From Halorussus sp. MSC15.2 (GTDB lineage Archaea; Halobacteriota; Halobacteria; Halobacteriales; Haladaptataceae): 64,000 nt of DNA. The notes under the pieces are model-generated. The model was not told where the DNA came from. It saw only the letters and a program-made list of their open reading frames with translations, and did not search any database. The stretch is from assembly GCF_010747475.1 (NCBI RefSeq), contig NZ_VSLZ01000005.1, positions 62,001 to 126,000 on the forward strand, written 5' to 3'. The position numbers and the translations under genes are program-made. The first letter of the stretch is position 1, and each line of letters starts with the position of its first letter. This document shows positions 1 to 64,000 of this stretch, piece by piece.

Positions 1-1511
1 TCCACGTCCTCGGGGTCCACGTCCTGGTCGACGCGCTCGGCCAGTTCCTCGCGAGTGCCGACGACGACCACGTCGTCCATCCCGCCGTCCCAGTTCTCCG
101 GCGTCCAGATGGGGATGGGGATGCCCCAGTAGCGCTGGCGCGAGACGTTCCAGTCGGGCGCGTCCTCCACGAAGTCGCGGAAGCGGTTGTCCCGCGCCCA
201 TTCGGGGTGCCACTGGCTGTCCTCGACGTTGTCGAGCAGTTCGTCCTTGATGTCGGTGATGGTGATGAACCACTGGTCGGTGACTATCTGGATGATACCC
301 GTGTCACAGCGCCAACAGTGGCCGTAACTGTGGGTCACGGTGCCCGACGAGAGCATCAGCCCCTTCGCTTCGAGGTCGGCGACGATGTCCTCGTCGGCGT
401 CCTTGACGTACTGTCCGGCGTACTTCCCGGCGGAGTCGCCGTAGACCCCGTCGCTCCCGACCGGACAGAAGATGTCGAGACCGAGTTCCGTGCCGCGCTC
501 GAAGTCCTCCTCACCGTGGCCCGGCGCGGAGTGGACGAGACCGGTGCGGTCCACTTCCACGTAGTCGGCGGTGTAGACCTGTAGGGCGTCCTCGCCGGTG
601 GCGTGGTCGGGGACCTCCTCGTCGAGCGGGTGGTCGTACTCCCAACCGACCATCTCCTCGCCGGTGAACTCGTCTTCGACCTCGTAGTCGTCGTAGCGGC
701 CCTTCTTCAGGACCTCCTCGACGCAACCGTCCGCGAGATAGAGCACTTCTTCCTCGCCGTCTCTGGTCGCGCGGACCTGCTGGTAGGTCACGTCGCCGTC
801 CACCGCGACGAAGGTGTTGGCGGGGATGGTCCACGGGGTCGTGGTCCAGATGACGAGGTGTCCCTCGCGCTCGCGCAGGGGGAACTTGACGTAGATGGAG
901 GGGTCCTCGACGTCCTCGTACTCGACCTCGTTGTTGGCGATGGCGGTCTCACAGCGCGGGCACTGGGAGATGGAGCGCTGGCCCTGCTCGACAAGTCCGC
1001 GCTCGTGGGCCTGCTCGAAGCCCCACCACGCGGCCTCCATGTACTCGGGGTTCACCGTCTTGTAGGGGTCGTCCCAGTCCATCCAGACGCCGAAGGACTT
1101 GAAGTCCTCCTGAAGCCCCTCCAACTGCTCCTCGGCGAACTGCTTGCACTCCTGAATGAAGTTCTCCTCGCCGAACTCCTCGATGTCCTTCTTGTTCTCG
1201 AAGCCGAGTCGCTCCTCGACTTTCGTCTCGATGGGCAGGCCGTGCATGTCGTAGCCCGGCCGGTCGGTCACGTCGTGGCCCTGCATCCGCAGGTAGCGGA
1301 TGTAGGCGTCCTTCAGCGTCTTGTTCCACGTCGTGCCCATGTGGGCCGCTCCGGAGGTGTACGGCGGCCCGTCCACGAAGAAGTACGGCTCCCCGTCGGC
1401 GCGATGCTCCTTGGCCTTTCGGTAGGCGTCCACGTCGTCCCAGTAGTCGAACACCCGGTCTTCGACCTCGTGGGGTTCGTACTGGTCCGCGACTTCGCCG
1501 AACCTGCTCAT
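1..1511 (-). CDS. ileS: Isoleucyl-tRNA synthetase, N-terminal part (runs off the left edge)
   Basis: Cytoplasmic class I aminoacyl-tRNA synthetase charging tRNA-Ile. About 503 residues are present from the ATG at 1511-1509 and the frame is open to the window edge. The class I signature appears as PPYTSGAAHMGT near residue 55 (HIGH box written HMGT), followed by the family-typical YDMHGLPIE. A CPRCETA zinc knuckle near residue 185 and a second HCWRCDTG knuckle near residue 400 lie in and around the editing domain. The KMSKS loop and anticodon-binding domain would lie left of the window. I checked frame continuity at several points (left edge, both zinc knuckles, HIGH box) and saw no break. Identity is secure; only completeness is unknown. 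Confidence 0.95.
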   Translation of the reverse strand, partial: MSRFGEVADQYEPHEVEDRVFDYWDDVDAYRKAKEHRADGEPYFFVDGPPYTSGAAHMGTTWNKTLKDAYIRYLRMQGHDVTDRPGYDMHGLPIETKVEERLGFENKKDIEEFGEENFIQECKQFAEEQLEGLQEDFKSFGVWMDWDDPYKTVNPEYMEAAWWGFEQAHERGLVEQGQRSISQCPRCETAIANNEVEYEDVEDPSIYVKFPLREREGHLVIWTTTPWTIPANTFVAVDGDVTYQQVRATRDGEEEVLYLADGCVEEVLKKGRYDDYEVEDEFTGEEMVGWEYDHPLDEEVPDHATGEDALQVYTADYVEVDRTGLVHSAPGHGEEDFERGTELGLDIFCPVGSDGVYGDSAGKYAGQYVKDADEDIVADLEAKGLMLSSGTVTHSYGHCWRCDTGIIQIVTDQWFITITDIKDELLDNVEDSQWHPEWARDNRFRDFVEDAPDWNVSRQRYWGIPIPIWTPENWDGGMDDVVVVGTREELAERVDQDVDPEDV

Positions 1512-1633
1512 ACCTGTTGTGTTCTTCCCCGAAGTTAAATCGGGTTCGGTTGTGCAGTCGCGTCTGCGCGGGCAGACGCAGTGTCGATGGACTCGTGGTC
1601 CCCTCCGGGTCGCGACCTACCTCCGCCGACCGA

Positions 1634-3304
1634 CTACTGGCCGGTACTGTCCCACTCGTCGAAGCGAGACGGTTCGCCGCGAGCGCCGCGGAGCCACCGG
1701 TAGCCGTAGGGCGAGACCGCGAACTCGTGGGTCGTCCCGTCGAGCGGTTCGTAGTCGCGGTCGGCGAACATGTCCACGAGTTGGGTGGTTTCGGGTAACT
1801 CGAACGAGACCGTCGTCTCCTCGTCGGCGAGATTGTGGACCGCCACGACGCTCCGCCCGTCCCACGTACACCGGTGGACCATCACGCCCGGCGGCGTCGT
1901 CTCCACGAGGTCGAACTCCCCCCAACCGACTTCCGGATTCTGCTTCCGGAGGTGGACGAGTCGCTGTACCCAGTTGAACAGCGAGTCCGGGTCGAACTGC
2001 TGGTCCAACACGTTCACGTTCTCGTAGCCGTACTCTCCCTCGTCCACCACCGGCGCGACGAGTTGCTCGGCGGGCGCGTCCGAGAACCCGGCGTTCACCT
2101 CGGACGACCACTGCATCGGCGTGCGCACGGCGTCGCGCCCCGCCAGCGAGAGGTCGTCGCCCATCCCGATTTCGTCGCCGTAGACGACCATCGGTGTCCC
2201 CGGTAGCGAGAACAGGAGACTGTAGGCGAGTCGGAGTTGCCGCCCGTCGTCGAGCATCGGCGCGAGTCGGCGGCGGATGCCCCGGCCGAAGATGCGCATG
2301 TTCTCCTCGGGCGCGAACGCCTCGAACACGTCCCGGCGCTCGGACTCGGTGAGGCGTTCGAGGTCCAACTCGTCGAGGTTGCGCAGGAAGTTAAGCCACT
2401 GGCCTTCGGTCGGCACCGAGGGGAGCAGTCGCAGTCCCTCGACGACGGGTTCGACGTTCTCGCGGGCGAGACCCAGAAACAGGTAGTTGTCGAGCAGGAA
2501 GTTGAACAGCAGGTTGAGTTCGTCACCGTCGCCGAAGAACTCGCCGAGTCGGCGCGGTTCCTCGTCCACCTCGCCGAGGAGGACGGCGTCGCCCTTGCGC
2601 TTGGTCACGAAGCTACGGAAGTTGCGCACGATTCCGTGCGGGTCGTCGGGTCTCGTGGATTCGAGGCCCTTCGCTTCGACCATGTGGGAGGCGGCGTCGA
2701 GGCGGAACCCGTCCACGCCAAGTCGGAGCCAGAATCCCATGATATTGCGTATCTCCTGACGCACGTCCGGGTTCGAGAGGTTCAGACCGGGTTCGTAGTC
2801 GTAGAAGCGGTGGAAGTAGTAGGCGTCGGCGACTTCGTCGTAGGTCCAGACGCTCTCCTCTTGCCCGGGGAATATCGTCTCGGCGTCGACCGACGCCGAT
2901 TCGGGGTCGTCGGTCCAAGCGTAGTAGTCGCGGTACTTCGAGTCGGGGTCCTCGCGGGCCTTCTGGAACCACGGATGCTGGTCCGACGTGTGGTTGACCA
3001 CGAGGTCCACGAGGACGCGGATGCCGCGGTTCTCGGCCCCGTGGAGGAACTCGGCGAAGTCGCCCAGCGTGCCGAGTCGGTCGTCGATTCCGTAGTAGTC
3101 GGCCACGTCGTAGCCGTTGTCGCGCATCGGACTCGGGAAGAACGGGAGGAGCCAGATGCAGTCTACGCCGAGTCGCGAGAGGTAGTCCAGTCGGTCCGTG
3201 AGACCGTGGAAGTCGCCGACGCCGTCGCCGTCGGAGTCGTCGAACCGTTTGACGTCGACGGCGTAGACGACGCTGTTCTTGTACCAGTGGTCGCTTCCCC
3301 CCAT
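1634..3304 (-). CDS. GH13 alpha-glucosyltransferase, trehalose synthase (maltose mutase)-like
   Basis: 556-residue glycoside hydrolase family 13 protein of the trehalose synthase/maltose isomerase type. Conserved regions in order: DLVVNHTSDQH (region I), GVDGFRLDAA with the nucleophile Asp (region II), LLGEVDEE with the acid/base Glu (region III), and a region IV that reads FLRNLDE. In trehalose synthases region IV is normally FLRNHDE, so the transition-state-stabilising His is Leu here. The later RRRLAPML and GDEIGMGDDLSL stretches are typical of the family. No signal peptide, so probably cytosolic, acting on maltose/trehalose or short alpha-glucans. Divergent from the ASRT/LLM gene pair with a 105-bp gap. 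The missing His makes the real activity uncertain; it might act as a transferase with altered specificity. Confidence 0.8.
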   Translation of the reverse strand: MGGSDHWYKNSVVYAVDVKRFDDSDGDGVGDFHGLTDRLDYLSRLGVDCIWLLPFFPSPMRDNGYDVADYYGIDDRLGTLGDFAEFLHGAENRGIRVLVDLVVNHTSDQHPWFQKAREDPDSKYRDYYAWTDDPESASVDAETIFPGQEESVWTYDEVADAYYFHRFYDYEPGLNLSNPDVRQEIRNIMGFWLRLGVDGFRLDAASHMVEAKGLESTRPDDPHGIVRNFRSFVTKRKGDAVLLGEVDEEPRRLGEFFGDGDELNLLFNFLLDNYLFLGLARENVEPVVEGLRLLPSVPTEGQWLNFLRNLDELDLERLTESERRDVFEAFAPEENMRIFGRGIRRRLAPMLDDGRQLRLAYSLLFSLPGTPMVVYGDEIGMGDDLSLAGRDAVRTPMQWSSEVNAGFSDAPAEQLVAPVVDEGEYGYENVNVLDQQFDPDSLFNWVQRLVHLRKQNPEVGWGEFDLVETTPPGVMVHRCTWDGRSVVAVHNLADEETTVSFELPETTQLVDMFADRDYEPLDGTTHEFAVSPYGYRWLRGARGEPSRFDEWDSTGQ

Positions 3305-3367
3305 CGTTCGCTACGTGTACGGGACTGAGTGGTAAGTTCTCTGTGGCGGCATCGACGGCCGCCACGA

Positions 3368-3375
3368 CTTTTATG
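3368..3375 (+). promoter_or_regulatory. TATA box for the ASRT-like gene
   Basis: CTTTTATG centred about 38 nt before the ATG at 3410 predicts transcription start near 3398 and a leader of about a dozen bases. Placement only; no other support. Confidence 0.45.
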
Positions 3376-3409
3376 CGACTGTCCACCGAGAGACGCGTGG
3401 GGGAATAGC

Positions 3410-3778
3410 ATGGTCGGGAAGAAGCGATGGGCCATCGCGGAGGGGTACGTCCCCGAAACGAGCCACGGTCCGGAACCCGAGATGACCAGCCACGAGACCG
3501 TCTGCGTCCTGAACGCGACCGGCGAGGACGCGCACGTCGAGATAACTGTCTACTACACCGACGAGGACCCGGTCGGTCCCTACGAGGTGACGGTGCCCGC
3601 CGAGCGCACGAAGCACGTCCGGTTCAACGGACTCGACGACCCCGAACCAATTCCGAAGGGGACGCCGTTCGCCAGCGTCGTCGAGTCCAATGTGCCGATA
3701 GTCTGCCAGCACACCCGCCTCGACTCGCGACAGGCTGAGAACGCGCTGCTGACGACGGTTCCGTACGGGGCCGAGTAG
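3410..3778 (+). CDS. ASRT family protein (sensory rhodopsin transducer-like, small-molecule binding)
   Basis: 122-residue homologue of the Anabaena sensory rhodopsin transducer. The core WAIAEGYVPE, SHETVCVLN, EDAHVEITVYY and the C-terminal QHTRLDSRQAENALLTTVPY are nearly diagnostic of the family. The Anabaena protein is a soluble beta-sandwich tetramer that binds the rhodopsin tail; the wider family has been proposed to bind sugars or other small ligands. No rhodopsin gene is in the window. I chose ATG 3410 because the family starts at this WAIAEGY block; the upstream in-frame extension has no family resemblance. It is followed 15 bp later by the LLM oxidoreductase gene and faces the trehalose synthase-like gene, which supports a sugar-related role rather than light sensing (inference). 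Confidence 0.88.
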   Translation: MVGKKRWAIAEGYVPETSHGPEPEMTSHETVCVLNATGEDAHVEITVYYTDEDPVGPYEVTVPAERTKHVRFNGLDDPEPIPKGTPFASVVESNVPIVCQHTRLDSRQAENALLTTVPYGAE

Positions 3779-3793
3779 AACGGGAGCGAACTG

Positions 3794-4753
3794 ATGACTG
3801 ACATCGGTTACCACGCCTCCCACGAGCAGTTCGCGCCCAGCGACCTCCTGGAGTACGTCAGGCGCGCCGAGGAGGCGGGGTTCACGGACGTCCTCGCGTC
3901 GGACCACTTCCACCCGTGGAGCGAGCGGCAGGGCGAGGCGGGGTTCGTCTGGTCGTGGCTGGGCGCGGCGATGGAGACCACGTCGATGACGTTCGGCACC
4001 GTGAACGCGCCGGGGTACCGCTACCACCCGACCATCGTCGCGCAGGCCGCGGCGACGCTCCGGTCGATGTACCCCGAGCGGTTCTGGCTGTCGGTCGGCA
4101 GCGGCGAGTTGCTCAACGAACACGTGACCGGCGAGAGGTGGCCGGGGAAGGACGAACGGAACGCGCGACTCGAAGCGTGCGCCGAGGTCATGCGACGGCT
4201 CTGGGACGGCGAGACGGTGACTCACCACGGGCAGGTTACAGTGGAAGACGCCCGACTCCACACCCTGCCCGACACAGCGCCGCCCCTCGTCGGCGCGGCG
4301 CTGTCGGAGCAGACCGCCCGCTGGCTCGCGGAGTGGGCCGACGGCATGGTCACGGTCGCCACGACCGACCACGAGTCGCTGCAGCGCCGCATCGAAGCGT
4401 TCCGGGAGCGAGCGCCCGACGCCCCGGTCTACCTCAAGGTCCAACTGTCCTACGCCGAGGACGAGGAGACGGCGCTGGAGGGCGCGTACGACCAGTGGCG
4501 GACGAACTGCGTGCCCGGACCTGTGACCCAGAACCTCCGCACCACCGAGCAGTACGACGCGGTGGGCGAGACGGTCACCAGAGAGGAGGTGAAGGAGAAC
4601 GTCCGAGTGTCGGCCGACCTCGACCGGCACGTCGAGTGGTTGCGCGAGGACCTCGCGCTCGACGTGGAGAAGGTGTTCCTACACAACGTCAACCGGGAGC
4701 AGGAGCAGTTCGTGGACGCGTTCGGCGAGCGGGTGCTGCCGGAGTTCGAGTGA
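3794..4753 (+). CDS. LLM class flavin-dependent oxidoreductase (TIGR03885-like)
   Basis: 319-residue luciferase-like TIM-barrel monooxygenase/reductase. The N-terminus IGYHASHEQFAP, the block LASDHFHPWSERQGE and the segment GVNAPGYRYHP-like (VNAPGYRYHPTIVAQ) match the subfamily I recall as TIGR03885, described as probably FMN- rather than F420-dependent. The glycine-rich SVGSGELLNEHVTG and the LVGAALSEQTARW stretch form the flavin site in relatives. Substrate unknown. It is the second gene of a two-gene unit with the ASRT-like protein (15-bp spacing), which suggests that the two act together. Cytosolic, no signal. Confidence 0.85.
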   Translation: MTDIGYHASHEQFAPSDLLEYVRRAEEAGFTDVLASDHFHPWSERQGEAGFVWSWLGAAMETTSMTFGTVNAPGYRYHPTIVAQAAATLRSMYPERFWLSVGSGELLNEHVTGERWPGKDERNARLEACAEVMRRLWDGETVTHHGQVTVEDARLHTLPDTAPPLVGAALSEQTARWLAEWADGMVTVATTDHESLQRRIEAFRERAPDAPVYLKVQLSYAEDEETALEGAYDQWRTNCVPGPVTQNLRTTEQYDAVGETVTREEVKENVRVSADLDRHVEWLREDLALDVEKVFLHNVNREQEQFVDAFGERVLPEFE

Positions 4754-4793
4754 ACCGCGTCGGACGGGCGACGCCGTGGAAACCGAACCGCAC

Positions 4794-5444
4794 TCAGAGG
4801 ACGTCTGGGAGTCGCCAGAGGGTCGATAGCTCGTAGGTCGGTGAGACCGCCACCTCGCGCTCGGGCCGGCGCTCGCGTCGCAGGAGCGCGGAGTCGATAC
4901 CGGCGTTGTCGGCCGCCTTGACGTCTACCGGGCGGTCGCCGACGTACAGGGCGGTGTCGGCGTCGAGCGTCTCCATCGCGGTCTCGATGTTCTGCGGGTC
5001 GGGTTTGCGGCGTTCGAGTCCCGACGGCGTGAACCGACAGCCGTGGACCGTCTCGAAGCAATCCGTCAGGTCGAACTGACGCAGCAGAAACGAGAGCACG
5101 CGGGGGTGGTTGTCACTGACGATACCGAGCGAGTAGTCCAGGTCGCAAATCGCGGTGACGTCGTCGTAGTGCGAACGGACGCCGGACCGAATCTCGGACA
5201 GTTGCGCCCGAATCGCCTCCCGCGCGGCCTCCGTGCAGAAGGTGTCGCGGTCGATGTCGGCCGCCCGACAGCGGTCGGTGATGGCCGAGAGGTTCCCCCG
5301 GAAGAAGTCGGCGACGATATTCTCCGGCGGGGCGGACAGTTCGAACCGTCGCTGGACGCGCCCCATCGCGTCCGTCATGGTCTCTCGGTCGGGCATCTCC
5401 GCGATGACGCCGTCGCAATCGAACAGTACCGCGTCGTAGGTCAT
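4794..5444 (-). CDS. HAD superfamily hydrolase (phosphoglycolate phosphatase-like)
   Basis: 216-residue HAD phosphatase. Motif I is LFDCDGVI right at the N-terminus (nucleophile Asp and acid Asp), motif II is the IVSDNH segment (Ser), motif III/IV is in RRKPDPQNIETAME and LYVGDRPVDVKAA. A helical cap lies between motifs I and II, as in phosphoglycolate phosphatase and beta-phosphoglucomutase relatives. The start at 5444 (MTYDAVLFDCDG) fits the family; the longer open frame from 5549 adds a non-homologous basic extension. Stands alone, convergent with the LLM gene (40 bp apart). Substrate cannot be predicted. Confidence 0.85.
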   Translation of the reverse strand: MTYDAVLFDCDGVIAEMPDRETMTDAMGRVQRRFELSAPPENIVADFFRGNLSAITDRCRAADIDRDTFCTEAAREAIRAQLSEIRSGVRSHYDDVTAICDLDYSLGIVSDNHPRVLSFLLRQFDLTDCFETVHGCRFTPSGLERRKPDPQNIETAMETLDADTALYVGDRPVDVKAADNAGIDSALLRRERRPEREVAVSPTYELSTLWRLPDVL

Positions 5445-5574
5445 CGTGTCCGGATGGTCTCTCTTCGAGACGTAAAACGCTATCCGGTGGGAGGCGTTCA
5501 GGGGGTGAGCGACGCTCACGGGGTGAACGCGCCGTACCGAAACACGCAAGTATCATACATTTGAGGGCAGAGCC

Positions 5575-6357
5575 ATGGAGAACCCCGCCGAGGCTGCGCT
5601 AGAGCGACTCGGGTTCCTGACCGCGTCACCGAATCGCGTCCGCCTGTTGCGGTCACTCTCCACGAACACGGCACCGCCGGACGCGCTGGGAGAGGATTTG
5701 GACCTCCCTCGCTCGACACTCCAGCGAAACCTCACCGCCCTCGAAGAGCAGGGATACGTCTCTCACGAGGTCACGGAGAACCGATACGAGATAACCGTTG
5801 CCGGGGAACTCGCTTTCAAAGCGGTCGAAGACGCGCTCTCGACGGTCGAACTCGCGGCGTCGCTCGGTCCGTTCTTCGAGCGTTTTCCGACCGAACTTCC
5901 CGTCGAGACGGACTCGTTACGGTCGTGTGACGTGACGGTGTCCACGACAGACACCCCGTTCGAACCGCTCTACCACGTCCGACGGAACGTGATGGACGCG
6001 ACGAGCGTGAAAGGGTTCGTGCCGACGCTCAATCCGCTCTACCTCGAAACGCTCCGTGATTGTGTCCCCGAACAGTTGACCCTCGACGTCATCGCACCGC
6101 CCACCGCGTACGAATCGGCGAATCCCGATTACGACGAGACGTTCGCGACGCTCGAAGCGGCCGACGACGTGACGCTCCGCGAAGCGAGCGCGGTACCGGA
6201 GTACGCGCTCGGAATCGTCGACGAGACGGTTCTGCTCGGGGCGTTCGACGAACGGATGCGAACGCATTCGGTGCTGGAGGCACCGTCGCAACCGGAACTG
6301 CTGGAGTGGGCCGAAGCGAAGTACGACGAAGTCGAGGCGGCGTCGATACCTCGCTGA
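5575..6357 (+). CDS. Winged-helix transcriptional regulator (FilR1-type ligand domain)
   Basis: 260-residue regulator. Residues about 5-75 form an ArsR-like winged helix (SPNRVRLLRSL ... LPRSTLQRNLTALEEQGYV ... RYEITVAGEL). The rest, with HVRRNVMDATSVKGFVPTLNP and the terminal GAFDERMRTHSVLEA, matches the C-terminal domain common in haloarchaeal FilR1-type regulators that is thought to sense a small molecule. A TATA-like TATCATACA at about 5550 precedes it. Divergent from the HAD gene. Target genes unknown. Confidence 0.8.
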   Translation: MENPAEAALERLGFLTASPNRVRLLRSLSTNTAPPDALGEDLDLPRSTLQRNLTALEEQGYVSHEVTENRYEITVAGELAFKAVEDALSTVELAASLGPFFERFPTELPVETDSLRSCDVTVSTTDTPFEPLYHVRRNVMDATSVKGFVPTLNPLYLETLRDCVPEQLTLDVIAPPTAYESANPDYDETFATLEAADDVTLREASAVPEYALGIVDETVLLGAFDERMRTHSVLEAPSQPELLEWAEAKYDEVEAASIPR

Positions 6358-6406
6358 GGAACCCTCCGCAGAAGCGAGAGAGTTCCCGACGGACGGTAGC
6401 CTCAAG

Positions 6407-6413
6407 CTTATAC
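6407..6413 (+). promoter_or_regulatory. TATA box for the HIT gene
   Basis: CTTATAC centred about 33 nt upstream of the ATG at 6443, predicting a very short or absent leader. Confidence 0.5.
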
Positions 6414-6442
6414 GCCGCGCCGTCGAACCGCCACGATACAGC

Positions 6443-6874
6443 ATGAGTCGAGACGACTGCATCTTCTGCCAGATAGTCGAAGGCGACATCCCGAGTCGAA
6501 CCGTCTTCGAGGACGACACCGCGATGGCCTTCCTCGACGCGAATCCGCTCGCGCCGGGCCACACGCTCGTCATCCCGAAGGAACACCACGAGACGCTCGA
6601 AGAGACGCCAGAAGACGTGGCCGCCCACGTCTTCGGCGCGCTCCACCGCCTCAACACCGCGGTCGAACACGCCGTGGACGCCGACGGGACCAACGTCGCG
6701 TTCAACAACGGCGAGGCCGCCGGACAGGAAGTTCCCCACGTCCACGGCCACATCATCCCGCGGTTCGAGGGCGACGGCGGGAACCCGATTCACGCGGTCG
6801 CGGGCAAGCGCCCGGACCTCACCGAGGATGAACTGGACGAAATAGCCGAGGAGATTCACAGCCAGCGCGACTGA
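6443..6874 (+). CDS. HIT family nucleotide hydrolase/transferase (HinT-like)
   Basis: 143-residue histidine-triad protein. The triad reads PHVHGHIIPRF at residues 98-108 (His99, His101, His103; the middle one is the nucleophile in characterised relatives). The N-terminal CIFCQIVEGDIPS with Cys6 and Cys9 and PGHTLVIPKEHHETL are typical of the Hint branch, which hydrolyses purine nucleoside phosphoramidates and acyl-adenylates. Full family length, cytosolic. Own promoter; next gene on the same strand starts 92 bp later with its own TATA box, so probably monocistronic. Confidence 0.93.
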   Translation: MSRDDCIFCQIVEGDIPSRTVFEDDTAMAFLDANPLAPGHTLVIPKEHHETLEETPEDVAAHVFGALHRLNTAVEHAVDADGTNVAFNNGEAAGQEVPHVHGHIIPRFEGDGGNPIHAVAGKRPDLTEDELDEIAEEIHSQRD

Positions 6875-6935
6875 ACGGCGCGAGTGGGACCGTCGCAGCG
6901 AACCGTCGTCCGGGGGACTCGACCGAAGCGCACTC

Positions 6936-6944
6936 TTTTATATC
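6936..6944 (+). promoter_or_regulatory. TATA box for the MinD-like gene
   Basis: TTTTATATC centred 27 nt upstream of ATG 6967, the spacing expected for a leaderless haloarchaeal transcript. Confidence 0.6.
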
Positions 6945-6966
6945 AAGCCGTAGCAACCTCGAACCA

Positions 6967-7755
6967 ATGGCCTACTCGACTGCCGCGCTCGTCGGCGCGA
7001 CCGGCGGCGCGGGCACGACCCGACTCGCCGTCGAACTCGGGGCGACGCTGGCCCGCGACGGCCGCGAAGTGGCGATTCTCGACGCCGCGTTCGCCACCGA
7101 GGGACTCGCTCGCCACGTCTCGGGCCGCATCGACGCCGACGTGACCGCGCTCCTGACCGAGGACGAAACGGTCCAAGCTGACCGACTGCCCGCGGAGGGT
7201 CTCCGAGAACACCCCGCGACCGCCGACCTCGCGGGCCGACTCGCACTCTGTCCGGCCCACGCGCCCTTCGAGCGACTGGCTCGCGCGAAAACCACCGACG
7301 CCGCCCGGCGGTTCGAGACCCTGCTCGGCGAGACCGCCTCGGCGTACGACCACGTGCTGGTGGACGCGCCGCCCGTCGCGTCGAATCAGGCCGTCGCCGC
7401 GGTTACCGCGGCCGAGTGTGTCGCGGTCGTCGCACCCGCGAGCGAGCGTGGCGTGGACGCGCTCCAGCGCGCTCGCGGCCGGGTCGCCGACGTGGGTGCG
7501 AGCGTGGACGCCGTAGTTGCCAACCGCGCCGAACCCGAGCATCCGGTCCGGAGCGCGGACGCCGCAGTTCCGGAGAGCGAAGTGCGGACCGTCGAGGGGG
7601 TTCCGGCCAGCGCCCCGGACCCGGAAACGGCCTTCGCGCCCGCGGTCGCTCACGTCGCGGAGGTCGTCTTCGACGCCGAACTAGGACTGGAGTTCGAGGA
7701 ATCGGGACTACTCGACTTCGACGCCGAGGAGTTGCTGCCGGACGCGCTCTCTTGA
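6967..7755 (+). CDS. MinD/ParA-like ATPase with a degenerate P-loop
   Basis: 262 residues with the overall layout of SIMIBI-class MinD/ParA proteins: a glycine-rich loop at residues 8-18 (GATGGAGTTRL), a strand REVAILDAAF where MinD has the switch I strand, and YDHVLVDAPPVAS in place of Walker B. The deviant Walker A of MinD is KGGxGKT/S; here both lysines are missing (GGAGTTR), so ATP binding or hydrolysis is doubtful. Such haloarchaeal paralogues may act as regulators or partners of an active MinD; an active-looking minD lies 4 kb away. No membrane-targeting helix is obvious. Role not known. Confidence 0.72.
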   Translation: MAYSTAALVGATGGAGTTRLAVELGATLARDGREVAILDAAFATEGLARHVSGRIDADVTALLTEDETVQADRLPAEGLREHPATADLAGRLALCPAHAPFERLARAKTTDAARRFETLLGETASAYDHVLVDAPPVASNQAVAAVTAAECVAVVAPASERGVDALQRARGRVADVGASVDAVVANRAEPEHPVRSADAAVPESEVRTVEGVPASAPDPETAFAPAVAHVAEVVFDAELGLEFEESGLLDFDAEELLPDALS

Positions 7756-7922
7756 CGGCAGTCCGCGACTTCCGGAGCGACACTCCGTCGCCACTCTGAC
7801 GGGGCGAGCGCGGACCGTCTCTGCCCTGTTGCCGAAAGTTCAAGGAGGAGGGAGACGGCCGTCTCTCGGGTTTGCGGCAGGCGTCCTTCTAGTCGGGACC
7901 GGCCAACATATTTTATTCACCA

Positions 7923-7933
7923 CTATATATTAG
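7923..7933 (+). promoter_or_regulatory. TATA element in an AT-rich block before the Tat-exported gene
   Basis: CTATATATTAG lies within a visibly AT-rich stretch (about 7905-7970) and would start transcription near 7952, about 27 nt before ATG 7979. A second AT-rich run (TTATTAAT, 7959-7966) is too close to the start to serve a leaderless transcript. Confidence 0.5.
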
Positions 7934-7978
7934 AAATATAAGGCCTTAACCGCAGAGTTATTAATTTTTGACTGCAGC

Positions 7979-8818
7979 ATGACGAAGGAAAACGAATCCG
8001 GGCGTGGACGTAACGAAACGGTAAACCGGCGGACGGCCCTCAAAGCACTCGGAGCGGCGGGCGCGGCCGTCACCGGAACCGGTGTCCTCGGGACCGTCTC
8101 GGCGGCGGACCCGAACCAGAAGTACATCGCGATACAGCGGGCGGCCAACGAGATTCGCGAGAAGCAGGGCCGACAGGCGATGCTCCGGTTCCTCCGGAAG
8201 CAGGGCATCGACTACGCCACCGTGCGGAAGCCGATGGCCATCGAGGGCGAGGACGGAATCTCCACCAACGAATTCAGCAACGTCGACGGCGGAAGCTATT
8301 GTGACATCTGCTTGGACTTCACGCTGTACACCAACTCCAACAACACCATCTACACCATCGACATGGAGTGGACGTACAAGCTCGAAAACAGCGACTACGG
8401 CCAGCAACCAAACGACGGGGCCGCGCTCTACTACACCGACAGCGCGTGGGACTACTACTCCAACTCCCTGAGCGAGACGACCTACACCAGTAGCAACGTC
8501 TCGACGGAGGACGACAACAACAACGACGGCGTCGCCTACTCCGTGAACGACGTGTCGGCCGGTGACGGTGACCGACTCTACTGCGGGCTGAACATCGAAC
8601 CCATCGGCGACTACAGCGCCAGCGAGCGGGAGGTCTTCGGCCAGTACATGCACACGTGGACGGACGTGGAGGTCAACTCGTCGTTCGGCGTCTCGTTCCC
8701 GGCCGGAATCTCGGTGAGCTACTCGGTCGATACCAACGTGAATCAGGAGAAGACGGGAACCGAAGGAGACGGCGACACCCTGATGACCCTCGACCAGTCC
8801 GAGGCAACCCTCGACTGA
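7979..8818 (+). CDS. Tat-exported protein of unknown function
   Basis: 279 residues. A twin-arginine signal is clear: NRRTALKALGAAGAAVTG at residues 18-35 with probable cleavage after VSAA. The mature part begins with a helical segment (about residues 45-75, QKYIAIQRAANEIREKQGRQ) followed by a Thr/Asn/Tyr-rich, probably beta-rich domain with a CDIC pair (SYCDICLDF) and a lone later Cys (LYCGLNIEP). It ends in an acidic tail. I do not recognise the family. The CxxC pair might bind metal or form disulphides outside the cell. It is followed by another exported protein (83 bp), but a separate TATA box suggests separate transcription. Confidence 0.7.
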   Translation: MTKENESGRGRNETVNRRTALKALGAAGAAVTGTGVLGTVSAADPNQKYIAIQRAANEIREKQGRQAMLRFLRKQGIDYATVRKPMAIEGEDGISTNEFSNVDGGSYCDICLDFTLYTNSNNTIYTIDMEWTYKLENSDYGQQPNDGAALYYTDSAWDYYSNSLSETTYTSSNVSTEDDNNNDGVAYSVNDVSAGDGDRLYCGLNIEPIGDYSASEREVFGQYMHTWTDVEVNSSFGVSFPAGISVSYSVDTNVNQEKTGTEGDGDTLMTLDQSEATLD

Positions 8819-8836
8819 GCGGAATCGCCGAGACGC

Positions 8837-8844
8837 TATATTTT
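8837..8844 (+). promoter_or_regulatory. TATA box upstream of the mini-ORF/lipoprotein unit
   Basis: TATATTTT is centred 28 nt before the ATG at 8869, not before the lipoprotein ATG at 8901. A leaderless transcript from here would therefore begin with an 11-codon mini-ORF. Confidence 0.5.
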
Positions 8845-8868
8845 GACCGACCGGCCGCTACATTAAAA

Positions 8869-8904
8869 ATGATACTACCCGGTAATACGTTCGTGAGAAC
8901 ATGA
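8869..8904 (+). CDS. Possible 11-residue leader ORF overlapping the lipoprotein start
   Basis: Reads MILPGNTFVRT and stops with TGA in the overlap ATGA with the next start codon. It starts at the predicted transcription start. Coupling of this kind could set translation of the downstream lipoprotein gene, which has no evident Shine-Dalgarno site. Could be coincidence; no conservation evidence available. Confidence 0.3.
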   Translation: MILPGNTFVRT

Positions 8905-9326
8905 AGCGGCGTCAACTACTCGAAGCCGCGTTAGTCGCCAGCATCGGGAGCGCAGGTTGTCTAGACCGCCTGTCGGGGACCACGCGCACCCCGGCACACA
9001 CCGTTTCGGTGTACCACGTGGACCAAGCGGTCACGCGAGACGTGAACGTCGTCGTCCGGAACGACGCTGGCGAGACGCTCTTCGAGCGGTCGTACACGAT
9101 GTCCGAGTCGAACGAGGCCCACGAAGACGCCACGTTTCCGGAGTCGAGCGACCCCTCCACCGTACTCGTCACTGTAGACGGGAGGGAGTTCGAGAGACAA
9201 TGGCCGAACCCCGACTGTTCCGGGGACAACTGGGCCGGCGTCGAGGTGTGGATTCGCGGACCGTCGGGGTCAGCCCCCAGCGTCGAGGTGAAAGGAAACT
9301 GCCAACACGTGTACGTGGAGACGTAA
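8901..9326 (+). CDS. Small exported lipoprotein, unknown function
   Basis: 141 residues starting MKRRQLLEAALVASIGSAGCLD: a twin-arginine-type signal with a lipobox ending at Cys20, so probably lipid-anchored on the outer face of the membrane. The mature domain is about 115 residues of predicted beta strands (TVSVYHVDQAVTRDVNVVV, RSYTMSES, PSTVLVTVDG) with two cysteines (PDCSGDNW and GNCQHVYV) that could form a disulphide. It resembles the many small immunoglobulin-like haloarchaeal lipoproteins. No specific function can be assigned. Convergent with the next gene. Confidence 0.7.
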   Translation: MKRRQLLEAALVASIGSAGCLDRLSGTTRTPAHTVSVYHVDQAVTRDVNVVVRNDAGETLFERSYTMSESNEAHEDATFPESSDPSTVLVTVDGREFERQWPNPDCSGDNWAGVEVWIRGPSGSAPSVEVKGNCQHVYVET

Positions 9327-9341
9327 CCCGACGAGAGCGTC

Positions 9342-9866
9342 TCAAAGGAGTTCGCCAGTGCCGCTCATCGTCCCGGCCAGCGCGTCGCGTTTCGCGACCG
9401 CGGCGTCCCCGTCGCGGGCGAACGCCCCCTCCACGAGGTCGCTCGCGCCCGGAATCGGGTCGTGAGTCTCGACGAACGTCGCCAGCGCGAACTCCGTCTC
9501 GTTCGCGCCTGAAAGTTCGCGTGCCTCGGTCCGCGAGAGGTCGGCCGAGAGCCAATCACCGATAATCCGGTGGGCCTCGGTCGTCAGCGGGGAGACGCCC
9601 TCGCACCCCAGCAGGTGGAGCGTCTTGGCCGCGGTCATCGGGGCGACCCCCGCCTCGTGGGCGCTGTCGCCGACCGACCGGCCGGAAGTGTGACCTTCGA
9701 CTATCACGGCCGCGGAGGCGGCGTCACAGGGTAGGTCGTCGGCGAACTCGGCGAGTCGCTCTCGGAGGTCGGCGTCGCTGGTCGCCGTGGCGTCCACCGA
9801 GGCGACGCCGCGGTCGCGCTGCTCGGTGGTGACTTCCAGACCGTCGGCGATGTCCGAGAGCGGCAT
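9342..9866 (-). CDS. Conserved haloarchaeal protein of unknown function
   Basis: 174 residues, acidic, mostly helical, no signal or membrane segment. The start MPLSDIADGLEVTTEQRDRGVASVD and the block EAGVAPMTAAKTLHLLG are ones I recall from a haloarchaea-restricted family found near TFB or MinD-type genes (I think DUF7858, not checked). The AGVAPMTAAKTLHLLG stretch has a helix-turn-helix feel, so nucleic acid binding is conceivable. Divergent from the TFB gene with a 172-bp gap. Confidence 0.7.
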   Translation of the reverse strand: MPLSDIADGLEVTTEQRDRGVASVDATATSDADLRERLAEFADDLPCDAASAAVIVEGHTSGRSVGDSAHEAGVAPMTAAKTLHLLGCEGVSPLTTEAHRIIGDWLSADLSRTEARELSGANETEFALATFVETHDPIPGASDLVEGAFARDGDAAVAKRDALAGTMSGTGELL

Positions 9867-10004
9867 GCGAGGAGATTGTCACGTCATCGACTTAAATTCG
9901 GCCGTTGAGAATCGGAATCGATAACGCCACGGTCGGCAGAGCCTACCGATTACCGGTACGTTCCTCGGCGGAGAGCGGGAGGTTTCGCACCGCTCCGGCC
10001 TTCC

Positions 10005-10013
10005 TTTAAATAC
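10005..10013 (+). promoter_or_regulatory. TATA box for tfb
   Basis: TTTAAATAC centred 30 nt before ATG 10039, consistent with a leaderless mRNA. Confidence 0.6.
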
Positions 10014-10038
10014 GATATCGGGCGAAGTTTCGACTGTA

Positions 10039-10914
10039 ATGAGCGAAGCACACGCGACGGCACGAACCTGCCCCGAATGCGACGGCCGACTGACTCCCGA
10101 CAGCGACGAGACTGTCTGTACGGACTGCGGTCTCGTCGTCTCGGAGGACCGCATCGACCGCGGCCCGGAGTGGCGGTCGTTCGAGGACGACGACACCTCC
10201 GAGAAGCGCACCGGCGCGCCCCTCACCCGGTCGCGCCACGACCGCGGACTGACGACCGAAATCGGCCACGACGGCGACTTGCGGTTGACGGGGCGCAAGC
10301 GACGGCGAGTCGCGCGGATGCGCAAGCACCACGAGCGCTCCAAAATCGGGTCGAAGACGGAGCGAAATCAGGTCTACGCGTTTACCGAGATTCGGCGACT
10401 CGTGAGCGCGCTCGACCTCTCGCGGAACGTCCGGGACCGGGCCTGCGTCCTGTTCGAGTCGGCCCAGTCCGAGGACCTGCTCCGGGGGCGGTCGCTGGAG
10501 GGGTTCACGGCCGCCGCGGTGTACGCGACCTGTCGGACCGCCTCGGTCTCCCGTACGCTCGACGAAGTGCTGGAGGTGGCGCGGGCGAGACGCGGCGAAC
10601 TCAAGACGGCGTACGACGCGATGAACCGCGAACTCGGACTGCCGACCGGTCCCATCGACCCGAAAGAGTACCTGCCGCGGTTCGCCAGCAGACTCGGCCT
10701 GCCGACCGACATCGAGCGCGAGGCGGCCGAACTGGTCGAACGGGGCTACGAGGAGAATCTGGTCTCTGGCCGGAACCCCGGCGGGTTCGCCGCGGCGTGT
10801 CTCTACACCGTGGCACGCGGGACGCGCCACCGGATGACCCAGAAGGAGGCCGCCGAGGTGGCCGACGTGACCGCCGTGACGCTCCGGTCGTCGTACCGGG
10901 ACCTACAGGACTGA
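10039..10914 (+). CDS. tfb: Transcription initiation factor TFB (TFIIB family)
   Basis: 291 residues. N-terminal zinc ribbon with Cys11, Cys14, Cys27 and Cys30 (CPEC ... CTDC), a B-reader/linker (RGPEWRSFEDDD, TGAPLTRSRHDRGLTTEIG), then two cyclin-like repeats, the first around residues 110-195 (ARDRACVLFESA, AAAVYATCRTASVSRTLDEV) and the second around 200-288 (ERGYEENLVSGRNPGGFAAACLYTVA). It recruits RNA polymerase to TBP-bound promoters. Haloarchaea carry several TFB paralogues; this one is slightly short and rich in Arg where the general TFB is more acidic, so it may be a specialised copy. Its 3' end overlaps the convergent minD gene by 12 bp. Confidence 0.92.
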   Translation: MSEAHATARTCPECDGRLTPDSDETVCTDCGLVVSEDRIDRGPEWRSFEDDDTSEKRTGAPLTRSRHDRGLTTEIGHDGDLRLTGRKRRRVARMRKHHERSKIGSKTERNQVYAFTEIRRLVSALDLSRNVRDRACVLFESAQSEDLLRGRSLEGFTAAAVYATCRTASVSRTLDEVLEVARARRGELKTAYDAMNRELGLPTGPIDPKEYLPRFASRLGLPTDIEREAAELVERGYEENLVSGRNPGGFAAACLYTVARGTRHRMTQKEAAEVADVTAVTLRSSYRDLQD

Positions 10915-11583
10915 CGACTGTTCTTCGGTCGCGAGACGTGTCTCTTCTGCGAGTTCGACGAAGCGCTCAGCGACGTGGCTCCCCGTCGCGAACGCCGATA
11001 CCGGCGAGCAGTTGCGCTGTGCCCGGCGAACGCGTTCGTCGTCGGGAATCGGCACGACCGGCGCACCGAGCGCCCGGCGGACGCGTTCGGTCGGCGGCCG
11101 GTCGCCGGTCCGGTTGAGCGCGACGGCGGCCAGTCCCGCGTCGAGTTCGCGGGCGAGTTCACGCGTCCGGAGGGCGTCGGCCAGCGCGAACTCGCGGGGC
11201 GACGTGACGAGGACGGTCGCGTCTCCCGCGAGCAGAGGCATCCCCGCGTCGGCGGCCATCCCCGCGGGACAGTCTACGACGACGGTCTCGTAGGCGTCTT
11301 CGACCGCTTCGACCGCCGCGACGAGACCGGTCACGTCCCCGGCGCGCGCTCCGGCGAGCGTACGACCGCACGGGAGCAGGCGCACGGGACCGCCCTCGCG
11401 AACTGCTTCGAGGGGGTCGGCCCGGTCGGCCAGTACGTCGTGGAGGTCCGGGCCGCGCCGCGCGGCGAGGTCGGCCATGGCGAGGTCGGCGTCCACGACC
11501 ACGGCATCGAGTTCCGCGCCGAGATTGAGCGCGACGGTGGACTTGCCGACGCCGCCTTTCCCGCCTGCGACGGCCAGTATCAC
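10903..11583 (-). CDS. minD: MinD/ParA-type P-loop ATPase
   Basis: 226 residues from a GTG start. Canonical deviant Walker A at residues 6-14 (AGGKGGVGKST), VVVDADLAMADL switch region, and YETVVVDCPAG as Walker B. This is a MinD-family ATPase; haloarchaeal members position cell-surface and motility structures rather than the division site. The GTG at 11583-11581 was chosen because the P-loop sits at the usual distance and because it overlaps the stop of the preceding gene (GTGA). It is last in a minus-strand row with three haloarchaea-specific genes, and its stop overlaps the convergent tfb. Confidence 0.85.
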   Translation of the reverse strand: MILAVAGGKGGVGKSTVALNLGAELDAVVVDADLAMADLAARRGPDLHDVLADRADPLEAVREGGPVRLLPCGRTLAGARAGDVTGLVAAVEAVEDAYETVVVDCPAGMAADAGMPLLAGDATVLVTSPREFALADALRTRELARELDAGLAAVALNRTGDRPPTERVRRALGAPVVPIPDDERVRRAQRNCSPVSAFATGSHVAERFVELAEETRLATEEQSSVL

Positions 11584-12229
11584 GGCGACCTCCGCGAGGG
11601 CCGGTCCCGAAGACGCTCGACGCGACGAGCGACGGCCGCGAGCGCGTCCCGGTCGTCGGGCGTCGTCGCGGGGGCGCGACCGAGTCGGTCTCACCGTCGG
11701 AGCGCGCTTCGACGGCCGAGAGCCACACTTCGACCGCGTCGGGTATCGGCGGTTGCGAAGTCGGCGACTCACGCTCGGGGTTCGACTCCGCGGCGGGAAC
11801 GGCGTCGGCGGGCGGTCGGGGGTCTCCGAGCGCACGGACGACGCCCTCGGGAGTCGCGTCGTCCCCGAAGGTGTCGGGGTCGGCCTCGCACTCGGATTCT
11901 CCGGCGCGTTCGGTCCAGACGAGTTCGGCCGGAGGACGACTTTCGGACGGTGGTTCGGCCTCGGTCGAGGATTCGAGTTCGACCGCGGACTCGGCGGACG
12001 CGGGACTCGCGTATCCCAGCGCCCGCCGGTCCTCGGCCGCGACGACGCCCTCGAACCCGCCGTCGTCCCACCCCGCGGCGGGAACGCCTTCGCGGCGGGG
12101 TGGCCAGACCGGACCGTCGAGGCGGTTCCCGACCCTGACACGGCGGGCGGTGGCCGACGGGTTCCGGACGACGAGTTCCACGAGCGTGACTCCGGCGTGC
12201 GACTCGGCGCGGCAGTCGAGTTCGACCAT
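11580..12229 (-). pseudogene. Haloarchaea-specific gene upstream of minD, broken by one missing base
   Basis: The frame starting at ATG 12229 (MVELDCRAESHAGVTLVELVV) encodes a beta-rich N-terminal domain, an acidic low-complexity middle and PDAVEVWLSAVEARSDGETD. At a run of five G on the + strand (11670-11674) the reading must change: one extra base there gives PPATTPDDRDALAAVARRVERLRDRPSRRSP and a TGA that overlaps the minD GTG (GTGA). The repaired gene would be 216 residues. Without repair the frame runs on into minD antisense-like sequence. I recall this family as DUF7857 (unchecked). Probably a sequencing or assembly indel in a homopolymer, but a real frameshift is not excluded. Confidence 0.75.
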
Positions 12230-12277
12230 GGCCGGGGTTCGTCGCGTCCTCGGTGATAAAGTTGGGCGAGGAGCGTG

Positions 12278-13183
12278 CTAGAGTCGAATCACGGGACCGT
12301 CCAGCCACTCGGCGGCCTCGGCCGCGCTCTCGAAGGGGTCGGTCTCGCGGGCCAGCACGACCGGGGCGTCGTACGCCGCCACGCGGGCGACGGCGAGCGC
12401 CGACTCGACCGACTCCCCGATGTCGCCGTCCGGAACAGCGTCACGGGCGTCGGCGAACGCGCTCCGTACCTCGTCGGCGAGGTGTTCGCGGGCGGCCCGC
12501 CGGAGGTTGTCCGCGCGGTCCGCGAGTCGGAGACGCTCGCGTCTGCGCTGGCGGTTAGCCCGCGCTCGTTCGCGGGCCTCGGTCAGTGCCTGCTCGGCCG
12601 CGATGCGCTCGGTCTGGACCTCCGAGAGGCGGCGAGTCGCCTCGGCGAGGTCGGCCTCCGCGTCGGTGGGGTCCGCGTCGGCGTCGCGGAGCGCCTGCAC
12701 CCGACCGCGGAGGGTGGCGACGCGCTCGCGCATCTCCTCTGTGGCGTCGTTGGCGTCCGCGACTCGGCGGCGAGCGCGTTCGAGGTCGAGTTCCGGCACG
12801 TCGAGCGCGTCGCGGCGGTCCCGAACTGCGGCGAGTTCGTCGGCCTGCGGTGCAGTGTGGCCCCGCGTTCGGGCGGCCGCCGCGAGTGCGGGCCGGACCG
12901 AGAGGTCCATCTCGGCGCGAATCACGCCGACGTGGTCGTGGACGGGACCGGGGTCCGGGCAGTCGATAGCGAGCGCGCCATCGTACTCGCCACCGCAGTC
13001 GCTCCCGACGGTACAGTCACGGTCGAAGTCTCGGCCGCCATCGCCACGAACTTCACGGGCGACGTCGCGTAAGGAGAGAGCCTCAGACCGCGATTCGCCG
13101 ACGTCCTCGGCGTGAGAGTGGAAGAGACGCCGAAGGTCCATCGCCCGACCGGTCCGAACCGCTCCGGCGACGCGAACCTTCAT
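12278..13183 (-). CDS. Haloarchaea-specific coiled-coil protein, unknown function
   Basis: 301 residues. An N-terminal region of about 105 residues with a cysteine cluster (DRDCTVGSDCGGEYDG, DCPDPG) is followed by a long charged helix, about residues 120-240 (DLERARRRVADANDATEEMRERVATLRGRV ... in heptad-like pattern), then a short C-terminal domain ending WLDGPVIRL. No membrane segment. Its ATG overlaps the stop of the preceding gene (ATGA at 13183-13180), so the two are translationally coupled. I recall it as DUF7856, unchecked. Conserved gene order with minD suggests a shared job, possibly in cell-pole or envelope organisation (inference). Confidence 0.75.
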   Translation of the reverse strand: MKVRVAGAVRTGRAMDLRRLFHSHAEDVGESRSEALSLRDVAREVRGDGGRDFDRDCTVGSDCGGEYDGALAIDCPDPGPVHDHVGVIRAEMDLSVRPALAAAARTRGHTAPQADELAAVRDRRDALDVPELDLERARRRVADANDATEEMRERVATLRGRVQALRDADADPTDAEADLAEATRRLSEVQTERIAAEQALTEARERARANRQRRRERLRLADRADNLRRAAREHLADEVRSAFADARDAVPDGDIGESVESALAVARVAAYDAPVVLARETDPFESAAEAAEWLDGPVIRL

Positions 13184-13518
13184 AGCTTGGCGTCGCGCAT
13201 CGAGTCGAGGTCCGGATGGTCGGTTCCGACGGCGAACTTGGCGTACGGCGTGCTCGGGTGCTCGCGGTCCTCGTAGGCGGTGGCCGCGTTCCGAACTCGT
13301 TCGGACACGGCTTCGAACTCGTTGAACGGCGCGGTCTGCTCGACCTGTACGTCGGCGGCGTGCTTGGCCCGGAGACGGAGCGCCAAGAACGCACCCAGTT
13401 GGGTCGCCTCCAGCAGTGCTGCCCGGCCGAACCGCTGGACGACCGTCTCTTCGTGTCCGTTACAGACGTTTCGGAGGGTCTGGCGCGCGGCCTGCGAGTA
13501 CGTGACGACCAACAGCAC
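13180..13518 (-). CDS. Small haloarchaea-specific protein, unknown function
   Basis: 112 residues, mostly helical: LLVVTYSQAARQTLRNVCNGHEETVVQRFGR then ALLEATQLGAFLALRLRAKHAADVQV. No signal or membrane segment. First gene of the minD-containing row; its stop TGA overlaps the next ATG by four bases. I recall the family as DUF7855 (unchecked). Confidence 0.75.
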   Translation of the reverse strand: MLLVVTYSQAARQTLRNVCNGHEETVVQRFGRAALLEATQLGAFLALRLRAKHAADVQVEQTAPFNEFEAVSERVRNAATAYEDREHPSTPYAKFAVGTDHPDLDSMRDAKL

Positions 13519-13611
13519 GGCGGTAGATTTCCTCCCGCATCGGTATAAAATTACGGCATCTGTCTTCGAGTATCAACCGGAAGTTGCCGAACTCGGACGA
13601 CCGACGGGCAG

Positions 13612-14247
13612 TTATCGACTTCGCACGCTCCACTCGCCGTCGTCGAACTCGACCACGGTGTCGAACAGGGACGTGAGCGTACTGACGGTCTGGGTGTCGC
13701 ACGCGTCGGGGTCGAGGTGGAAGTGCGCGGTCACGTCGGCCGCGGCGAACCGACCGGTCAGCACGTGAAGGAACTTGTAGACGGTCTGGAGGTCGGCGTA
13801 CTGGAGCAGGGCGGTCAGCGAGTCGAAGCAAGCGACGGTCCGCCCGTCGAGCGCGTCCCACTCTCGGAGAATTTCGCTCAGTTTGATTCCGAGACCCGTC
13901 AGGTCGCCCGGGTTCGACAGCGTCTCGACGACCTCGTCGCCCGTCGCTGAAGTGGTGTCGCTACCGGCGCGGGCCGTCGCCGAGCGAGTCGTATCGCCGA
14001 CACTCACTAATCGCATGTTCCGGGGACGCTCCCCCGTGCGTGTGAGCCAGTCACGGATACACGTGTCCGGCGACCGAGTGTACGTGACCCACAGGACGTT
14101 CTCTTCCGAAGCGTCGTCGAACGCGAGGAGGTCGAGACACGCGTCCTCGGTCGCCGAGTGAATCGACGGCGCGAGTAGCAGGACGCAGTCTCCCTGCGCG
14201 AGGTCGGATTCGAACGACTCGTCTTCGTCGTGACCCTTGGTTTGCAT
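13612..14247 (-). CDS. KaiC/RecA-like protein without a P-loop (DUF7504-type)
   Basis: 211 residues with the strand pattern of RecA/KaiC-like ATPases: CVLLLAPSIHSATEDACLDLL where a Walker A would be, NVLWVTYTRSPDTCIRDWL, and GRTVACFDSLTALLQYADLQTVYKFLHVL as the Walker B region. The glycine-lysine loop is absent, so ATP hydrolysis is unlikely. Haloarchaea have many such proteins, several near signalling genes. No neighbour shares its strand closely (about 95 bp from the next upstream row). Function unknown. Confidence 0.7.
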   Translation of the reverse strand: MQTKGHDEDESFESDLAQGDCVLLLAPSIHSATEDACLDLLAFDDASEENVLWVTYTRSPDTCIRDWLTRTGERPRNMRLVSVGDTTRSATARAGSDTTSATGDEVVETLSNPGDLTGLGIKLSEILREWDALDGRTVACFDSLTALLQYADLQTVYKFLHVLTGRFAAADVTAHFHLDPDACDTQTVSTLTSLFDTVVEFDDGEWSVRSR

Positions 14248-14365
14248 CAGTGTACTCGTAGTTTTGCTCCGTTTCGGCCGCGATGTAGCGGTCCGTCTGA
14301 ACGAGTTTTCCTAAGGGAACCTAGTTTATTTATTTTCCCCTCTGAATTACCCGATTAGTGACCTA

Positions 14366-14644
14366 TCAGTCGAGTTGCTCGACTTCGAACGTCACGTCGG
14401 CCGGGTCGAGTCGCTCGTTCACGCGCTCTCGGGCCTGGGCGGGCGACTCGGCGACGACCACGAGACCGTCGGCGGGTTCGGCACCCGAAGCGCGATAGGC
14501 GGTCAGGTCCCCGTCCTCGAATTCGGTGGCGTAGGTCCGCAGCACGTTCACGACGCGACGCTCGGTCGCGCCGAGGTCGGTCTCGCCCGACTCGAAGTCG
14601 GCCAGCGCGTCCTCGACGTTTCGGAGGGCGGAGATTCGGTCCAT
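14366..14644 (-). CDS. Small haloarchaea-specific gene in the mcm operon
   Basis: 92 residues, acidic, predicted alpha/beta: MDRISALRNVEDALADFESG ... RVVNVLRTYATEFEDGDLTAYRA ... DGLVVVAESPAQARERVNERL. It begins five bases after the mcm stop, so it is almost certainly co-transcribed and co-translated with mcm. No motif that predicts a function; association with the replicative helicase is its best clue. Confidence 0.75.
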   Translation of the reverse strand: MDRISALRNVEDALADFESGETDLGATERRVVNVLRTYATEFEDGDLTAYRASGAEPADGLVVVAESPAQARERVNERLDPADVTFEVEQLD

Positions 14645-14649
14645 GGACC

Positions 14650-16746
14650 TCAGGTCGTCCGCAGGTGGTCGGTCGAGGGTTCGTATACCTCGCCCTTCTG
14701 TTTGAGTTTGTCTATCTCGTGTTCGGCCTTCGACTGCTCCATGCCGATTTCGTCGGCGCGAGCCATCACCTCGTCCACCGGCGCGCCCTCCTCGTAGTCC
14801 TCCTCGATTTCGCCGATGAGCTGTTTCAGGTTCTTGATGCGGTCTCGCTGGGACTTCGACTGGCCGGTCTCGACCACGTCGGCGTCGAACTGTCCGGTCT
14901 CGGGGTCCACGCCGATGTCTTGGAGACACGAGCGAGTGATTCGCACGGAGCGCTCGGCGTCCTCGATTTTCACCTCGTCCGAGAGGCGGACGCGGGCGCT
15001 AGCCTCCGCGAGACGGACCAGCGCCTCCAGTTTCCGGGCGGTCACGGGGACGGGCGCGTCCTCGTCGGCCCCCTTCGTCCGGAGGTCCACGTAGAAGTCC
15101 CGGATGCGCTCCATCGCCTCGTCGGTCATCGTCGGGAAGCAGTTGCGCTTCGAGTAGGCGATGTACTTCCGCAGGAGGTCGGGTTCGATGGCGGGCGCGA
15201 CCTCTTGGGTCTCGTTGTCCACTTCCGCCTGCGAGATGTTCGGCGCGCTCATCTCCGTGCGCTGGGTGTTCAACTGCCCCGCGTAGTTCGTCTGCAGGAT
15301 GTGTTCGGCCAGTCGCTTGTCCTCCTCCTCGTCGGGTTGGTCGGTGACGGTGAAGATGAGGTCGAACCGCGAGATGAGCGCCGGTTCGAGGTCTATCTGC
15401 TCGCCGATGGGTTCGTACTGGTCGAACCGGCCGTACTTGGGGTTCGCGGCCCCGAGCAGCGAGCATCGGGATTTGAGGGTGGCGTTGATGCCGGCCTTCG
15501 ACACCGAAATCTTCTGCTGTTCGAGCGCCTCGTGCATCGCGCTCCTGTCGTCCGGGGCCATCTTGTCGAGTTCGTCCACCGCGGCGATGCCCTTGTCCGC
15601 GAGGACGAGCGCACCCGCTTCGAGGGTCCACTGCTGGCCGTCGCCGAAGTCGTCGCGAACCGCGGCGGCGGTGAGACCGGCGGACGAGGACCCCTTCCCG
15701 GAGGTGTACACCGAGCGCGGCGCGATGTTCTGGACGTACGAAATCATCTGCGACTTACCCGTACCGGGGTCCCCTATCAACAGCATGTGGAGGTCGCCCC
15801 GAATCCGGGACTCGTCGGGGAGGTGCTTGGTCACGCCAGAGAACAACTGGAGAATCATCGCCAGTTTCTCCTCGTCGTAGCCGTAGATGGCCGGGGCCAT
15901 CGAATCGACCATCTGCTCGTAGATGTCGTCCTTTTGGGAGAGTTCGACGATTTCCTTCTTGTCCTCGTCGGTGATGTCCATCTCCTCGAACTCCTCGTCC
16001 TCGATGGTCACCGAGATGCCGTCCATGTACACGTCGAACACCGCGGACTTGTCCTGCTCGCTGCCCTGCTGTTCGAGGTGGAGGATGCCGGTGACCCTGA
16101 CGTGGTCGCCGGGCGTCACATCGCCGGTGATGTCGTCCTCGATGTGAACGTCGAGGCTCTTCGGCGTCTCGCCGCCGCGGAGTCCTTCGGGACTCTCCTG
16201 AATCCGGAGCTTCTGGGAGTCAACGAACTCGGACTGGTCGAAGTTTATCTGGAACGGTCCCTGTCGCTCACAGCCCTGACACTCGTGGGGTTCCTGAAAG
16301 TCGCCGCTGCTCTGGGGGATGTACGTCAGCGTGCCGCAGCGCTGGCACTCGAAGGCGGCCTCCTGAATCTTGGGTCGGACGTCGGTCGCCTTCCGGACGA
16401 TGCCCTGCACGCTGACCAGCGTGTTGACGTGCCGGGCGCGAATCTCGCGGATGTCGGTCTGCTGGTCCAGATTCTCGATTCGGACGTGGGCCTGCCCCAG
16501 ACTCACGTCCACCGGGAGGTCGTAGAGGCGGAGCGCTTCCTCGGCGTACTCGCGCAATTGCTCGGGTTTCGAGACGAAGTCGTCTGCGAGGTCGGCGTCG
16601 TACCGATAGAGGTCGGTCCAATCGACGTGGAGCGAGCGCTGTTCGTTCGGATAGTTCTGGGCGAGTTCGCCGATTTCGTCGCTGTAGTACCGCCGGTAGA
16701 ACTGCTCGAAGTTATCAATCAGCTCCGTGTTCTCCGCGCGAGCCAT
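14650..16746 (-). CDS. mcm: MCM replicative DNA helicase
   Basis: 698 residues. N-terminal domain with a zinc finger (CQRCGTL ... CQGCERQG, about residues 135-165) and OB fold, then the AAA+ core: Walker A GDPGTGKSQ (Lys331), DKGIAAVDELDKM (Walker B), Walker-like sensor ANPKYGRFDQYEP and arginine finger SRFDLIF. A winged helix follows at the C-terminus (about residues 640-698). Forms the hexameric 3'-5' helicase of the replisome. No intein is inserted, which is worth noting because haloarchaeal mcm genes often have one at the Walker A. Followed by a small gene five bases downstream. Confidence 0.97.
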   Translation of the reverse strand: MARAENTELIDNFEQFYRRYYSDEIGELAQNYPNEQRSLHVDWTDLYRYDADLADDFVSKPEQLREYAEEALRLYDLPVDVSLGQAHVRIENLDQQTDIREIRARHVNTLVSVQGIVRKATDVRPKIQEAAFECQRCGTLTYIPQSSGDFQEPHECQGCERQGPFQINFDQSEFVDSQKLRIQESPEGLRGGETPKSLDVHIEDDITGDVTPGDHVRVTGILHLEQQGSEQDKSAVFDVYMDGISVTIEDEEFEEMDITDEDKKEIVELSQKDDIYEQMVDSMAPAIYGYDEEKLAMILQLFSGVTKHLPDESRIRGDLHMLLIGDPGTGKSQMISYVQNIAPRSVYTSGKGSSSAGLTAAAVRDDFGDGQQWTLEAGALVLADKGIAAVDELDKMAPDDRSAMHEALEQQKISVSKAGINATLKSRCSLLGAANPKYGRFDQYEPIGEQIDLEPALISRFDLIFTVTDQPDEEEDKRLAEHILQTNYAGQLNTQRTEMSAPNISQAEVDNETQEVAPAIEPDLLRKYIAYSKRNCFPTMTDEAMERIRDFYVDLRTKGADEDAPVPVTARKLEALVRLAEASARVRLSDEVKIEDAERSVRITRSCLQDIGVDPETGQFDADVVETGQSKSQRDRIKNLKQLIGEIEEDYEEGAPVDEVMARADEIGMEQSKAEHEIDKLKQKGEVYEPSTDHLRTT

Positions 16747-16855
16747 TCAAGGAACTCGTAGTTCTTCCTTCGATAAGAACCTTCGTAAAGCAGAGCGGAA
16801 GTGAAGCCGCCGTCTCTCCGACGGAGGGCGGCGCTACCCGCCGAGGAGGACGACG

Positions 16856-17566
16856 TTATCCCCCGAGATAGAGCTGCGAGACTTCCTCGTTGTCGATGAG
16901 GTCGGCCGCGGCGTTCTCGAAGCGGACGGACCCTTGGTCGAGGACGTAGCCGCGGTCGGAGATGCCGAGTCCCTTCGTGGCGTTCTGCTCGACCATGAGA
17001 ATCGCGGTGTCCATCTCGTTGACCGCCTGCACGTGGCCGAACACGTCGTCGGCGGTGTTCGGCGCGAGTCCGGCCGACGGTTCGTCGATGAGGAGGACGT
17101 CCGGTTCCATCACGAGCGCCCGAGCGAACGCCAGCACCTGTCGCTGTCCGCCCGAGAGGGTGTTGGCCTTCGCCGACCGCTTCTGGTCGAGGATGTCGAA
17201 TCGGTCGTACAGGTCCGCGATGACCTCCGAGAGACCGTCTTCGCGGGCGACGCCGCCCATTCGGAGGTTCTCGTCGATGGTGAGCGTCCCGAACACGTTG
17301 TCGGTCTGGGGCACGTAGCCGATGCCCTCGCGGACGATGTCCTCGGGTGCCATTCCGCCGATTTCACGGCCGTGGTACTCCACGGTTCCCGCCCACGGCG
17401 TCAGCATGCCGAAGGCCGTCTTGAGGACCGTCGATTTCCCCGCGCCGTTCGGGCCGATGAGACAGACGATTTCGTCGGCGTCCAGATGCATCGAGCAGTC
17501 GTCGAGCACCTGCACCTCGCCGTAGCCGCTGTCCACGCCCGACAGTTCGAGGACGTGGTCGCTCAC
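16856..17566 (-). CDS. livF: Branched-chain amino acid-type ABC transporter ATPase LivF
   Basis: 236 residues. Walker A GPNGAGKSTVL, Q-loop VPQTDNVF, signature LSGGQRQ, Walker B VLLIDEPSAGL and H-loop region MVEQNA are all intact. The pattern of LivF (second ATPase, short C-terminus ending VSQLYLGG) is clear. Its ATG overlaps the livG stop (17566-17563). Last gene of a five-gene uptake operon livKHMGF. Substrate is set by LivK, which is frameshifted in this sequence. Confidence 0.93.
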   Translation of the reverse strand: MSDHVLELSGVDSGYGEVQVLDDCSMHLDADEIVCLIGPNGAGKSTVLKTAFGMLTPWAGTVEYHGREIGGMAPEDIVREGIGYVPQTDNVFGTLTIDENLRMGGVAREDGLSEVIADLYDRFDILDQKRSAKANTLSGGQRQVLAFARALVMEPDVLLIDEPSAGLAPNTADDVFGHVQAVNEMDTAILMVEQNATKGLGISDRGYVLDQGSVRFENAAADLIDNEEVSQLYLGG

Positions 17567-18390
17567 GCGCCACCTCCCAGATACGCCTCGACGACGCGGT
17601 CGTCGGACTGCACCTCGTCGGGGGTTCCCTCCATGAGAACGCTCCCGCGGTCTAACACCACTACCGGGTCGGCGAGATTCATGACGAACTCCATGTCGTG
17701 TTCGATGAGCAGGAACGTCGTCCCCTGCTCGTTGAGTCGGCGAACCTGCTCGGCGAGTTTGTTCCGGAGCGTCGGGTTGACGCCCGCGACCGGTTCGTCC
17801 AGCAGGAGGACCTCCGGTTCGGCCAGCATCGCGCGGGCCAGTTCGACCAGTTTCATCTGTCCGCCCGAGAGGTCCGTCGCCGGTTGCGTGGCGAGGTGGT
17901 CGATTTCGAACTCCTCCAAGATTCGCTGGGCGTCGGCGAGGTTGCGCGACTCGGTCTCGGCGACTTCGCCGGGCGAGGTGAACAGTTTCACGAACGACTC
18001 GCCGGGTTGCTTTCTCGGTCCCACCAGCATCGCCTCGCGGACCGTCATCCCCTCGAGTTTCCGGGGCGTCTGGAACGTCCGAATCAGTCCGTGGTCGGCG
18101 ACTTGGTACGGTTCCGCGCCGGTGACGTCGGTCCCGTTGACCTCGACGCGCCCAGCGTCGGGTTCGTAGAAGCCCGAGATGAGGTTGAAGAGCGTGGACT
18201 TGCCGGCACCGTTCGGACCGATGAGACCGGTGATGGTCCCGCGTTCGACCTCGAAGGTGGCGTGGTCGGTGGCGACCAGTCCGCCGAACGACTTCTGGAG
18301 GTCGTCCACGCGCAGGACGACGTTCTCCTTCGAGAGGTTCGCGCCCAGACGCGGGTCGTTCGGGGATTCGAGGTCACTCACCGTCGCCAC
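17563..18390 (-). CDS. livG: Branched-chain amino acid-type ABC transporter ATPase LivG
   Basis: 275 residues. Walker A GPNGAGKSTLFNLISGF, signature DLSGGQMKLVELARA, Walker B VLLLDEPVAGVNP, and the LivG-specific GLIRTFQTPRKLEGMTVREAMLVG. Overlaps both livM (17 bp) and livF (4 bp), so the operon is tightly coupled. Peripheral on the cytoplasmic side. Confidence 0.93.
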   Translation of the reverse strand: MATVSDLESPNDPRLGANLSKENVVLRVDDLQKSFGGLVATDHATFEVERGTITGLIGPNGAGKSTLFNLISGFYEPDAGRVEVNGTDVTGAEPYQVADHGLIRTFQTPRKLEGMTVREAMLVGPRKQPGESFVKLFTSPGEVAETESRNLADAQRILEEFEIDHLATQPATDLSGGQMKLVELARAMLAEPEVLLLDEPVAGVNPTLRNKLAEQVRRLNEQGTTFLLIEHDMEFVMNLADPVVVLDRGSVLMEGTPDEVQSDDRVVEAYLGGGA

Positions 18391-19549
18391 CTCCCTTGGC
18401 GTCGCGGACGCCGGAGTCGGGCCGGGACGGCGCGCCGTCGACGGCGTCGGGCCAGATGAGTTCGCGCTGGGGCGGCAGGATGCCCTCCGGACGGAACCGC
18501 ATCAGCGCGATGATGAGGACGCCGATGAGCAGCAGTCGGAGCGGAGCCACGTCGACGGGAATCCACGAGAACTCGTTGAGGAACCGGGTCCCCTCGCGGA
18601 TGGCGACGATGACGAACCCGCCGAACAGCGCGCCGCGGTTCGAACCGCTGCCGCCGAGGATGACCGCGACCCAGACGTAGAACGTCGTCACGGGGTCGAG
18701 GTCGCCGGGGCTGACGAACAGGTTCAGGTGGGCGTAGAAGACGCCCGCCAGCGCCATTATCAGACTGCCGAGGACGAACGACTGCATCTTGAACGAGTAG
18801 GTGTTCTTCCCCAGCGCCCGCGCGAGGTCCTCGTCGGACCGAATCGTCCGGAGGACGCGACCCCACGGCGAGCGGTGGGCGCGCTTGAGGACCGCGTAGG
18901 TGACGCTGACGAACGTCACGACGAGCGCGACGTTCAGCAGCGCGTTCCAGAACGGCGTTTCGAGGACGAGAGTGGTGCCGGGGAGCGCGACCTCCAGTCC
19001 GGGCATCGCGCTCGGGAACGTCTCCAGCAGCGGCCACCCCTCGAAGAAACTCGGGATGCCGCGGACTCCCGCGCTGCCGTTGGTCCACTGGCGTTCGTTG
19101 AGGACGACGAGTCGGACGACCTCGGCCAGTCCGAGCGACGCGATGGCGAGGTAGTCCGCGCGGAGACGGAGCGTCGGCACGCCGATGAGGACTGCGAGGA
19201 GGCCCGCGACCACGAGCGCGACCACGAGTCCGACGAGCGGGCTGTACCCCCCGGCGATGGGGGACGTACTCGCGCTCATGAGCGCGGTACCGTACGCGCC
19301 GATACCGAAGAACGCCGCGACGCTGAAGTTAATCAGTCCGGAGAACCCCCACTGGGAGTTCAGTCCGAACGACAGCAGCGAGTACATCCCCGCGAGACCG
19401 ACGAGATACAGGAAGTACGTCGGCGCGAGTCCGCCCGAGAGCAGGCCGAACAGCAGCAGCGCTGCGAACCCGACGATGAAGGCGAGGACGCCCTGTTCGG
19501 GTCGCGTGAGGTCCGCCCAGTACTCGGTCGGGTCGGTGAGTGCGTTCAT
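18374..19549 (-). CDS. livM: ABC transporter permease LivM
   Basis: 391 residues with about ten hydrophobic segments. Family features: GLAGMYSLLSFGLNSQWGFSGLINFSVAAFFGIGAYG, GVPTLRLRADYLAIASLGLAEVVRL, and GRVLRTIRSDEDLARALGKNTYSFK, the EAA-like coupling loop that contacts the ATPases. Hydrophilic C-terminal tail after the last helix (about 25 residues). Pairs with LivH one base away. Confidence 0.93.
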   Translation of the reverse strand: MNALTDPTEYWADLTRPEQGVLAFIVGFAALLLFGLLSGGLAPTYFLYLVGLAGMYSLLSFGLNSQWGFSGLINFSVAAFFGIGAYGTALMSASTSPIAGGYSPLVGLVVALVVAGLLAVLIGVPTLRLRADYLAIASLGLAEVVRLVVLNERQWTNGSAGVRGIPSFFEGWPLLETFPSAMPGLEVALPGTTLVLETPFWNALLNVALVVTFVSVTYAVLKRAHRSPWGRVLRTIRSDEDLARALGKNTYSFKMQSFVLGSLIMALAGVFYAHLNLFVSPGDLDPVTTFYVWVAVILGGSGSNRGALFGGFVIVAIREGTRFLNEFSWIPVDVAPLRLLLIGVLIIALMRFRPEGILPPQRELIWPDAVDGAPSRPDSGVRDAKGGGDGE

Positions 19550-19550
19550 C

Positions 19551-20447
19551 TCAGGTCGCCTCCTGTGCGATTCCGTTGGGACGGACGAGCAGCACGGCCA
19601 CCATGATGACGAACGCGATGGCGTTGGCGTACTCGATGCCGACGGGAAGCACCGGCGTCAACTGGTTTATCATGCCGATGAGGAGTCCGCCGAGCATCGC
19701 CCCGTAGACGGAGCCGATACCGCCGAGGATGACGGCCGCGAAGATGAGCAGCAGCAGGTCGAACCCCATCCGCGGCGCGAGCTGGTTGTAGAGACCGAGG
19801 AACACGCCGCCTGCACCGGCCAGTCCGGCCCCGATAATCCACGTCCATAGTTTGATGCGGTCGGTGCGGATGCCGCTCACGCGGGCGAGGTCGGGATTGT
19901 CCGCCATCGCGCGCATCTTCCGACCGAGGTCGCTGTGCTGGAGCAGGACGTGAAGCCCGCTCACCAACACGAGCGCCGAGACGGCGATTGCCACGTCGTG
20001 TTGGGTGACGCGGACTCCGTAGGGGACGAGCCACTCGATGGGCCGGAGCGATTGGATGTCGTATCGAGTGAAGTCCGCGCCGAACCCCATCTGAATCACC
20101 GCGCGGTAGACGAAGGCGACGCCGATGGACGTTATCAGCAGTCCGATGGAACCGACGTCGAGCGGTTCGTAGACGACCTTCTCGGTGACGACGGCGACGA
20201 CCGCCGCCACGGCGATACCGACCAGCAGCGCGACGAAGAAGCCCAGCGGAAGTCCCAGCACTGCTCCGCCCAGACCGCCGACGGCCCCGAACGTGACCAG
20301 CGCCGTGTACGCCCCGATAGTCATCGTGTCGCCGTGGGCGAAGTTCGCGAAGTCGGCGATGCTGTAGACGAGCGACAGCCCGATACTCCCGAGGATGATG
20401 ATGCTGCTGAATATCAGCCCGTTGACGAAGTGTTCTAGAAGGGCCAT
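19551..20447 (-). CDS. livH: ABC transporter permease LivH
   Basis: 298 residues, about eight membrane segments. Typical LivH blocks: GLSLVYSIADFANFAHGDTMTIGAYTAL at the N-terminus, GRKMRAMADNPDLARVSGIRTD as the coupling helix, and VILGGIGSVYGAMLGGLLIGM near the C-terminus. Six bases separate it from the livK 3' end. Transports amino acids or amides as part of LivKHMGF. Confidence 0.93.
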   Translation of the reverse strand: MALLEHFVNGLIFSSIIILGSIGLSLVYSIADFANFAHGDTMTIGAYTALVTFGAVGGLGGAVLGLPLGFFVALLVGIAVAAVVAVVTEKVVYEPLDVGSIGLLITSIGVAFVYRAVIQMGFGADFTRYDIQSLRPIEWLVPYGVRVTQHDVAIAVSALVLVSGLHVLLQHSDLGRKMRAMADNPDLARVSGIRTDRIKLWTWIIGAGLAGAGGVFLGLYNQLAPRMGFDLLLLIFAAVILGGIGSVYGAMLGGLLIGMINQLTPVLPVGIEYANAIAFVIMVAVLLVRPNGIAQEAT

Positions 20448-20453
20448 TGGGGC

Positions 20454-21745
20454 TTACGACTCGATGAAGCCGGTTCCGACGTAGTCGTGGTTCTCGACGG
20501 TGAGAATCTGGAGGTAGCCCACGGGGTCGCCGTTCTCGTCGAAGTCGATGGGGCCGCTGACGCCCTGATAGTCCACGTCGTCCACGCCGCCGCCGTCGGC
20601 GAGAATCTTGCTCGCGGCCTCGAAAGAAGTCACCTTCTCGCCCTCCGGTCGAGTCACCTCGCGGACGGTCTTCTGGAGCGCCTTGCCGGTGAACTCGTCG
20701 GCGGCCTGTATCGACAGCGCCGCCGTGACGACGCAGTCGTAGGCGTAGGCCGACCACGCGGTCGGTTCCTCGCCGTACTCCTCTTTGAACGCGCTGGCGA
20801 ACTCCTTGTAGTTGTCTTGGTCCACGGGGGCCGACGGCACCACGATTTTCATGCCGTCCATGCTCCCTTCCGGGGTGTTCTTGAGGACGTTGTCGCCCGA
20901 GACGGAGTCGGCACCGTAGAACTGCGCCTCGTAGCCGCTGGAGTAGGCCTCGTTCACCATCGTGGCGAACTCCGCCTGATAGGTGATGAACAGCCACGCG
21001 TCGGCACCGGAACTGTTCATCTCCGAGACGACGCCCGAGTAGGACTGCTGCTTCTGGTCGTGAGGGTTCTTGTAGGCTATCTCGCCGTCGTAGGACTGCT
21101 CGAACGCGTCGGCGAGGCTCTGGCCGTAGTCGTTGTTGACGTAGGTGACGGCGACTTCGTCGTAGCCGTCGTCCGCGATGATGTTCGAAAGCGCAGTCGA
21201 TTGGGTGCGACCGGTCGGCGACATCCGGAGCAGACCGGGGAAGTCGGTGAGGCTCAGTCCAGTGGAGTTCTGCTCAGTTGAACGACGTCGGTGCCCTGAA
21301 CGACGCTCTCGTAGATGGCCAGCGAGACGCCGGAGCCGACGGACCCGATGAGGAAGGGGACCTGATTCTGGTTCACCAGCTTCTGGGCGGCCGAGACGCC
21401 GCCCTGACTCTCGGACTCGGAGTCCTCGACGATTATCTTGAGGTCACGCCCGTTGATTCCGACCTCGTTCACCCGCTTCAGCGCGAGGTCCTTCCCGCGC
21501 TGGTTGCGCTCGCCGAACGCCGACAGCGAACCGGTGAGCGAGTCCACCATCCCGATGGCGTAGGGACCGCCGTCGCTCCCGCTTTCGGTCTCGGTTTCGG
21601 TCGTCCCCTCGGTTTCGGTCTCCGTCGTCTCCTCGGACCCGTCGTCCGTCGAACTCACGCAACCGGCCAACGCGGTGACGCCCGCCCCACCCGCCGCCTT
21701 CAACAGCGTTCTCCGGTCGATGATATCCACGATGTTTCGTGACAT
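20454..21745 (-). pseudogene. livK: Periplasmic-type substrate-binding lipoprotein LivK, broken by one missing base
   Basis: First gene of the liv operon. From ATG 21745 the protein has a Tat signal with lipobox (DRRTLLKAAGG ... ALAGC), a Thr/Glu-rich linker and the first half of a type I substrate-binding fold (YAIGMVDSLTGSLSAFG ... LIGSVGSGVSLAIYESVVQ). At 21270-21271 the frame breaks: it reads VVQLSRTPLD-stop, while one extra base gives VVQLSQNSTGLSLTDFPGLLRMSPTGRTQ and continues to 20454. The repaired protein is 430 residues. A start at 21769 is also open, but 21745 puts the signal at the N-terminus. Cargo unknown; the adjacent proline catabolism genes share an operator-like site with it. 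Confidence 0.82.
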
Positions 21746-21785
21746 TACGTCTATGGGGAGTTGTACCACGAGGGGGTTAACCCCG

Positions 21786-21805
21786 ACCCTACCATGGTCG
21801 GGTGC
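21786..21805. promoter_or_regulatory. Operator-like sequence, copy 1 (livK/proline dehydrogenase divergent region)
   Basis: ACCCTACCATGGTCGGGTGC differs at one base from a 20-base part of the perfect palindrome at 23566-23587. It sits 41-60 bases before the livK ATG and 90-110 before the proline dehydrogenase start, so it could control both directions. Confidence 0.6.
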
Positions 21806-21864
21806 CTCGGTAGAGCAACTGAGAGCCGCGAAAACGCTGTTGTCGTGTATTCAGAGGGCTGCCA

Positions 21865-21871
21865 CTTATAC
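21865..21871 (+). promoter_or_regulatory. TATA box for proline dehydrogenase
   Basis: CTTATAC is centred 27 nt upstream of ATG 21895, the leaderless spacing seen at other genes in this window. This supports transcription starting at about 21895. Confidence 0.55.
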
Positions 21872-21894
21872 TCACCGGCCGTTCGGCGTAACTT

Positions 21895-21904
21895 ATGGTC
21901 GGGT
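21895..21904. promoter_or_regulatory. Operator-like half site at the proline dehydrogenase transcription start
   Basis: ATGGTCGGGT matches the right half of the shared palindrome. It coincides with the predicted transcription start, where a bound protein would block initiation. Short, so chance cannot be excluded. Confidence 0.35.
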
Positions 21905-22767
21905 CGCCGTATAGGTGGGTCGCGTCTCTAGTGTGCGTCGTGATACCACCGATTGCCAACGACTTCGTCGCGGGCGAGACGCCCGAGGCGGCGCTGACCC
22001 ACGTGGACGGCGTGAACGACCGGGGCGTGTCGGCCATCCTGAACCTGCTCGGGGAACACTACGAGGACCGTTCGCCCGCGGACGCCGACGCCGACGCGTA
22101 CGTCGAACTCGCGGCGGCCATCGCCGACCGGGGGTCCGACGCCTGCATCTCCGTCAAGCCCAGCCAAATCGGACTCGGCGTCGGCGACGCCGTCTTCCGG
22201 GAGAACCTCGCGCGAATCGTGGACGCCGCCGACTGCTTCGTCTGGATAGACATGGAGGACCACGAGACGACGGACGTGACGCTGGACGCTTTCGAGCGAC
22301 ACGCCCGCGAGACGGACGGCCGGGTCGGCGTCTGCGTGCAGGCGAATCTGAAGCGGACCCGCGACGACCTCGAACGACTCGCCGACGTGCCGGGCAAGGT
22401 TCGCCTCGTCAAAGGCGCGTACGACGAGTCGGCGGAAATCGCCTACAAGAAGAAAGCGCGGGTGGACGAGGCGTACCGAGAACTCCTCTCGTTCATGTTC
22501 CGCGAGTTCGACGACGGCGTCGCCGTCGGCAGTCACGACCCCGCGATGATAGAACTCGCGCGAGAACTCCACGACGAACACGGGACGCCCTACGAGGTGC
22601 AGATGCTGATGGGTGTCCGCGAGCGAGCGCAGTTCGACCTCGCCGAGGACGTCGCGGTCTACCAGTACGTCCCCTACGGGAGCAAGTGGTTCTCCTACTT
22701 CTACCGCCGCATCCGGGAGCGGAAATCGAACGCGCTGTTCGCGCTACGGGCCATCGTCGGGCGTTGA
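21895..22767 (+). CDS. Proline dehydrogenase
   Basis: FAD-dependent oxidation of proline to pyrroline-5-carboxylate, first step of proline catabolism. The TIM-barrel core is visible: ISVKPSQIG, WIDMEDHETTDVT, VCVQANLKRTRDDL, VRLVKGAYDES and the C-terminal YVPYGSKWFSYFYRRIRERKSN, which holds the substrate-binding Arg pair. 290 residues from ATG 21895, which sits at the predicted transcription start. The family usually begins at IPPIANDFVAGETPE, so the GTG at 21940 (275 residues) is a credible alternative with a 45-nt leader. The next pathway enzyme lies 0.9 kb downstream with a regulator gene between. Confidence 0.9.
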   Translation: MVGSPYRWVASLVCVVIPPIANDFVAGETPEAALTHVDGVNDRGVSAILNLLGEHYEDRSPADADADAYVELAAAIADRGSDACISVKPSQIGLGVGDAVFRENLARIVDAADCFVWIDMEDHETTDVTLDAFERHARETDGRVGVCVQANLKRTRDDLERLADVPGKVRLVKGAYDESAEIAYKKKARVDEAYRELLSFMFREFDDGVAVGSHDPAMIELARELHDEHGTPYEVQMLMGVRERAQFDLAEDVAVYQYVPYGSKWFSYFYRRIRERKSNALFALRAIVGR

Positions 22768-22796
22768 GTCGCAGACCGCGGGTTGGTCACGGGCGA

Positions 22797-23516
22797 CTAC
22801 GGGTCGAGAAGTTTCGACTCGGCCTTCCGGAGGTGTTCGAGCAGCGTCGTCTTCGAGACGTCGAGGTCGTCGGCGAGTTCGCGGGTCGAGGTCCCGCGGG
22901 GCCACTCGTAGTACCCCGTCTCCCGGGCGTGTTCGAAGACCTTCCGCTGGGTGGTCGTGAGCGTGTCGAGTCGCTGGTCGCGCGGGGACCGGCCGTTGGC
23001 GTCGGCCGCCGTGATGGAGTCGATGCTCACTTCGGCACCCGACTGCTCGCGGACGTTCTGTAGCGCGTCCTCGATTCCAGACCGTTCGCCCGCGAACCCG
23101 ACGTGCCACTCCTCCTTGCCGTTCTCGATTCGGACCGGCGCGCTGTGGACGAACCCGTTTTCGAGTAACGTGGGACAGACCATGTCGTCGGGGTCGTACT
23201 CCAAGAAGAACTCCCGGACCACGTTGCCCGGCGCGTTGCGCGCGCGGCCGAACCGCTCCTGTAGTTCGAGCAGTTCGCCGGCGCGGTCGGACGCGCGGAT
23301 GGCGTCGAAGAGGCGTTCGACCTCCGCCTCCGTCTCGCCGAAGGCCGTGAAGAGACCGTTGACCGACGACGGTCGGTCCCCGGTCGTCGGCGAGTTGTAA
23401 ATCGCGTGCGCCAACACGCCGCCGGCGGTCCGTTCGGTCGCCTCGATGGCCCAGCAGTTCGGATGCCACAGGTCGAGCGTCAGTCTCGTTCCCGGTATCT
23501 GTTCCGCGATAGTCAT
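22797..23516 (-). CDS. Bat-type HTH regulator, probable controller of proline catabolism
   Basis: 239 residues from ATG 23516. The last 55 residues form the HTH-10 domain of bacterio-opsin-activator-like regulators (LTTTQRKVFEHARETGYYEWPRGTSTRELADDLDVSKTTLLEHLRKAESKLL). The N-terminal 170 residues, with LTLDLWHPNCWAIEATERTAGGVLAHAIYNSP, form the usual sensor-like region of this class. It sits between proline dehydrogenase and P5C dehydrogenase and is transcribed away from the latter, which makes it the best candidate to bind the palindromes at 21786 and 23566 (inference). A start at 23534 is open but would read through an inverted repeat. Confidence 0.82.
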   Translation of the reverse strand: MTIAEQIPGTRLTLDLWHPNCWAIEATERTAGGVLAHAIYNSPTTGDRPSSVNGLFTAFGETEAEVERLFDAIRASDRAGELLELQERFGRARNAPGNVVREFFLEYDPDDMVCPTLLENGFVHSAPVRIENGKEEWHVGFAGERSGIEDALQNVREQSGAEVSIDSITAADANGRSPRDQRLDTLTTTQRKVFEHARETGYYEWPRGTSTRELADDLDVSKTTLLEHLRKAESKLLDP

Positions 23517-23531
23517 CCCTGATATAGGCCT

Positions 23532-23547
23532 CACGCACTATTGCGTG
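23532..23547. promoter_or_regulatory. Inverted repeat upstream of the bat-type regulator
   Basis: CACGCA, four bases (CTAT), TGCGTG: a perfect 6-bp inverted repeat, 16-31 bases upstream of the regulator ATG. The spacer holds the TATA-like CAATAG (minus strand) at about -25, so occupation would block the regulator's own promoter. Unlike the palindrome at 23566, hence possibly a different site. Confidence 0.4.
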
Positions 23548-23565
23548 TGTCGGTTCAACGAGGAT

Positions 23566-23587
23566 GCACCCGACCATGGTCGGGTGC
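23566..23587. promoter_or_regulatory. 22-bp perfect palindrome, operator-like copy 2
   Basis: GCACCCGACCA followed directly by its exact reverse complement. It lies between the divergent regulator and P5C dehydrogenase genes, 50-71 bases upstream of the regulator ATG. Twenty of its bases recur with a single mismatch at 21786-21805. Confidence 0.65.
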
Positions 23588-23640
23588 GCGTCGGGCGGGC
23601 TATCGACCCCACTCGCGACGCGACGGACCCGGACGCCGCG

Positions 23641-23659
23641 CCCGCCCATGGTCGGCGGG
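23641..23659. promoter_or_regulatory. Imperfect palindrome related to the operator, upstream of P5C dehydrogenase
   Basis: CCCGCCCATGGTCGGCGGG shares the CCATGGTCGG core with the other copies and has matching CCCGCC/GGCGGG arms. It is 43-61 bases upstream of the P5C dehydrogenase ATG. Weaker than the other copies. Confidence 0.35.
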
Positions 23660-23701
23660 GGAGTTTGGCGCTCTCCCACTGGACGAACATCACGAACACC
23701 G

Positions 23702-25221
23702 ATGGCAGAGACACACCGACACTACATCGACGGCGAATGGGTCACCGGCGAGAGTTCCGACACGTTCACGAGTCAGAACCCCGCGACCGGCGAGGCGCTC
23801 GGCGAGTTCTATCACGGGACGCCGGCGGACGTAGAACGCGCTGTCGAGGCCGCCGACGAGGCGTTCGAGGAGTGGCGCGAACTCTCCCGCATCGACCGCG
23901 CGGAGTACCTCTGGGACGTGTATCACGCGCTCAAGGAGCGGACGGACGAACTCGGCAGAATCGTGAGCCAAGAGTGCGGCAAGGAGATTTCGGAGGGGCG
24001 CGCGACGTGGTCGAGGCCGCCCACATGGTCGAGTGGGCCGCGGGCGACGCCCGCCACCCCAAGGGCGACATCGTCCCGTCGGAAATCGCCGCGAAGGACG
24101 CCTACATGCGCCGGAAGCCCCGCGGCGTCACGGGATGTATCACGCCGTGGAACTTCCCGGTCGCCATCCCTTACTGGCACATGGCGGTCGCGCTGGTCGA
24201 GGGCAACACCGTCGTGTTCAAACCCGCCGAGCAGACGCCCGAGTGCGCCCACGTCGTCGCGGAACTGTTCGCCGAGGCGGGACTCCCGGACGGCGTGTTC
24301 AACATGGTACAGGGCTTCGGCGACGTCGGCAACGCCATCGTCGAGTCCGACGACGTGGACACGGTGCTGTTCACCGGGTCGGCCGAGGTCGGCCACAGCA
24401 TCGCGGAGTCGGTCGCGGCCGACCCCGGCAAGCGCGTGGCCTGCGAGATGGGCGGGAAGAACGCCGTCGTCGTCACCGACGAGGCGGACCTCGACGTGGC
24501 CGTCCACAGCGCGGTGATGTCCTCGTTCAAGACGACGGGCCAGCGCTGCGTCTCCAGCGAGCGCCTCATCGTCCACGAGGACGTGTACGACGAGTTCAAG
24601 GAACGCTTCGTCGAAGCGGCGTCGCGAGTCGCGGTCGGCGACCCGCTGGACGAGGACACCTTCATGGGGCCGCTAGTCGAGGCCGCCCACCGCCAGAAAG
24701 TGGCGAACTACAACGAACTCGCCCGCGAGGAGGGCGTGAACGTCCTCGTCGATAGGACCGACCTCGACGCCGACGAGATTCCCGACGGCCACGAGGACGG
24801 CCACTGGGTCGGCCCGTTCGTCTACGAGGCGGACCCCGACGCCGACCTGCGGTGTACCCACGAGGAGGTGTTCGGCCCGCACGTCGCGCTCCTCGAATAC
24901 GAGGGCGGTATCGAACGCGCCGTCGAAATCCAGAACGACACGGAGTACGGACTGGCGGGCGCGGTCATCTCGGAGAACTACCGCCAGATACACTACTACC
25001 GCGACCACGCCGAAGTCGGTCTCGCGTACGGCAACCTGCCGTGCATCGGCGCGGAGGTCCAACTGCCGTTCGGCGGCGTCAAGAAGTCCGGCAACGGCTA
25101 CCCCAGCGCCCGCGAGGTCATCGAGGCCGTCACCGACCGGACCGCGTGGACGCTGAACAACAGCAAGGACATCCAGATGGCGCAGGGTCTCTCGGCGGAG
25201 GTCACGACCGATGACGAGTGA
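23702..25221 (+). pseudogene. Pyrroline-5-carboxylate dehydrogenase (aldehyde dehydrogenase family), broken by one missing base
   Basis: NAD-dependent oxidation of glutamate semialdehyde to glutamate, second step of proline catabolism. From ATG 23702 the frame gives HYIDGEWVTGESSDTF ... CGKEISEGRA, then breaks at about 24004. With one added base it continues DVVEAAHMVEWAAGDARHPKG into the rest: GVTGCITPWNFPVAIP, FTGSAEVGHSIAE, catalytic Glu in CEMGGKNAVVV and nucleophilic Cys in FKTTGQRCVSSERL. Repaired length 506 residues. The two halves are in adjacent frames and overlap, so the long open frame from 23446 is not the real 5' end. Likely a sequence error in GCGCGCG. Confidence 0.85.
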
Positions 25222-25336
25222 GTCCGCCGACGGTTCACGGCCCCCGTGCCCGCAGTGCGACGCGGCGGTCCGATTCCGAACCGGAATCGAGACCTGCGAG
25301 CAGTGCGGGTGGGTTCGGGTACAAGGTGCCGACTGA
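25211..25336 (+). CDS. 41-residue zinc-ribbon protein overlapping the P5C dehydrogenase 3' end
   Basis: Starts at ATG 25211, 11 bp inside the end of the preceding gene, in another frame. Two knuckles, PPCPQCDAAVRF and ETCEQCGWVRV, 15 residues apart, form a classic Cys4 zinc ribbon of the small CPxCG protein type common in haloarchaea. The overlap suggests translational coupling with P5C dehydrogenase. Function unknown. Confidence 0.65.
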   Translation: MTSESADGSRPPCPQCDAAVRFRTGIETCEQCGWVRVQGAD

Positions 25337-25597
25337 AGCGGAGTAGTCCCGGCCGCGGCCCGACTCCGAATCTGCGTATCGGAGGTGTTTTGTGTCGATG
25401 CGCGAAATGGACATGTAGACGGCACGGTCAGCAGTACCTTTCAGCCCGCGTGGTTTCCACGTGTGGTCACCGCTGACTGACCTACTCCGTCTGTTGAAAG
25501 ACCGCGAGCGGCGGCTATTACTGTATCCGGAGTACTCTACAGTGCCAGCATCAGGTATTCACAGTATCTTCCGCAAGAAAATCGGTTTCAGACGAGA

Positions 25598-25670
25598 TGG
25601 GACCGCCCGGATTCGAACCGGGGTTATCGGCACCCAAGGCCGAAAGGATACCAAGCTACCCCACGGTCCC
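25598..25670 (-). tRNA. tRNA-Pro (anticodon TGG)
   Basis: 73 nt on the minus strand from GGGACCG at 25670. Acceptor GGGACCG/CGGTCCC, D arm GGGTAGCTTGGTATCC, anticodon stem TCGGC/GCCGA closing loop CTTGGGT with anticodon TGG, and T arm CCCGG-TTCGAAT-CCGGG. Discriminator A; CCA is not encoded. No intron. Reads CCN proline codons. Confidence 0.95.
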
Positions 25671-25693
25671 GCACCAGTTAGTAGCGCGCCAGT

Positions 25694-25702
25694 GTATGTA
25701 AA
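25694..25702 (-). promoter_or_regulatory. TATA box for tRNA-Pro
   Basis: TTTACATAC on the minus strand, centred 28 nt upstream of the tRNA 5' end. Confidence 0.5.
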
Positions 25703-25735
25703 GGATTTCGTTTGTGGCGTATCGTCACAGATACG

Positions 25736-27589
25736 TCACGGCGTCACGCCCCAAATAGCGGCGATACCGAGCGTCGTGGTGATAGCGAACAGGATTTGGA
25801 GCGGTGCGCCCACCCGAACGTAGTCGGTGAACTTGTACCCGCCCGGCCCGTAGACGAAGAGATTGGTCTGGTAGCCGACCGGCGTCATGAACGCCGTCGA
25901 AGCCGCGAACGTGACCGCGAGGACGAACGCGAAGGCGTTGGCGTCGAGTTGGGCGGCCGCCTCTGCGGCCACCGGAATCATCAGCACGACGCTGGCGTTG
26001 TTGCTGACGATGTTCGTCAGCACCGCGGTCACGACGTAGAACAGGCCGAGAACCGCTATCGGCGGGAAGAAGTCCGCCGACAGCACGAGCAGGTTGGCTA
26101 TCAGGTCGGCCGCGCCGGTCTCCTCCATGGCGATGCCGAGCGGGATGACGCCGGCGAGCAGGAAGATGACCTCCCACTCCACGGCGTCGTAGACCTCCGG
26201 CGGTTCGAGGACGCCCGTCACGACCATCACCAGCGCGCCCGCCAGCGCCGAGACCATGATTGGGAGCACGTCGAGGGCGGCCACCGCGACCACGGCCGCG
26301 ACGATACCCACGGCGAGCGGAATCTTCGATTCCCGATAATCTGGTCGTTCGACCTCCTGAGCCACGATGAAGTCGCGGTTGACGTTCAGACGCGAGATGC
26401 TGTCGGGGGTCGCGTAGACGAGCAGGGTGTCGCCGACCTGCAAGTCGGCGTGGTCCATGCGCTTGCGGATGAACTCGGGACCGCGCCGGAGCGCGAGAAC
26501 CGTCGCGTCGTAACGCTCGCGGAAATTCGCAGTCGCGAGCGTCTTGCCAATCAGCGACGACCGGGGCGCGACGACCACCTCCACCAGATTCCGTTCCTCG
26601 TTCGTGCTTTCGAGTTCCTCCTCGGTCACGTCGACGTTCGGGACCAGCGCCAACCCCTCGGCGTCGATGAGGTCGAGGAGCGTGTCGCGGTCGGTCCGGA
26701 CCGCGAAGATGTCGTCGGCCTGAATCTCCTTGGGACCGAGCGGTTCGGCGAACGACTTCCCCCCGCGGATGAGTTGGACGAGGTCCACGTCGAAGTCGGT
26801 GTCGGCGAGCGCGTCCTTGACGGTCCGACCGACCAGCGGCGAGTCGCCGCGGACGACCACTTCGGTCAGGTACTCCTCCAACTCGAACTCCTCGGTCAGG
26901 TCGTCCTCCGGCGGGATGCGAGCGGGCGTGAGCCACCGGCCGAGGGTCATCAGATACGCCGTACCGACTATCGAGACGAGGATGCCGAGCGAGGTAAACT
27001 CGAACATCGAGAAGGCGTGGAGGTCGCCGAACGCCGCCGGGTTCTGCTCGCCGAGGCGGGCCGCGAGGTCGCTAGCGAGGATGTTGGTCGAAGTCCCGAT
27101 GAGCGTGAGCGTCCCGCCGAACATCGAGGCGTAAGAGAGCGGAAGCAGCAGTTTCGAGGGGGAGGTGTTGCCCTCGTGAGCGAGGTCGGTCACCATCGGC
27201 ATGAGGATGGCGACCGCCGCGGTGTTGTTGATGAACCCCGAGATGGACCCGACGACGCCGATGGTCGCGCCGAGTTGTCGGGTCTCGTCGTCCTTCGTGA
27301 ACGCCGCTATCTTGCGGCCCAGAATCTGGACGACCCCGGTCCGTTGGACGCCGTAGCTCAAGATGAACATCGCGAGGACGGTGATAGTCGCGGAACTGGC
27401 GAACCCCGAGACGCCTTCCGTGGGCGAGACCCGCGTCCACGGTTCCAGCACCATCAGCGCCACCATGATGCCGATTGCGGTGATGTCGATGGGGACCGGT
27501 TCCGTGGCGAACAGCACCAGCGCTACGAGGATGACGAGAAAGACGATAGCGATTCCGGGCGTCAGCGAGAGTACCACGTCGGAGTACAA
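25736..27589 (-). CDS. DASS/SLC13-type anion transporter with two TrkA-C domains
   Basis: 617 residues. Membrane half 1 (about residues 1-210) with VEPWTRVSPTEGVSGFASSATITVLAMFILS and GFINNTAAVAILMPMV, half 2 (about 400-617) with GVIPLGIAMEETGAADLI and LTNIVSNNASVVLMIPVAAEAA: the repeated SNT/NNT motifs of Na+-coupled dicarboxylate/sulfate carriers. Between them are two TrkA-C (RCK-C) domains, about residues 230-300 and 315-385 (EVVVRGDSPLVGRTVKDAL, EVVVAPRSSLIGKTLATANF), which regulate such carriers by ligand binding. Probably takes up sulfate, phosphate or a dicarboxylate. Not in an operon. Confidence 0.88.
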   Translation of the reverse strand: MYSDVVLSLTPGIAIVFLVILVALVLFATEPVPIDITAIGIMVALMVLEPWTRVSPTEGVSGFASSATITVLAMFILSYGVQRTGVVQILGRKIAAFTKDDETRQLGATIGVVGSISGFINNTAAVAILMPMVTDLAHEGNTSPSKLLLPLSYASMFGGTLTLIGTSTNILASDLAARLGEQNPAAFGDLHAFSMFEFTSLGILVSIVGTAYLMTLGRWLTPARIPPEDDLTEEFELEEYLTEVVVRGDSPLVGRTVKDALADTDFDVDLVQLIRGGKSFAEPLGPKEIQADDIFAVRTDRDTLLDLIDAEGLALVPNVDVTEEELESTNEERNLVEVVVAPRSSLIGKTLATANFRERYDATVLALRRGPEFIRKRMDHADLQVGDTLLVYATPDSISRLNVNRDFIVAQEVERPDYRESKIPLAVGIVAAVVAVAALDVLPIMVSALAGALVMVVTGVLEPPEVYDAVEWEVIFLLAGVIPLGIAMEETGAADLIANLLVLSADFFPPIAVLGLFYVVTAVLTNIVSNNASVVLMIPVAAEAAAQLDANAFAFVLAVTFAASTAFMTPVGYQTNLFVYGPGGYKFTDYVRVGAPLQILFAITTTLGIAAIWGVTP

Positions 27590-27602
27590 GTCGGGGCGAG
27601 GT

Positions 27603-27608
27603 CAAAAA
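27603..27608 (-). terminator. T-tract terminator after the HalOD1 gene
   Basis: A run of six A on the + strand (T6 in the minus-strand transcript) lies in the short gap between the HalOD1 stop and the start of the DASS gene. Archaeal termination commonly uses such T tracts. Confidence 0.4.
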
Positions 27609-27635
27609 AGACACGACCGCCGACCGCGGCCTTCG

Positions 27636-27935
27636 CTATCGGTTTTCCCACACCGCGACGCGACCGGCACCCGTGACAACGACTAGATAGTCGTCGATGG
27701 AGAACTCGAACTGCCAGTGGCCGTCCGACGACCGGCGCTCGAACAGCGCGTCGAGGGCTTCGAGGTCTACCGCGTCGTACAGTTCGAGGTCGCAGTCGGT
27801 CGGGTCCACGCCGTGAGCGGTGGCCACCGCGTCGATTACCGTCTCGCTGAGTGCGGCCGAACCGTCTGCGTCGTGGGTCGTCTCGTACGCCACGGACCGT
27901 TCGCGACGCGGCCGGTCGTCGTGTGCTGTCGCCAT
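27636..27935 (-). CDS. HalOD1 output domain protein
   Basis: 99 residues consisting almost entirely of the haloarchaeal HalOD1 domain: SVAYETTHDADGSAALSETVIDAVATAHGVDPTDCD and EFSIDDYLVVVTGAGRVAVWE. HalOD1 is considered a signalling output module, often stand-alone. TATA-like TTTTAATG about 32 nt upstream on the minus strand. Partner unknown. Confidence 0.85.
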   Translation of the reverse strand: MATAHDDRPRRERSVAYETTHDADGSAALSETVIDAVATAHGVDPTDCDLELYDAVDLEALDALFERRSSDGHWQFEFSIDDYLVVVTGAGRVAVWENR

Positions 27936-27997
27936 CGATACGGATTTGCATGTTCCGGTACATTAAAACCCGTCAGACTGGCGTCAGACGGAACGGT

Positions 27998-28002
27998 AAA
28001 AA
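27998..28002 (-). terminator. T-tract terminator after the helicase gene
   Basis: Five A on the + strand (CCCTTTTTACC in the minus-strand transcript) about 85 bases beyond the helicase stop. Plausible intrinsic termination site. Confidence 0.35.
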
Positions 28003-28085
28003 GGGTGGAGCGGCCCGTCGGACGACAGAGTCCGAAGCGTCCGTTCGCGTCCGAGACGACCGTCGCGCGGTCCGTCGGGGAGGAG

Positions 28086-30140
28086 TCACTCCTCTTCGCC
28101 GTGGAGTTCGAGTTCGGCCACGATTTCGAAGGGGTGGCTCTCCTTGCGAATCCCGTCGAGAATCTTGAACGCCTCGTCGGGCGCGAGGAAGTGGCTGGTG
28201 ACGACCCGACCGAGGTCGGTGGGTTCCAGTCCGTCGATGAAGCCGTACTCCAGCAGTTTGCCGAGGGCGTGCTTGGTCGGGATTTCGCCAATCATCCGGT
28301 CGCCGAGTCGCTTGGCCTGCGTTCCGGCGACCGTGATGTTCGCCAGCGTCTCCTCGACCGCGGCGCTCTCGTCGTAGAGGGTCTGGACGTCCTCCATCTC
28401 GCCTTTCAGGAGCTTGAAGGCCACTTCGTCCTCGCTCATCTCCATGCTGTTGTGGTACGCCGCGTCGGGTTCGACGAGGACGTACACTCTCCCGCGGTCG
28501 TGGTAGTCCGGACGACCCGCCCGCCCGAGCATCTGGTGGAACTCCTGTACGGAGAGCCACTCGATGCCCATCGCGAGCGTGTCGAAGATGACCTGCGAGG
28601 CGGGGAAGTCCACCCCGGCCGCGAGCGCCGCGGTCGTCACGACCGCCGCGAGGTCCTGGTCGGCGAACATCCGCTCGACCTTCTTCCGGCGGCCGTAGTC
28701 GAGACCGGCGTGGTAGGGCGCGGAACTGTACTCCAGTTGGCGGGAAATCTCGTGACACCGCCGCCGGGAGTTGGTGAAGATGATGGTCTGGCCCCGATAG
28801 CCCTGCGAGGACTTGGTGTCGTACTCGCGCTTGACCAGTTTGTTCTCGATATCGGGTTTCTCTTGCCCGTCGGCGAAGGTGACGTGGCGTTCGAGCGGGA
28901 CCGGACGCTCTTCGTACTCCACGAGGTTGGCCTCCAGCGACGCCGCGAGACTCGACGGGTTGCCGACCGTCGCCGAGAGGTAGACCCACTGCGCACCCCC
29001 GTAGTCGTCGCGCCGACTGGCGCGCGTCTCGGCGTAGTGCTTGAGGCGCGCGATGAGACCGTCGAGGCGGTGTCCGCGCTCCTGTTCCTTGAGGGTGTGG
29101 ACTTCGTCGATGACGACGGTCCCGATGTCGCCGAGGTCCCGGCCGGTCCGGAGCGCGTGGTCGATGCCCTCGTAGGTGCCGACGATGACGTCGGCGTTCG
29201 GGTCGAAGGCGTGGCCGTCGTCCCGGACTCGACTCGCGCCCACGCGGATTGTCACGTCCACGAGGTCGCCGTACTCCTCCTCGAAGTCCTCGTGCTTCTG
29301 GTTGGCGAGCGCGACGAGCGGAACCAGAAAGAGCATCTTGCCCTTCCCGTTCAGCACGCGGTCGATGCCGGTCATCTCGCCGACGAGCGTCTTGCCGGTC
29401 GCGGTGGCGCTCACCACGAGTTGGTCCTCACCGTCGAGTAGTCCGTTCTGTACCGCGAGGCTCTGGACCGGGAGCAGTTCCTCGAACCGGGGTTCCAGCA
29501 GGTCTTGGATGCCCGGATGGAGGTTCAGCGAATCGACGCGGATGTTGTCCACGTCCTCGACGTTGGCGCTTATCTCGTCGAACTTGGTGAGGTCGGGGTC
29601 GAGTTGGCCCTTCAGCAGGTTCGTGATGCGTTCGAGGTCCTGCACGTCGAGCAGGAGGTCTTCGAGGCGGTCCTGCGCTTCGCGGGTCATGTCGCCGCGG
29701 AACGAGAGTTCGCGCTCTAACTCCTCTTTCGCGCAGTCGGGGCAGATGTACTCGCTGCCCGCGTCGATAGCCGTCTCGCTCGTGATGGGCGAGTAGTAGC
29801 CGCTCGACGCGCAGAACCGGCAGGTGCGGACGGCCTTGGCGTCGAGTTGGTAGGCGTCGAGCATCTCCTGTAGCTCCTCGCGGCCCTCCGCGGAGGTCTG
29901 CTGAGAGATGCGGATGCGGTCGGCTCTGCGTGCGATTTCCACGAACTCGTCGGGGCTTCGCGGTTCCTCGCTCGTTCCGCGCTTGATGCGGAACCGGCCG
30001 GGCCGCGGCCCGGCGCTCGTCTCCTGCAGTTCGAGTTTGGCTCGGAAGACGCGTTCGCCGTCCCGGTTCACGACCGCGGTGTAGTGACCGGACGACTCGT
30101 GGAGGAACAGCGCGTCCACCTGTGGGACCTGCTTCGACAC
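28086..30140 (-). CDS. Haloarchaeal Ski2-like DEAD/DEAH helicase with zinc finger
   Basis: 684 residues. N-terminal domain specific to haloarchaea (I recall DUF5814), with a zinc knuckle pair at Cys107/Cys110 and Cys133/Cys136 (CRFC ... CPDC). Helicase core: Q-motif region LLPVQSLAVQNGLL, Walker A SATATGKT (Lys250), DEVH in VVIDEVHTLK, SAT in VYLSATVGN, then motif VI QMLGRAGRPDYHDRG. The C-terminal helical part ends with EIVAELELHGEEE. Superfamily 2 helicase of the Hel308/Ski2 branch, acting on RNA or branched DNA. Which one cannot be told from sequence. Confidence 0.88.
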   Translation of the reverse strand: MSKQVPQVDALFLHESSGHYTAVVNRDGERVFRAKLELQETSAGPRPGRFRIKRGTSEEPRSPDEFVEIARRADRIRISQQTSAEGREELQEMLDAYQLDAKAVRTCRFCASSGYYSPITSETAIDAGSEYICPDCAKEELERELSFRGDMTREAQDRLEDLLLDVQDLERITNLLKGQLDPDLTKFDEISANVEDVDNIRVDSLNLHPGIQDLLEPRFEELLPVQSLAVQNGLLDGEDQLVVSATATGKTLVGEMTGIDRVLNGKGKMLFLVPLVALANQKHEDFEEEYGDLVDVTIRVGASRVRDDGHAFDPNADVIVGTYEGIDHALRTGRDLGDIGTVVIDEVHTLKEQERGHRLDGLIARLKHYAETRASRRDDYGGAQWVYLSATVGNPSSLAASLEANLVEYEERPVPLERHVTFADGQEKPDIENKLVKREYDTKSSQGYRGQTIIFTNSRRRCHEISRQLEYSSAPYHAGLDYGRRKKVERMFADQDLAAVVTTAALAAGVDFPASQVIFDTLAMGIEWLSVQEFHQMLGRAGRPDYHDRGRVYVLVEPDAAYHNSMEMSEDEVAFKLLKGEMEDVQTLYDESAAVEETLANITVAGTQAKRLGDRMIGEIPTKHALGKLLEYGFIDGLEPTDLGRVVTSHFLAPDEAFKILDGIRKESHPFEIVAELELHGEEE

Positions 30141-30441
30141 GGTACTGGATAATAGCTCGCGCTATTTGAGCAGTTCGGAACCGCGGATTCGGTCGCCCCT
30201 CCCGCGCCGTCCGGGATTTCCATCGGGAAGGTTCCTTCACGTCGAGCGTTCGGCCGTAGCGAGAGGCGGTCGCCGGGGGTTTGGACCGTGGAGAGAAAGG
30301 CGAGGAAACGCGGCCACACCGGCGGTTAAGCTCGCAATAACCGACGAGACGGAGGCGTTATTCCCGCAATACCGCGCGGCAACCGGCAAATAACAAAGGC
30401 TCCATCGTGGTAAGCCCCGACCGCGACCAGACCGACTAACT
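30141..30441. other. Intergenic region between the helicase and a small gene
   Basis: Divergent 301-bp gap. It holds the upstream region of the helicase (minus) and of the 56-residue gene (plus), with several AT-containing short runs (CGCAATAA, GCGTTATTCC, AAATAACAAA between 30330 and 30395) but no convincing gene, RNA or repeat. Confidence 0.5.
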
Positions 30442-30612
30442 ATGAGGGGGAGACACAACACGCGGTTACCCGAGCGGTTCGACGAGCAAGTGACGCTTGA
30501 GATAGACGACGCGGACGGCACGCCGACGGTCCGAATGCAGGACGAGTCGGCCGCCGACGCGTGGATTTCCGCTGACATTCAGGCCCTCGTCTCGCTTCCG
30601 GAGTACGAGTAA
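30442..30612 (+). CDS. Small haloarchaeal protein of unknown function
   Basis: 56 residues, ATG to TAA: MRGRHNTRLPERFDEQVTLE, a Thr-containing turn, then QDESAADAWISADIQALVSL. The pattern of a short basic N-terminus followed by DESAADAWI/ADIQ resembles a family of about 55-residue haloarchaeal proteins (I recall DUF7331, unchecked). Soluble. Transcribed alone. Confidence 0.65.
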   Translation: MRGRHNTRLPERFDEQVTLEIDDADGTPTVRMQDESAADAWISADIQALVSLPEYE

Positions 30613-30683
30613 GGAATCGAGGCTCTCCGCTACGGTTCGGCGCGACGCCGCACGCTTCCGAGTTGCCTTCGAGAGGTTACCGA

Positions 30684-31058
30684 TTACTCCACGAGTTCTA
30701 TCTCGTCGTCGCCGTTCGGCACGGCGCAGATGAACGCGCCCGGTTCGTCGCCCTCGTTGCGGTACCAGTGAACGACGCCCGCGGGGATGAGGAGCGAATC
30801 GCCTTCGCTGACGGTGTGTTCTTCGTCTCCAATTCCCACCGTGTACTCGCCCGAGAGGACGTACTGCTCGTGTTCGACCGCGTTGGTGTGTTCGGGGACT
30901 TCCGCGCCGGGGTCGAGTTCGAACCGCCGGATGGCGAAGTTGGGTGCGCCGCGACTCTCGTCGACGAGGACGCCCTTGCGCATCCCGTCGGCCGCACCCA
31001 CGTCTTCGTATTCGACGTCTTCGCTCCGGCGAATCAGTGGCTCGGTCTGCTGACTCAT
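30684..31058 (-). CDS. Cupin-domain protein
   Basis: 124 residues forming a single beta-barrel cupin. Motif 1 is PGAEVPEHTNAVEHEQYVLSGEYTVG (two His and a Glu as metal ligands) and motif 2 is DSLLIPAGVVHWYRNEG (one His). The start at 31058 (MSQQTEPLIRR) removes a basic extension. Small stand-alone cupins bind metals and sugars or act in aromatic ring metabolism; nothing here narrows it. Downstream of the TnpB gene on the same strand (83 bp), probably by chance. Confidence 0.85.
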   Translation of the reverse strand: MSQQTEPLIRRSEDVEYEDVGAADGMRKGVLVDESRGAPNFAIRRFELDPGAEVPEHTNAVEHEQYVLSGEYTVGIGDEEHTVSEGDSLLIPAGVVHWYRNEGDEPGAFICAVPNGDDEIELVE

Positions 31059-31122
31059 GCGCGAGGCTACGCGCGGACGTCGTAAAAAGCTACGTCGAAT
31101 CGGCACCTGAAGGTCGAAAAGA

Positions 31123-31136
31123 GGTCCGAGAGGACC
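31123..31136 (-). terminator. Hairpin just after the tnpB stop codon
   Basis: GGTCC-TCTC-GGACC in the minus-strand transcript, 5-bp stem and tetraloop, followed by TCTTTTCG. It may be the right-end hairpin of the element, part of its guide RNA scaffold, or a terminator. Confidence 0.4.
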
Positions 31137-31140
31137 GGCG

Positions 31141-32352
31141 TTAGTCCGACCGCGGCGCTTCCGACAGTTCCGCGTAGGGCGTGAACCCGTCGTCGGGAGT
31201 CACGAGTCCCGACTGGAGCGCGCACGCCGCCGCCCCGAGACCGCGCGACGACAGCGGTCCGCGGCGCACGCACCGGAACGCGATGTTCTTGGCCGCGTTG
31301 TAGTCGTCGTGGGCCGACGCCTCGCACTTCAGGCACTCGAACTGGTTCGCGTCCAGATTCCGGTTCTGCGGGTGCGTGAATCCGCACTCCATGCACCGCT
31401 GGCTCGTGTATTCGGGGTTCACTTCCACGACTGCGATGCCGCGCTCGGCCGCGCGGTACTCCACGAACGAGAGGAGTCGCTCGAACAGCCACTCCTGAAA
31501 CGGTCCGGCCTCGGGGAGCATCTCGACGACTTCGCTCCGCTCGCCGAACGCGATGAGTTCGCAGTCGTACCGTTCGGCCTCGGCGACGATGCCGTTCGCC
31601 ACCTCGTGGAGGCGCTGGCGGACGAACCTGTCGAGGCGGTTGCCCGTCTGTCGGAGTGTCCGGGCCGCGCTCCTCGTGCCGGTCGCCTCCAGCGACGCCT
31701 GCACGCGCTCGAACTCCTCGCGGCGGTGGTTCAGTTCGCCCGCGTCGAAGAACTGGGCGGTGCTGGTGACCGCGAGGTTCTCGACGCCGAGGTCAACGCC
31801 GAGCACCGTCGCGCCCTCCGTCGGCGGGTCGATGGCGGGCTTGGGGGTCCGGAACCCGACGTGGAAGTCGAACGCCCCGTCGCGGTAGTGGAGCGTACTC
31901 TTCGCCGGTTCCCAGTCCTCGTCGTCGAGATACTGGGACTGATACCCGCCGTCAGCGGGGAGTTTCAGGTCGCATCGGACGCGCTCGCCGGTCGTGGTGA
32001 GGCTGACCGTCCGGTCGTCGAACACCGTCATCGTCCGGGTGTCGAACGCCACGGTCGGACTCGTGAACTCGGGCTTCTGGCCCTCGCGCTGGCGGGCGCG
32101 CTTGATGGCCTCGGCCGCGCGGTGGGTCGCCAGCACCGCGTGTTGACTGCCGAGGGCGGTCTCCTCGCGCAGGCGGTCGTACGTGAGCTGTTGGACTTCG
32201 CTTCTCGTGTGACAGACACCCCACGCCTCGTTGACCGCGAGTTGACAGCCGCGTTTCCACTCCGCGACCAACTCCCGAAGCCGTGTGGCGTCCGTCGGAG
32301 ACACGGAAAGTCCGGTGACTGCCGTCCGTCTGCAATATTCGGTGTCTGCCAC
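31141..32352 (-). CDS. tnpB: TnpB-type RNA-guided nuclease homologue (IS200/IS605), catalytic Glu altered
   Basis: 403 residues from a GTG start. RuvC I Asp187 in VLGVDLGVENLAV and RuvC III Asp350 in AHDDYNAAKNI are present, as is the zinc ribbon CMEC ... CLKC (about residues 315-340). RuvC II, which in haloarchaeal TnpB reads IAFEDL, here reads LIAFGERSEV: Gly270 takes the place of the catalytic Glu, with Glu271 next to it. The helical bridge EWLFERLLSFVEYRAAERGI and PEYTSQRC are normal. No tnpA is nearby. It could be a nuclease-dead TnpB, possibly domesticated, or retain activity through Glu271. Hairpins flank both ends of the gene. Confidence 0.88.
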   Translation of the reverse strand: MADTEYCRRTAVTGLSVSPTDATRLRELVAEWKRGCQLAVNEAWGVCHTRSEVQQLTYDRLREETALGSQHAVLATHRAAEAIKRARQREGQKPEFTSPTVAFDTRTMTVFDDRTVSLTTTGERVRCDLKLPADGGYQSQYLDDEDWEPAKSTLHYRDGAFDFHVGFRTPKPAIDPPTEGATVLGVDLGVENLAVTSTAQFFDAGELNHRREEFERVQASLEATGTRSAARTLRQTGNRLDRFVRQRLHEVANGIVAEAERYDCELIAFGERSEVVEMLPEAGPFQEWLFERLLSFVEYRAAERGIAVVEVNPEYTSQRCMECGFTHPQNRNLDANQFECLKCEASAHDDYNAAKNIAFRCVRRGPLSSRGLGAAACALQSGLVTPDDGFTPYAELSEAPRSD

Positions 32353-32391
32353 GTTGTACGTCAGTGTCTCAGGGGGCCTCTTGAATACTTT

Positions 32392-32408
32392 GGCTTGGCC
32401 GTAAAGCC
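32392..32408 (-). repeat. Hairpin upstream of tnpB, possible element left end
   Basis: GGCTT-7 nt-AAGCC, 40 bases before the tnpB start. IS200/IS605 elements carry subterminal hairpins at both ends; this one is short, so the assignment is tentative. Confidence 0.3.
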
Positions 32409-32496
32409 TAAGTTAAGCGCGTTGATGGCTTCCGAAATCCAGCGGGGAGAATCCTCTGGCCCCACTGTTAATAGTCTGCCACGGGTACTCACACGT

Positions 32497-33684
32497 ATGA
32501 GAAGTTTCACCGTCGGTCGGGCGTTCGGCATCCCCATCAAACTCGACCTGACGTTTCTCCTCATCCTGCCGGTGTTCGCGTGGCTCATCGGCTCGCAGGT
32601 CGGGCTCTGGGTGGATAACCTCAATCTGTTTCTCGACCCGAGTCTCAGCAGCGAGACGCTCACCGAAGGAAACTTGGAGTGGATACTCGGGGCGGTGGCC
32701 GCCGTCGGCCTGTTCGTCGGGGTCGTCCTCCACGAACTCGGCCACTCGCTGGTCGCCATGCGCTACGGGTTCCCCATCGAGTCCATCACGCTGTGGATTT
32801 TCGGCGGTATCGCCCAACTCACGGACCAGCCAGAGGACTGGCGGGAAGAACTCCTCATCGCCATCGCGGGTCCCGCGGTCAGCATCGCGCTGGGCGTCGT
32901 CTCGTACCTCGCGGTCCTCGTGACTCCGGGCGAGTTTTCGACCGTCAGGTTCCTCTTCGGCTACCTCGCGCTGATGAACTTCACGTTGGCGGCGTTCAAC
33001 CTCCTCCCGGGGTTCCCGATGGACGGCGGCCGGGTCCTCCGCGCGCTCCTCGCTCGCAACCGGGGGTTCTCCGACGCGACCAAGACCGCCGCCGAGGTGG
33101 GGAAACTGTTCGCCATCCTGCTCGGACTCGTCGGCCTGTTCGGCGGTAATCTCATCCTCATCGGCATCGCGTTCTTCATCTACATCGGCGCGACCAGCGA
33201 GGCCCAGCAGACCGTGATGAACGCAGCGTTTCGGGACGTGCGCGTCCGGGACGTGATGACCGGCGTGGACGACCTGCGGACGGTCGAACCCGACACCTCC
33301 GTCGCCGACCTGATGGAGACGATGTTCCGCCAGCGTCACACCGGCTATCCGGTCGTCGAGAACGGCGAACTCGTCGGGATGGTCACGCTCGAAGACGCCC
33401 GGGAGGTACCGGAAGTCGAGCGCGACGCCTACACCGTCGAAGACGTGATGTCCACCGACCTGAAGACGATTCCGGCCTCAGACGACGCGATGTCGGCGTT
33501 CGAGCGAATTCAGGAACACGGCATCGGTCGCCTGCTGGTCATCGACGCCGACGGCGACCTCGCGGGACTGATATCCAGAACCGACCTCATGACCGCCTTC
33601 GACATCATTCAGAAGAGCGGTCGGGCCGACCGTATCACGCCGAGTGACCAGCCCGTTACCGAGCGCGAACAGCCCTCACAGTAA
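32497..33684 (+). CDS. Site-2 protease family zinc metalloprotease with two CBS domains
   Basis: 395 residues. Membrane protease M50: zinc site HELGH at residues 79-83 and the distant Asp176 in NLLPGFPMDGGRVLRALLA, with about six membrane helices up to residue 235. Two CBS domains follow (VRDVMTGVDDLRTVEPDTSVADLMETMF and VEDVMSTDLKTIPASDDAMSAFERI), which usually bind adenine nucleotides and would tune activity. Cuts substrates inside the membrane. ATG 32497 starts at the family N-terminus MRSFTVGRAFGIPIKLDLTF. Divergent from tnpB. Confidence 0.92.
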   Translation: MRSFTVGRAFGIPIKLDLTFLLILPVFAWLIGSQVGLWVDNLNLFLDPSLSSETLTEGNLEWILGAVAAVGLFVGVVLHELGHSLVAMRYGFPIESITLWIFGGIAQLTDQPEDWREELLIAIAGPAVSIALGVVSYLAVLVTPGEFSTVRFLFGYLALMNFTLAAFNLLPGFPMDGGRVLRALLARNRGFSDATKTAAEVGKLFAILLGLVGLFGGNLILIGIAFFIYIGATSEAQQTVMNAAFRDVRVRDVMTGVDDLRTVEPDTSVADLMETMFRQRHTGYPVVENGELVGMVTLEDAREVPEVERDAYTVEDVMSTDLKTIPASDDAMSAFERIQEHGIGRLLVIDADGDLAGLISRTDLMTAFDIIQKSGRADRITPSDQPVTEREQPSQ

Positions 33685-33836
33685 CCGACGCGGCATCACG
33701 GATGGTACGGACTGAAACTGTACGGGGCTAGAGACTCGGAAACGTATTCTTTTCGTAACATCCCCCTACATTCTGATATCATTTCTACATTTATAGTGCC
33801 GATACTCAGGGTCAAGTAAGAGACCTACCTAGGAAA

Positions 33837-33846
33837 TTTTATATAA
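33837..33846 (+). promoter_or_regulatory. TATA box for the lipoprotein-subtilase unit
   Basis: TTTTATATAA centred 27 nt before GTG 33869; strong core promoter with leaderless spacing, supporting the GTG as start. Confidence 0.65.
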
Positions 33847-33868
33847 CATCGGTAGAAAGCCACGCGCT

Positions 33869-34402
33869 GTGACTGATACGCCCGGTGAGACACGTCGCGA
33901 GCGAGGCGACCGTTCGTGGCGATTGACCAGTATCGTAGCGGCGTTGTTGCTACTAACTGCCGGGTGTACTGCGGGTCCGTCCGCGAACCCCTCGGATACG
34001 ACTCCGTCAACCGTGACCTCGGCGACCGCGACGACGACCCCAGACGGACCGCCGACGGACGACGGCGAGAACGCGACGAAGAAACATCCCTCCCTCGATT
34101 CCCGCCTCGTCAGGCTCCTGAACGCGACCAACAGGAGCGCGTACGCGGCGCGTAACGGCCTGACGTTCGGGAACGGTAGCGTCCTCGTCGTCGTCGAACT
34201 CCGTCAGAATCGGACGCTACCTGCCGGGTTCGCCGCCGACGTGCGAACGCGCCACGGCCGCCTCGTTCAGGCCAGCGTCCCCGCTTCGACGCTCCGCTCG
34301 CTCGCCGAGCACACGAACGTGAGCTACGTCCGCCCGCCCCGCCAGCCAGTGACCGAAGCCCCTCCTCAGGAGACCCCCGGAAATGACACGACCCACTCGT
34401 AG
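33869..34402 (+). CDS. Lipoprotein resembling the propeptide of the adjacent subtilase
   Basis: 177 residues from a GTG start at the predicted transcription start. Signal with lipobox SIVAALLLLTAGC (Cys33), Thr/Ser/Pro-rich linker to about residue 75, then a domain ending VLVVVELRQNR ... RHGRLVQASVPASTLRSLAEHTNVSYVRPPRQPV. This aligns with the subtilase N-terminal domain FVTVVLEAES ... RYGDLVRARLPAPAVGTVANASAIQFVRTPRRPE (shared LV-A-P-A, VR, PR-P spacing). In subtilases such domains are inhibitors and folding chaperones. Here a membrane-anchored stand-alone copy overlaps the protease gene by 20 bp, so it may hold or restrain the protease (inference). Confidence 0.72.
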   Translation: MTDTPGETRRERGDRSWRLTSIVAALLLLTAGCTAGPSANPSDTTPSTVTSATATTTPDGPPTDDGENATKKHPSLDSRLVRLLNATNRSAYAARNGLTFGNGSVLVVVELRQNRTLPAGFAADVRTRHGRLVQASVPASTLRSLAEHTNVSYVRPPRQPVTEAPPQETPGNDTTHS

Positions 34403-37400
34403 CTACGCGGCAGTCGCCGTGGTACTGTTGTTGATTACCGCGACGTTCGCGCCCGTCGTGACCGTCAGCGCGTTACCGTCGGTCGGTCCCGGTCCGCCGG
34501 TGACCCACGGCGTGGCCGCGTCGACGGTCGGTAACGACGTGACGACTACCCCGACGGAGACTACTTCGACCACGACGACGGAGACCACCACGGCCACCGG
34601 CGGGGACGGAACGACGACCGACGTCACGGAGACGACCACTTCGACCGCAACGTCCGGTGGAGACGGCCTGCCCGGCATGGAGGACTCGCGGCGGTCGAAC
34701 GAGTCGAAATCGAACCGCAAGGTGTCTTCCCGAGTCGCCGATATCGTGGCGAACGCCGGGTCGGGTTCGACGGACTCCGACATGGTGACCCAGAGTCGGG
34801 ACGGTACGACCTTCGTCACCGTCGTCCTCGAAGCCGAGTCGGGTCGCGGCGACGACGCTGCCGACGCAGTCCGCCGAATCGGCGGCGGCGTCGAACAGCG
34901 TTACGGCGACCTCGTCAGGGCGCGACTTCCGGCCCCGGCGGTCGGGACGGTCGCGAACGCCTCGGCGATTCAGTTCGTCCGCACGCCGCGGCGCCCGGAG
35001 GTGACCGACCTGACCAGCGACGGGGGACTGGGCGACATGAACGTCGGAGGCGTCCACCAGAAAGGATTCAGTGGGGAGAACACCACGGTGGCGGTCGTCG
35101 ACCTCGGATTCAATTCACAGAACTCCGAGATAGCCGACAACGTGGTGAAGACGATGGACACGTACGACGGGGACTTTCAGGACACCTCCAACGCGCACGG
35201 GACCGCCGTCGCCGAACTCATCGTGGATACGGCACCGAACGTCTCGCTCGTCCTCATCGACGTCTCGACATCGATGGGCATCATGGAAGCCGCCGACTAC
35301 GCGGACAACCACTCCATCGACGCGGTGTCGATGTCGCTCGGCTTCCGTAGCGGTCCCTTCGACGGGAGTTCGACGCTCGACCAGCGCATCGCCACCTCGG
35401 TAGACCGCGGGACCCCGTGGTTCATCTCGGCGGGGAACGCCGGCGGCGGGAAGCACCTCGACACCACGTGGAGCGACAGTGACGGCGACGGATTCCTGAA
35501 CTTCGCCGGGGGAGACGAGACGCTGAACGTCACGGCTCCGTGTACCGGGTGTAGCGTTAGCGTCTCGGTCAACTGGGACGACTACCCGGACAGCGACCAA
35601 GACTACGACGTGATACTGTACGACGACAACGGGAACGTCCTCGACAAGAGTCGGACCTCGCAAACCGGGAGCCAACCCCCCGAAGAGTTCGTCTCCGGGT
35701 CCTCGTCGGCGGGGCCGCTACACGTCGCAGTGAAAGCGGAGAGCGCCAGCGGTAACGCTAGGTTCCAGATATTCAGCAACGACGGCACGAGCCTCGAGTA
35801 CAGTTCGAGCGCCACGAGTCTGACCCGCCCGGCGACCGAGGAGAAGGCGGTCACGGTCGGCGCGATGTACTACTACGACGACAACCTCGAAACCTTCTCG
35901 TCGCGCGGTCCCACGGTGGACGACCGACGAGGCGTGGACATCACCGCACCCGACGGCGTCCAGACGACGGTCTACGACCAGTTCTTCGGCACGTCGGCGG
36001 CGACCCCCTACACCGCGGGAGTGGCGGCGCTCGTCGAAGGCGCGACGGAGAGAGACCTCGGCCCGTCGGAGATAGAGAACGCGCTCACGAGTTCGGCGGT
36101 CGAACTGCAGGGCGACGAACCTAACCCGCGGACTGGGTACGGACTGGTGAACGCCGAGGCGGCGGTCGAGGCGACCACCGAACCCGAGGCGTCCGCCCCC
36201 GACAAGTTCGACTTCGGCGCGTTCGACACCGGGAGCGTCGAGTCCGACAACGTGACCGTCGTGAATACCGGGATAGCACCGCTGAACCTGACCGACGTGT
36301 CGCTGTCGGCGTCGAGCGCGTTCACCGTGACTGGCGGCGGGTCTGGCGGCGTCGTTCGACCCGGCGAGTCCCACAACGTCACCGTGGAGTTCGCGCCGAG
36401 TTCGTACGGCGAGAAGTCGGCGACGCTCAGCGTCTCCCACAACGACACCGACGCGTCCCCGACGGAAGTGAACGTCACGGGGACCGGTCTCACGCCGGTC
36501 GCCACCGTCGGCAAGACCAGTGTCGGCTACGGCGACGTCGGAGTCCTCGACGAGAGTCGGTCCGCCGACGTGGTCCTCACGAACGACGGCAACGTTCCGC
36601 TGAACGTGACGACTCTGCAGGTGTCCGGAACCAACGCGAGCGAGTTCCGAATCAGCGACGGCGACGCGACGCCCGTCGTCGCTCCGGGCGAGGGCCACGC
36701 GGTGACGGTCTCGTTCGACCCCGAGACGATGGGGGAGAAGTCCGCCACGCTCTCGTTCGAACACAACGACTCGGACGATTCGCCGACAACCGTCTCGCTC
36801 GCCGGTACGGGGGTGGACGCGAGCGGACCCGTGCTCGCGAGCGCCGCGGCCACCGACGCCACGGACGGTAACGGCGTCATCGCCGACGGTGATACGGTTT
36901 CGATTGGGGTGAACGCGTCCGACGTACTCGGCGACGTGAGTTCGGTGACCGCGAACGGGTCGGCGTTCGGAGTCGGGAACGTCTCCCTGACTGACGGCGA
37001 CGGAGACGGGCGGTACGACGCGACGGTCACCGTGAACGCGTCGGAGGGTACCACAGACGGCGAGTACGTCGTCGAAGTAGCCGCGAGCGACGGCGTCGGC
37101 AACTGGAACGTGACCGCGGCAGGGAGTCTCACGCTCGACACGACGGCCCCCGAACTGACGATAGGAGACCCGGCGAACGGGAGCGCGACCAACGCCAGCG
37201 CGATATCGCTCGTCGGAACGGTCGGCGACGACCACTCGAAGGTCGCCGGAGTCGAGTTCGACGCGAACGGGACGTGGCACGACGCCGCGGTGGACGCGGA
37301 CGGAACGTGGGAGAACACCACCGAAACCCTCGGGAGCGAAGGAACCTACGTCGTCCGCGTTCGAGCGACCGACGTCGCCGGGAACCTCGCTTCGGAGAAC

Positions 37401-39380
37401 GTGACCGTGTTCGTGGACCGAACGAACCCGACGCTCGCCGACGCGTCGCTCGGCCGGACCGGTCAGATTCGGCCGGAGGAGAGCGTCTCGGTGGCGGCGA
37501 ACGCGTCCGACTCGTTCACCGGAGTCGCCGAAGTCGTCACGGGCGACGGTGCGCTCTCGGCGTCGAACGCCGCAGGGAACGAGTGGAACGGGAGCGTCGA
37601 AGCGAACGCGAGTCTCGGGAACCACTCGGTCACCGTCACGGTCCGCGACGCCGCAGGGAACACCGACGAGAAGACGCTCCCGTACGAGGTCGGCGTCCGG
37701 GCGAATCTGACCCCGAGCGACGCCGCGAACGACAGCACGCTCGTCGCGCGCCCGGAACGGGGTGCCGTCGAGAACGTCACCATCGACGCGACCGGCGCGT
37801 CGGACAACGAGTCGCTGATAGCCGGGGCCGCGAGTACCAACCCCACCGGCGTCGCCGCGCCCAACGCGACCGGTCTCTCGTTCCCGCAGGTCGAGACCTC
37901 CGTCGCCAACGCGAACATCTCGAACGCCTCGTTCGCGGTGACGGTGCCGCGGTCCCGCGTCGAGTCGCAGTTCGCGCTGCTGGACACGGTGACGTTCTGG
38001 GTCCACGAGGACGGGACGTGGACCCGGACGAACGGGACGCTGGTCGAACAGAACGAGACGAGTCTCACGTACGCGGTGGCGACGCGTCACTTCTCGACGT
38101 TCGCGGTCACCGCGGATGCGGACTCAACGAAGCCGACGATTTCGTCGGTCGGACCCGCGAGCGATAGCACCGCCGAGAGTCACAACGTGACCGTGACCGC
38201 CGATTACGCAGACGACTACGCGGGCGTGGACCCCGCGAACGTCACCCTCTCGGTGGACGGCGAGGCGGCGACGAGCGAGGCGACCATCGACGCCGACGGA
38301 CTGGCGTACGACGCGAACCTCTCTGACGGGAGCCACAACGTGACGCTCGGCGTGCCGGACCGAAACGGCAACGTCCGGACGCGGAGTTGGTCGTTCGAGG
38401 TGGACACCTCCAACGATGGCGGCGGTGGGGGCGGTGGTGGTGGCGGCGGCGGTGGCGGCGACCCGCCGGAACCGATGGTGCAGGTGAAACTGACCGACGT
38501 GACCGCGGACAGCGTCCGGGCCAAGGTCGTCAGCGCCCGGGCGGGAGCGGCCGGGGAGGTGTCGATAGACGGCGGCATCGGCGCGGGCGCGGTGACCGTG
38601 CGCTCGGTGTCCGTCCGACCGAAGAGCCGAGAAGCGACGTCGCGATTCTTCGTGGACGCCAGCGTCACCGAGACCCCGCCAGACGGTGCGAGCGCGCCGG
38701 ACGTCGCCGCCCTCGGCTACCTCCGCGTGGGGACGACGTACATCTCCGACTCGGCGCTGTCGGCGGTCGGCGTCGAGTTCGCGGTGCCCGCGGACGCCAC
38801 CGCCGCGCCCGAGAACGTCGCGCTTTACCGACTGTCGGACGGCAGTTGGACGCGGGTCGAGACGTCGGTCGCTGGCGAGCGCGGTGGGCGCTACGTCCTC
38901 GACGCGAGCGCGTCCGGAACCGGCCTGTTCGCGGTCGGCGTCGCGTCCGCTGAGACCGCCGTCGCCGACGCGTCCGTGGACGCCGACAGCGTGGCATCCG
39001 GCGAGAGCGTGACCGTCACGGCCACCGTGGAGAACGCGGGGTCCGGGACGGGGACGACGACGGCGGAGTTGACGGTCGACGGGGAGACGGTTCGGACGAA
39101 GCAGGTATCGGTGTCCGCTGGCGGTTCCGAGACCGTCACGTTCGAGGTGACGCTCGACTCGGCGGGCGACCACGAACTGGCGGTCAACGGCGTCCCGGCC
39201 GGGTCGGTTTCGGTCGCCGGAGCCACGACCGAAGCGGGACTGAACGGGTCTGACGAGCGCGAGAGCCGGGCGGACGGAATCGGCAGCGAAGGCGCTATCC
39301 CCGGATTCGGTCCGGTCACTGCGCTCGTCGCGCTGCTCGCCGGACTGCTGGCGGGTCGGTGGGACGGACGTTCCTCGTAG
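34383..39380 (+). CDS. Giant secreted subtilisin-like protease with PGF-CTERM anchor
   Basis: 1665 residues. Sec signal (1-31), Thr-rich linker, propeptide-like domain (about 140-205), S8 catalytic domain with Asp240 (VAVVDLGF), His272 (AHGTAVAEL), oxyanion Asn352 (SAGNAGGG) and Ser538 (GTSAATP). Then two choice-of-anchor-D/Hydin-like repeats (about 605-820), several Ig-like adhesion repeats, a run of 14 glycines at 38418-38459, a PGF-pre-PGF type domain, a CARDB-like domain and a C-terminal PGF-CTERM signal (PGFGPVTALVALLAGLLAG then Arg), processed by archaeosortase in known cases. Surface-anchored protease. Co-transcribed with the preceding lipoprotein. Confidence 0.9.
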   Translation: MTRPTRSYAAVAVVLLLITATFAPVVTVSALPSVGPGPPVTHGVAASTVGNDVTTTPTETTSTTTTETTTATGGDGTTTDVTETTTSTATSGGDGLPGMEDSRRSNESKSNRKVSSRVADIVANAGSGSTDSDMVTQSRDGTTFVTVVLEAESGRGDDAADAVRRIGGGVEQRYGDLVRARLPAPAVGTVANASAIQFVRTPRRPEVTDLTSDGGLGDMNVGGVHQKGFSGENTTVAVVDLGFNSQNSEIADNVVKTMDTYDGDFQDTSNAHGTAVAELIVDTAPNVSLVLIDVSTSMGIMEAADYADNHSIDAVSMSLGFRSGPFDGSSTLDQRIATSVDRGTPWFISAGNAGGGKHLDTTWSDSDGDGFLNFAGGDETLNVTAPCTGCSVSVSVNWDDYPDSDQDYDVILYDDNGNVLDKSRTSQTGSQPPEEFVSGSSSAGPLHVAVKAESASGNARFQIFSNDGTSLEYSSSATSLTRPATEEKAVTVGAMYYYDDNLETFSSRGPTVDDRRGVDITAPDGVQTTVYDQFFGTSAATPYTAGVAALVEGATERDLGPSEIENALTSSAVELQGDEPNPRTGYGLVNAEAAVEATTEPEASAPDKFDFGAFDTGSVESDNVTVVNTGIAPLNLTDVSLSASSAFTVTGGGSGGVVRPGESHNVTVEFAPSSYGEKSATLSVSHNDTDASPTEVNVTGTGLTPVATVGKTSVGYGDVGVLDESRSADVVLTNDGNVPLNVTTLQVSGTNASEFRISDGDATPVVAPGEGHAVTVSFDPETMGEKSATLSFEHNDSDDSPTTVSLAGTGVDASGPVLASAAATDATDGNGVIADGDTVSIGVNASDVLGDVSSVTANGSAFGVGNVSLTDGDGDGRYDATVTVNASEGTTDGEYVVEVAASDGVGNWNVTAAGSLTLDTTAPELTIGDPANGSATNASAISLVGTVGDDHSKVAGVEFDANGTWHDAAVDADGTWENTTETLGSEGTYVVRVRATDVAGNLASENVTVFVDRTNPTLADASLGRTGQIRPEESVSVAANASDSFTGVAEVVTGDGALSASNAAGNEWNGSVEANASLGNHSVTVTVRDAAGNTDEKTLPYEVGVRANLTPSDAANDSTLVARPERGAVENVTIDATGASDNESLIAGAASTNPTGVAAPNATGLSFPQVETSVANANISNASFAVTVPRSRVESQFALLDTVTFWVHEDGTWTRTNGTLVEQNETSLTYAVATRHFSTFAVTADADSTKPTISSVGPASDSTAESHNVTVTADYADDYAGVDPANVTLSVDGEAATSEATIDADGLAYDANLSDGSHNVTLGVPDRNGNVRTRSWSFEVDTSNDGGGGGGGGGGGGGGDPPEPMVQVKLTDVTADSVRAKVVSARAGAAGEVSIDGGIGAGAVTVRSVSVRPKSREATSRFFVDASVTETPPDGASAPDVAALGYLRVGTTYISDSALSAVGVEFAVPADATAAPENVALYRLSDGSWTRVETSVAGERGGRYVLDASASGTGLFAVGVASAETAVADASVDADSVASGESVTVTATVENAGSGTGTTTAELTVDGETVRTKQVSVSAGGSETVTFEVTLDSAGDHELAVNGVPAGSVSVAGATTEAGLNGSDERESRADGIGSEGAIPGFGPVTALVALLAGLLAGRWDGRSS
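38418..38459 (+). repeat. Poly-glycine tract in the subtilase
   Basis: Fourteen consecutive Gly codons of mixed GGC/GGT/GGG type between the Ig-like region and the PGF-pre-PGF domain. A flexible hinge; mixed codons reduce replication slippage. Confidence 0.8.
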
Positions 39381-39402
39381 CCGACTCCCCGCGGTAGGGG
39401 GC

Positions 39403-39408
39403 TTTATC
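39403..39408 (+). promoter_or_regulatory. TATA box for the SRAP gene
   Basis: TTTATC centred 28 nt upstream of ATG 39433, leaderless spacing. Confidence 0.45.
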
Positions 39409-39432
39409 CCCGCGACGGTCCCAGTGGTCACC

Positions 39433-40130
39433 ATGTGCGGCAGAACCTCTCTGTTCGCTCCGCCGGACCTCGTCGCCGACCGCTTCGACGCCGAACCGGT
39501 CCGACCGCTGGAACCCCGATACAACGTCGCGCCCGGACAGCGACATCCCGTCGTCCGCAACGACGACACCGACGCCATCCGGTTCCCGACGTGGGGGTTA
39601 GTCCCCGAGTGGGCCGACGGGTCGCCGTCGTCGGGCCACATCACGCCCGCGCCGGGACGCTGGCCGAGAAGCCGAGTTTCCGCGAGGCGTTCGCCGAGCG
39701 CCGGTGTCTCGTCCTCGCCGACGGGTTCTACGACTGGAAGGAGACCCCGACCGGCAAGCAACCGTACCGCATCGAGCGCGCCGACCGTGACCCGTTCGCT
39801 TTCGCTGGCCTGTGGGAACCTCGGGGCGACGGGGGCGGAACCGACGCCACGTTCACTATCGTCACGACCGAACCGAACTCCGTGGTCGAACCGATACACC
39901 ACCGGATGCCGGTTATCCTGAACCGCGCGGAGGAACGTCGGTGGCTACGGGGCGGTGACGAGGGGACCGATACCGAGGAACTCGCGGACCTGCTCGACCC
40001 CTACCCCGCTTCGGAGATGCGCGCCTACCCGGTCTCGTCGGCGGTCAACGACCTGGACAACGACGACCCGACGGTAATCGAGGAAGTCGCCGCCGAGGAG
40101 GACGTGCAGACCGGACTCGACGAGTTCTGA
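39433..40130 (+). pseudogene. SRAP (YedK/HMCES-type) abasic-site peptidase, broken by one missing base
   Basis: SRAP proteins crosslink to abasic sites in single-stranded DNA through the N-terminal Cys2. ATG 39433 is chosen since it yields MCGRTSLFAPPDLVADRF with Cys2. YNVAPGQRHPVVR and WGLVPEWAD follow, then the frame breaks at about 39643. One extra base turns ITPAP into an INARAGTLAEKPSFREAF reading and continues LVLADGFYDWKE ... PNSVVEPIHHRMPVIL (His motif). Repaired length 232 residues. The Glu of the usual ARAET motif reads Gly, which may be another error or true divergence. Confidence 0.8.
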
Positions 40131-40556
40131 ACGCTGACGTCGGACCCCCTTCGTTTCGAGTGGAGGTTTCTGCGCGACGCGAAGTCGAAAACGGAGAACC
40201 GAACTGCGTCCGCGTCGCAGAACCGAAAGAGGATAGCGAGACTGTACGGCCTCCCGGAACGAGAACTTTCGTGGGAGGGTTGGTGACACGACGGCGGGAA
40301 GCCAACCCGCCACCAGGGCCTCCGGCGTCGCCGGGTCGGGCCGTACCCTTGCACGCTCTGCGCCCAAGTCGCCGGGCGCATCTACGTCTAATGCCCGTTT
40401 CGGACTTTGTTATGGGCCGTGTTCGCACCCGAAGGAGGTGGTTGTAAAGAGTGTAGCAGGTGGCTGAAACGCAGTTCCGGTCCCTCGGGGGACTGCCCGC
40501 TCGCGGTGGGGCGAGTACACGCTACGCGGTACTCGTCGTGTTGCTCGCGGAAGAAG
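40131..40556. other. 426-bp intergenic region before tRNA-His
   Basis: No gene recognised. It contains GC-rich inverted segments (GGCGGG ... CCCGCC at about 40290-40312, GTCCC-TCGG-GGGAC at about 40481-40494). I compared it by eye with SRP RNA and RNase P RNA signatures and saw neither. It may hold a structured RNA or only terminators. Confidence 0.4.
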
Positions 40557-40630
40557 GTCCAGGTGCGAGAATCGAACCCGCGTCTCAGCCTCCACAAGGC
40601 TGAAGGATGGTCCACTACCCCAACCCGGAC
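40557..40630 (-). tRNA. tRNA-His (anticodon GTG)
   Basis: 74 nt on the minus strand. The extra 5' G (-1) that marks tRNA-His is encoded and faces C73. Acceptor TCCGGGT/ACCTGGA with one G-T pair, anticodon stem CAGCC/GGCTG closing loop TTGTGGA with anticodon GTG, T arm GCGGG-TTCGATT-CTCGC. No intron, CCA not encoded. Confidence 0.94.
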
Positions 40631-40654
40631 ACGCAGGTGGTGGTAATGTCCTGC

Positions 40655-40664
40655 GATTAAAATA
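40655..40664 (-). promoter_or_regulatory. TATA box for tRNA-His
   Basis: TATTTTAATC on the minus strand, centred 29 nt upstream of the tRNA 5' end. Confidence 0.55.
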
Positions 40665-40782
40665 CGTTACGACTCTGCGCGATACTGCCAGACGGTGACA
40701 GACGCGCGTCGGAATCGGGGGCGTCGGCGTCGCTCCGGCGACGACACGCTTTTCAGCGCCAGCGCCCTATCCACGCCCAAGC

Positions 40783-41238
40783 GTGGCCGTCACCGACAAA
40801 ACCTACGTCAAGAACCACCGCCAGATTGGCTCCCAGTTGGAGACCAACATCCCCAAGGGAGCCTTCAAGGGGGCGACCCTCGACATGCTGTTTCAGGGCG
40901 AGAACCTCGCGCAGTTGGACGACACGACACAGGAGCGTATCCTCGACTTCGCGGAGGACTTCCTCGACTGCGACTGCCAGAGCAACCCCTACTGCGGGTG
41001 CGCCGAGCGGAAGTTCATGCGCTACCTCCTCGACCTGCGCGAGCAGGGGTTGGGTCCCGAGAGCATCGTGGACGTGATGACCGACGACTACATGGTCTAC
41101 GCCTACCCCGGCGACATCCTCTCGTTCCTCGACAACTCGGTCCGGACCCTCGAAGCGGTCGAGGAGTTGGCCGACGTGGAGGGCGACGACGAGATGGCCG
41201 AACAGGCGCGACGGAAGAAAGAGAGCCTATCCGGATAG
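40783..41238 (+). CDS. Conserved haloarchaeal protein with a cysteine cluster
   Basis: 151 residues from GTG 40783. N-terminal VTDKTYVKNHRQIGSQLETNIPKGAFKGATLDMLFQGE, then a dense cysteine cluster FLDCDCQSNPYCGCAERKFMRYLLDLRE (four Cys in 12 residues) that could bind zinc or an iron-sulfur cluster, and a helical acidic C-terminus. I recognise it as a conserved haloarchaeal protein with a related superfamily-2-like name in some annotations, but cannot give a function. Convergent with the next gene, 7 bp apart. Confidence 0.8.
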   Translation: MAVTDKTYVKNHRQIGSQLETNIPKGAFKGATLDMLFQGENLAQLDDTTQERILDFAEDFLDCDCQSNPYCGCAERKFMRYLLDLREQGLGPESIVDVMTDDYMVYAYPGDILSFLDNSVRTLEAVEELADVEGDDEMAEQARRKKESLSG

Positions 41239-41245
41239 GCTCAGG

Positions 41246-42526
41246 TCAGATAGTGACGTTCATCGCGCTCTCGGCGTTGCCGATGTGCGGCCCGCCGAGA
41301 ACCGACGAATTACCGTATGACACCACCCCGGCGACGGACTTGAAGCTGGTCCCGGACTCGTAGTAAGTCTCGGTGAATCGCGGCCCGCCGGAGTCACCGC
41401 TGTTACTCGTCGTGTCGGTTTGGAATACGTTGTAGTTGCTATCGACGCAGGTGACCGAGCCGGAGGTGACACCCGTGCGAGCGCCCTGTTTCGTCAGCGA
41501 GGCGCCGTCCTTAATCTTGTCCCAGCCGAGGATGCCGTACACCTCCCAGCCGTTGTTGTAGGTGCCGTCGTCTGCCGCGAACTTGTAGGTGTGGCCGTCG
41601 GTGAACTTGGCTATCGCCGAGTCGTTCGAGCGACCGTTCGAGCTGTTGCATTTGGTCGACTGGCTGGTGAAGTTCTTCTTCAGCGTGTCGCCGCGGGTCC
41701 CGCCTTGCTTGTCGGGGTGGTCGGGGTTGTAGATGTCCTCCTTCTCGTAGCCCTCGTAGTTGTCGTCCACGACGTGTGCCGCGGTTAGCATCACGAAGCC
41801 GTGGTTATCGTGGTAGGCGGGACAGGCGACTGTTCCGGTTGCGATGGCCTCCTTGTCCGAGGTCTCGCCGCCGTACTTGACTTCGACTTGGGCACCGCAC
41901 GGCGTCCCCTTCCCGGAGTAGTCGTAGTCGTAGTGCCACTCGTCGCCGCCGGCCAGCGTGGAGACCTCCTTCTTCTCGAAGGTGACGGGGACGTCCTGTA
42001 CCTGTTCTTCATAGTCGCCTTGTCCGACCGAACCGGACATCGTCGCGGGGGACGCGTCTTTCAGTCGCTCGAAATCGACCTGCGGTTCATCGCCGTCGAA
42101 CGTGACATGCTGGACGACGATGGACTTCTCGCGCTTGTGGCCGTTGACCCTGTCGGTCACTCCGGTCGTGACGTAACCGAGTCCCTTCTCGCCGGTGCAG
42201 TCCGTCCCAAATCGGCTACGGAACTGGGAGAACAGCCGCCGAGACGCCTCGTGAGCGCCCTCGGTCACGGCCCATTCGTCTCGCGGGATGGTGTAGTACA
42301 CCGGCTTACGTTTGGGCTTCTCCTCGCCCGCGAGGACGGCGTCGTGGTTCTCGTGGTGGAGAGCTTTGAGTCGCGGAACCTCGTCTTTCGGGTTGTCGGT
42401 GAGCTGTGCGAGCGTGTCCTGTGACAGGTACTGAAGCGCACTCCCAGAGAGACCGAGGGTCGATAGTGCCTTCAGGAACTGTCGCCGACCGCCGCTTCGG
42501 AGCGTGCGTTTCAGTGTTTTTCTCAT
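41246..42526 (-). CDS. Tat-exported trypsin-like serine protease
   Basis: 426 residues. Twin-arginine signal at the N-terminus (SGGRRQFLKALSTLGLSGSALQ). A region of about 180 residues without recognised domain (likely propeptide) precedes a chymotrypsin-fold domain: His251 in LTAAHVVDD, Asp302 in RSNDSAIAKF, and Ser379 in SGDSGGPRF. Paired cysteines (CGAQ ... CPAY, CNSS, CVDS) suggest disulphides suited to the outside of the cell. Many Asn/Ser residues and a lower acidity than cytosolic neighbours. Probably a secreted endopeptidase. Stands alone, divergent from the lipoprotein gene. Confidence 0.88.
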   Translation of the reverse strand: MRKTLKRTLRSGGRRQFLKALSTLGLSGSALQYLSQDTLAQLTDNPKDEVPRLKALHHENHDAVLAGEEKPKRKPVYYTIPRDEWAVTEGAHEASRRLFSQFRSRFGTDCTGEKGLGYVTTGVTDRVNGHKREKSIVVQHVTFDGDEPQVDFERLKDASPATMSGSVGQGDYEEQVQDVPVTFEKKEVSTLAGGDEWHYDYDYSGKGTPCGAQVEVKYGGETSDKEAIATGTVACPAYHDNHGFVMLTAAHVVDDNYEGYEKEDIYNPDHPDKQGGTRGDTLKKNFTSQSTKCNSSNGRSNDSAIAKFTDGHTYKFAADDGTYNNGWEVYGILGWDKIKDGASLTKQGARTGVTSGSVTCVDSNYNVFQTDTTSNSGDSGGPRFTETYYESGTSFKSVAGVVSYGNSSVLGGPHIGNAESAMNVTI

Positions 42527-42630
42527 AGTGCACTTAGTTAATTTAAATTAGAAATCTATATATTTTACTCTGAGGGAGACTATCGCACCCATCCAGAAAA
42601 AACTTGTCTGTCGGCCAATAACCGTGTTCT

Positions 42631-43167
42631 ATGGTCCCCGAGATAACACGTAGACGTATCACCATTGGACTTACCGGTGCGATAGTCCCCGGAAGCGGGT
42701 GTCTCGGTGCGAGCGAACCGGGGACGACGGACGGTCGAGGAACCGTGACTTGCCCCGACCGGGGCGACGAAAAGGCGGTCTCGTGCGTGACCGACCACCC
42801 GAGGATTGACCTCCGACCGACGATAGCGCCGTTGCGACCGGAGACCACGAATCAGTCGTTCGTGTTCCGGAACCGAATGCGAACGTCCGTGACGGTGAAC
42901 ACCGCCGGAATCGACATTTTCCGACGAGGGGACAGGTCGTGGAAAGAAATCGGTAATCAGAAGCGCAATCTGACCGCGTCGATAGTGAAACCGGGTGACG
43001 CGTTTTACTGGATAGTCAAGTTCCCGGAGTCTCGGGAGAGCGTCCTAATCCGGGACGGGGAAGTCAGGTTCCCGAAGGAAGCGTCAGGGCAGTACGCGGC
43101 CACCATCACCGCGACGGTCGAAGAGGGGCAAAAATTGCAGTGCGGGACGGTGTTCCGCATCGAATAG
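42631..43167 (+). CDS. Exported lipoprotein of unknown function
   Basis: 178 residues. N-terminus PEITRRRITIGLTGAIVPGSGCLG: twin-arginine-like signal and lipobox with Cys24. The mature domain looks like a beta sandwich (NQSFVFRNRMRTSVTVNTAGIDIFRRG, GQYAATITATVEEGQKL) with Cys pairs at TCPDRGD/VSCVTD and a late QCGTVF. Similar in layout to the other small lipoprotein at 8901 but not evidently homologous. Opposite to the protease gene with about 100 bp between; no function assigned. Confidence 0.7.
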   Translation: MVPEITRRRITIGLTGAIVPGSGCLGASEPGTTDGRGTVTCPDRGDEKAVSCVTDHPRIDLRPTIAPLRPETTNQSFVFRNRMRTSVTVNTAGIDIFRRGDRSWKEIGNQKRNLTASIVKPGDAFYWIVKFPESRESVLIRDGEVRFPKEASGQYAATITATVEEGQKLQCGTVFRIE

Positions 43168-43198
43168 AACGGAACGCCGCCGGGACGGTCACTTCGAC

Positions 43199-43606
43199 TT
43201 ACCCGAGGCGGTACGTCTCATCGGTGTCGAGTTCGTCGTCGAGTTCTTCGAGGTGGACGACCTCCTCGGCGTCCTCGCTGGCGTCGAGTTCCTGCTGGAG
43301 TCTGCTGACGTACTCCTTGTACTCCTGCAACTGCTCGCGGAGGTGTTCGGCTTCGAGTTCGAGTCGCTCGTGTTCCCTGACGAAGCTCTTGGGCACCTCC
43401 ACCTTCGGCGGGAACTCGTCACCGACCTCCTCGCCGAGTTCGCTCTCGGGGACGACTTTCACCCGGCCGTCGTGGGCCACCAGCAGGTCCACGTAATCGC
43501 GGAACACCGCCGACAGCGAGAGGTCGCGCTCCTCGGCTATCTCCCGGAGCGTCTCGAAGGAATCCTCGTTGACACGGAAGGAGATAGTTTTGTTCTTGTT
43601 GCCCAT
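43199..43606 (-). CDS. Ribbon-helix-helix protein with coiled-coil tail
   Basis: 135 residues. Residues 1-45 (KNKTISFRVNEDSFETLREIAEERDLSLSAVFRDYVDLL) form a CopG/Arc-type ribbon-helix-helix DNA-binding domain. Residues about 75-115 (EHERLELEAEHLREQLQEYKEYVSRLQQEL) are a leucine-heptad coiled coil, then an acidic tail. Start at 43606 (MGNKNKT) rather than 43624. It is transcribed away from cydAB, 240 bp apart, and could regulate it; such proteins are widespread in haloarchaea. Confidence 0.82.
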   Translation of the reverse strand: MGNKNKTISFRVNEDSFETLREIAEERDLSLSAVFRDYVDLLVAHDGRVKVVPESELGEEVGDEFPPKVEVPKSFVREHERLELEAEHLREQLQEYKEYVSRLQQELDASEDAEEVVHLEELDDELDTDETYRLG

Positions 43607-43835
43607 CTTGGTGAGAAGTCGCACGCGATACCACTTAAGGATTGGTCAGACGACGGAGAATCGAGAGTTCGGACTAACTGTGAACGTTCGAGTCGCAGGC
43701 ACTTGAGTTCGACCCCGATTTCGTTCGGCCGAGAACGAGGTTGCTCGTCTTGAGTACCCGGTCCGTACCCGCGAACGTGATGACTCACGAGCGACGTGTC
43801 CGTCCTCTCGACCGACCCGGCGAACCGTGGAAATC

Positions 43836-43843
43836 GGAGGTGG
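43836..43843 (+). promoter_or_regulatory. cydA: Strong Shine-Dalgarno site that sets the cydA start
   Basis: GGAGGTGG four bases before the GTG at 43848. Most genes here look leaderless, so a near-perfect anti-16S match stands out. It supports start 43848 over the in-frame GTG at 43827. Confidence 0.7.
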
Positions 43844-43847
43844 AACG

Positions 43848-45296
43848 GTGGTAGACCCCGCGACCGCGAGCAGACTCCAGTTCGCGGTGACGACTATCGT
43901 CCACATCGTCTTCCCGGTGATGAGCATGGGTCTCGCGCCGTTCCTCGTCTACTTCACGTGGAAGGAGATTCGGACCGGCGAGACCCTCTACGAGCGACTC
44001 CGGCGGTTCTGGACCAAGATATTCGCGGTGAGCTTCGCGGTCGGGACCGTCACCGGACTCGTCCTCGAATTCGAGTTCGGCACCAACTTCGCGGCGTTCT
44101 CGGCCGCGGCAGGGGAACTGTTCGGCGGCCCGCTGGCGGTCGAGGGGATGATGGCGTTCTTCCTCGAAGCCACGTTCCTCGGAGTGTTCGTCTTCGGCCG
44201 CGAGCGCGTGGGCGACAGACTCTACTTCCTGTCGTCGCTCATGGTCGGTCTCGGGACGTGGCTGTCGGCGGTCTGGATTCTGGTCGCCAACTCGTGGATG
44301 CAGACCCCTCGCGGGTTCGAGGTCGCCCGCCAGAGCGGCGAGATGACGATTCTGCTGACCGACCCGATAGCCGCGTACGCCAACCCGCGATTCCCGTGGA
44401 TGTTCGTCCACATGCAGAACGCGGCGGTCCTCTCGGTCGCGCTGTTCATGGCGGGCGTCGCGGCCTACCACGTCTACCGGCGCGAACACCTCGGCGTGGT
44501 GGACGGCGGGAATCTGGACGCCGAGTTCTGGCGCGCGACGCTCAAAATCGCGCTCGCGGTGCTGATTCTCTCCGCGCCCCTCCAAGTCGTCCACGGCGAC
44601 GCCTACGGCCGCCATGTCGCCGAGACCCAGCCCCAGAAATTCGCCGCGATGGAGGCGGTCTGGGAGACCGACAGCTACGTCCCCGAGTACATCGTCGCGT
44701 TCCCGACGAGCGTGGACGACCTGTTGAACCCGCGAGCGAAGGACATCTTCGGCATCGGCATCCCCGGCGGGGCCTCGTGGCTCGCCTCGGGCGGGGACGC
44801 GCAGGCCGAGATAACCGGACTGAACGAGTTCGAAGGCTCGCCCCCGGTCGCCGTCGTGTTCTGGGCGTTCCGGGCGATGGTGGCCATGGGCTTCTGGTTC
44901 GTGCTACTCGCGTTCTGGGCGGGCTACCGCTGGTGGACCGGCGAACTCTTCGCGGACCGCCTGCTCCAGAAGGCGCTGATGGCGTCGTCGGTGCTGGGCG
45001 TCCTCTGTGTCGAACTCGGCTGGATAGTCACCGAGGTCGGCAGACAGCCGTGGGTGATTCAGGGCGTGATGAAGACCACCGAAGGCGTCTCACCCGGTCT
45101 CACGGCCACCGAAGCGACGCTGACGCTGGCGGGGTTCGTCGGGGGCTACGCCGTCCTGCTCTCGCTGTACACCTACGTCGTCGGACGACTGATTCGGCGA
45201 GGACCGGAGCGGCGAGAGTCGGACGCGAGCGAATCGACGCCCGACGGCGAGCGAGCGCCAGCGCCGACCCCGACGGGGGCGGGTGACGATGATTAA
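43848..45296 (+). CDS. cydA: Cytochrome bd oxidase subunit I
   Basis: 482 residues, nine or so membrane helices. With start 43848 the haem ligand in TTIVHIVFP is His19, the same number as in E. coli CydA. A second ligand is in WMFVHMQNAAV, the glutamates in LEFEFGTNFAAFS, and GRQPWVIQGVMKTTEGVSP holds the Met ligand and the family GRQPW motif. The Q loop between helices is of the short type (about DNA 44650-44830). Quinol oxidase reducing oxygen to water at low oxygen. The C-terminal tail is acidic and hydrophilic. Overlaps cydB by 8 bp. Confidence 0.94.
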   Translation: MVDPATASRLQFAVTTIVHIVFPVMSMGLAPFLVYFTWKEIRTGETLYERLRRFWTKIFAVSFAVGTVTGLVLEFEFGTNFAAFSAAAGELFGGPLAVEGMMAFFLEATFLGVFVFGRERVGDRLYFLSSLMVGLGTWLSAVWILVANSWMQTPRGFEVARQSGEMTILLTDPIAAYANPRFPWMFVHMQNAAVLSVALFMAGVAAYHVYRREHLGVVDGGNLDAEFWRATLKIALAVLILSAPLQVVHGDAYGRHVAETQPQKFAAMEAVWETDSYVPEYIVAFPTSVDDLLNPRAKDIFGIGIPGGASWLASGGDAQAEITGLNEFEGSPPVAVVFWAFRAMVAMGFWFVLLAFWAGYRWWTGELFADRLLQKALMASSVLGVLCVELGWIVTEVGRQPWVIQGVMKTTEGVSPGLTATEATLTLAGFVGGYAVLLSLYTYVVGRLIRRGPERRESDASESTPDGERAPAPTPTGAGDDD

Positions 45297-46281
45297 CCCA
45301 CTTCCCCTCCAGACGGTGTGGTTCGGGGTCGCGCTCTCGGACCTCTGGTTCGGCGTCGTGTTCGCGTTCCTCGCGGTCTTCCTGTTCCTCGACGGGTGGG
45401 ACTTCGGCGTCGGGGTCATCTTTGCCACGCGCGATGACCACCACGAGCGCGAGCAGTGTCTCGCGGCCATCGGCCCGTTCTGGGACGGCAACGAGGTCTG
45501 GCTGGTCGTGTTCGGCGGCGGTCTGTTCGCGGCCTTCCCGCCGGTGTACGCCGCGCTGTTCAGTCGCCACTACCTCCTGCTGTTCGGGGTCTTGGGGGCG
45601 CTGGTCCTGCGCGGGATGGCCCCGGAGTTCTTCGAACAGCGCGAGGACCGGCGGTGGCGGACGTGGTGGGGCCGAGCGTTCGTCGCCGGGAGCGTCGGCG
45701 CGCCCCTCTTGCTCGGGGTGTTCGTCGGGAACTGGCTGCTGGGCGTCGAAGGTGTCGCGCCCGCCTCGATAGTCGTCGGTCTCGCAGTCGTCGCGCTCAA
45801 CGTCGCGTCCGGGGCCGCGTTCCTCCGACTGAAGACCACCGGGCCGCTCGCCGAGGAGATGGCCGACGACGGCGCTCGCGCGATGGCGGGCTACCTCGGA
45901 CTGGTCGCGCTGGCGCTCGGCCTGTTGGCGCTCCGTCCCGGCCCCCGCGGCGCGCTCCTGTCGCCGCTTCCGGTCGCGCTGGTCGTCGGGTCGCTCCTGC
46001 TCGGCGTCGGCTACGTCGTCGCGGCCCGCCGGGACCGCCCCTATCTCGCGCTCGGCGCGTCGGGGGTCGTGACCGGGGCGCTCGTCGCACTCGTGGCGGT
46101 GCTGATGTACCCCATCGTCGAACCGGCGACCGGACTGACCGTCGAGAAGGCCATCGTCGGGTCGCCCGCGGTCGAGTTGCTGACCGCCGGGGCCACGGTG
46201 TTGATTCCGCTGGTGCTGACCTACTTCGGCGTGCTCTACTCGGCGTTCAGCGGCCCCATCGACCCCGAGGAGTCGTACTGA
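45289..46281 (+). CDS. cydB: Cytochrome bd oxidase subunit II
   Basis: 330 residues, about eight membrane helices. Family N-terminus FLDGWDFGVGVIFATRDDHHEREQCLAAIGPFWDGNEVWLV is diagnostic. ATG 45289 overlaps the cydA stop (ATGATTAA); a GTG two codons earlier is also possible. Lacks the CydDC assembly genes nearby. Forms the membrane heterodimer with CydA. Confidence 0.93.
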   Translation: MINPLPLQTVWFGVALSDLWFGVVFAFLAVFLFLDGWDFGVGVIFATRDDHHEREQCLAAIGPFWDGNEVWLVVFGGGLFAAFPPVYAALFSRHYLLLFGVLGALVLRGMAPEFFEQREDRRWRTWWGRAFVAGSVGAPLLLGVFVGNWLLGVEGVAPASIVVGLAVVALNVASGAAFLRLKTTGPLAEEMADDGARAMAGYLGLVALALGLLALRPGPRGALLSPLPVALVVGSLLLGVGYVVAARRDRPYLALGASGVVTGALVALVAVLMYPIVEPATGLTVEKAIVGSPAVELLTAGATVLIPLVLTYFGVLYSAFSGPIDPEESY

Positions 46282-46323
46282 CCGGCCGGAACGTTCAGGG
46301 CCGTTCCGGGCGTCGCTCCGGGA

Positions 46324-47138
46324 GTGACTGGTCTGGGCCTGCAGGCGGTTCCGGACGTACCGGAGACCGGATACCTCGGCGTGACGTGGAGCGTTCTGGA
46401 GTTTCTCATCACGTTCGCGGTGGCGTACGCGGTCGGCAGGTGGGTGTTCGAACCGGGACTCGACCGCGCGCTCGACGGCTGGCGGGTCCCGAAGACCGCC
46501 GCGAACGCGTTTCTGAAGGTTCTCCACGTCGCGGTCGTCGTCGTCGCGCTCCGCCTCGCGCTCGACGTGGCCGACTACGGCTACCTGCTGTCGGTTCCGC
46601 CGACGGTCGTCGCCGCGCTGACCGTCGCAATCGGGTTCGCCAGTCGGGACATCGCCGCGAACCTCGTCGGCGGCGTCTTCATCGTGACCGACCCGGAGTT
46701 CAACATCGGCGACTGGATTCGCTGGCAGGACCGTGAGGGCGTCATCGAGGACATCAGTTTCCGGGTGACCCGGGTCCGCACGTTCGACAACGAACTCCTG
46801 ACCGTTCCGAACTCCGAACTCGCCACCAGCGCCGTGGTCAACGCGGTCGCCAAGTCGCCGCGGCGCATCTCCCACACCTTCCACGTCGCGACGACGAGGA
46901 CCTCGGGGAAGTGGCGTCCATCCTCGTCGCCGAAGCGAGGTCGCACGCCGACGTGCTCGACCGGCCGACGCCGACCGTCCGCGTGGTCGAACTCGACGAC
47001 GGTCGGGCGGGCGTGCAGGCGCGCTACTGGATATCCGAACCGTCGCGCGAGGCGTTCGTGACCATCAGGTCGGAGTACTTCGAGGGGGTCAGTCGCCGGT
47101 TCGACGAGGCGGGCATCGAACTCCCGGAGAACTGGTAG
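46324..47138 (+). pseudogene. MscS-type mechanosensitive channel, broken by one missing base
   Basis: From GTG 46324: three membrane helices (TWSVLEFLITFAVAYAVGRWVF, LKVLHVAVVVVALRLAL, TVVAALTVAIGFASRDIAANLVGGVFIV, the last being the pore helix) and the beta domain GDWIRWQDREGVIEDISFRVTRVRTFDNELLTVPNSEL. At 46890/46891 the frame breaks after ISHTFHVA. One extra base gives DEDLGEVASILVAEARSHADVL and the rest of the C-terminal domain (WISEPSREAFVTIRSEYFEGVSRRFDEAGIELP). Repaired length 271 residues. It relieves osmotic pressure in known members. Confidence 0.82.
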
Positions 47139-47216
47139 TCCGTGGGCGGGGTTCGCCGACGAGTCGTGCCCTCTCTTTCTCTTCGCGAATCACAGTCACA
47201 GTACTCGGGGGCGAGG

Positions 47217-47861
47217 TCACAGGGTTTCCGCGAACGACCGCAGGAGTTTGTTCTCGGCGCGCCGGAGGTGTTCCTCGGCCGTCCGGCGCTCGACGCCCAC
47301 CGCGGCCGCGATTTCGGCGGTCGTCGCGTCCCGAGGAATCCGGTAGTAGCCCATCTCGGTGGCGGTCACCAGCACCTCACGCTGGCGGGCCGAGAGGTCA
47401 GGGAGGGCCGAGTCGAGCGTGAGCAGCGGTCTGTCGGCCCTGACCGACCGCACCTCGCGCTTCGACTCCACGACGACCGGGAACTCCGCCGCCACGTCCC
47501 GGTAGAACGCGGTCAGGTTCGCGGGGTCGAGCGCCAGCACCCGACACCACTTCCGGCCCTCGGCGTACCTGAGCGGCGGGACGAGCAGGCAGTCGTGGGC
47601 CGCCAGCGTCGCCTCGATGGGGTCGTCGCCGCGCTCCTTCAGACAGTCGTCGGTGATGAGCAGGCGTTCGTCGTCCTCCACGATTCGCTCGCGGACCCCC
47701 ACGGCGTCCTCGACGTGCGCGACGACCGCCTCGCCGCCCGCGCCGCCGACGTGCAGGAGGTCGCAGTGGTCGTTGCACCAGAGTTCGACCGTCGTGTCTG
47801 TGCCCGCGGTGGCGTCGGCGTACGCGCCGGGGTGTTCGATTCCGATGACCGCTTCGTGCAT
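47217..47861 (-). CDS. Bat-type HTH regulator, probable hut operon controller
   Basis: 214 residues. C-terminal HTH-10 domain (LSARQREVLVTATEMGYYRIPRDATTAEIAAAVGVERRTAEEHLRRAENKLL). The N-terminal 150 residues hold LWCNDHCDLLHVGG and a conserved aromatic/cysteine core, a likely ligand or redox sensor. Divergent from hutU with only 88 bp between; both promoters lie in that gap. Same class as the regulator next to proline catabolism. A role in histidine response is inferred from position. Confidence 0.82.
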   Translation of the reverse strand: MHEAVIGIEHPGAYADATAGTDTTVELWCNDHCDLLHVGGAGGEAVVAHVEDAVGVRERIVEDDERLLITDDCLKERGDDPIEATLAAHDCLLVPPLRYAEGRKWCRVLALDPANLTAFYRDVAAEFPVVVESKREVRSVRADRPLLTLDSALPDLSARQREVLVTATEMGYYRIPRDATTAEIAAAVGVERRTAEEHLRRAENKLLRSFAETL

Positions 47862-47885
47862 CTACCGAAGAAGCGGTCGCGACAG

Positions 47886-47894
47886 TACTTAAAA
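47886..47894 (-). promoter_or_regulatory. TATA box for the hut regulator
   Basis: TTTTAAGTA on the minus strand, centred 29 nt from the regulator ATG at 47861. Confidence 0.5.
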
Positions 47895-47917
47895 CACCCT
47901 CCCTAAGGCGGTATTCA

Positions 47918-47924
47918 GCTATTT
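47918..47924 (+). promoter_or_regulatory. TATA-like element for hutU
   Basis: GCTATTT centred 29 nt before ATG 47950. Weak match but correctly placed, so hutU mRNA is probably leaderless. Confidence 0.4.
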
Positions 47925-47949
47925 GCGTCTCGCGCCCGAACACTGGAGT

Positions 47950-49803
47950 ATGAGCGAAGGCCAACCGGAACAGACCGACGACGAACGGGGAGACACCGAG
48001 CAGGCCACCGAAGCGGCCAGCGAGGGGACCGAGTGGAGCGTCGGCGAACCGAGCGACCAGTGGAAGGAGTACCGGGGTGCGCCGACCGGGACCGACATCG
48101 AGTGCGAGGGGTGGCGACAGGAGGCCGCGCTCCGGATGCTGAACAACAACCTCGACCCGGAGGTCGCGGAGAAACCCGAGGAACTCGTGGTCTACGGCGG
48201 CACCGGCCGGGCCGCGCGGTCGTGGGACGCCTACGACGCGATTCTGGACGAGTTGCGCGAACTGGACGACGACGAGACCCTTCTAGTCCAGTCCGGGAAG
48301 CCGGTCGGACGGTTCCGGACCCACGAGATGGCACCGCGCGTCCTCATCGCCAACTCCAACCTCGTCGGCAAGTGGGACGACTGGGACCACTTCCACGAGT
48401 TGGAGGCGAAGGGACTCATCATGTACGGCCAGATGACCGCGGGGTCGTGGGCCTACATCGGCACGCAGGGCATCATCCAAGGTACCTACGAGACCCTCGC
48501 CGAACTCGCCGAACAGCACTACCCCGACAACGACGGTCTCCGCGGCAAAATCGTCGTGACGGGCGGTCTCGGCGGAATGGGCGGGGCGCAACCCCTCGCG
48601 GTTACGATGAACCACGGGGTCTGCATCGCTGCGGAGGTGGACGAGGAGCGCATCGACCGCCGCATCGAGACCGGGTACTGTCAGGAGAAGACCGACGACT
48701 TGGACGAGGCCATCGAGAAGGCCCGAGAGGCCGCCGAAGCGGGCGAACCGTACTCGGTCGGCGTCCACGTCAACGCCGCCGACATGCTGGAGGGGATGCT
48801 CGAACGCGACTTCGTCCCCGACGTGGTCACCGACCAGACCAGCGCCCACGACGAACTGGAGGGCTACTACCCCTCGGGGTACACCGTCGCGGAAGCGGAC
48901 GAACTCCGCGAGGAGGACCCCGAAACGTACGTCGAGGAGAGTCTCGACACGATGGAGCGCCACGTACGGGGAATCCTCGACATGCAGGACGAGGGCGCAG
49001 TCGCCTTCGAGTACGGGAACAACATCCGCGGACAGGTCGAGGACCACCGCGGGATGGTCGACGTTCCCGCGTCACACGCGGGAAGCAGCGAGACGGAGTC
49101 TCGCTCGCCGTTCGACTACCCCGGGTTCGTCCCGGCGTACATCCGACCGCTGTTCTGTCGCGGGAAGGGTCCGTTTCGGTGGGCCGCGCTGTCGGGCGAC
49201 GAGGAGGACATCCACCGGACCGACGAGGCGGTGAAGGAGTTGTTCCCCGAGAAGGAGAACCTCCATCGCTGGATAGACCTCGCGCAGGAGCAGGTCGAGT
49301 TTCAGGGACTCCCCTCCAGAGTTTGCTGGTTAGGATACCAGTCCGGAGACGACGCCGACGACCTCACCGAGCGCGCGCGGTTCGCGCTCCGAATCAACGA
49401 ACTGGTCGCCGAGGGCGAAATCTCGGCCCCGGTGGTCGTGACCCGCGACCACCTCGACGCGGGGAGCGTCGCCAGCCCCAACCGCGAGACGGAGGCGATG
49501 AGAGACGGGTCGGACGCGATTGCGGACTGGCCGATTCTGAACGCCCTCCTGAACTGCGCGGCGGGGGCCGACATCGTGTCGGTCCACGACGGCGGCGGGG
49601 TCGGCATCGGCAACGCGCTCCACGCCAACAACCACGTCGTGCTGGACGGCACCGACCTCGCCGCGGAGAAGGCCCGGCGCGTGTTCACCACCGACCCCGG
49701 AACGGGCGTGATTCGCCACGCCGACGCCGGGTACGACGAGGCGCTCGCGGAGGCCGACGAATCGAACGTCGCGGTACCGATGCGGGACAGGGCGGACGAA
49801 TGA
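47950..49803 (+). CDS. hutU: Urocanate hydratase
   Basis: 617 residues; converts urocanate to imidazolonepropionate with NAD+ as cofactor. Hallmarks: [15 protein letters not shown]-type block ([12 protein letters not shown]), [88 protein letters not shown]. The N-terminus has a 40-residue acidic extension. Between YGNNIRGQ and [10 protein letters not shown] there are about 15 more residues than in relatives I recall, encoded by two tight inverted repeats (49064-49105). First gene of hutUGIH, overlapping hutG by 4 bp. Confidence 0.95.
49064..49105 (+). repeat. Two in-frame inverted repeats inside hutU
   Basis: TTCCCGCGT-CAC-ACGCGGGAA at 49064-49084 (perfect 9-bp arms), and AGCGAGA-CGGAG-TCTCGCT at 49087-49105 (perfect 7-bp arms), nearly adjacent. 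Together they encode [15 protein letters not shown], a low-complexity surface loop. Confidence 0.6.
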
Positions 49804-50780
49804 CCGGACTCGAACGCACTTTCGACTGGATGGGACCCTCAAACGACTCCAACGACGAACAGTTCGGCCACGTGGTCGAACTCGCGAGCATCGCCGACGC
49901 CGACCGCTTCGACGCCGCACTGGTCGGCGAACCGTTCGACCGGGCGGTCATCGGCCGGAAGGGCGCGAGCGAGGGACCGGCCGCGCTCCGCCAGCACCTC
50001 GCGGGCACGAAGACCCACCACTTCGACGCCGGGCCGGTCGGGTCGGTCGCCGACCTCGGCGACGTGACGCTGGGAGACGGAGAGTCCGACTCGGGCACGG
50101 TCGCCGACCTGCAGGAGCGCGTCCGAACCATCACCGAGCGCGTCCACGACACCGACGCCTTCCCGGTGTTCCTCGGCGGCGACAACTCGATGACCTACCC
50201 GAACGCCGCGCCCCTACTCGACGAGGGGACGCTGGGCGTACTCAACTTCGACGCACACCTCGACGTGCGGGAGGTCCGCGAGGGACGCGGGCCGACCAGC
50301 GGGACGCCCTACCGCCAACTCTACGAGGACGGACTCGACGCCTACGCCTGCGTCGGCGCGCGCCACTTCGAGACCTCGACCGGATACGCGGAGTACGTCC
50401 GCGAGCAGGGCGGCGAAGTCGTCACCGCCGAGGAAGTCGGCGACGACGAGGTGGCGGCCATCGACCGCGCGCTCGACGCGATGGGCGACGTGGACCGCCT
50501 CTACGTCAGCGTGGACCTCGACGTGCTGGACGCCTCGGCCGCGCCCGGCGTGAGCGCGCCCACTCCCGGCGGTATCACCACCCGGGAACTGTTCCGGACC
50601 CTACGACTGCTCGGTAACGAAGACCGCCTCGCCGGGTTCGAGGTCGTGGAGTGTGCGCCGCCGCTCGAATCGGACGCGACGAACCTGACCGCAACCGCCG
50701 GGGCGCGGGCCATCGCGCACCTGCTGAGCGCCCGACCGAGCGAGTCGGACGAACCTCGCGACACGGAGGGGCGACGATGA
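49800..50780 (+). CDS. hutG: Formimidoylglutamase (arginase family)
   Basis: 326 residues. Hydrolyses formiminoglutamate to glutamate and formamide. Arginase-fold metal motifs: GGDNS (the first His of arginases is Asn, as I recall for HutG-type enzymes), [10 protein letters not shown] and [25 protein letters not shown] overlaps the hutU stop (ATGA at 49800-49803), and its own stop overlaps the hutI ATG (50777-50780). Confidence 0.92.
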
Positions 50781-52045
50781 CGCTGACCGCAGTCGTCCAC
50801 GACGCGGCCGAAATCGTCACGCTCGAATCGGGTGAGGAAGCCGAAGGCGAGGGAGACGCCGAAGACGGTGACCTCGGTGAGGACGAACTCGGCGTCTACA
50901 CGGACGCCGCCGTCGCGGTGGAGGACGGGGAAGTCGCTCGCGTCGGGGCGACCGGCCCCGTCACTCGCGAGTTCCCGCCCGAGAACGCCGAGTTCGCCGT
51001 CGACGCCAGCGGGAAGTCGGTGATTCCGGGGTTCGTGGACCCACACACCCACGCGCTGTTCGCGGGCGACCGCTCCGACGAGTTCGAGGCCAAACTTCGG
51101 GGCAAGACGTATCAGGACATCATGGAGGAAGGCGGCGGCATCCTCCGGACGGTCAGGGCGACCCGCGAGGCCGGAGACGAGGAACTGCTCGAGAACCTGC
51201 TGGGTCACCTCGACACGATGCTCGCCCACGGGACCACCACGGTCGAGGTCAAGTCGGGGTACGGTCTCGACACCGAGACGGAACTCCGGATGCTGGAGGT
51301 CATCGACCGGGCCGACGACCGCCATCCCGTGGACGTGGTCCCGACGTTCATGGGTGCCCACGCGGTACCGGAGGGCCGGGAGACCGACGACTACGTCGAG
51401 GAGGTCGTCGACGAGCAGATTCCGGAAGTCGAGTCGCAGGGCATCGCGGAGTTCTGCGACGTGTTCTGCGAGGAGGGCGTCTTCGACGTGGAGCAGTCGC
51501 GTCGCGTTCTGGAGGCCGGGAAGGACGCAGGCATGACGCCGAAAGTCCACGCCGAGGAACTGGCCCACATCGGCGGGACTCAGTTGGCCGCGGAGGTCGG
51601 GGCCGCCAGCGCCGACCACCTGCTCCACTCGACCGAGGAGGACGTCGCGGCGCTCGTCGAGTCGGACGTGGTGCCGGTCCTGCTCCCCGGCACGGCGTTC
51701 GGTCTCGGCGCGGCGTACGCCGACGCGCGCGCCTTCCTCGACGCCGGGGCGGACGTGGCGATAGCGACCGACTTCAACCCCAACTGTTACAGTCAGAGCA
51801 TGGGGTTCGCCGCTTCCCTCTCGTGCGTCGAGATGGGGCTGACCCCCGCCGAGTCGCTCGTCGCCTCGACCACGAACGCGGCCGCCGCGCTCGACCTGCC
51901 GGAGAACGTCGGCACCCTTCAGGTGGGGTCGCCCGGTGACTTGGCGGTTCTCGACGCCCCGACGTACGTCCACGTGCCGTACAACTTCGGCGTGAACGCG
52001 GTCGAGGCGGTCCTGAAGGACGGGGAGGTGGTCCACCGTGCCTGA
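50777..52045 (+). CDS. hutI: Imidazolonepropionase
   Basis: 422 residues, amidohydrolase family. Metal site GFVDPHTHALFAGDR, FMGAHAVPEG, KVHAEELAHIGGTQLAAE, and the DFNPNCYSQSMGF block near the C-terminus. Opens imidazolone-5-propionate to formiminoglutamate. There is a glutamate/glycine-rich acidic insert at residues about 20-40. Overlaps hutG by 4 and hutH by 8 bp. Confidence 0.95.
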   Translation: MTLTAVVHDAAEIVTLESGEEAEGEGDAEDGDLGEDELGVYTDAAVAVEDGEVARVGATGPVTREFPPENAEFAVDASGKSVIPGFVDPHTHALFAGDRSDEFEAKLRGKTYQDIMEEGGGILRTVRATREAGDEELLENLLGHLDTMLAHGTTTVEVKSGYGLDTETELRMLEVIDRADDRHPVDVVPTFMGAHAVPEGRETDDYVEEVVDEQIPEVESQGIAEFCDVFCEEGVFDVEQSRRVLEAGKDAGMTPKVHAEELAHIGGTQLAAEVGAASADHLLHSTEEDVAALVESDVVPVLLPGTAFGLGAAYADARAFLDAGADVAIATDFNPNCYSQSMGFAASLSCVEMGLTPAESLVASTTNAAAALDLPENVGTLQVGSPGDLAVLDAPTYVHVPYNFGVNAVEAVLKDGEVVHRA

Positions 52046-53663
52046 GTCGAATCGAGACACCGAACCGGAACCGGTTCGCGCCGACGGCGAGACCCTGACA
52101 CCCGAGGACGTCGCTCGGGTCGCCCGCCACGACGCGCCGGTCGTGGTGACCGAGGAGACCCGAGAGAAGGTCCGGACCGCCCGGGAGCGCGTCGAAGAGG
52201 TGGTCGAGAGCGGCGAGGTCGTCTACGGACTCGACACCGGGTTCGGCGAACTCGTGGACCAGCGCATCCCCCGCGAGGACATCGAGCAGTTGCAGTTGAA
52301 CCTCGTCAGGAGCCACGCCGCGGGCGCGGGCCGGGAACTGACCACCGAGGAAGTCCGTGCGATGCTCCTCGGCCGGGTCAACGCGCTCGCCAAGGGCCAC
52401 TCGGGCGTCCGGGAGGTCGTGGTGGACCACCTCGTGACGATGCTCGACGAGCGCGTCCATCCGGTGGTGAAGTCCCGCGGAAGTCTCGGCGCGAGCGGCG
52501 ACCTCGCTCCGTTGGCACACCTCGCGCTCGTCCTCGTCGGGGAGGGCGAGGCGGAGGTGGAAATCGGGACGGAGGACGGCGAACCGCAGACCGAGCGACT
52601 GCCCGGCGACGAAGCGCTCGCCGCCGCCGACCTCGAACCGCTCGCGCTCCGCGCGAAGGAGGGACTCGCGCTCATCAACGGGACGCAACTCTCGGCGGGA
52701 CTGGCCGCACTCGCGGTCGTGGACGCCGAACGCGCCGTCCGGGCCGCCGACGCCGCGGGCGCGCTCACGACCGAGGTGACGATGGGCACCACCGCGTCCG
52801 CCGACGACTCCATCGCCCGCGTCCGCCCCCATCAGGGTCACGCCGAGAGCGCGCGCAACGTCAAGCGCCTCACGGCCGACTCCGAAGTCGTGGAGTCCCA
52901 CCGCAACTGCGACCGGGTGCAGGACGCCTACTCGATTCGGTGCCTGCCGCAGGTCCACGGCGCGGTCCGGGACGCGATACGCCACCTCCGGGAGGCCGTG
53001 GAAGTCGAGTTGAACAGCGCGACGGACAACCCCCTCATCTTCGACGCGGCGGAGGCCGACGACCGGGCGTCGGGGACCGAGAACGCCGCGGTCCTCTCGG
53101 GCGGGAACTTCCACGGCGACCCGCTGGCGCTCCCGCTGGACTACCTCACCAACGCGGTCACCGAACTGGCGGCTATCTCCGAGCGCCGGGTAGACAGGAT
53201 GCTCAACCCGAACGTGCAGGAATCGCATCTGCCGCCGTTCCTGACCGAGGGGAGCGGCCTGCGCTCGGGCTACATGATAGCACAGTACACCGCGGCCGCG
53301 CTCGTGAACGAGAACCGCGCGACCGGGCGACCCTCGATGGACAACACGCCGGTCAGCGGGAATCAGGAGGACCACGTGAGCATGAGCGCCCAGAGCGCCT
53401 TCGACGCACGGGGCGCGGTCGAGAACGCGATTACCGTGGTCGGAATCGAACTGCTCTGCGGCGCGCAGGCCGCGGAGTTCGTCGACGACGACCTCGACCA
53501 CGGCGTCGGCACCGAGGCGGCCTACGAGGCGGTCAGGGACGCCGTACCCCCGCTCGCGGAGGACCGGCCGCTTCACCAGGAGATAGCGACCGCCGACGCG
53601 CTCGTCGCGTCGGGGTTGCTGGAAGAGCGCGTCGAGGAAGCGCTCGGCGAGTCGCTGGAGTGA
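52038..53663 (+). CDS. hutH: Histidine ammonia-lyase
   Basis: 541 residues from a GTG start overlapping hutI. The self-made MIO cofactor comes from Ala152-Ser153-Gly154 in GSLGASGDLAPLAH. Other signatures: YGLDTGFGELV, QLNLVRSHAAG, SATDNPLIF, GGNFHGDP, NPNVQESHLPPFL and GNQEDHVSMS. Releases ammonia from histidine to give urocanate, so the last gene of the operon encodes the first enzyme of the pathway. Confidence 0.96.
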   Translation: MPESNRDTEPEPVRADGETLTPEDVARVARHDAPVVVTEETREKVRTARERVEEVVESGEVVYGLDTGFGELVDQRIPREDIEQLQLNLVRSHAAGAGRELTTEEVRAMLLGRVNALAKGHSGVREVVVDHLVTMLDERVHPVVKSRGSLGASGDLAPLAHLALVLVGEGEAEVEIGTEDGEPQTERLPGDEALAAADLEPLALRAKEGLALINGTQLSAGLAALAVVDAERAVRAADAAGALTTEVTMGTTASADDSIARVRPHQGHAESARNVKRLTADSEVVESHRNCDRVQDAYSIRCLPQVHGAVRDAIRHLREAVEVELNSATDNPLIFDAAEADDRASGTENAAVLSGGNFHGDPLALPLDYLTNAVTELAAISERRVDRMLNPNVQESHLPPFLTEGSGLRSGYMIAQYTAAALVNENRATGRPSMDNTPVSGNQEDHVSMSAQSAFDARGAVENAITVVGIELLCGAQAAEFVDDDLDHGVGTEAAYEAVRDAVPPLAEDRPLHQEIATADALVASGLLEERVEEALGESLE

Positions 53664-53807
53664 CGCCTCGGTAGTGAACCGGTCGGATGTCGGGCCGACA
53701 GCGAACTCCCGTCAGTTCGGCAGTACCAGCCTCGTCCGGTTCGCGTCGCGAATATCGCATCTCGGGGGCGCTCGTTCACTCCCCGTCGTGTCGCGCGAGG
53801 ATACCGC

Positions 53808-54110
53808 TCAGACGGGTCCGGCCGACCCTCTCGTTCGATTCACTCGCTCGTCGGGGGTGTCGGCGTCTTCCCCATCGCTTTCGCCGGTGTCGTCTCCGCT
53901 GCGCTCCTCGGTGGAGGACCTCTCGCCGTCTCGCGCGTAGGCTCGGAAGAGACCGTGTTCCTCGCAGTCGTACACGTCTCTGGCGACGTTCTCGGCCGTC
54001 CGACCGCAGTCCGGACACGGGTGAGTGGCGTCCTCGACGTCGGCGGTGGCCTCCATCTCGTGGTACACCTCGCGCCACCCGGCGCTCGGGGACTGGCGCT
54101 CGTCAGGCAT
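53808..54110 (-). CDS. Zinc-ribbon protein with acidic tail
   Basis: 100 residues from ATG 54110. Short N-terminal helix (GWREVYHEMEATADVED), then a zinc knuckle pair HPCPDCGRTAENVARDVYDCEEHGLFRAY (Cys, Cys, Cys, His) and an acidic disordered tail. Overlaps the preceding gene by 8 bp. Function unknown; such proteins are common in haloarchaea and often tied to translation or adaptor roles. Confidence 0.65.
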   Translation of the reverse strand: MPDERQSPSAGWREVYHEMEATADVEDATHPCPDCGRTAENVARDVYDCEEHGLFRAYARDGERSSTEERSGDDTGESDGEDADTPDERVNRTRGSAGPV

Positions 54111-54345
54111 CCGCTCCTCCGTCGGTCTCCCCGACTCCCTCGTCTCGCTCGCCGGTTCGGCCTTCGAGGTCCGTCGCTGGGGCACATCGGAAACATCCCT
54201 CGCGGAGTCGCGGGTCGGTCGTTTCGAGACCGCACCGCTCGCACCGCCAGTAGCGGTGGTCGAGTTCGCCGTCGCTGTTCCTCCCGTCGTGCGGTCCGGT
54301 GACGGTCCCGGTACTTTCTTGTAATCGTGGCGTATCCGTGGACAT
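54103..54345 (-). CDS. Small zinc-finger protein
   Basis: 80 residues. Central YWRCERCGLETTDPRLREGCFRCAPA forms a Cys4 zinc site (CxxC then CxxC, 15 apart); flanks are hydrophilic. A TATA-like CATATTCG is about 20 nt upstream. Sits directly before the other zinc-ribbon gene with overlapping ends, a two-gene unit. Confidence 0.65.
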   Translation of the reverse strand: MSTDTPRLQESTGTVTGPHDGRNSDGELDHRYWRCERCGLETTDPRLREGCFRCAPATDLEGRTGERDEGVGETDGGADA

Positions 54346-54522
54346 TGGGCTGCTCGAATATGGGGCACGCCCAGCGTTCGGGTGCTGGTACCACCCGACG
54401 CGTTTCGAAGCGCGGTCGCTGGGCTGTTCGTTCTGCGATGCTGGCGTGATTCCGGTAGTCCTGTCTCTGGGTCCCCCGAAAGTCGGTCGCGTATCGATTC
54501 GTCTTCCGCCTCGTCTCGCCGC

Positions 54523-55191
54523 CTACGGCTGTGGTTCGGCTTCCGGTTCGGTCCCGGCGTCGTCGGCATCGTCCGCACCGTCGTCGGTTACGGGGTCGCC
54601 CGCGTCGGACTCCCCGTCCGACTCGCCTTCGAGGCTTTCGAGCGCCGAGATGACCAGTTCGTGGTAGCGGTCGAGCGGCAGGTCGTACTCTGCCTCGGCC
54701 ATCCGAGCGTACTCGTTGGTCTCGTCGTCGAAGCTCTCGATTCGGTCGAGCGTCTGCTCGGCCGTCTCGACCACCCATCGGTCGCGGGTGGCCGCATCGA
54801 CCAGCGTGATGGACTCCGGCCGCACGGAGACGTTGGTGTTGCCGTCGTCGGTCTCGTAGGTCCGCGGCTTGCCGGTGATGGCGACGTACGCGGGCGGTTC
54901 GAGTTCCCGAAGCATGCTCGCGGCCTCGGGTTGGTACTGCCCGGCGTAGACGAAGAACGGGTCGCCGTTCGGGTCCACGACCCGGCCCTGCCAGTACTCG
55001 CTGTCCTCGCCCACGTCCTCGGTCTCGGTCAGCGTGCCGACGACGAAGATGCGGTTCGCCCGCACCCCCGTCGGCAACAGGACGTACACCGGGGCGCGCT
55101 CCTCCTCGGACTCCTTGAACGTGTGGGTCGCGTCGTTGAACTCGCCGGCGAACACGCGGCGGGCGACCTCTCGGGTGGGTGTCTCGCTCAT
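54523..55191 (-). CDS. rpap3: RPA-associated protein (Rpap3-type, OB fold)
   Basis: 222 residues. N-terminus SETPTREVARRVFAGEFNDATHTFKESEEERAPVYVLLPTG, the OB-fold core NRIFVVGTLTETEDVGED and EYWQGRVVDPNGDPFFVYAGQYQPEAASMLREL match the haloarchaeal RPA3-associated protein (COG3390). C-terminal 35 residues are acidic and disordered. Starts one base after rpa3 ends; forms a complex with Rpa3 in studied haloarchaea and takes part in DNA repair and replication. Confidence 0.9.
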   Translation of the reverse strand: MSETPTREVARRVFAGEFNDATHTFKESEEERAPVYVLLPTGVRANRIFVVGTLTETEDVGEDSEYWQGRVVDPNGDPFFVYAGQYQPEAASMLRELEPPAYVAITGKPRTYETDDGNTNVSVRPESITLVDAATRDRWVVETAEQTLDRIESFDDETNEYARMAEAEYDLPLDRYHELVISALESLEGESDGESDAGDPVTDDGADDADDAGTEPEAEPQP

Positions 55192-55192
55192 A

Positions 55193-56167
55193 TCACATCG
55201 ACCTCGCTTTGATGAGAACGTCCTCGGCGTCCGTCGGCCCGGCGAGTTTCTCCATCTCGTCCACGAGGAGATACCGGCCCATCGTCGGTCCGGCGACGCG
55301 GTAGTACAGTCCGAGGGTCTTCTCGCGCATCTCTTCGGCGACGACGGTCGTGTCGAGCGCGTCCATCGCCATGTCCTGTGCTTCCTGCAGGCCGATACCT
55401 GTCAGATTCTCGGTGGCTTCCTTGTCGAAGATGACCTTGTGAACCTCGGTGCCGTCGTCGATGACGCCCTTGATTCGGAGGTCGAACTCGCCTTCGACTT
55501 CGCCGTGTTCGGAACACCGGCCGTTCTGGAGGACGCGCGTGCAGTCCTCGTGGGGACAGCGTTTGATGAGACCCGACCCGCTCTGGATGTCCACCAGCGC
55601 GCCTTCGACTTCGGCGGTATCGTCGCCGACTTCGATGTCCTCGTCGGTCTCCTCGACCGTCGTCGTCCGGTTGAGTTTCACCGAGTAGTCGCCCTGATAC
55701 TCGTCGGAGACGAGGTTTCCGAGGTGGTAGACCGTTCCTTCCTCTAGTTCGGGGAGGTCGGAGTCGGCCCACTTGGTGAACTTGATGGTGCCCGTCTCGT
55801 CGCCGAGCAGACCGACCTGTCCGACGGCGTCGCTTCGAGGGTCCCAGAGGTCGACGACCTTGGCGGTGAGGCTGAGCCACTGCTCGTCCTCGTTCACGTC
55901 TTCGACGTTGACCTTCTCGGAGCCACCGCCGCCGCTACGGATGTCGTCGCGTTCGAGTCCCGCCTCGTCGAGGTAGTGGCTGACGACACTGCGTCGCGCC
56001 TCTTCGAGGGGGACCCGGTACTCGTTGACGAGGTTGTCGAGGCGCTTCTCGACCTCCTCGACTGTCAGGTCCAAGTGTTCGGAGAACTGTTCGCGTACCT
56101 CTTCGGCGTGCTGGCGCACATCGCTCATGGTTGTATCCGTCTCCGCGTCGTTTTCTTCGGGAGACAT
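55193..56167 (-). CDS. rpa3: Replication protein A (single-stranded DNA-binding), Rpa3-type
   Basis: 324 residues. A helical N-terminus (EEVREQFSEHLDLTVEEVEKRLDNLVNEYRVPLEEARRSVVSHYLD), a central OB fold (WLSLTAKVVDLWDPRSDAVGQVGLLGDETGTIKFTKW), a second OB region and a zinc finger (CPHEDCTRVLQNGRCSEHG). The alternative start at 56128 (MSDVRQHAEE) is also reasonable. Co-transcribed with rpap3, as in other haloarchaea. Confidence 0.92.
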   Translation of the reverse strand: MSPEENDAETDTTMSDVRQHAEEVREQFSEHLDLTVEEVEKRLDNLVNEYRVPLEEARRSVVSHYLDEAGLERDDIRSGGGGSEKVNVEDVNEDEQWLSLTAKVVDLWDPRSDAVGQVGLLGDETGTIKFTKWADSDLPELEEGTVYHLGNLVSDEYQGDYSVKLNRTTTVEETDEDIEVGDDTAEVEGALVDIQSGSGLIKRCPHEDCTRVLQNGRCSEHGEVEGEFDLRIKGVIDDGTEVHKVIFDKEATENLTGIGLQEAQDMAMDALDTTVVAEEMREKTLGLYYRVAGPTMGRYLLVDEMEKLAGPTDAEDVLIKARSM

Positions 56168-56284
56168 GCGACGGGTTAGTGCCCTATAGTATAAAAACCT
56201 CGGTGTCCCCGGAGTGAAAGTGAAACTGAAGCCGTCACGGACGCTCCCGCGCGTTCACCGTCGGTCGTGCGGACCGCACTCGCC

Positions 56285-56988
56285 TCACCGAGAGTCGAGC
56301 GCCAGCGCCGCACCGAGAGCCACCAGAACCGACCCGGAGGCCCAGCGCAGACCGTCGGCGAGGCGGGGCCGAGCGAGGAACGCCGACCGCACGCTCCCCG
56401 ACAGCAGTCCGACAGTGCCGAGGTAACACGCGGTCAGCACGGCGTAGGTCCGCCGAGCGCGAGCATCTCGGCGGCCGGGGTGGTCCCGGTTCCCGCGGCC
56501 GACCCGACGAACTGCGGGAGGAAGGCGAGGAAGAACAGGGCTACCTTCGGATTGAGGACGTTGACGGTCACGCCGCGGAGGAATCCGCTCCTGAGGTCGG
56601 GACCGGAGGCGGGACTGGCGACGTTAGTGGCGCCGGTGGCCCCGGCAGCACTGGCCGTCTCGTCGGAACCCGCGTCGGAGAAGTCCAGTTCGTCGCCGCG
56701 CCGGAGCGTCTTCGCGCCGAGGTAGAGGAGGTAGGCCGCCCCGGCGTACTTGACCGCCGCGTAGGCGAGCGCGGACGCACGCAGGAGCGCGGCGAGACCG
56801 AGCGTGGCCGCGGTCGTGTGGACGAGGACGCCGGTGCTGACCCCCAAGGCAGAGGCGAGACCGCCCCGCCTGCCTTCGCTCACGCCCTGCGTCAGGACGA
56901 AGACCGTGTCCGGTCCCGGGGTGAGAACGAGCGCCATCGCGGCCGTGACGAACAGGACGTAGGTGTGGAGGTCGATGCTCGGGAACAT
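56285..56988 (-). pseudogene. LysE/RhtB family amino acid exporter, broken by one missing base
   Basis: From ATG 56988: LHTYVLFVTAAMALVLTPGPDTVFVLTQGVSEGRRGGLASALGVSTGVLVHTTAATLGLAALL and GVTVNVLNPKVALFFLAFLPQFV are diagnostic of LysE exporters. After AEMLALGG the frame breaks at 56450-56451. One added base gives TYAVLTACYLGTVGLLSGSVRSAFLARPRLADGLRWASGSVLVALGAALALD and a stop at 56285. Repaired length 234 residues, six membrane helices. Exports amino acids or their derivatives in known members. Confidence 0.82.
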
Positions 56989-57093
56989 TCGGCTGACGGA
57001 AGATAGACCGTGCGAACGGTAAAACTACCGTCTCCCGCAACCGAACGAAAGCGACCGCACCGACTATCCCTCTCGGCCCGCTAGGTGTGACCG

Positions 57094-57362
57094 ATGTTCT
57101 TCGGGCCGGAGTCAGCAGAGGACGAGCAAGCCGACCGCGACCTCCGAAAGGGACTCAGCGAGGGGTCGGCGGAGACGCTCAGAGCGTTCGCCCTGCTGGC
57201 GGTACTGATTCAGGCGGCCGTCTTCGCGGTCGCGTCGGAGCGATGCTCCTCGGGTTCCGCGGCCAACGACTGGTCGGCGGCGCGCTGATAGGGGCCGGAC
57301 TCGTCGGACTGGGGGTCGCCGGAGTGGTCTACCGCCGGGTCGAGCGCCGGACCGGAGACTGA
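57094..57362 (+). pseudogene. Small haloarchaeal membrane protein, broken by one missing base
   Basis: From ATG 57094: FFGPESAEDEQADRDLRKGLSEGSAETLRAFALLAVLIQAAVFAVA, then the frame breaks at 57234/57235. One more base gives LGAMLLGFRGQRLVGGALIGAGLVGLGVAGVVYRRVERRTGD, restoring two membrane helices and 89 residues. I recall the pattern as DUF7322 (unchecked). Its stop codon lies in the first 26-bp direct repeat. Confidence 0.7.
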
Positions 57363-57383
57363 CGAACAAGCCTATCTTTCCCG
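57358..57383 (+). repeat. 26-bp direct repeat, left copy, at the edge of an AT-rich island
   Basis: Begins ACTGACGAACAAG and ends TATCTTTCCCG; identical to 58086-58111. Contains the stop codon of the small membrane protein and a copy of the TATA-like CCTATCTTT. Confidence 0.9.
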
Positions 57384-57450
57384 GGAAACGACTCTTAGCT
57401 ATAGAGAGACTCTTCTTCTGTCTTAACGAACCGGATAACAGTACTACTTC

Positions 57451-57786
57451 CTATAGATAGTCAACTATTTCGAGTTCATCTTCGTTGTTGTATTTTATGC
57501 TTAGTTGAACTGGTTTGTCGTATCCGATGAGGTCTTTTTCATCGGTTTTCTCTCCTACCGTTGCTCGTACCCTTGCGCCTGACGTCGGAACATCCGTGAG
57601 TTCCTCCCTCGTAAAATGGTTTCTTGATGTAGAAGCGAGTTCGATAGTTCGTTTGAGTACCCGACCACCATCGGCGTTGAAGATTTCAACAAAAAAACGT
57701 GTGTTTCGAACTGTCAGAATTCCAGACCTCAACTTCGGAGAGTTTGGCCTCACTATCACGTGATGTCCCTTGAGAGAGACAACCAC
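57451..57786 (-). CDS. Orphan protein in the AT-rich island
   Basis: 111 residues from GTG 57786, with TATA-like CGATATTC about 20-25 nt upstream. Mostly beta by pattern: HHVIVRPNSPKLRSGILTVRNTRFFVEIFNADGG, RTIELASTS, ARVRATVGEKTDEKDLIGYDKPVQLSIKYNN. Codon use favours A/T third positions, unlike all neighbours, which marks foreign origin. No signal peptide or membrane helix. I do not recognise the family; it is the only gene-sized frame of the island. Confidence 0.6.
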   Translation of the reverse strand: MVVSLKGHHVIVRPNSPKLRSGILTVRNTRFFVEIFNADGGRVLKRTIELASTSRNHFTREELTDVPTSGARVRATVGEKTDEKDLIGYDKPVQLSIKYNNEDELEIVDYL

Positions 57787-58085
57787 TTATCCCGACAGAG
57801 AATATCGATAAGCAACAGAGGGTGCCGAAACGACGACGGTTCATGCACCTAATGAAATCAGTCTAACTAGTTATTCCTTTCTAAGTGTACTCCTACAGCC
57901 CAACTCGTTTTGGGGGTCAGAACCAGTGTTGTAGCACTTCTAGGCACCCTAACTAGACCAGCACCGAATTTTAATCTAGTTATTTCGATTTATATTGACT
58001 CTTCAGTGTCGTATATTCCTAGTAAACATGGACATCAGTTGAGTGATTAATATGTTCCTAAATCCACCTTCTCAGTAGAGTTCCT
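57787..58085. other. Non-coding part of the AT-rich island
   Basis: About 300 bp of clearly AT-rich DNA without a gene-length frame on either strand. CTAGTTATT occurs twice (about 57868 and 57977). No integrase, tRNA or clear terminal inverted repeats seen. Confidence 0.6.
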
Positions 58086-58111
58086 ACTGACGAACAAGCC
58101 TATCTTTCCCG
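58086..58111 (+). repeat. 26-bp direct repeat, right copy, at the edge of the AT-rich island
   Basis: Identical to 57358-57383; the bases beyond each copy differ. This copy provides the promoter of the next operon. Confidence 0.9.
58098..58106 (+). promoter_or_regulatory. TATA-like promoter within the right direct repeat
   Basis: CCTATCTTT centred 29 nt before ATG 58131. The same element occurs in the left repeat, where no gene follows. Confidence 0.45.
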
Positions 58112-58130
58112 ACCCCCAACACCCACGCAA

Positions 58131-58409
58131 ATGGACGACCGCCTCGAAAGCTTCCTCCGCTCCAAGATTCGGTCCGCCGGGCGGCAGGTCGCCGACGCCA
58201 AGCGGGCCTACGCCAACGGCCGCCGGGCCGCGCTCGCGGACCTCCCGCAGGACGACGACGGGAGGGCCAGAATCGTCTGCCGACGGTACGCCGAGCGCCG
58301 GGCAGTCGAACTCGACTCCGAGGCCCGGCCCGCTTGCTTCGACCCGGACCACCCCGACTGCGAGGGGTGCCTCCGAGACGTGCGCGACGGACGCGTCGAG
58401 ACGTGGTGA
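58131..58409 (+). CDS. Conserved haloarchaeal protein of unknown function
   Basis: 92 residues. Basic helical first half (DDRLESFLRSKIRSAGRQVADAKRAYANGRRAA) and a cysteine-containing end CRRYAERRAVELDSEARPACFDPDHPDCEGCLRDVRDG with four Cys and a His able to bind zinc. I believe it is DUF7091, not searched. One base separates its stop from the next ATG, so it is in one operon with the nucleotidyltransferase. Confidence 0.78.
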   Translation: MDDRLESFLRSKIRSAGRQVADAKRAYANGRRAALADLPQDDDGRARIVCRRYAERRAVELDSEARPACFDPDHPDCEGCLRDVRDGRVETW

Positions 58410-58410
58410 G

Positions 58411-59445
58411 ATGGCCGGGAACACCGACGCCCTCGACCGGCCGGTCGTCGCGCTCGTGATGGCAGGCGGCACCGGGACGCGCCTCTACCCCGCCAGCAGG
58501 TCGGACCGACCCAAGCAGTTCCTCTCGCTCGGCGGCGCGAGCGGTGACGCTTCGCTCCTCCAACGGACCGTCTCGCGGGTCGGGTTCGCGGACGAGGTGT
58601 ACGTCTCGACCGGGGCGGACCACGCCGAGCGCGTCCGCGCGGACGTGCCCGAGGCGGGCGTGCTCGTGGAACCCGCGGCGAAGGACACCGGTCCGGCGCT
58701 GGTCTACGCCGCCCACCGAATCCGCGAACAGGTCGGCGAGTGCGTCCTGCTCTGCGTGCCGAGCGACCACCTCGTCGCCGGGGCGTTCGAGTCGGCCGCC
58801 GCGACCGCGCTCCGGGGTGCAGTCGAAACGGAGGGGCTGGTCGCGTTCGGCGTCGAACCCTCTCGGCCCGCCACGGGATACGGTTACATCGAGCCGAAAG
58901 ACAGGGGTCCTACGTGGGCCGAAATCGAGCAGTTCCGAGAGAAGCCCGACGCGGAAACTGCACGCCGATTCGTGGAGCAGGGTTTCTACTGGAACGCCGG
59001 ACTGTTCGCGTGGACGCCCGAGAGTCTGCTTCGGGAGGCCCGCGACTCGCCGCTGGCTCCGCTCGTGGAGGCGCTGGACGAGGGCTATCCCGAGCGCGGG
59101 TTCCGCGAGGTCGAGGAGGTCAGCATCGACTACGCCGTGATGGAACGCACCGACGACGCCTACGTCGTGCCCGCCGACTTCGAGTGGGACGACGTGGGCG
59201 CGTGGGACGCCATCGAGCGCGTCGTCGAACCCGACGACGACGGAAACGCGGTTCTGGGAGACGCCCTCCTCCTCGACGCCGAAGACAACGTCGTCGCCAC
59301 CGACGGAGAGACGCACGTCAGCGCCGTCGGCGTCGAGGGGTTGGTCGTCGCGGCGTACGACGACCGGGTGCTGGTCGTGCCGAAAGACGACGCACAGCGA
59401 GTCCGCGAGGTCGTGGCGAAACTGCGCGAGCAGGACCTGTTCTGA
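58411..59445 (+). CDS. Mannose-1-phosphate guanylyltransferase (GDP-mannose synthesis)
   Basis: 344 residues. Nucleotidyltransferase signature VMAGGTGTRLYPASRSDRPKQFLSLGG at residues 14-38 (the Gly-rich loop and the Lys that contacts phosphate), plus VPSDHLVAGAF, GYGYIEPK, EKPDAETARRFVEQGFYWNAGLFAW and DYAVMER. Matches the GDP-forming ManC family without the C-terminal isomerase domain. Supplies GDP-mannose for glycosylation or mannosylglycerate. Confidence 0.92.
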   Translation: MAGNTDALDRPVVALVMAGGTGTRLYPASRSDRPKQFLSLGGASGDASLLQRTVSRVGFADEVYVSTGADHAERVRADVPEAGVLVEPAAKDTGPALVYAAHRIREQVGECVLLCVPSDHLVAGAFESAAATALRGAVETEGLVAFGVEPSRPATGYGYIEPKDRGPTWAEIEQFREKPDAETARRFVEQGFYWNAGLFAWTPESLLREARDSPLAPLVEALDEGYPERGFREVEEVSIDYAVMERTDDAYVVPADFEWDDVGAWDAIERVVEPDDDGNAVLGDALLLDAEDNVVATDGETHVSAVGVEGLVVAAYDDRVLVVPKDDAQRVREVVAKLREQDLF

Positions 59446-59455
59446 CGGCCGGTCG

Positions 59456-59463
59456 AACTTTAC
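59456..59463 (+). promoter_or_regulatory. TATA-like element for the 89-residue gene
   Basis: ACTTTACG centred 29 nt upstream of ATG 59489, leaderless spacing. Confidence 0.4.
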
Positions 59464-59488
59464 GCGAGGCCGTGGTAGCCGCGCTGTT

Positions 59489-59758
59489 ATGTCAGACGCA
59501 CCCGACGGCGAGATAGTGGAAGAGACAGACGACTTCATCCACGTCCGGTTCCGCGACCCCGACGACTTCGACGCGATTCGGACGCCCGACTGGGCCGAGA
59601 ACGCGGCGAGCGACGTGGCCGAGGGGGCCGAGGTCCGGACCGGGAAACTGAAAGACGAGGACGACTGGCTGGTCGAGAGCGTCCTGATTCCGGCCGGGAC
59701 CGACGACGAGGAGGCCGAGCGACGGGCCGAAGAGATAGTCGAGAAAATCGAGTCCTGA
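59489..59758 (+). CDS. Small acidic haloarchaeal protein, unknown function
   Basis: 89 residues: EIVEETDDFIHVRFRDPDDFDAIRTPDWAENAA and DWLVESVLIPAGTDDEEAERRAEEIVEKIE. Alpha/beta, no signal. A conserved haloarchaeal type of protein, without motif. Own promoter. Nothing links it to the neighbours. Confidence 0.7.
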   Translation: MSDAPDGEIVEETDDFIHVRFRDPDDFDAIRTPDWAENAASDVAEGAEVRTGKLKDEDDWLVESVLIPAGTDDEEAERRAEEIVEKIES

Positions 59759-59864
59759 ACCGAGACTCCGCAAGCCGACTCGCCGGGCGAGACGCGCGTG
59801 AGGCCCAGTCGCCACAAGTCCCGTTCCGAGCGCTCAGGTTCGGCCCCTTGATTGCTCTCCGAAG

Positions 59865-59876
59865 GCTATAAAATAC
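59865..59876 (+). promoter_or_regulatory. Strong TATA element in a noncoding stretch
   Basis: GCTATAAAATAC is one of the best TATA matches in the window; the predicted start near 59898 precedes no recognised ORF until 59952. It may add a longer transcript to the transducer operon or drive an unseen small RNA. Confidence 0.35.
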
Positions 59877-59920
59877 GAGCTGGGTTCGACGCATCTTAAT
59901 ACTGATAATCCCACCCATAA

Positions 59921-59928
59921 GTTTATAG
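59921..59928 (+). promoter_or_regulatory. TATA box for the transducer operon leader ORF
   Basis: GTTTATAG centred 27 nt upstream of ATG 59952, the standard leaderless spacing. Confidence 0.5.
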
Positions 59929-59951
59929 AAATAGTTTGAGACCGGTTCCGT

Positions 59952-60110
59952 ATGTGGTTTAGTAAGCTGATACTGGGAACCATTAGAAGAAATTCACTAG
60001 GAAGAGACACCGTTATATCACGGCGTATGTCCGCGTATCAGCGCCCTCGGGACAGTGAAGGGGCGAACTGGAACTGCGGCGTTCACGAACGGCACCCGAC
60101 GATAACATGA
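59952..60110 (+). CDS. Possible 52-residue leader protein of the transducer operon
   Basis: Starts MWFSKLILGTIRRNSLGR and is basic and hydrophilic further on. Its TGA overlaps the next ATG (ATGA at 60107-60110), and its ATG lies 27 nt after a TATA box. These two signals together favour a real, translated frame that couples to the membrane protein gene. Codon use is less GC-biased than in the next gene, and no family is recognised, so it could also be a remnant of a longer gene. Confidence 0.4.
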   Translation: MWFSKLILGTIRRNSLGRDTVISRRMSAYQRPRDSEGANWNCGVHERHPTIT

Positions 60111-60385
60111 TAGCTGGTCTACAACCACTGGAGGTCGTCGGGTTAGTCGTCAGTCTAGTCGGACTAATACCGGTGGTCTTGCAGTACAGAGCGGAGTCGA
60201 AGTGGTTCACGTGGGGATATATCCTCTTAGTAGTCGGAATGGTAGCGACGAATTTGGAGAACATCGTACTCGCTGGGTTCTTGGATATCGTCGAACACGT
60301 GGTCGGCGTCGGTGCCGCGGGCGTCGTCTTCCTCGCGGCCGCCTGCCTCCGTAGAAAGCAAGTCATCGAAGCGGAGGAGACGTAA
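60107..60385 (+). CDS. Small membrane protein coupled to the transducer
   Basis: 92 residues with three predicted membrane helices: [42 protein letters not shown] and [17 protein letters not shown], then a basic end [11 protein letters not shown]. Its stop is one base before the transducer ATG. It resembles short haloarchaeal three-helix proteins (I recall DUF7521, unchecked). Its position suggests it is the sensory or docking partner of the transducer (inference). Confidence 0.68.
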
Positions 60386-60386
60386 G

Positions 60387-62003
60387 ATGGTCGGACTCAA
60401 TCCGCTCTTCGACGCTATCGGCGCCCTCGGCTTCGTCGGCGCGGTGGTGGTCGGATGGTTGAACTACCGCGACAGCGAGGTCGAATCGGCGTTCTGGATG
60501 ACGTTCACCTTCGCCTCGGTGTTGGGAACGACGTGGACGGTGAGCCTCATGTTGGAGAAGGCGGGCATCTACGAAGAGGTGACCAACTTGGCGACTGGTC
60601 CCCTCATGACCGCAACTGTCGCCGTGTTCGCAATCGGCGGTACCGCGACGCTCGCCGTCGTCGAGGACATGAAGGACGTCGTCGAGGAAGCGAAACAGGA
60701 ACGTCAGAGCGCCGAAAAAGCCAAGCAGAAGGCGGAGGAACAGCGCGAGCAGGCCGAGGAGTCCAAACAACAGGCAGAAGAGGCCCGACAGGAGGCGAAA
60801 CGACGCGAGGAGGAACTCGAATCGTTCACCCGAGCGCTCGAACAGAAGGCCGAGGAGTTCGGCGGTATCATGGAGGACGCGGCGGCGGGCGACCTCACCC
60901 AGCGCATGGACCCGGAGAGTGAGAGCGAGTCGCTGGAGCGGATAGCGAGACAGTTCAACGAGATGATGACCGAACTCGAACGGACCGTCGGTCGCGTCCA
61001 ACAGTTCGCGGTCGAGGTGTCCGACGCCAGCGACGAGGCGAGCGTCGGCACGCAGGAAGTCGAGAACGCGAGCGAGGAGGTGGCCAAGTCGGTCGAGGAC
61101 ATCTCGGCGGGCGCTGCCGAGCAGTCCGAACACGTCGACGAGGTCACGAACGAGATGAGCACGCTCTCGGCGACCATCGAAGAGGTCGCGGCGTCGGCCG
61201 ACGAAGTCGCGGCGCTGTCCGAGCAAGCCGCCGAGAAGGGTGCCGAGGGTCGGAAACTCTCGGGCGAGGCGATGGACGAGATGGACCGCATCGAGGAGAC
61301 CACCGTCGAGACCGTCGAGACCGTCGACAGACTGGACGAGGAGATGTCTGAAATCGGTGAAATCGTGGGCGTAATCGACGACATCGCCGAGCAGACGAAC
61401 GTACTGGCGCTCAACGCCTCCATCGAGGCCGCTCGTGCGGGCGAGGCCGGCGAAGGGTTCGCGGTCGTCGCCAACGAGGTGAAGGACCTCGCGGAGGAGA
61501 CCCGCGACGCGACCCAAGAGATAAGCGGTCTCATCGACCAGGTGCAGGACTCGACGGCAGCGACGGTCGAAGAGATGCAGGAGATGCGTGAACGAGTCGA
61601 TTCGGGCACGGAGACTATCGACGAGGGACTGGGAGTGCTCGAAGAGGTAGTCGAGGACGTCGAGGAGGCCAACACCGGCATCCAAGAGATTCACGAGGCG
61701 ACCGAGGACCAAGCGACCTCGACCGAGGAGGTCGTCGCGATGACGAGCGAAGTCGCGAGCATAAGCGAGGAGACCTCCGCCGAGGCCGAAACCGTCTCGG
61801 CCGCCGCCGAACAACAGGCGGCGTCCATCAGTCAGGTCACGAGCGAAGTCGAGGCTCTCTCCGAGAAGTCGAACGAACTCCACGCGCTCCTCGGTCGGTT
61901 CGAGGTGTCTACCGACGGAACGGAGGTCTCGCCCGACGCCGCGGAGGGCAGCGAGCGCTCGCTCGCCGCCGACGGTAACGGGTTCGGACGGGCCGACGAA
62001 TGA
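60387..62003 (+). CDS. Halobacterial transducer (methyl-accepting chemotaxis protein)
   Basis: 538 residues. Three short membrane helices within the first 95 residues ([61 protein letters not shown]) with no extracellular sensor domain. Then a long charged coiled coil (about 100-165), a HAMP-like segment [31 protein letters not shown], and the MCP signalling domain with the conserved hairpin tip [43 protein letters not shown]. Glu/Gln pairs for methylation are present. ATG 60387 lies one base after the preceding stop. Confidence 0.92.
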
Positions 62004-62434
62004 GCGCCGCCGAGTCCGACGCCGGAGCGGACGGGGAGTCGCTCACGGTACTGGAGTTCGCCTTCGGGTCCCAGCGCTACTGTATGCGAATCGAGCGGGT
62101 CGTCGAAATCGTCCGAAAAGGGTCGGTCACGCCGCTGCCGAACACCCCGCCGCACGTCGAGGGCGTCATGGACCTGCGCGGCGAAACCACCAGACTCGTC
62201 GACCCGACGCGACTGTTGGACGTCGACGAAGACGGGGCGAAGGAGATGGTCTTGGTACTCGAGAGCGGCGACGAGGGGCCGGTCGGATGGCTCGTTGGTG
62301 ATGTGCACCGCGTGCGGCGTGTGACCACTGACGACCTCGACGAGACAGTCGGAAGCGGTCAGATAAAGGGCGTGTTCACCGACGGTGACCACGTCGTCTG
62401 GATAGACCCCGACGACGCGCTCTCGTCGCGGTGA
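62000..62434 (+). CDS. cheW: CheW-type coupling protein
   Basis: 144 residues with the CheW fold: [58 protein letters not shown] and [18 protein letters not shown]. It links transducers to the CheA kinase. ATG overlaps the transducer stop (ATGA). It is separate from the usual che cluster, so this receptor brings its own adaptor. Confidence 0.9.
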
Positions 62435-62533
62435 CTATCGGTCCCGCGACTCCCTCGTTTCGATAGCCGCCGAGTCGAAGACCGGCGTCGCGGCGTCCGG
62501 AAGAATCTCGTTCTCGTTGCGGGGGTCGCGACG

Positions 62534-63319
62534 TTAGCTCCGGAGGCGGCCACCGTCCACGGGGACGGCCGCGCCGTTGACGAAACTCGCGCGTTCGCTG
62601 GAGAGGAAGACCACGGTATCGCCGAGTTCGCGCGGGTCGCCCACGCGGTCGAGCGGGATGTCGTCGGCCCACGCGGCCAGTCCCTCGTCGTAGGTGTCGT
62701 ACTCGCCGCGTTCGACCGCGGCCTCGACGAGTTCCTGAATCCGGGGCGTCTCGTGCGCGCCGGGGAGGACCGCGTTGACCCGAATGTCGGGTGCGAACTC
62801 GCGGGCCTGCGTCTTCATCAGCCCGATGACGCCGCGCCGGACCGCGTTCGAGAGGACCAGTCCGTCGATGGCCTCCCGGACGCTGGTCGAGGTGACGTTG
62901 ACGATAGTCCCAGCGTCGCTCTCGGCGAGGTGCGGGTGGGCGGCCTTGGTCAACCAGACCGCGCTCATCACCAGCAGGTCGTAGGCCTCGTACCAGTCGC
63001 GCTCGGTCGTGTCGAGGAACGGCCCGCTGGGCGGGCCGCCCGCCGAGGTGACGACGTGGTCCAGACCGCCGAACTCGGAGACGGTGGCATCGACCAGTGC
63101 CTCGATTTCGTCGGGGTCGGTGATGTCGGTCTGGACCGCCACCACGTCGCCGTCGCCCGCGGCGTCGATTTCCTCCTTGGCGTCCTCCAACTGCTCCTCG
63201 CCGCGGGCGCAGATGGCGACGTTCGCGCCTTCGGCCGCGAGCGCCTTCGCGGAGGCCCGACCGAGACCGCTCGAACTCGCCGTTACCAGTGCCGAGTTAC
63301 CGTCTAATCCGAGGTCCAT
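62534..63319 (-). CDS. Short-chain dehydrogenase/reductase without the usual YxxxK
   Basis: 261 residues. Rossmann loop TASSSGLGRASAKAL, DITDPDEIEAL, TSAGGPPSGPF (NNAG equivalent), catalytic Ser region IVNVTSTSVREAIDGL. The Tyr-x-x-x-Lys place reads LSNAVRRGVIGLMKT, with Asn and Arg instead. Other SDR proteins with LSNxxR exist, so this may be a real subfamily with altered chemistry. Start 63319 (MDLGLDGNSALVTASSSG). Substrate unknown. Confidence 0.85.
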   Translation of the reverse strand: MDLGLDGNSALVTASSSGLGRASAKALAAEGANVAICARGEEQLEDAKEEIDAAGDGDVVAVQTDITDPDEIEALVDATVSEFGGLDHVVTSAGGPPSGPFLDTTERDWYEAYDLLVMSAVWLTKAAHPHLAESDAGTIVNVTSTSVREAIDGLVLSNAVRRGVIGLMKTQAREFAPDIRVNAVLPGAHETPRIQELVEAAVERGEYDTYDEGLAAWADDIPLDRVGDPRELGDTVVFLSSERASFVNGAAVPVDGGRLRS

Positions 63320-63426
63320 GTCCGGTGGTTCGGAGGCCGCGGTAAAAGGTCTCAGGGTGGCGGCCATTCGTTCGGGGAGGAGAACACGTCACTGCAGGCT
63401 CCTCGGCGACGCTCTCGTGACCGTCG

Positions 63427-63966
63427 TTACGCGTCGATGCGGTCGGTCGTTTCGCCGTGCGGGCGACCGTATCGGGCCGCGAGTTCGTCCAGTTCGGCGG
63501 CGTAGCGCGCGTCGAGGCGCTGGACCTCTCGGCGGCCCTCGTCGGTGAGTACCCAGTCGGTCACGCGGGCGTCGTCAGACGTTCGGGCGTAGGCCGCCGG
63601 GTCGTCGGCCACGCCGTCGGCGTCGAGCGGTCCCAAGTCGAATCGGGAGTCGCGCAGTTCCGACGCCGCGAGGTCCTCGACGCGCCGGACGAGTCCTTTC
63701 TCGGCGAGTTGCGAGAAGGTCCGCCGTATCGTCGACTTCCGGACGGTCGCGCCGGCGGCCCCTTTCGGACCGATGTTGGCGTAGTCGCCGCGTTCGATGA
63801 CCCCTGCCACGTCGTCCAGCACGCCGCTGACGGTCGTCGGCGCGGAACGGTCGGCGTCCTCGCCCGTCATGTGGTGGAGGATGGTGCGCTCGACGTGACC
63901 GCTCGTCAGCAACGCCTCGTCGCCGGGCGGTTCCGCTGCATCGGTGGTTTCCGTGTCGTTTTCCAT
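63427..63966 (-). CDS. Winged-helix DNA-binding protein
   Basis: 179 residues. After a 20-residue acidic lead, SGHVERTILHHMTG and VRKSTIRRTFSQLAEKGLVRRVEDL give a winged helix; then DDARVTDWVLTDEGRREVQRLDARYAAELDELAARY is a second wing/helix. No signal. Upstream, an inverted repeat lies between TATA and start, as in self-repressing regulators. Target unknown. Confidence 0.7.
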   Translation of the reverse strand: MENDTETTDAAEPPGDEALLTSGHVERTILHHMTGEDADRSAPTTVSGVLDDVAGVIERGDYANIGPKGAAGATVRKSTIRRTFSQLAEKGLVRRVEDLAASELRDSRFDLGPLDADGVADDPAAYARTSDDARVTDWVLTDEGRREVQRLDARYAAELDELAARYGRPHGETTDRIDA

Positions 63967-63972
63967 ACTAAA

Positions 63973-63992
63973 TGTTACGCAGTTGCGTTACA
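63973..63992. promoter_or_regulatory. Inverted repeat operator candidate of the winged-helix gene
   Basis: TGTTACGCA-GT-TGCGTTACA, 8 of 9 arm positions pair. It starts 7 bases upstream of the start codon and overlaps the minus-strand TATA-like CTTAATGTAA (63988-63997). Confidence 0.45.
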
Positions 63993-64000
63993 TTAAGCGT

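Follow-up and report, generated by a model that had tools for sequence, protein, structure and literature searches.

A palindromic site shared by proline catabolism genes, a Liv-type transporter operon and an HTH_10 regulator gene points to a dedicated local regulon in haloarchaea

An HTH_10 protein encoded in Halorussus sp. MSC15.2 most probably binds a recurrent palindromic site and controls four promoters of one local, autoregulated regulon, presumably in the manner of an activator. Its targets would be the regulator's own gene, the genes for P5C dehydrogenase and proline dehydrogenase, and the livKHMGF operon. Judging from sequence comparison, the switch, the regulator and the spacing are kept across ~20 genera and very probably make up a real, dedicated regulon; the parts that we infer are binding by the HTH_10 protein, activation over repression, the ligand, and what the transporter carries.

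The cluster lies within a 64,000-nucleotide stretch of genomic DNA (the window), in which livKHMGF on the minus strand is followed by proline dehydrogenase (plus), the HTH_10 regulator (minus) and an aldehyde dehydrogenase (plus) (Table 1). We take the latter as P5C dehydrogenase, from its context and from the assignment of HVO_1189 in Haloferax volcanii (PMC6801745); it did not reach any equivalog cut-off. Both members of the put-locus pair, proline dehydrogenase (PF01619) and P5C dehydrogenase (PF00171), are thus represented. The transporter genes have the make-up of a Liv-type (HAAT) importer, with a PF13458 binding protein, two PF02653 permeases and two ABC ATPases in a single operon, and the liv proteins likewise stayed below the cut-offs of the NCBIfam equivalogs. 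Relative to H. aquaticus, the closest genome and our reference for reading frames, livK (near 21272) and P5C dehydrogenase (near 24003) are one base short each and their frames are broken; the livK orthologue in H. aquaticus is intact (432 aa). Because the remainder of the cluster shares 94-98% protein identity with that species, we read the two breaks as sequencing errors or very recent lesions. The proline catabolic genes are followed, after ~380 bp, by a tRNA-Pro gene (anticodon TGG; 25598-25670, minus strand), probably by coincidence.

Table 1 Genes and candidate regulatory sites of the proline/liv cluster (positions in the window)
Feature	Position	Strand	Profile or sequence	Remark
livF-type ATPase	16856-17566	-	profile match	
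livG-type ATPase	17563-18390	-	profile match	
livM-type permease	18374-19549	-	profile match	
livH-type permease	19551-20447	-	profile match	
livK-type substrate-binding protein	20454-21745	-	PF13458	frame shifted near 21272
Operator 3 (candidate)	21786-21805		ACCCTACCATGGTCGGGTGC, then GGGTTAACCC	dyad 49 bp before livK ATG (21745, minus strand)
Operator 4 (candidate half-site)	21895-21904	+	ATGGTCGGGT	dyad position -44 from GTG 21940
TATA-like box	21910-21915	+	TATAGG	~28 bp before GTG 21940
Proline dehydrogenase	21940-22767	+	PF01619	start corrected by alignment
HTH_10 regulator, 239 aa	22797-23516	-	PF04967	N-terminal region predicted tandem alpha/beta
Operator 1 (candidate)	23566-23587		22-bp palindrome GCACCCGACCATGGTCGGGTGC; 14-bp core 23570-23583	dyad 60 bp 5' of regulator start
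Operator 2 (candidate)	23642-23655		weaker palindrome CCGCCCATGGTCGG	dyad 53 bp before P5C dehydrogenase ATG; third in-cluster core match
Aldehyde dehydrogenase family, taken as P5C dehydrogenase	23702-25221	+	PF00171	frame shifted near 24003

The gap between the regulator and P5C dehydrogenase genes contains the perfect 22-bp palindrome GCACCCGACCATGGTCGGGTGC (23566-23587), exactly as a preliminary description of the window had reported. The 20-bp copy that it had placed at 21786-21805 also held up in coordinates and mismatch, departing from ACCCGACCATGGTCGGGTGC at one position, and the weaker palindrome that it had mentioned upstream of P5C dehydrogenase corresponds to CCGCCCATGGTCGG at 23642-23655. 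The last of these is followed by AGTTTGG, where other genera have TATTTGG. The preliminary description had said nothing of the two frame breaks. One hundred dinucleotide shuffles of the window yielded no palindrome match. Throughout the 4.4-Mb genome, the 18-mer ACCCGACCATGGTCGGGT at no more than one mismatch returned the copies at 21786-21805 and 23566-23587 only, and at the same tolerance three of the four genomic matches to the 14-bp core CCGACCATGGTCGG fell into the cluster (21788-21801, 23570-23583, 23642-23655). The remaining matches, on C6 and C4, lie within reading frames, and we rejected a wider regulon in the Halorussus genome.

The regulator matched the C-terminal HTH_10 family PF04967 with an E value of 4.7e-20 (71.6 bits; cut-off 23.1), as did all 14 of its orthologues, among whose domain matches there was neither a PAS nor a GAF family. 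Bat carries PAS and GAF sensor domains, and the NarO/DmsR group combines HTH_10 with neither (PMC11218638); since the present protein has HTH_10 without PAS/GAF, it is not Bat itself and its make-up is closer to NarO/DmsR. Its predicted structure (pLDDT 78) shows tandem alpha/beta units in the N-terminal part. A comparison of the sequence with solved structures gave no significant match and, because the best fold match of the model in the PDB was weak (5m86, Ta1207; TM 0.41), we claim no ligand class. With the regulator as query, haloarchaeal genomes return 16-94 HTH_10-like matches each, one incomplete genome excepted. A second copy, sharing 68% identity, occurs in Halorussus salinisoli (L048:7150-7866) away from any proline genes; ACCATGGTCGTC lies 5' of that copy's own start.

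The exact 14-mer was present in 27 of 293 Halobacteriales genomes, as compared to two for the reversed control. About 21 of the 27 loci fetched adjoin proline dehydrogenase, P5C dehydrogenase, livK or the regulator (at 60-98% identity). Five further matches (L057, L060, L072, L076, L077) fall within reading frames and were rejected as regulon sites; another exact 14-mer (L075:1501-1514) precedes a small gene unrelated to proline, with no proline or liv genes nearby. From named genomes, we took 80 proline dehydrogenase loci; the count covers 81, of which 54 have the regulator and 27 do not. The palindrome, in the form CCNNCCATGGNNGG to which the pattern had been loosened from CCGACCATGGTCGG after viewing Haloferax, occurred in 53 of the loci with the regulator versus 3 of those without (Fisher p ~3e-16, relatedness not corrected for); the species are related, and counts of genomes or loci are not phylogenetically independent. 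Two of the three site-bearing loci that have no adjacent regulator belong to genomes encoding it elsewhere (77-78% identical), which points to action in trans. In the third, the assembly L096, whose contig ends just past proline dehydrogenase, no close regulator was found, which counts against the proposal. Where a genome has two proline dehydrogenase loci, as in Halosimplex salinum (L080/L140), Haloarchaeobius iranensis and Haloarchaeobius FL176 (L122/L127 and L133/L123 for the Haloarchaeobius pairs), sites are confined to the copy that has the regulator close by.

This co-occurrence bears on the idea that the palindrome is the operator of a different transcription factor and the HTH_10 gene merely a co-regulated neighbor. 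Haloarchaea do carry many HTH_10 and other regulators from which such a factor could be drawn; nevertheless, we consider this improbable, as the site tracks the HTH_10 gene, persists in two genomes that encode the gene in trans, and stays beside that gene where proline dehydrogenase lies elsewhere. The local regulon suggested in the preliminary description, in which the liv operon and proline catabolism share the palindrome, is supported: the site co-occurs with the HTH_10 regulator and the liv operon, and follows liv when the genes are separated. Among relatives with the same gene order, where absence of the site had been named as a refutation, it occurs almost without exception and keeps a near-fixed distance from the start codon.

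Promoter geometry was assessed in 20 representatives, about one for each genus (Haloarcula twice), with start codons placed by homology and the palindrome sought within 150 bp of the start. Among these, 17 of 18 carry CCNNCCATGGNNGG ahead of livK, 16 of 19 ahead of the HTH_10 regulator gene and 16 of 17 ahead of P5C dehydrogenase, which makes 49 of 54 promoters versus 4 of 16,200 shuffled promoters. Between dyad and start, most P5C dehydrogenase promoters have 44 bp; the livK promoters fall mainly at 44-53 bp and those of the regulator mainly at 56-62 bp. Counting against the proposal, no site was found in Halohasta and Natrarchaeobius at the usual distance from the regulator gene, and in Salinigranum and Haloferax the regulator site is displaced. 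The Haloferax sites at the P5C dehydrogenase and regulator promoters have drifted to the CCTTCCATGGGAGG type, that of P5C dehydrogenase still lying at 46-50 bp. Such conservation, at near-fixed spacing over ~20 genera, refutes a reading of the palindromes as chance or RNA-level structures (a terminator or hairpin) with no operator function, to which we assign next to no probability. The genome is GC-rich and does contain many inverted repeats, but these palindromes have no spacer loop and lie upstream of the inferred transcription starts.

In the promoters examined, the dyad sits directly 5' of a TATA-like box, and over neither the box nor the start. Haloarchaeal activators usually bind upstream of the TATA-like box, as Bat does at the bop UAS, and the position of the site thus suggests activation. 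Mechanistically, a regulator dimer would bind CCNNCCATGGNNGG directly 5' of the BRE/TATA region; its N-terminal domain would sense proline or a product of proline, and the signal-bound regulator would help TBP and TFB assemble, by analogy with the role proposed for Bat at the bop UAS. The main alternative is that the regulator acts as a repressor, occupying the sites without substrate and being released by proline or P5C. Repressors just as typically control their own gene and a dedicated catabolic regulon, and in Halorubrum a single central site serves both divergent promoters (Halorussus has one per promoter). Yet the location of the sites 5' of the TATA-like box speaks against repression, which we regard as rather unlikely.

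Proline dehydrogenase forms a special case. Aligned proline dehydrogenases begin with M(I/L)PPIA, which in the window corresponds to GTG 21940, and we rejected ATG 21895 as the start on account of this conserved N-terminus. Consequently, the half copy of the palindrome at 21895-21904, which the preliminary description had laid over the start site, is promoter DNA and ends ~36 bp upstream of GTG 21940. The gene has only the TATA-proximal half-site (consensus TTTGGTCGGGT, -46 to -36 from the start), its dyad position 44 bp before the start, and TGGT(A/C)GG(G/T) was found at -43 to -45 in 52 of the 54 regulator-bearing loci. Across the 20 genus representatives, columns -46 to -36 and -30 to -27 (TATA-like) of this promoter are conserved, and most others are not. 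The distance of ~28 bp between the TATA-like box and the start codon suggests a leaderless transcript. Given a half-site alone, albeit at the same register, proline dehydrogenase is probably a more weakly or cooperatively occupied target. In another Halorussus genome (G027; L049:3481-6839), a regulator only 45% identical accompanies P5C dehydrogenase and proline dehydrogenase in altered order; despite this divergence, the proline dehydrogenase promoter there retains half-site and TATA-like box, with TTTGGTAGGGT and then TATAGG.

Expression data are available for the Haloferax volcanii cluster HVO_1189-HVO_1191, which encodes orthologous enzymes and between whose counterparts in close relatives the regulator is found (L138, L148, L152). 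HVO_1191 (proline dehydrogenase) and HVO_1189 (P5C dehydrogenase) were co-induced on alanine versus ammonium, by a signal that is not known (PMC6801745), and this joint rise agrees with co-regulation. The same study gives no site or regulator for the two genes, and its AT-rich, Lrp-linked motif differs from the palindrome (PMC6801745).

Gene arrangements in other genera support membership of the liv transporter in the putative regulon. Natronomonas has its liv operon apart from proline dehydrogenase, yet livK retains CCTACCATGGTCGG; in Halobacterium, Halogranum and Haloprofundus, the palindrome and then a liv operon come after the regulator gene, and proline dehydrogenase is not nearby; and at proline dehydrogenase loci without regulator and sites, the adjacent liv operon is missing too. 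That the transporter carries proline is our inference. There is a nearly even chance that the operon is under the same regulator but imports a different amino acid (a branched-chain one, glutamate, or amino acids in general), in which case the regulon would respond to nitrogen or amino acids and not to proline specifically. The Haloferax induction on alanine versus ammonium occurred with no proline added (PMC6801745), regulator, site and liv genes also occur at loci that lack proline dehydrogenase, and the liv proteins of Halobacterium have diverged strongly; against this, the liv operon adjoins proline dehydrogenase and P5C dehydrogenase in most genera. One such Halobacterium sp. locus (L171:4083-7360) has the regulator and the palindrome beside liv genes that have diverged (38% identity for livH) and no proline dehydrogenase; its liv operon may have a different substrate.

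A literature search returned no paper describing the present proline regulon, and related systems are known. The Bat/bop UAS regulon of Halobacterium salinarum resembles it in having an activator with a C-terminal HTH_10 domain and a conserved promoter-upstream site common to a few functionally linked genes, but Bat has the PAS/GAF domains that our regulator lacks, and the regulated pathway differs. The sequence of the bop UAS presumably also differs from the palindrome of the proline cluster. The preliminary description erred in knowing of no described site for this regulator type, as the bop UAS is known for Bat (PMC1447603) and a denitrification motif, CGAAYATDKTYG, in Haloferax. The denitrification (nos/nor) promoters of H. 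mediterranei carry CGAACATGTTCG, whose binding protein has not been identified (PMC10062603); this sequence shares its CATG-centered layout with CGACCATGGTCG and differs at one symmetric position. NarO/DmsR regulators, alike in having HTH_10 without PAS/GAF, control anaerobic respiration, whereas nearly all loci of the present regulator place it next to genes of proline catabolism and liv genes. Bacterial put regulons, with the PutA autorepressor or the Lrp-like PutR, are similar in the dedicated control of proline dehydrogenase and P5C dehydrogenase genes; their regulators come from unrelated families, and here the regulon would include an ABC-type liv importer and archaeal promoters.

To our knowledge, few of the dozens of HTH_10 regulators per haloarchaeal genome have a known target or DNA site. 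For one member of the family there is now a sharply defined candidate operator, together with a putative regulon that is small and complete and a near-fixed geometry of its promoters, and the conservation is wide enough for testing in Haloferax. The regulon would offer an answer to the question, raised by the Haloferax data, of how proline dehydrogenase and P5C dehydrogenase come to be induced together (PMC6801745), and it would give a so far unassigned Liv-type transporter a likely role. It would also add a member to the Bat/NarO-type regulators, for which sites have been described before. Tentatively, HTH_10 regulators may read a common CATG-centered code (CGA-C-CATG-G-TCG here; CGA-A-CATG-T-TCG in denitrification) in which the flanking base sets the regulon, and the present member may be an activator responding to proline that, in many haloarchaea, links proline import by a Liv-type transporter to proline oxidation.

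Follow-up and report, generated by a model that had tools for sequence, protein, structure and literature searches.

Known stand-alone propeptides and lipoprotein partners of subtilases

A stand-alone secreted eukaryotic protein with a propeptide-like fold, the gene of which lies beside subtilase genes, has been described as a potent and selective inhibitor (PMC6993865). The same account lists Pleurotus peptidase A inhibitor 1, yeast peptidase B inhibitor and Arabidopsis subtilisin propeptide like inhibitor 1 as stand-alone members of the MEROPS inhibitor family I9, and gives Toxoplasma MIC5 as another small protein of the propeptide fold that inhibits subtilases. A lipoprotein partner is known from the dentilisin of Treponema denticola: PrcB, a 23-kDa lipoprotein encoded first in the prcB-prcA-prtP operon, binds the subtilase PrtP and is needed for it, and the account names no PrcB homologues outside oral Treponema (PMC8167434). 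In Clostridium CspB, the prodomain stays bound to the enzyme and its P3-P1 residues block the active site (PMC3567191).

Here we analyse a gene pair in a 64,000-nucleotide stretch of the haloarchaeon Halorussus sp. MSC15.2 (the window), in which a small predicted lipoprotein carrying a propeptide-like domain is encoded just ahead of a large subtilase. It shares with the eukaryotic inhibitor the stand-alone, secreted, propeptide-like fold and the location beside a subtilase gene; the latter, however, is eukaryotic and soluble and does not come from an overlapping two-gene operon, and its description (PMC6993865) mentions no membrane anchor. The other I9 inhibitors and MIC5 are likewise small proteins of the propeptide fold, but they are non-archaeal and no lipid or transmembrane tether is described for them in that account. 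The dentilisin operon resembles the Halorussus locus in having a small lipoprotein gene first, ahead of a surface subtilase; it differs in comprising three genes and in that PrcB is not reported there as propeptide-like (PMC8167434). The likeness is a functional analogy by description. The CspB prodomain belongs to the same precursor as its enzyme, and the propeptides of Thermococcus Tk-SP and Tk-subtilisin, although archaeal, are cis propeptides of one polypeptide; neither case involves a separate tethered gene product. Our literature search did not find a tethered archaeal stand-alone propeptide mimic in print, eukaryotic stand-alone mimics being known.

Organization of the gene pair

The features of the locus are as follows (positions in the window).

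33837..33846, +, TATA-like box TTTATATAAC read from the sequence, some 27 bp ahead of the GTG start
33869..34402, +, stand-alone membrane-tethered propeptide-like protein, 177 aa, GTG start (own-genome family profile, E-value = 5e-36)
33869..33967, +, predicted signal sequence with lipobox LLTAGC and lipidated Cys33, from the sequence
33968..34075, +, flexible linker rich in Thr, Ser, Pro and Asp between lipid anchor and domain, from the translation
34076..34399, +, propeptide-like domain and C-terminal tail (AF2 model residues 1-108)
34383..39380, +, S8 subtilase, 1665 aa, its ATG lying within the end of the upstream gene
34383..34472, +, predicted Sec-type signal peptide of the subtilase, from the sequence
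34704..34997, +, the subtilase's own N-terminal prodomain with helix alpha-1, homologous to the stand-alone domain
35025..36167, +, catalytic domain with an insert between Asn and Ser (profile, alignment and fold matches)
35100..35102, +, catalytic Asp240 (alignment)
35196..35198, +, catalytic His272 (alignment)
35436..35438, +, oxyanion-hole Asn352 (alignment)
35994..35996, +, catalytic Ser538 in GTSAATP (alignment)
36198..36812, +, two choice-of-anchor-D / ASH-type Ig-like domains (profile matches)
39291..39359, +, PGF-CTERM-like surface anchor, just under both curated cut-offs

An earlier note, made from the sequence alone, had described the two ORFs and an overlap of 20 bp; both lie where it placed them, at 33869-34402 and 34383-39380 on the forward strand, and overlap at 34383-34402. 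The TTTATATAAC box is likely to be the promoter of both genes, a candidate for leaderless transcription, as its distance from the GTG fits a predicted leaderless transcript common to the two.

The name lipoprotein used in that note finds support, as the upstream product exhibits a signal peptide with the lipobox LLTAGC and Cys33, the lipidation of which is predicted; a standard Tat motif is absent. The downstream product belongs to peptidase family S8: it matches PF00082 with 71.3 bits (cut-off 21.8) and has subtilase fold matches, and Asp240, His272, Asn352 and Ser538 are all present and invariant across a seven-row alignment. At its C-terminus a PGFGP motif and a hydrophobic stretch are visible, with scores of 22.9 bits for TIGR04126 (cut-off 24.5) and 16.1 for PF18204 (cut-off 18.8). 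The AF2 model of the subtilase is of moderate quality (mean pLDDT 70.6, pTM 0.63), and we used from it the secondary structure of the prodomain only, not the domain placement.

Homology and fold of the stand-alone domain

The motifs that the note had pointed out as common to the two proteins are indeed present, LVQASVPA ... VRPPRQP in the lipoprotein and LVRARLPA ... VRTPRRP in the subtilase. A single BLASTP comparison of the two proteins gives 30% identity over 104 columns (E-value = 2e-7), and when a profile of 17 stand-alone domains was compared with one of 16 prodomains, the probability was 97% (E-value = 1.1e-10) over 64 columns. The similarity is beyond chance, and it is confirmed that the C-terminal domain of the lipoprotein is homologous to the propeptide of the neighbouring subtilase.

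The AF2 model of the stand-alone domain has a mean pLDDT of 83, rising to about 90 for residues 10-90. When this model was compared with the PDB by Foldseek, the top 21 rows were all subtilase propeptides or pro-subtilases, the CspB prodomain (4i0w_A) being the best match; these matches are weak, with a best E-value of 0.0099 and none at or below 0.001. The same holds for VIA ranks 1-32, headed by 3afg_B (Z 8.1, rmsd 3.0 over 76 residues), and Tk-SP and Tk-subtilisin propeptides account for this best match and many further rows. Both comparisons thus assign the domain the subtilase-propeptide fold that characterizes family I9, and the structure prediction proposed in the note speaks against differing folds. 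By sequence the protein is not placed in I9, since Pfam Inhibitor_I9 had no match at E ≤ 1 in the window protein or in any of 17 members. No Pfam model of any kind matches the stand-alone domain, so that the protein probably carries the label "hypothetical" wherever it is present. A sequence-only profile search of solved structures returned nothing relevant, only three weak unrelated rows.

Conserved adjacency and membrane anchors

Searching 392 genomes of the order with the lipoprotein profile, we found one stand-alone copy each in 17 (E ≤ 2.1e-30). The gene lies directly 5' of a subtilase gene on the same strand in 16 of them. In the 17th (G303) it is divergent from the subtilase gene and 1.3 kb apart; a whole-genome search found this subtilase and ruled out an orphan. 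In all 17 genomes the protein has its own ORF and its own signal, as expected of a separate gene product of the I9 kind. Of the eight best-matching subtilase loci from named haloarchaea, every one has the pair as well, and Haloferax elongans (L110) is a named relative that carries it. The genome of the window has 21 S8 matches in what we take to be about 4,000 genes, and given these figures adjacency by chance is rejected for a gene directly upstream in 16 of 17 genomes. Conserved adjacency, the second check that the note had suggested, therefore gives a subtilase neighbour throughout the order rather than a lipoprotein that is widespread without one, and the proposed pairing of a tethered propeptide-like domain with a subtilase is supported by both fold and adjacency. 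The label haloarchaeal is too narrow for it, as the same pair also occurs in G449, G613 and G669, archaea that do not belong to the order.

Among weaker profile matches across the order, 11 of the 13 loci examined are subtilase prodomains; the other two, L209 and L212, are unrelated ORFs of 708-710 aa. Inspection of the translated frames suggests that the weak matches within the genus (L036-L040) are other genes read in antisense. Distant stand-alone relatives in G555 and G614 do not adjoin an S8 gene, and a plasmid collection contained no match.

A membrane anchor is predicted for each of the 22 stand-alone proteins examined, and these anchors fall into two unrelated kinds: a lipobox-like motif in 18 (including CAGC of G013, counted by eye) and a C-terminal transmembrane segment in four. 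Of the 19 haloarchaeal proteins, 18 have the motif; the hydrophobic segment replaces it in the remaining one and in three others. As every protein has an anchor of one kind or the other, tethering itself seems to be under selection.

An old lineage matched to its neighbours

The note had called the domain a copy of a subtilase propeptide, which is not supported as an account of its origin: a recent duplication of the neighbour's prodomain is rejected by the tree tests for the window (p-AU = 0.0019) and for G449 (p-AU = 0.023), and the model of the window domain lacks helix alpha-1, which lies between beta-1 and beta-2 and is present in the neighbour's prodomain. The tests allow, but do not require, a single clade comprising the 22 stand-alone domains (p = 0.39). 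On this evidence the stand-alone domains appear to be an old lineage of their own.

The stand-alone domains are nevertheless closer to their own neighbours' prodomains than expected. Over 14 pairs (near-copies G004 and G348, G303 and two extra Halobellus left out) own-pair matching gives p = 0.0003 for both the tail and the core; over 11 pairs, without the signal-less G096, G208 and G211 as well, p = 0.006 for the tail and 0.02 for the core, the windows of this test having been picked after the tail motif had been noticed. Repeated gene conversion could also cause this similarity. A mirror-tree comparison gives a partial rho of 0.70 over 16 pairs, the signal coming from deep groups only; within the 10 secreted pairs that are not near-copies (G303 and two extra Halobellus left out) it detected no fine-scale co-evolution (rho = -0.08, p = 0.67).

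The C-terminus of six of the 19 haloarchaeal proteins falls exactly nine residues past the beta-4 Val, and that of two more at 8 and 10 residues; the BPN' propeptide ends nine residues past the equivalent Val. By this spacing, the C-terminus coincides exactly with the putative propeptide P1 position in these six. Structural alignments put P1 at a matching place (88 pairs with 63 of 69 in Tk and with 71 of 77 in subtilisin E). The P1 equivalent of the window domain is near model residue 94, and its tail extends 14 residues beyond.

Proposed function

The most likely role of the lipid-anchored propeptide mimic, in our view (probability roughly 0.55), is to inhibit, or gate, the subtilase encoded beside it, working in trans. 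The two proteins would be made together, mimic first as in the gene order, and the mimic would be exported but stay attached to the membrane through its predicted lipid and the flexible linker. The subtilase would be exported, fold with its own prodomain and then shed it, as is usual in the family. The mimic may then dock by its beta-sheet face against the mature catalytic domain, with its C-terminal tail in the cleft like propeptide residues P4-P1, and block the enzyme near the membrane. The enzyme would become active only after escaping or outliving the tethered mimic, and membrane-proximal proteins of the cell itself would thereby be protected. Points against this role are the tail of the window domain beyond P1, the mirror-tree result within the secreted pairs, the distant stand-alone relatives of G555 and G614 away from S8 genes, the weak Foldseek E-values and the lack of a Pfam match.

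The main rival, which we regard as possible yet clearly less probable, is that the lipoprotein may act as a tethered foldase or dock, helping to fold or hold the subtilase without switching it off. The operon order and the lipid anchor resemble prcB-prcA-prtP (PMC8167434), and propeptides are able to fold their enzyme in trans, as described for CspB (PMC3567191). However, the subtilase retains a full prodomain of its own, so that a second foldase is not needed, and in the window it has its own likely surface anchor. Within the genus, close relatives of the subtilase (G002, G005, G008, G010, G014 and the core copy of G004) have no stand-alone partner, which is thus not always needed; this counts against the inhibitor as well. 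The C-termini ending at P1 point towards the active site.

Four genomes of a single clade (G096, G208, G211 and G303; support 98/96 and 100/98 in two trees) have a subtilase neighbour without a signal peptide, so that inhibitor and enzyme might sit across the membrane from each other. A rather improbable broader reading of the inhibitor has it serve as an archaeal leash across the phylum: a stand-alone propeptide on any membrane anchor would gate surface subtilases in trans and, in this clade, where the subtilase would have lost its signal peptide, would also be an export ticket by which the folded protease leaves via Tat while being inhibited. Still less probable is hitchhiking alone, restricted to that clade, in which the folded lipoprotein would bind the subtilase in the cytoplasm and export it via Tat. 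All four partners of signal-less subtilases have a Tat-type lipobox signal, versus five of 15 others, but the four enzymes may simply be cytosolic, and the reading does not apply to the window, with its Sec-type subtilase signal and a lipoprotein lacking the standard Tat motif. Protection against the secreted subtilases of foreign or kin cells, the neighbour being inhibited only incidentally, is very unlikely: haloarchaea use secreted halolysins in antagonism (PMC12893001) and the core sequence of the stand-alone domains is near prodomains of another haloarchaeal subtilase group, but this nearness is partly a selection effect, as those prodomains were picked by the stand-alone profile, and both the adjacency in 17 of 17 genomes and the own-pair matching tie the mimic to its neighbour.

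Returning to the tethered inhibitor, a conserved two-gene cassette with a tethered mimic gives a concrete, testable answer to the question of how archaea that have a protein S-layer but lack an outer membrane withstand the subtilases on their own surface. Archaea would thereby join the fungi, plants and parasites in which stand-alone propeptide inhibitors are known, and tethering to the membrane would be an additional means of confining inhibition to the producer's own surface.

The gene pair

The window (G000:C5:62001-126000) carries two overlapping genes on the same strand, identified by ORF translation:

33869-34402, + strand, stand-alone propeptide-like protein (177 aa, GTG start)
34383-39380, + strand, S8 subtilase (1665 aa, ATG start)

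Sequence reading places the ATG of the 1665-aa ORF within a 20-bp overlap with the end of the 177-aa ORF, and a TATA-like box about 27 bp before the GTG, a spacing that would fit a leaderless message. In the 177-aa protein, a signal sequence with a lipobox (LLTAGC) is followed by a linker rich in Thr, Ser, Pro and Asp, which leads to a C-terminal domain of roughly 90 residues (the stand-alone domain). In the subtilase, a signal peptide and a prodomain precede the catalytic domain (Asp240, His272, Asn352, Ser538); the protein also has two Ig-like domains of the choice-of-anchor-D type and a PGF-CTERM of borderline score. No third gene seems to be kept beside the pair; the downstream gene (39435-40130) begins MCGRTSLFAPPDLV, which is reminiscent of SRAP/YedK-type proteins.

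The same genome has four tandem subtilase genes of about 380-400 aa (L004, L006, L010, L013; G000:C2:785-790 kb) and a genus-conserved "core" subtilase beside an AAA kinase gene (L003, 5866-8564 and on; G000:C1:78k). A frameshift close to the N-terminus disrupts the core gene, and the window's pair is intact; in genome G004 the situation is reversed, with the pair's subtilase frameshifted and the core copy intact.

Homology and fold

The earlier note claimed that the lipoprotein C-terminal domain resembles the neighbouring subtilase's propeptide. This resemblance is borne out by BLASTP for the single pair (E-value = 2e-7) and by profile-profile comparison of stand-alone domains with prodomains (probability 97%, E-value = 1.1e-10 over 64 columns). 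A profile of 17 stand-alone domains, searched against 392 genomes of the Halobacteriales, recovered the same 17 (E-value <= 2.1e-30); after a gap, matches resume at 2e-8, inside ORFs of at least 500 aa. Eleven of 13 weaker-match loci examined are subtilases in which the match precedes the catalytic His motif; the other two are unrelated proteins. A Pfam search returned no model covering the stand-alone domain. On these sequence comparisons, the likeness is one of true homology.

The predicted fold agrees with that of subtilase propeptides, as the earlier note expected. The AF2 model, built from nine rows (the window and eight named relatives), has a mean pLDDT of 83 (about 90 over residues 10-90) and shows two helices at the N-terminus, followed by three strands, a helix and a final strand. 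It lacks the helix that normally lies between beta-1 and beta-2 and that the neighbouring prodomain has (H57-66, predicted structure). The top 21 Foldseek rows, none at E <= 0.001, and VIA ranks 1-32 (best ProN-Tk-SP, 3afg_B, Z 8.1) are all subtilase propeptides or pro-subtilases.

Distribution and gene order

The stand-alone domain occurs once each in 17 of the 392 genomes. The adjacency is conserved: in 16 of them the gene lies immediately 5' of a subtilase encoded on the same strand, and in the 17th (G303) a 779-aa subtilase ORF is divergent, 1.3 kb away. By ORF coordinates, pairs usually overlap by 1, 4, 8 or 20 bp or leave a 1-bp gap, with wider gaps in G211 (208 bp), G096 (259 bp) and G208 (581 bp); subtilase starts in G215 and G286 are inferred. 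In G013 a stand-alone gene occupies the core locus (L044, 10481-11017); in six related genomes that locus has only the subtilase, which means that gain or loss of the partner can occur there.

A subtilase scan returned 80 loci, of which the best eight all have the partner: Halorussus aquaticus, Halorubrum yunnanense, Halobellus inordinatus, Ca. Halobonum tyrrellensis, Haloarcula pellucida, Haloferax elongans, Halobellus sp. Atlit-31R and Halobellus clavatus. These partly overlap the 17 genomes; only the last two Halobellus are new, giving 19 haloarchaeal proteins. The partner is absent from rows 9-10 of the 80, Halogeometricum pallidum and Natronobiforma; the H. pallidum subtilase relative (L113) has an interrupted frame.

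Outside the order, a phylum search of 392 genomes found the protein directly 5' of a subtilase in G449, G613 (subtilase frame broken) and G669. A distant relative in G664 adjoins a subtilase; those in G555 (L258, 2798-3448) and G614 (L259, 852-1511) have no S8 gene alongside. The latter two belong to another archaeal family and possess a C-terminal membrane segment.

Origin of the stand-alone domain

The earlier note took the domain for a copy of the subtilase propeptide. This origin is not supported: in trees, the 19 haloarchaeal stand-alone domains cluster away from their neighbours' prodomains, and topology tests reject own-pair grouping for the window (p-AU 0.0019) and for G449 (p-AU 0.023). 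The domain is thus an old, separate lineage and not a fresh copy. A topology that unites the 22 stand-alone domains in one clade is not rejected (p-AU 0.39). Five prodomains of other haloarchaeal subtilases (L202, L206, L208, L213, L214; 500-563 aa), chosen by the stand-alone profile itself, fall on the stand-alone side; those of L202, L206 and L208 have a similar LP-x or VP-x motif.

Links between the domain and its neighbour

Three lines of evidence would speak for an action of the domain on its neighbour. Stand-alone domains are on average closer to their own neighbour's prodomain than row and column means predict (14 pairs: tail p 0.0003, core p 0.0003; 11 pairs omitting the subtilases that lack a signal peptide: tail p 0.006, core p 0.02), in alignment segments selected after the motif had been seen. 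Gene conversion could account for this, as could co-adaptation to a single enzyme. Stand-alone and catalytic domain distances correlate (rho 0.71; partial on rpoB 0.70, p 0.0002, 16 pairs) and neither tracks rpoB (0.13, 0.10), as for a cassette travelling together; within the 10 secreted, non-near-copy pairs the correlation is gone (partial -0.08, p 0.67).

Six of the 19 proteins, four of them Halobellus-like and so representing about three lineages, end exactly 9 residues past the last strand's Val; one ends at 8, one at 10, one at 85 and the others at 13-27. The same spacing of 9 residues separates the equivalent Val from the end of the BPN' propeptide, and in structural alignments P1 of Tk-subtilisin and of subtilisin E falls at this position. 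Judged by alignment, the C-terminus of the proteins ending at 9 residues coincides with that of a cleaved propeptide. In the window's protein the tail extends 14 residues beyond the P1-equivalent.

Membrane anchor and proposed function

A lipobox-like motif is present in 18 of the 19 haloarchaeal proteins (CAGC of G013 counted by eye); G222 and three proteins from outside the order have a C-terminal hydrophobic segment instead. Predicted membrane tethering is thus kept by two unrelated means; of the evidence here, this speaks most strongly for its importance to function.

Four subtilases have no signal peptide (L096 in G096, L097 in G211, L098 in G208, L252 in G303), and the partner of each has a predicted Tat lipoprotein signal; these partners form one clade. 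From these predictions, either enzyme and partner do not come together at all, or the partner exports the enzyme, Tat hitchhiking being possible.

Stand-alone propeptide mimics that inhibit subtilases are known from fungi, yeast, plants, Toxoplasma and Plasmodium (PMC6993865), the CspB prodomain blocks its own enzyme with P3-P1 (PMC3567191), and in Treponema dentilisin the gene of a lipoprotein precedes that of a surface subtilase (PMC8167434). A term search of a haloarchaeal membrane-protease review (PMC4343526) found none of the words subtilisin, subtilase, inhibitor and propeptide; in the passages covered, a paper on protease antagonism among haloarchaea (PMC12893001) mentions neither "lipoprotein" nor a partner of this kind, and the portion of the open-access PMC literature covered yielded no description of a tethered archaeal propeptide mimic.

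The chief rival reading makes the protein a dock or foldase like PrcB; the subtilase already has its intramolecular chaperone, so there is less need for an extra foldase. Most likely, to judge from sequence and model, the stand-alone protein would act in trans on the neighbouring subtilase, as its tethered propeptide-type inhibitor or gatekeeper.

Follow-up and report, generated by a model that had tools for sequence, protein, structure and literature searches.

A small lipoprotein gene inserted between two copies of a likely operon promoter in Halorussus sp. MSC15.2

The window analysed here is a stretch of 64,000 nucleotides from the genome of Halorussus sp. MSC15.2, and all positions given without a contig label refer to it. 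Towards its right-hand end, an AT-rich island bounded by direct repeats lies between a small membrane-protein gene and an operon that starts at 58131. The features of the locus are the following:

57094–57362, plus strand: gene for a small membrane protein, with a stop codon that overlaps the insertion target; a continuous frame needs a frame change near 57235, where there is one base fewer than in the nearest relative, G004
57358–57383, plus strand: left repeat copy, fusing the membrane-protein stop codon to the likely promoter block; single copy in G004
57384–58085, no strand: inserted AT-rich DNA of 702 bp, 43% GC, missing at the DNA level from every other genome of the genus
57451–57844, minus strand: small Tat/lipobox lipoprotein gene (MNRRRF...SGC; GISGCLS), about 130 aa across a frameshift, with homologues
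57691–57697, no strand: A7 homopolymer with one surplus base relative to the homologous frame, which splits the lipoprotein ORF into ORFs of 52 aa and 111 aa
57845–58085, no strand: AT-rich stretch upstream of the lipoprotein gene, with no convincing gene and no structured RNA matched in Rfam
58086–58111, plus strand: right repeat copy, BRE/TATA-like, about 25–40 bp before the ATG; single-copy and conserved ahead of DUF7091 genus-wide
58131–58409, plus strand: DUF7091 gene, first gene of the operon (Pfam PF23367, E 1e-43)
58411–59445, plus strand: mannose-1-phosphate guanylyltransferase-like gene, second gene of the operon (NCBIfam TIGR01479, under the equivalog cut-off)

The 26-bp direct repeat ACTGACGAACAAGCCTATCTTTCCCG is present in two perfect copies, at 57358–57383 and 58086–58111, and these are the only two in the 4.4-Mb genome when up to three mismatches are allowed. 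By chance, about 7e-6 pairs of such length less than 1 kb apart would be expected per genome. A scan of the window revealed no other exact pair of at least 20 bp spaced within 5 kb, and in 233 kb of the contig exact pairs of at least 20 bp were otherwise limited to one 20-bp pair and an array at the lpd gene (C5:223–231 kb). Between the repeats, GC drops to 0.40–0.47 from about 0.68 outside, the surrounding region having 65–70% GC. The description in an earlier note of two identical 26-bp repeats around about 700 bp of AT-rich DNA is thus confirmed. An assembly duplication was rejected as the origin of the repeats, since foreign DNA lies between the copies and relatives have an empty site. We also observed a 12-bp palindrome, TTTCCCGGGAAA, at 57378–57389, which is formed by the left junction from the end of the repeat and the start of the island.

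In the nearest relative, G004, whose flanks are 93–95% identical, the island is absent and a single repeat copy joins the two sides: the membrane-protein gene runs with its stop codon directly into this copy, after which the DUF7091 gene follows. The same junction of the membrane-gene stop with ACGAACA, again with no island, was found in G008, G015 and G005. The island had earlier been taken for an insertion, and the arrangement predicted for its excised form is indeed the state of G004, G008, G015 and G005; the proposed check for empty sites in relatives yielded an exact single-copy site in G004. The pattern that would have spoken against an insertion, the same island in all relatives with no repeats, is not what the genus presents, as the island DNA occurs in the genome of the window (G000) alone. 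In the tree built from three flanking genes, G000 is a tip beside G004, so the filled state is the derived one. Divergence from G004 is alike on both flanks of the island; therefore, any donor tract would be short, and the flanks themselves look vertically inherited. Since G004 has the empty site and the repeat core is single-copy across the genus, the comparison identifies the island as a recent insertion specific to this lineage, which duplicated a block in promoter position.

What was duplicated is best seen in the relatives. Ten other members of the genus each have a single match to ACGAACARRCCTATCTTTCC (no more than two mismatches), directly ahead of the DUF7091 start codon, and further diverged copies of the repeat core also lie upstream of DUF7091 in relatives; there, the core was seen only as the DUF7091 promoter and never duplicated. 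In Haloferax volcanii, 72% of the protein-coding transcripts are leaderless, and the motifs proposed are CGAAA for the BRE and TTWT for the TATA element (PMC4983044). The position of the repeat fits the BRE/TATA of leaderless haloarchaeal transcripts. Its conservation and position together indicate that the repeat is likely the promoter of the 58131 operon. The right copy is still at its original distance from the DUF7091 gene, and the expression of the operon should therefore have been preserved after the insertion. The earlier proposal that the repeat carries the promoter of this operon and kept it expressed is, in this way, supported as likely by the conserved single-copy block and the unchanged spacing. 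The left copy would now be an orphan promoter copy, facing into the island and presumably idle.

The lipoprotein encoded in the island shows 52% identity to its relative in G265, 47–48% to that in G017 and 38% to that in G015. R3, R4, G21 and C22 are invariant in the four relatives, i.e., the RR motif and the lipobox cysteine are present. The homologues in G265, G017 and G015 support the joined lipoprotein frame, and the gene is not the orphan that it was first taken for. The subfamily is rare: close members were found in four of about 540 genomes (G000, G265, G017 and G015), the search having covered 392 genomes of the order and 170 of the family of G265, two sets that overlap. No Pfam or PHROGs match was obtained for the lipoprotein, and no NCBIfam match above the cut-off for its G265 relative, while a protein scan of genome contigs gave one weak match (37%), in a MAG. 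A single-sequence structure prediction for the lipoprotein domain returned beta strands with low confidence (pLDDT 58.6).

The frameshift at the A7 run is possibly a sequencing indel, and the view of the island as a decayed element loses ground, for it rests on this frameshift. When compared to G004, 17 of the 134 long ORFs of the contig are shifted, many of them missing one G or C; in the reverse test, 11 of 131 ORFs are shifted, partly at identical sites. Upstream of the island, the LysE-type gene (56450) and the membrane-protein gene (57235) are each split by a missing single base versus G004, which, given the similar cases elsewhere in the contig, suggests assembly indels.

Among relatives, different genes occupy the slot that separates the LysE or membrane gene from the DUF7091 promoter. 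G006 and G011 have an alpha-amylase-like gene there, and G003 has a transporter-like gene (labels read by eye); in G017, a toxin-antitoxin-like pair (also by eye) shares the slot with a membrane protein and with a lipoprotein belonging to our subfamily; in other relatives it is empty. Judged by these contents, the region upstream of DUF7091 is a hotspot of gene-content change. The lipoprotein gene of G017 has the same orientation as that of G000 and adjoins the same promoter, with no second repeat, and by eye the two cassettes have no common ends. As the lipoprotein subfamily is so rare, it appears unlikely that the two came to the same slot by independent random insertions, and the pattern suggests that alleles of this slot have undergone exchange.

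Other differences from G004 were noticed along the contig. Just downstream of the DUF7091 operon, a 2.8-kb block (59759–62537) that is absent in G004 carries genes for a small membrane protein, a methyl-accepting transducer and a CheW-like protein, with no flanking repeat. At 41239–43199, a segment of 1.96 kb missing in G004 has an almost clean junction (a 6-base gap in G004) and may be an insertion sequence. Outside the window, an array of tandem AT-richer cassettes occupies C5:223,300–230,900 (loci L080 and L081), where lpd ends; its cargo comprises two ABC-transporter-like pairs, a Cys-rich protein and a Tat-type exported protein. Between the cassettes lie copies of the lpd 3′ end, one of 26 bp and one of 239 bp. 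No integrase is evident in the array, and the array is missing in G004. The displaced partial lpd copy agrees with G004 at 225 of 239 positions and the resident lpd end at 217 of 239, while the resident end agrees with G007 and G010 at 223 of 239. This fits the import of the resident end together with a cassette and its donor anchor.

By analogy with the lpd cassettes, which are recombinase-less and bear duplicates of their anchor, we tentatively favour an additive integration at the promoter, mediated by short homology or by repair, and put its probability a little below even. After the split from the nearest sequenced relative, the lineage would have gained the 702-bp AT-rich fragment with the rare lipoprotein gene from a related haloarchaeon in which, as in G017, this gene lay upstream of the same promoter. 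Pairing would have occurred via the short shared promoter sequence with no dedicated recombinase, and joining either by a Campbell-like single crossover of a circularised or end-joined fragment or by microhomology-mediated repair; microhomology-mediated end joining is used by Haloferax (PMC7776575). The fragment would thereby be flanked by two 26-bp promoter copies, of which the left is idle and the right is at its original distance from the ATG. The G017 relative of the rare lipoprotein, in the same slot and orientation, and the hotspot character of the slot argue for this route, and a conserved anchor is indeed duplicated beside foreign DNA, as expected for homology-anchored acquisition. Against it stands the identity of the copies over all 26 bp, including the ACTG from the end of the membrane gene. 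A target-site duplication would predict such identity directly, whereas the promoter of a foreign donor would need a chance match or a close relative as its source. The comparison gave no donor whose lipoprotein is nearly identical, that of G017 being no closer than that of G265, and 26 bp is a short stretch for ordinary homologous recombination.

Perfectly identical copies would also result from a non-homologous capture, in which a staggered double-strand break at the promoter with long overhangs would have been filled in and closed around a stray fragment, leaving a one-off target duplication. We consider this unlikely, though worth keeping in mind. It agrees with the lack of a recombinase in the island, which contains only the lipoprotein gene and small ORFs (as the earlier note rightly stated), and with the lack of terminal inverted repeats, the best end-to-end match being 7 bp, a length equalled in 80% of shuffles. 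It also agrees with the comparison of 233 kb with G004, where no second insertion with such a clean signature was detected and the lpd array, the one other event, is different. Yet overhangs of 26 nt would be long, and the presence of a relative of the rare gene in the same slot of G017 would be left unexplained.

A site-specific integrative element, non-autonomous or decayed, would see the 26-bp promoter serve as the att site and the integrase act in trans. This was the explanation first proposed, and perfect flanking repeats (attL/attR) with an exact empty site (attB) are what it predicts; it would also account for two lipoprotein cassettes at one site, in G000 and G017. We now hold it to be improbable. 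The insert has no integrase and no recognisable element ends; the repeat core was found in no viral contig and, in relatives, only as the unduplicated DUF7091 promoter; the suggested check of the island and its protein against haloarchaeal viruses and plasmids gave no match by DNA, protein, profile or PHROGs. Moreover, G017 carries its relative of the cargo in the same slot with no left repeat, and its cassette shares no ends with that of G000 by eye.

A length of 26 bp had been thought too long for a transposase target duplication, which does not hold in general: in the IS1202 group, these duplications are 16–28 bp (PMC10132070). Since our perfect repeats are inside this range, a non-autonomous transposon of the IS1202-group type can be envisaged, but we rate it as quite improbable, as the insert has neither terminal inverted repeats nor TGT...ACA ends, and no further copy of the island was found elsewhere in the genome or in 391 other genomes of the order. 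Very improbable in our estimate is a class of recombinase-less haloarchaeal cassettes whose trans-acting enzyme would target BRE/TATA blocks and duplicate 26 bp, so that the operon would always keep its promoter, G000 and G017 then representing two independent insertions at the same promoter. Least credible is an ancestral island lost from G004 and the other relatives by recombination between the repeats, for, while direct repeats ease precise loss and G017 has a related gene in the slot, several precise losses would be needed to give G004, G008, G015 and G005 a common island-free junction, G000 is a tip lineage, and the left copy, presumably unconstrained, shows no decay.

Taken together, the island seems to be a gene gained once, at a site that changes often, and not a new kind of mobile element. 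It offers a clean case of a single gene slotted beside an archaeal operon, apparently without silencing it, by the copying of a promoter, and it identifies the DUF7091 upstream region as a hotspot of gene exchange. If short promoter homology suffices for such integration, foreign genes that enter haloarchaea would naturally settle at promoters.

Small Tat lipoproteins with a lipobox are a known haloarchaeal kind, and the cargo resembles them in its RR motif and lipobox cysteine but differs in belonging to a very rare subfamily with no Pfam match. Integrative elements of tyrosine integrases have att direct repeats, and the perfect repeats described here are likewise of att size and reconstitute the function of the target; in contrast to such elements, there is no integrase, the target is neither a tRNA gene nor a gene 3′ end, and the repeat is in no viral contig. 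Insertion sequences of the IS1202 group share a flanking direct repeat of like length, whereas here transposase, inverted repeats and TGT/ACA ends are lacking and there is one copy. Two papers (PMC3240628, PMC5361080) name homology-facilitated illegitimate recombination and additive displacement as routes of gene acquisition. Such acquisition likewise places a foreign gene beside a conserved anchor and needs no recombinase gene; what sets the present case apart is that the anchor is only 26 bp of an archaeal promoter and that its two copies are identical.
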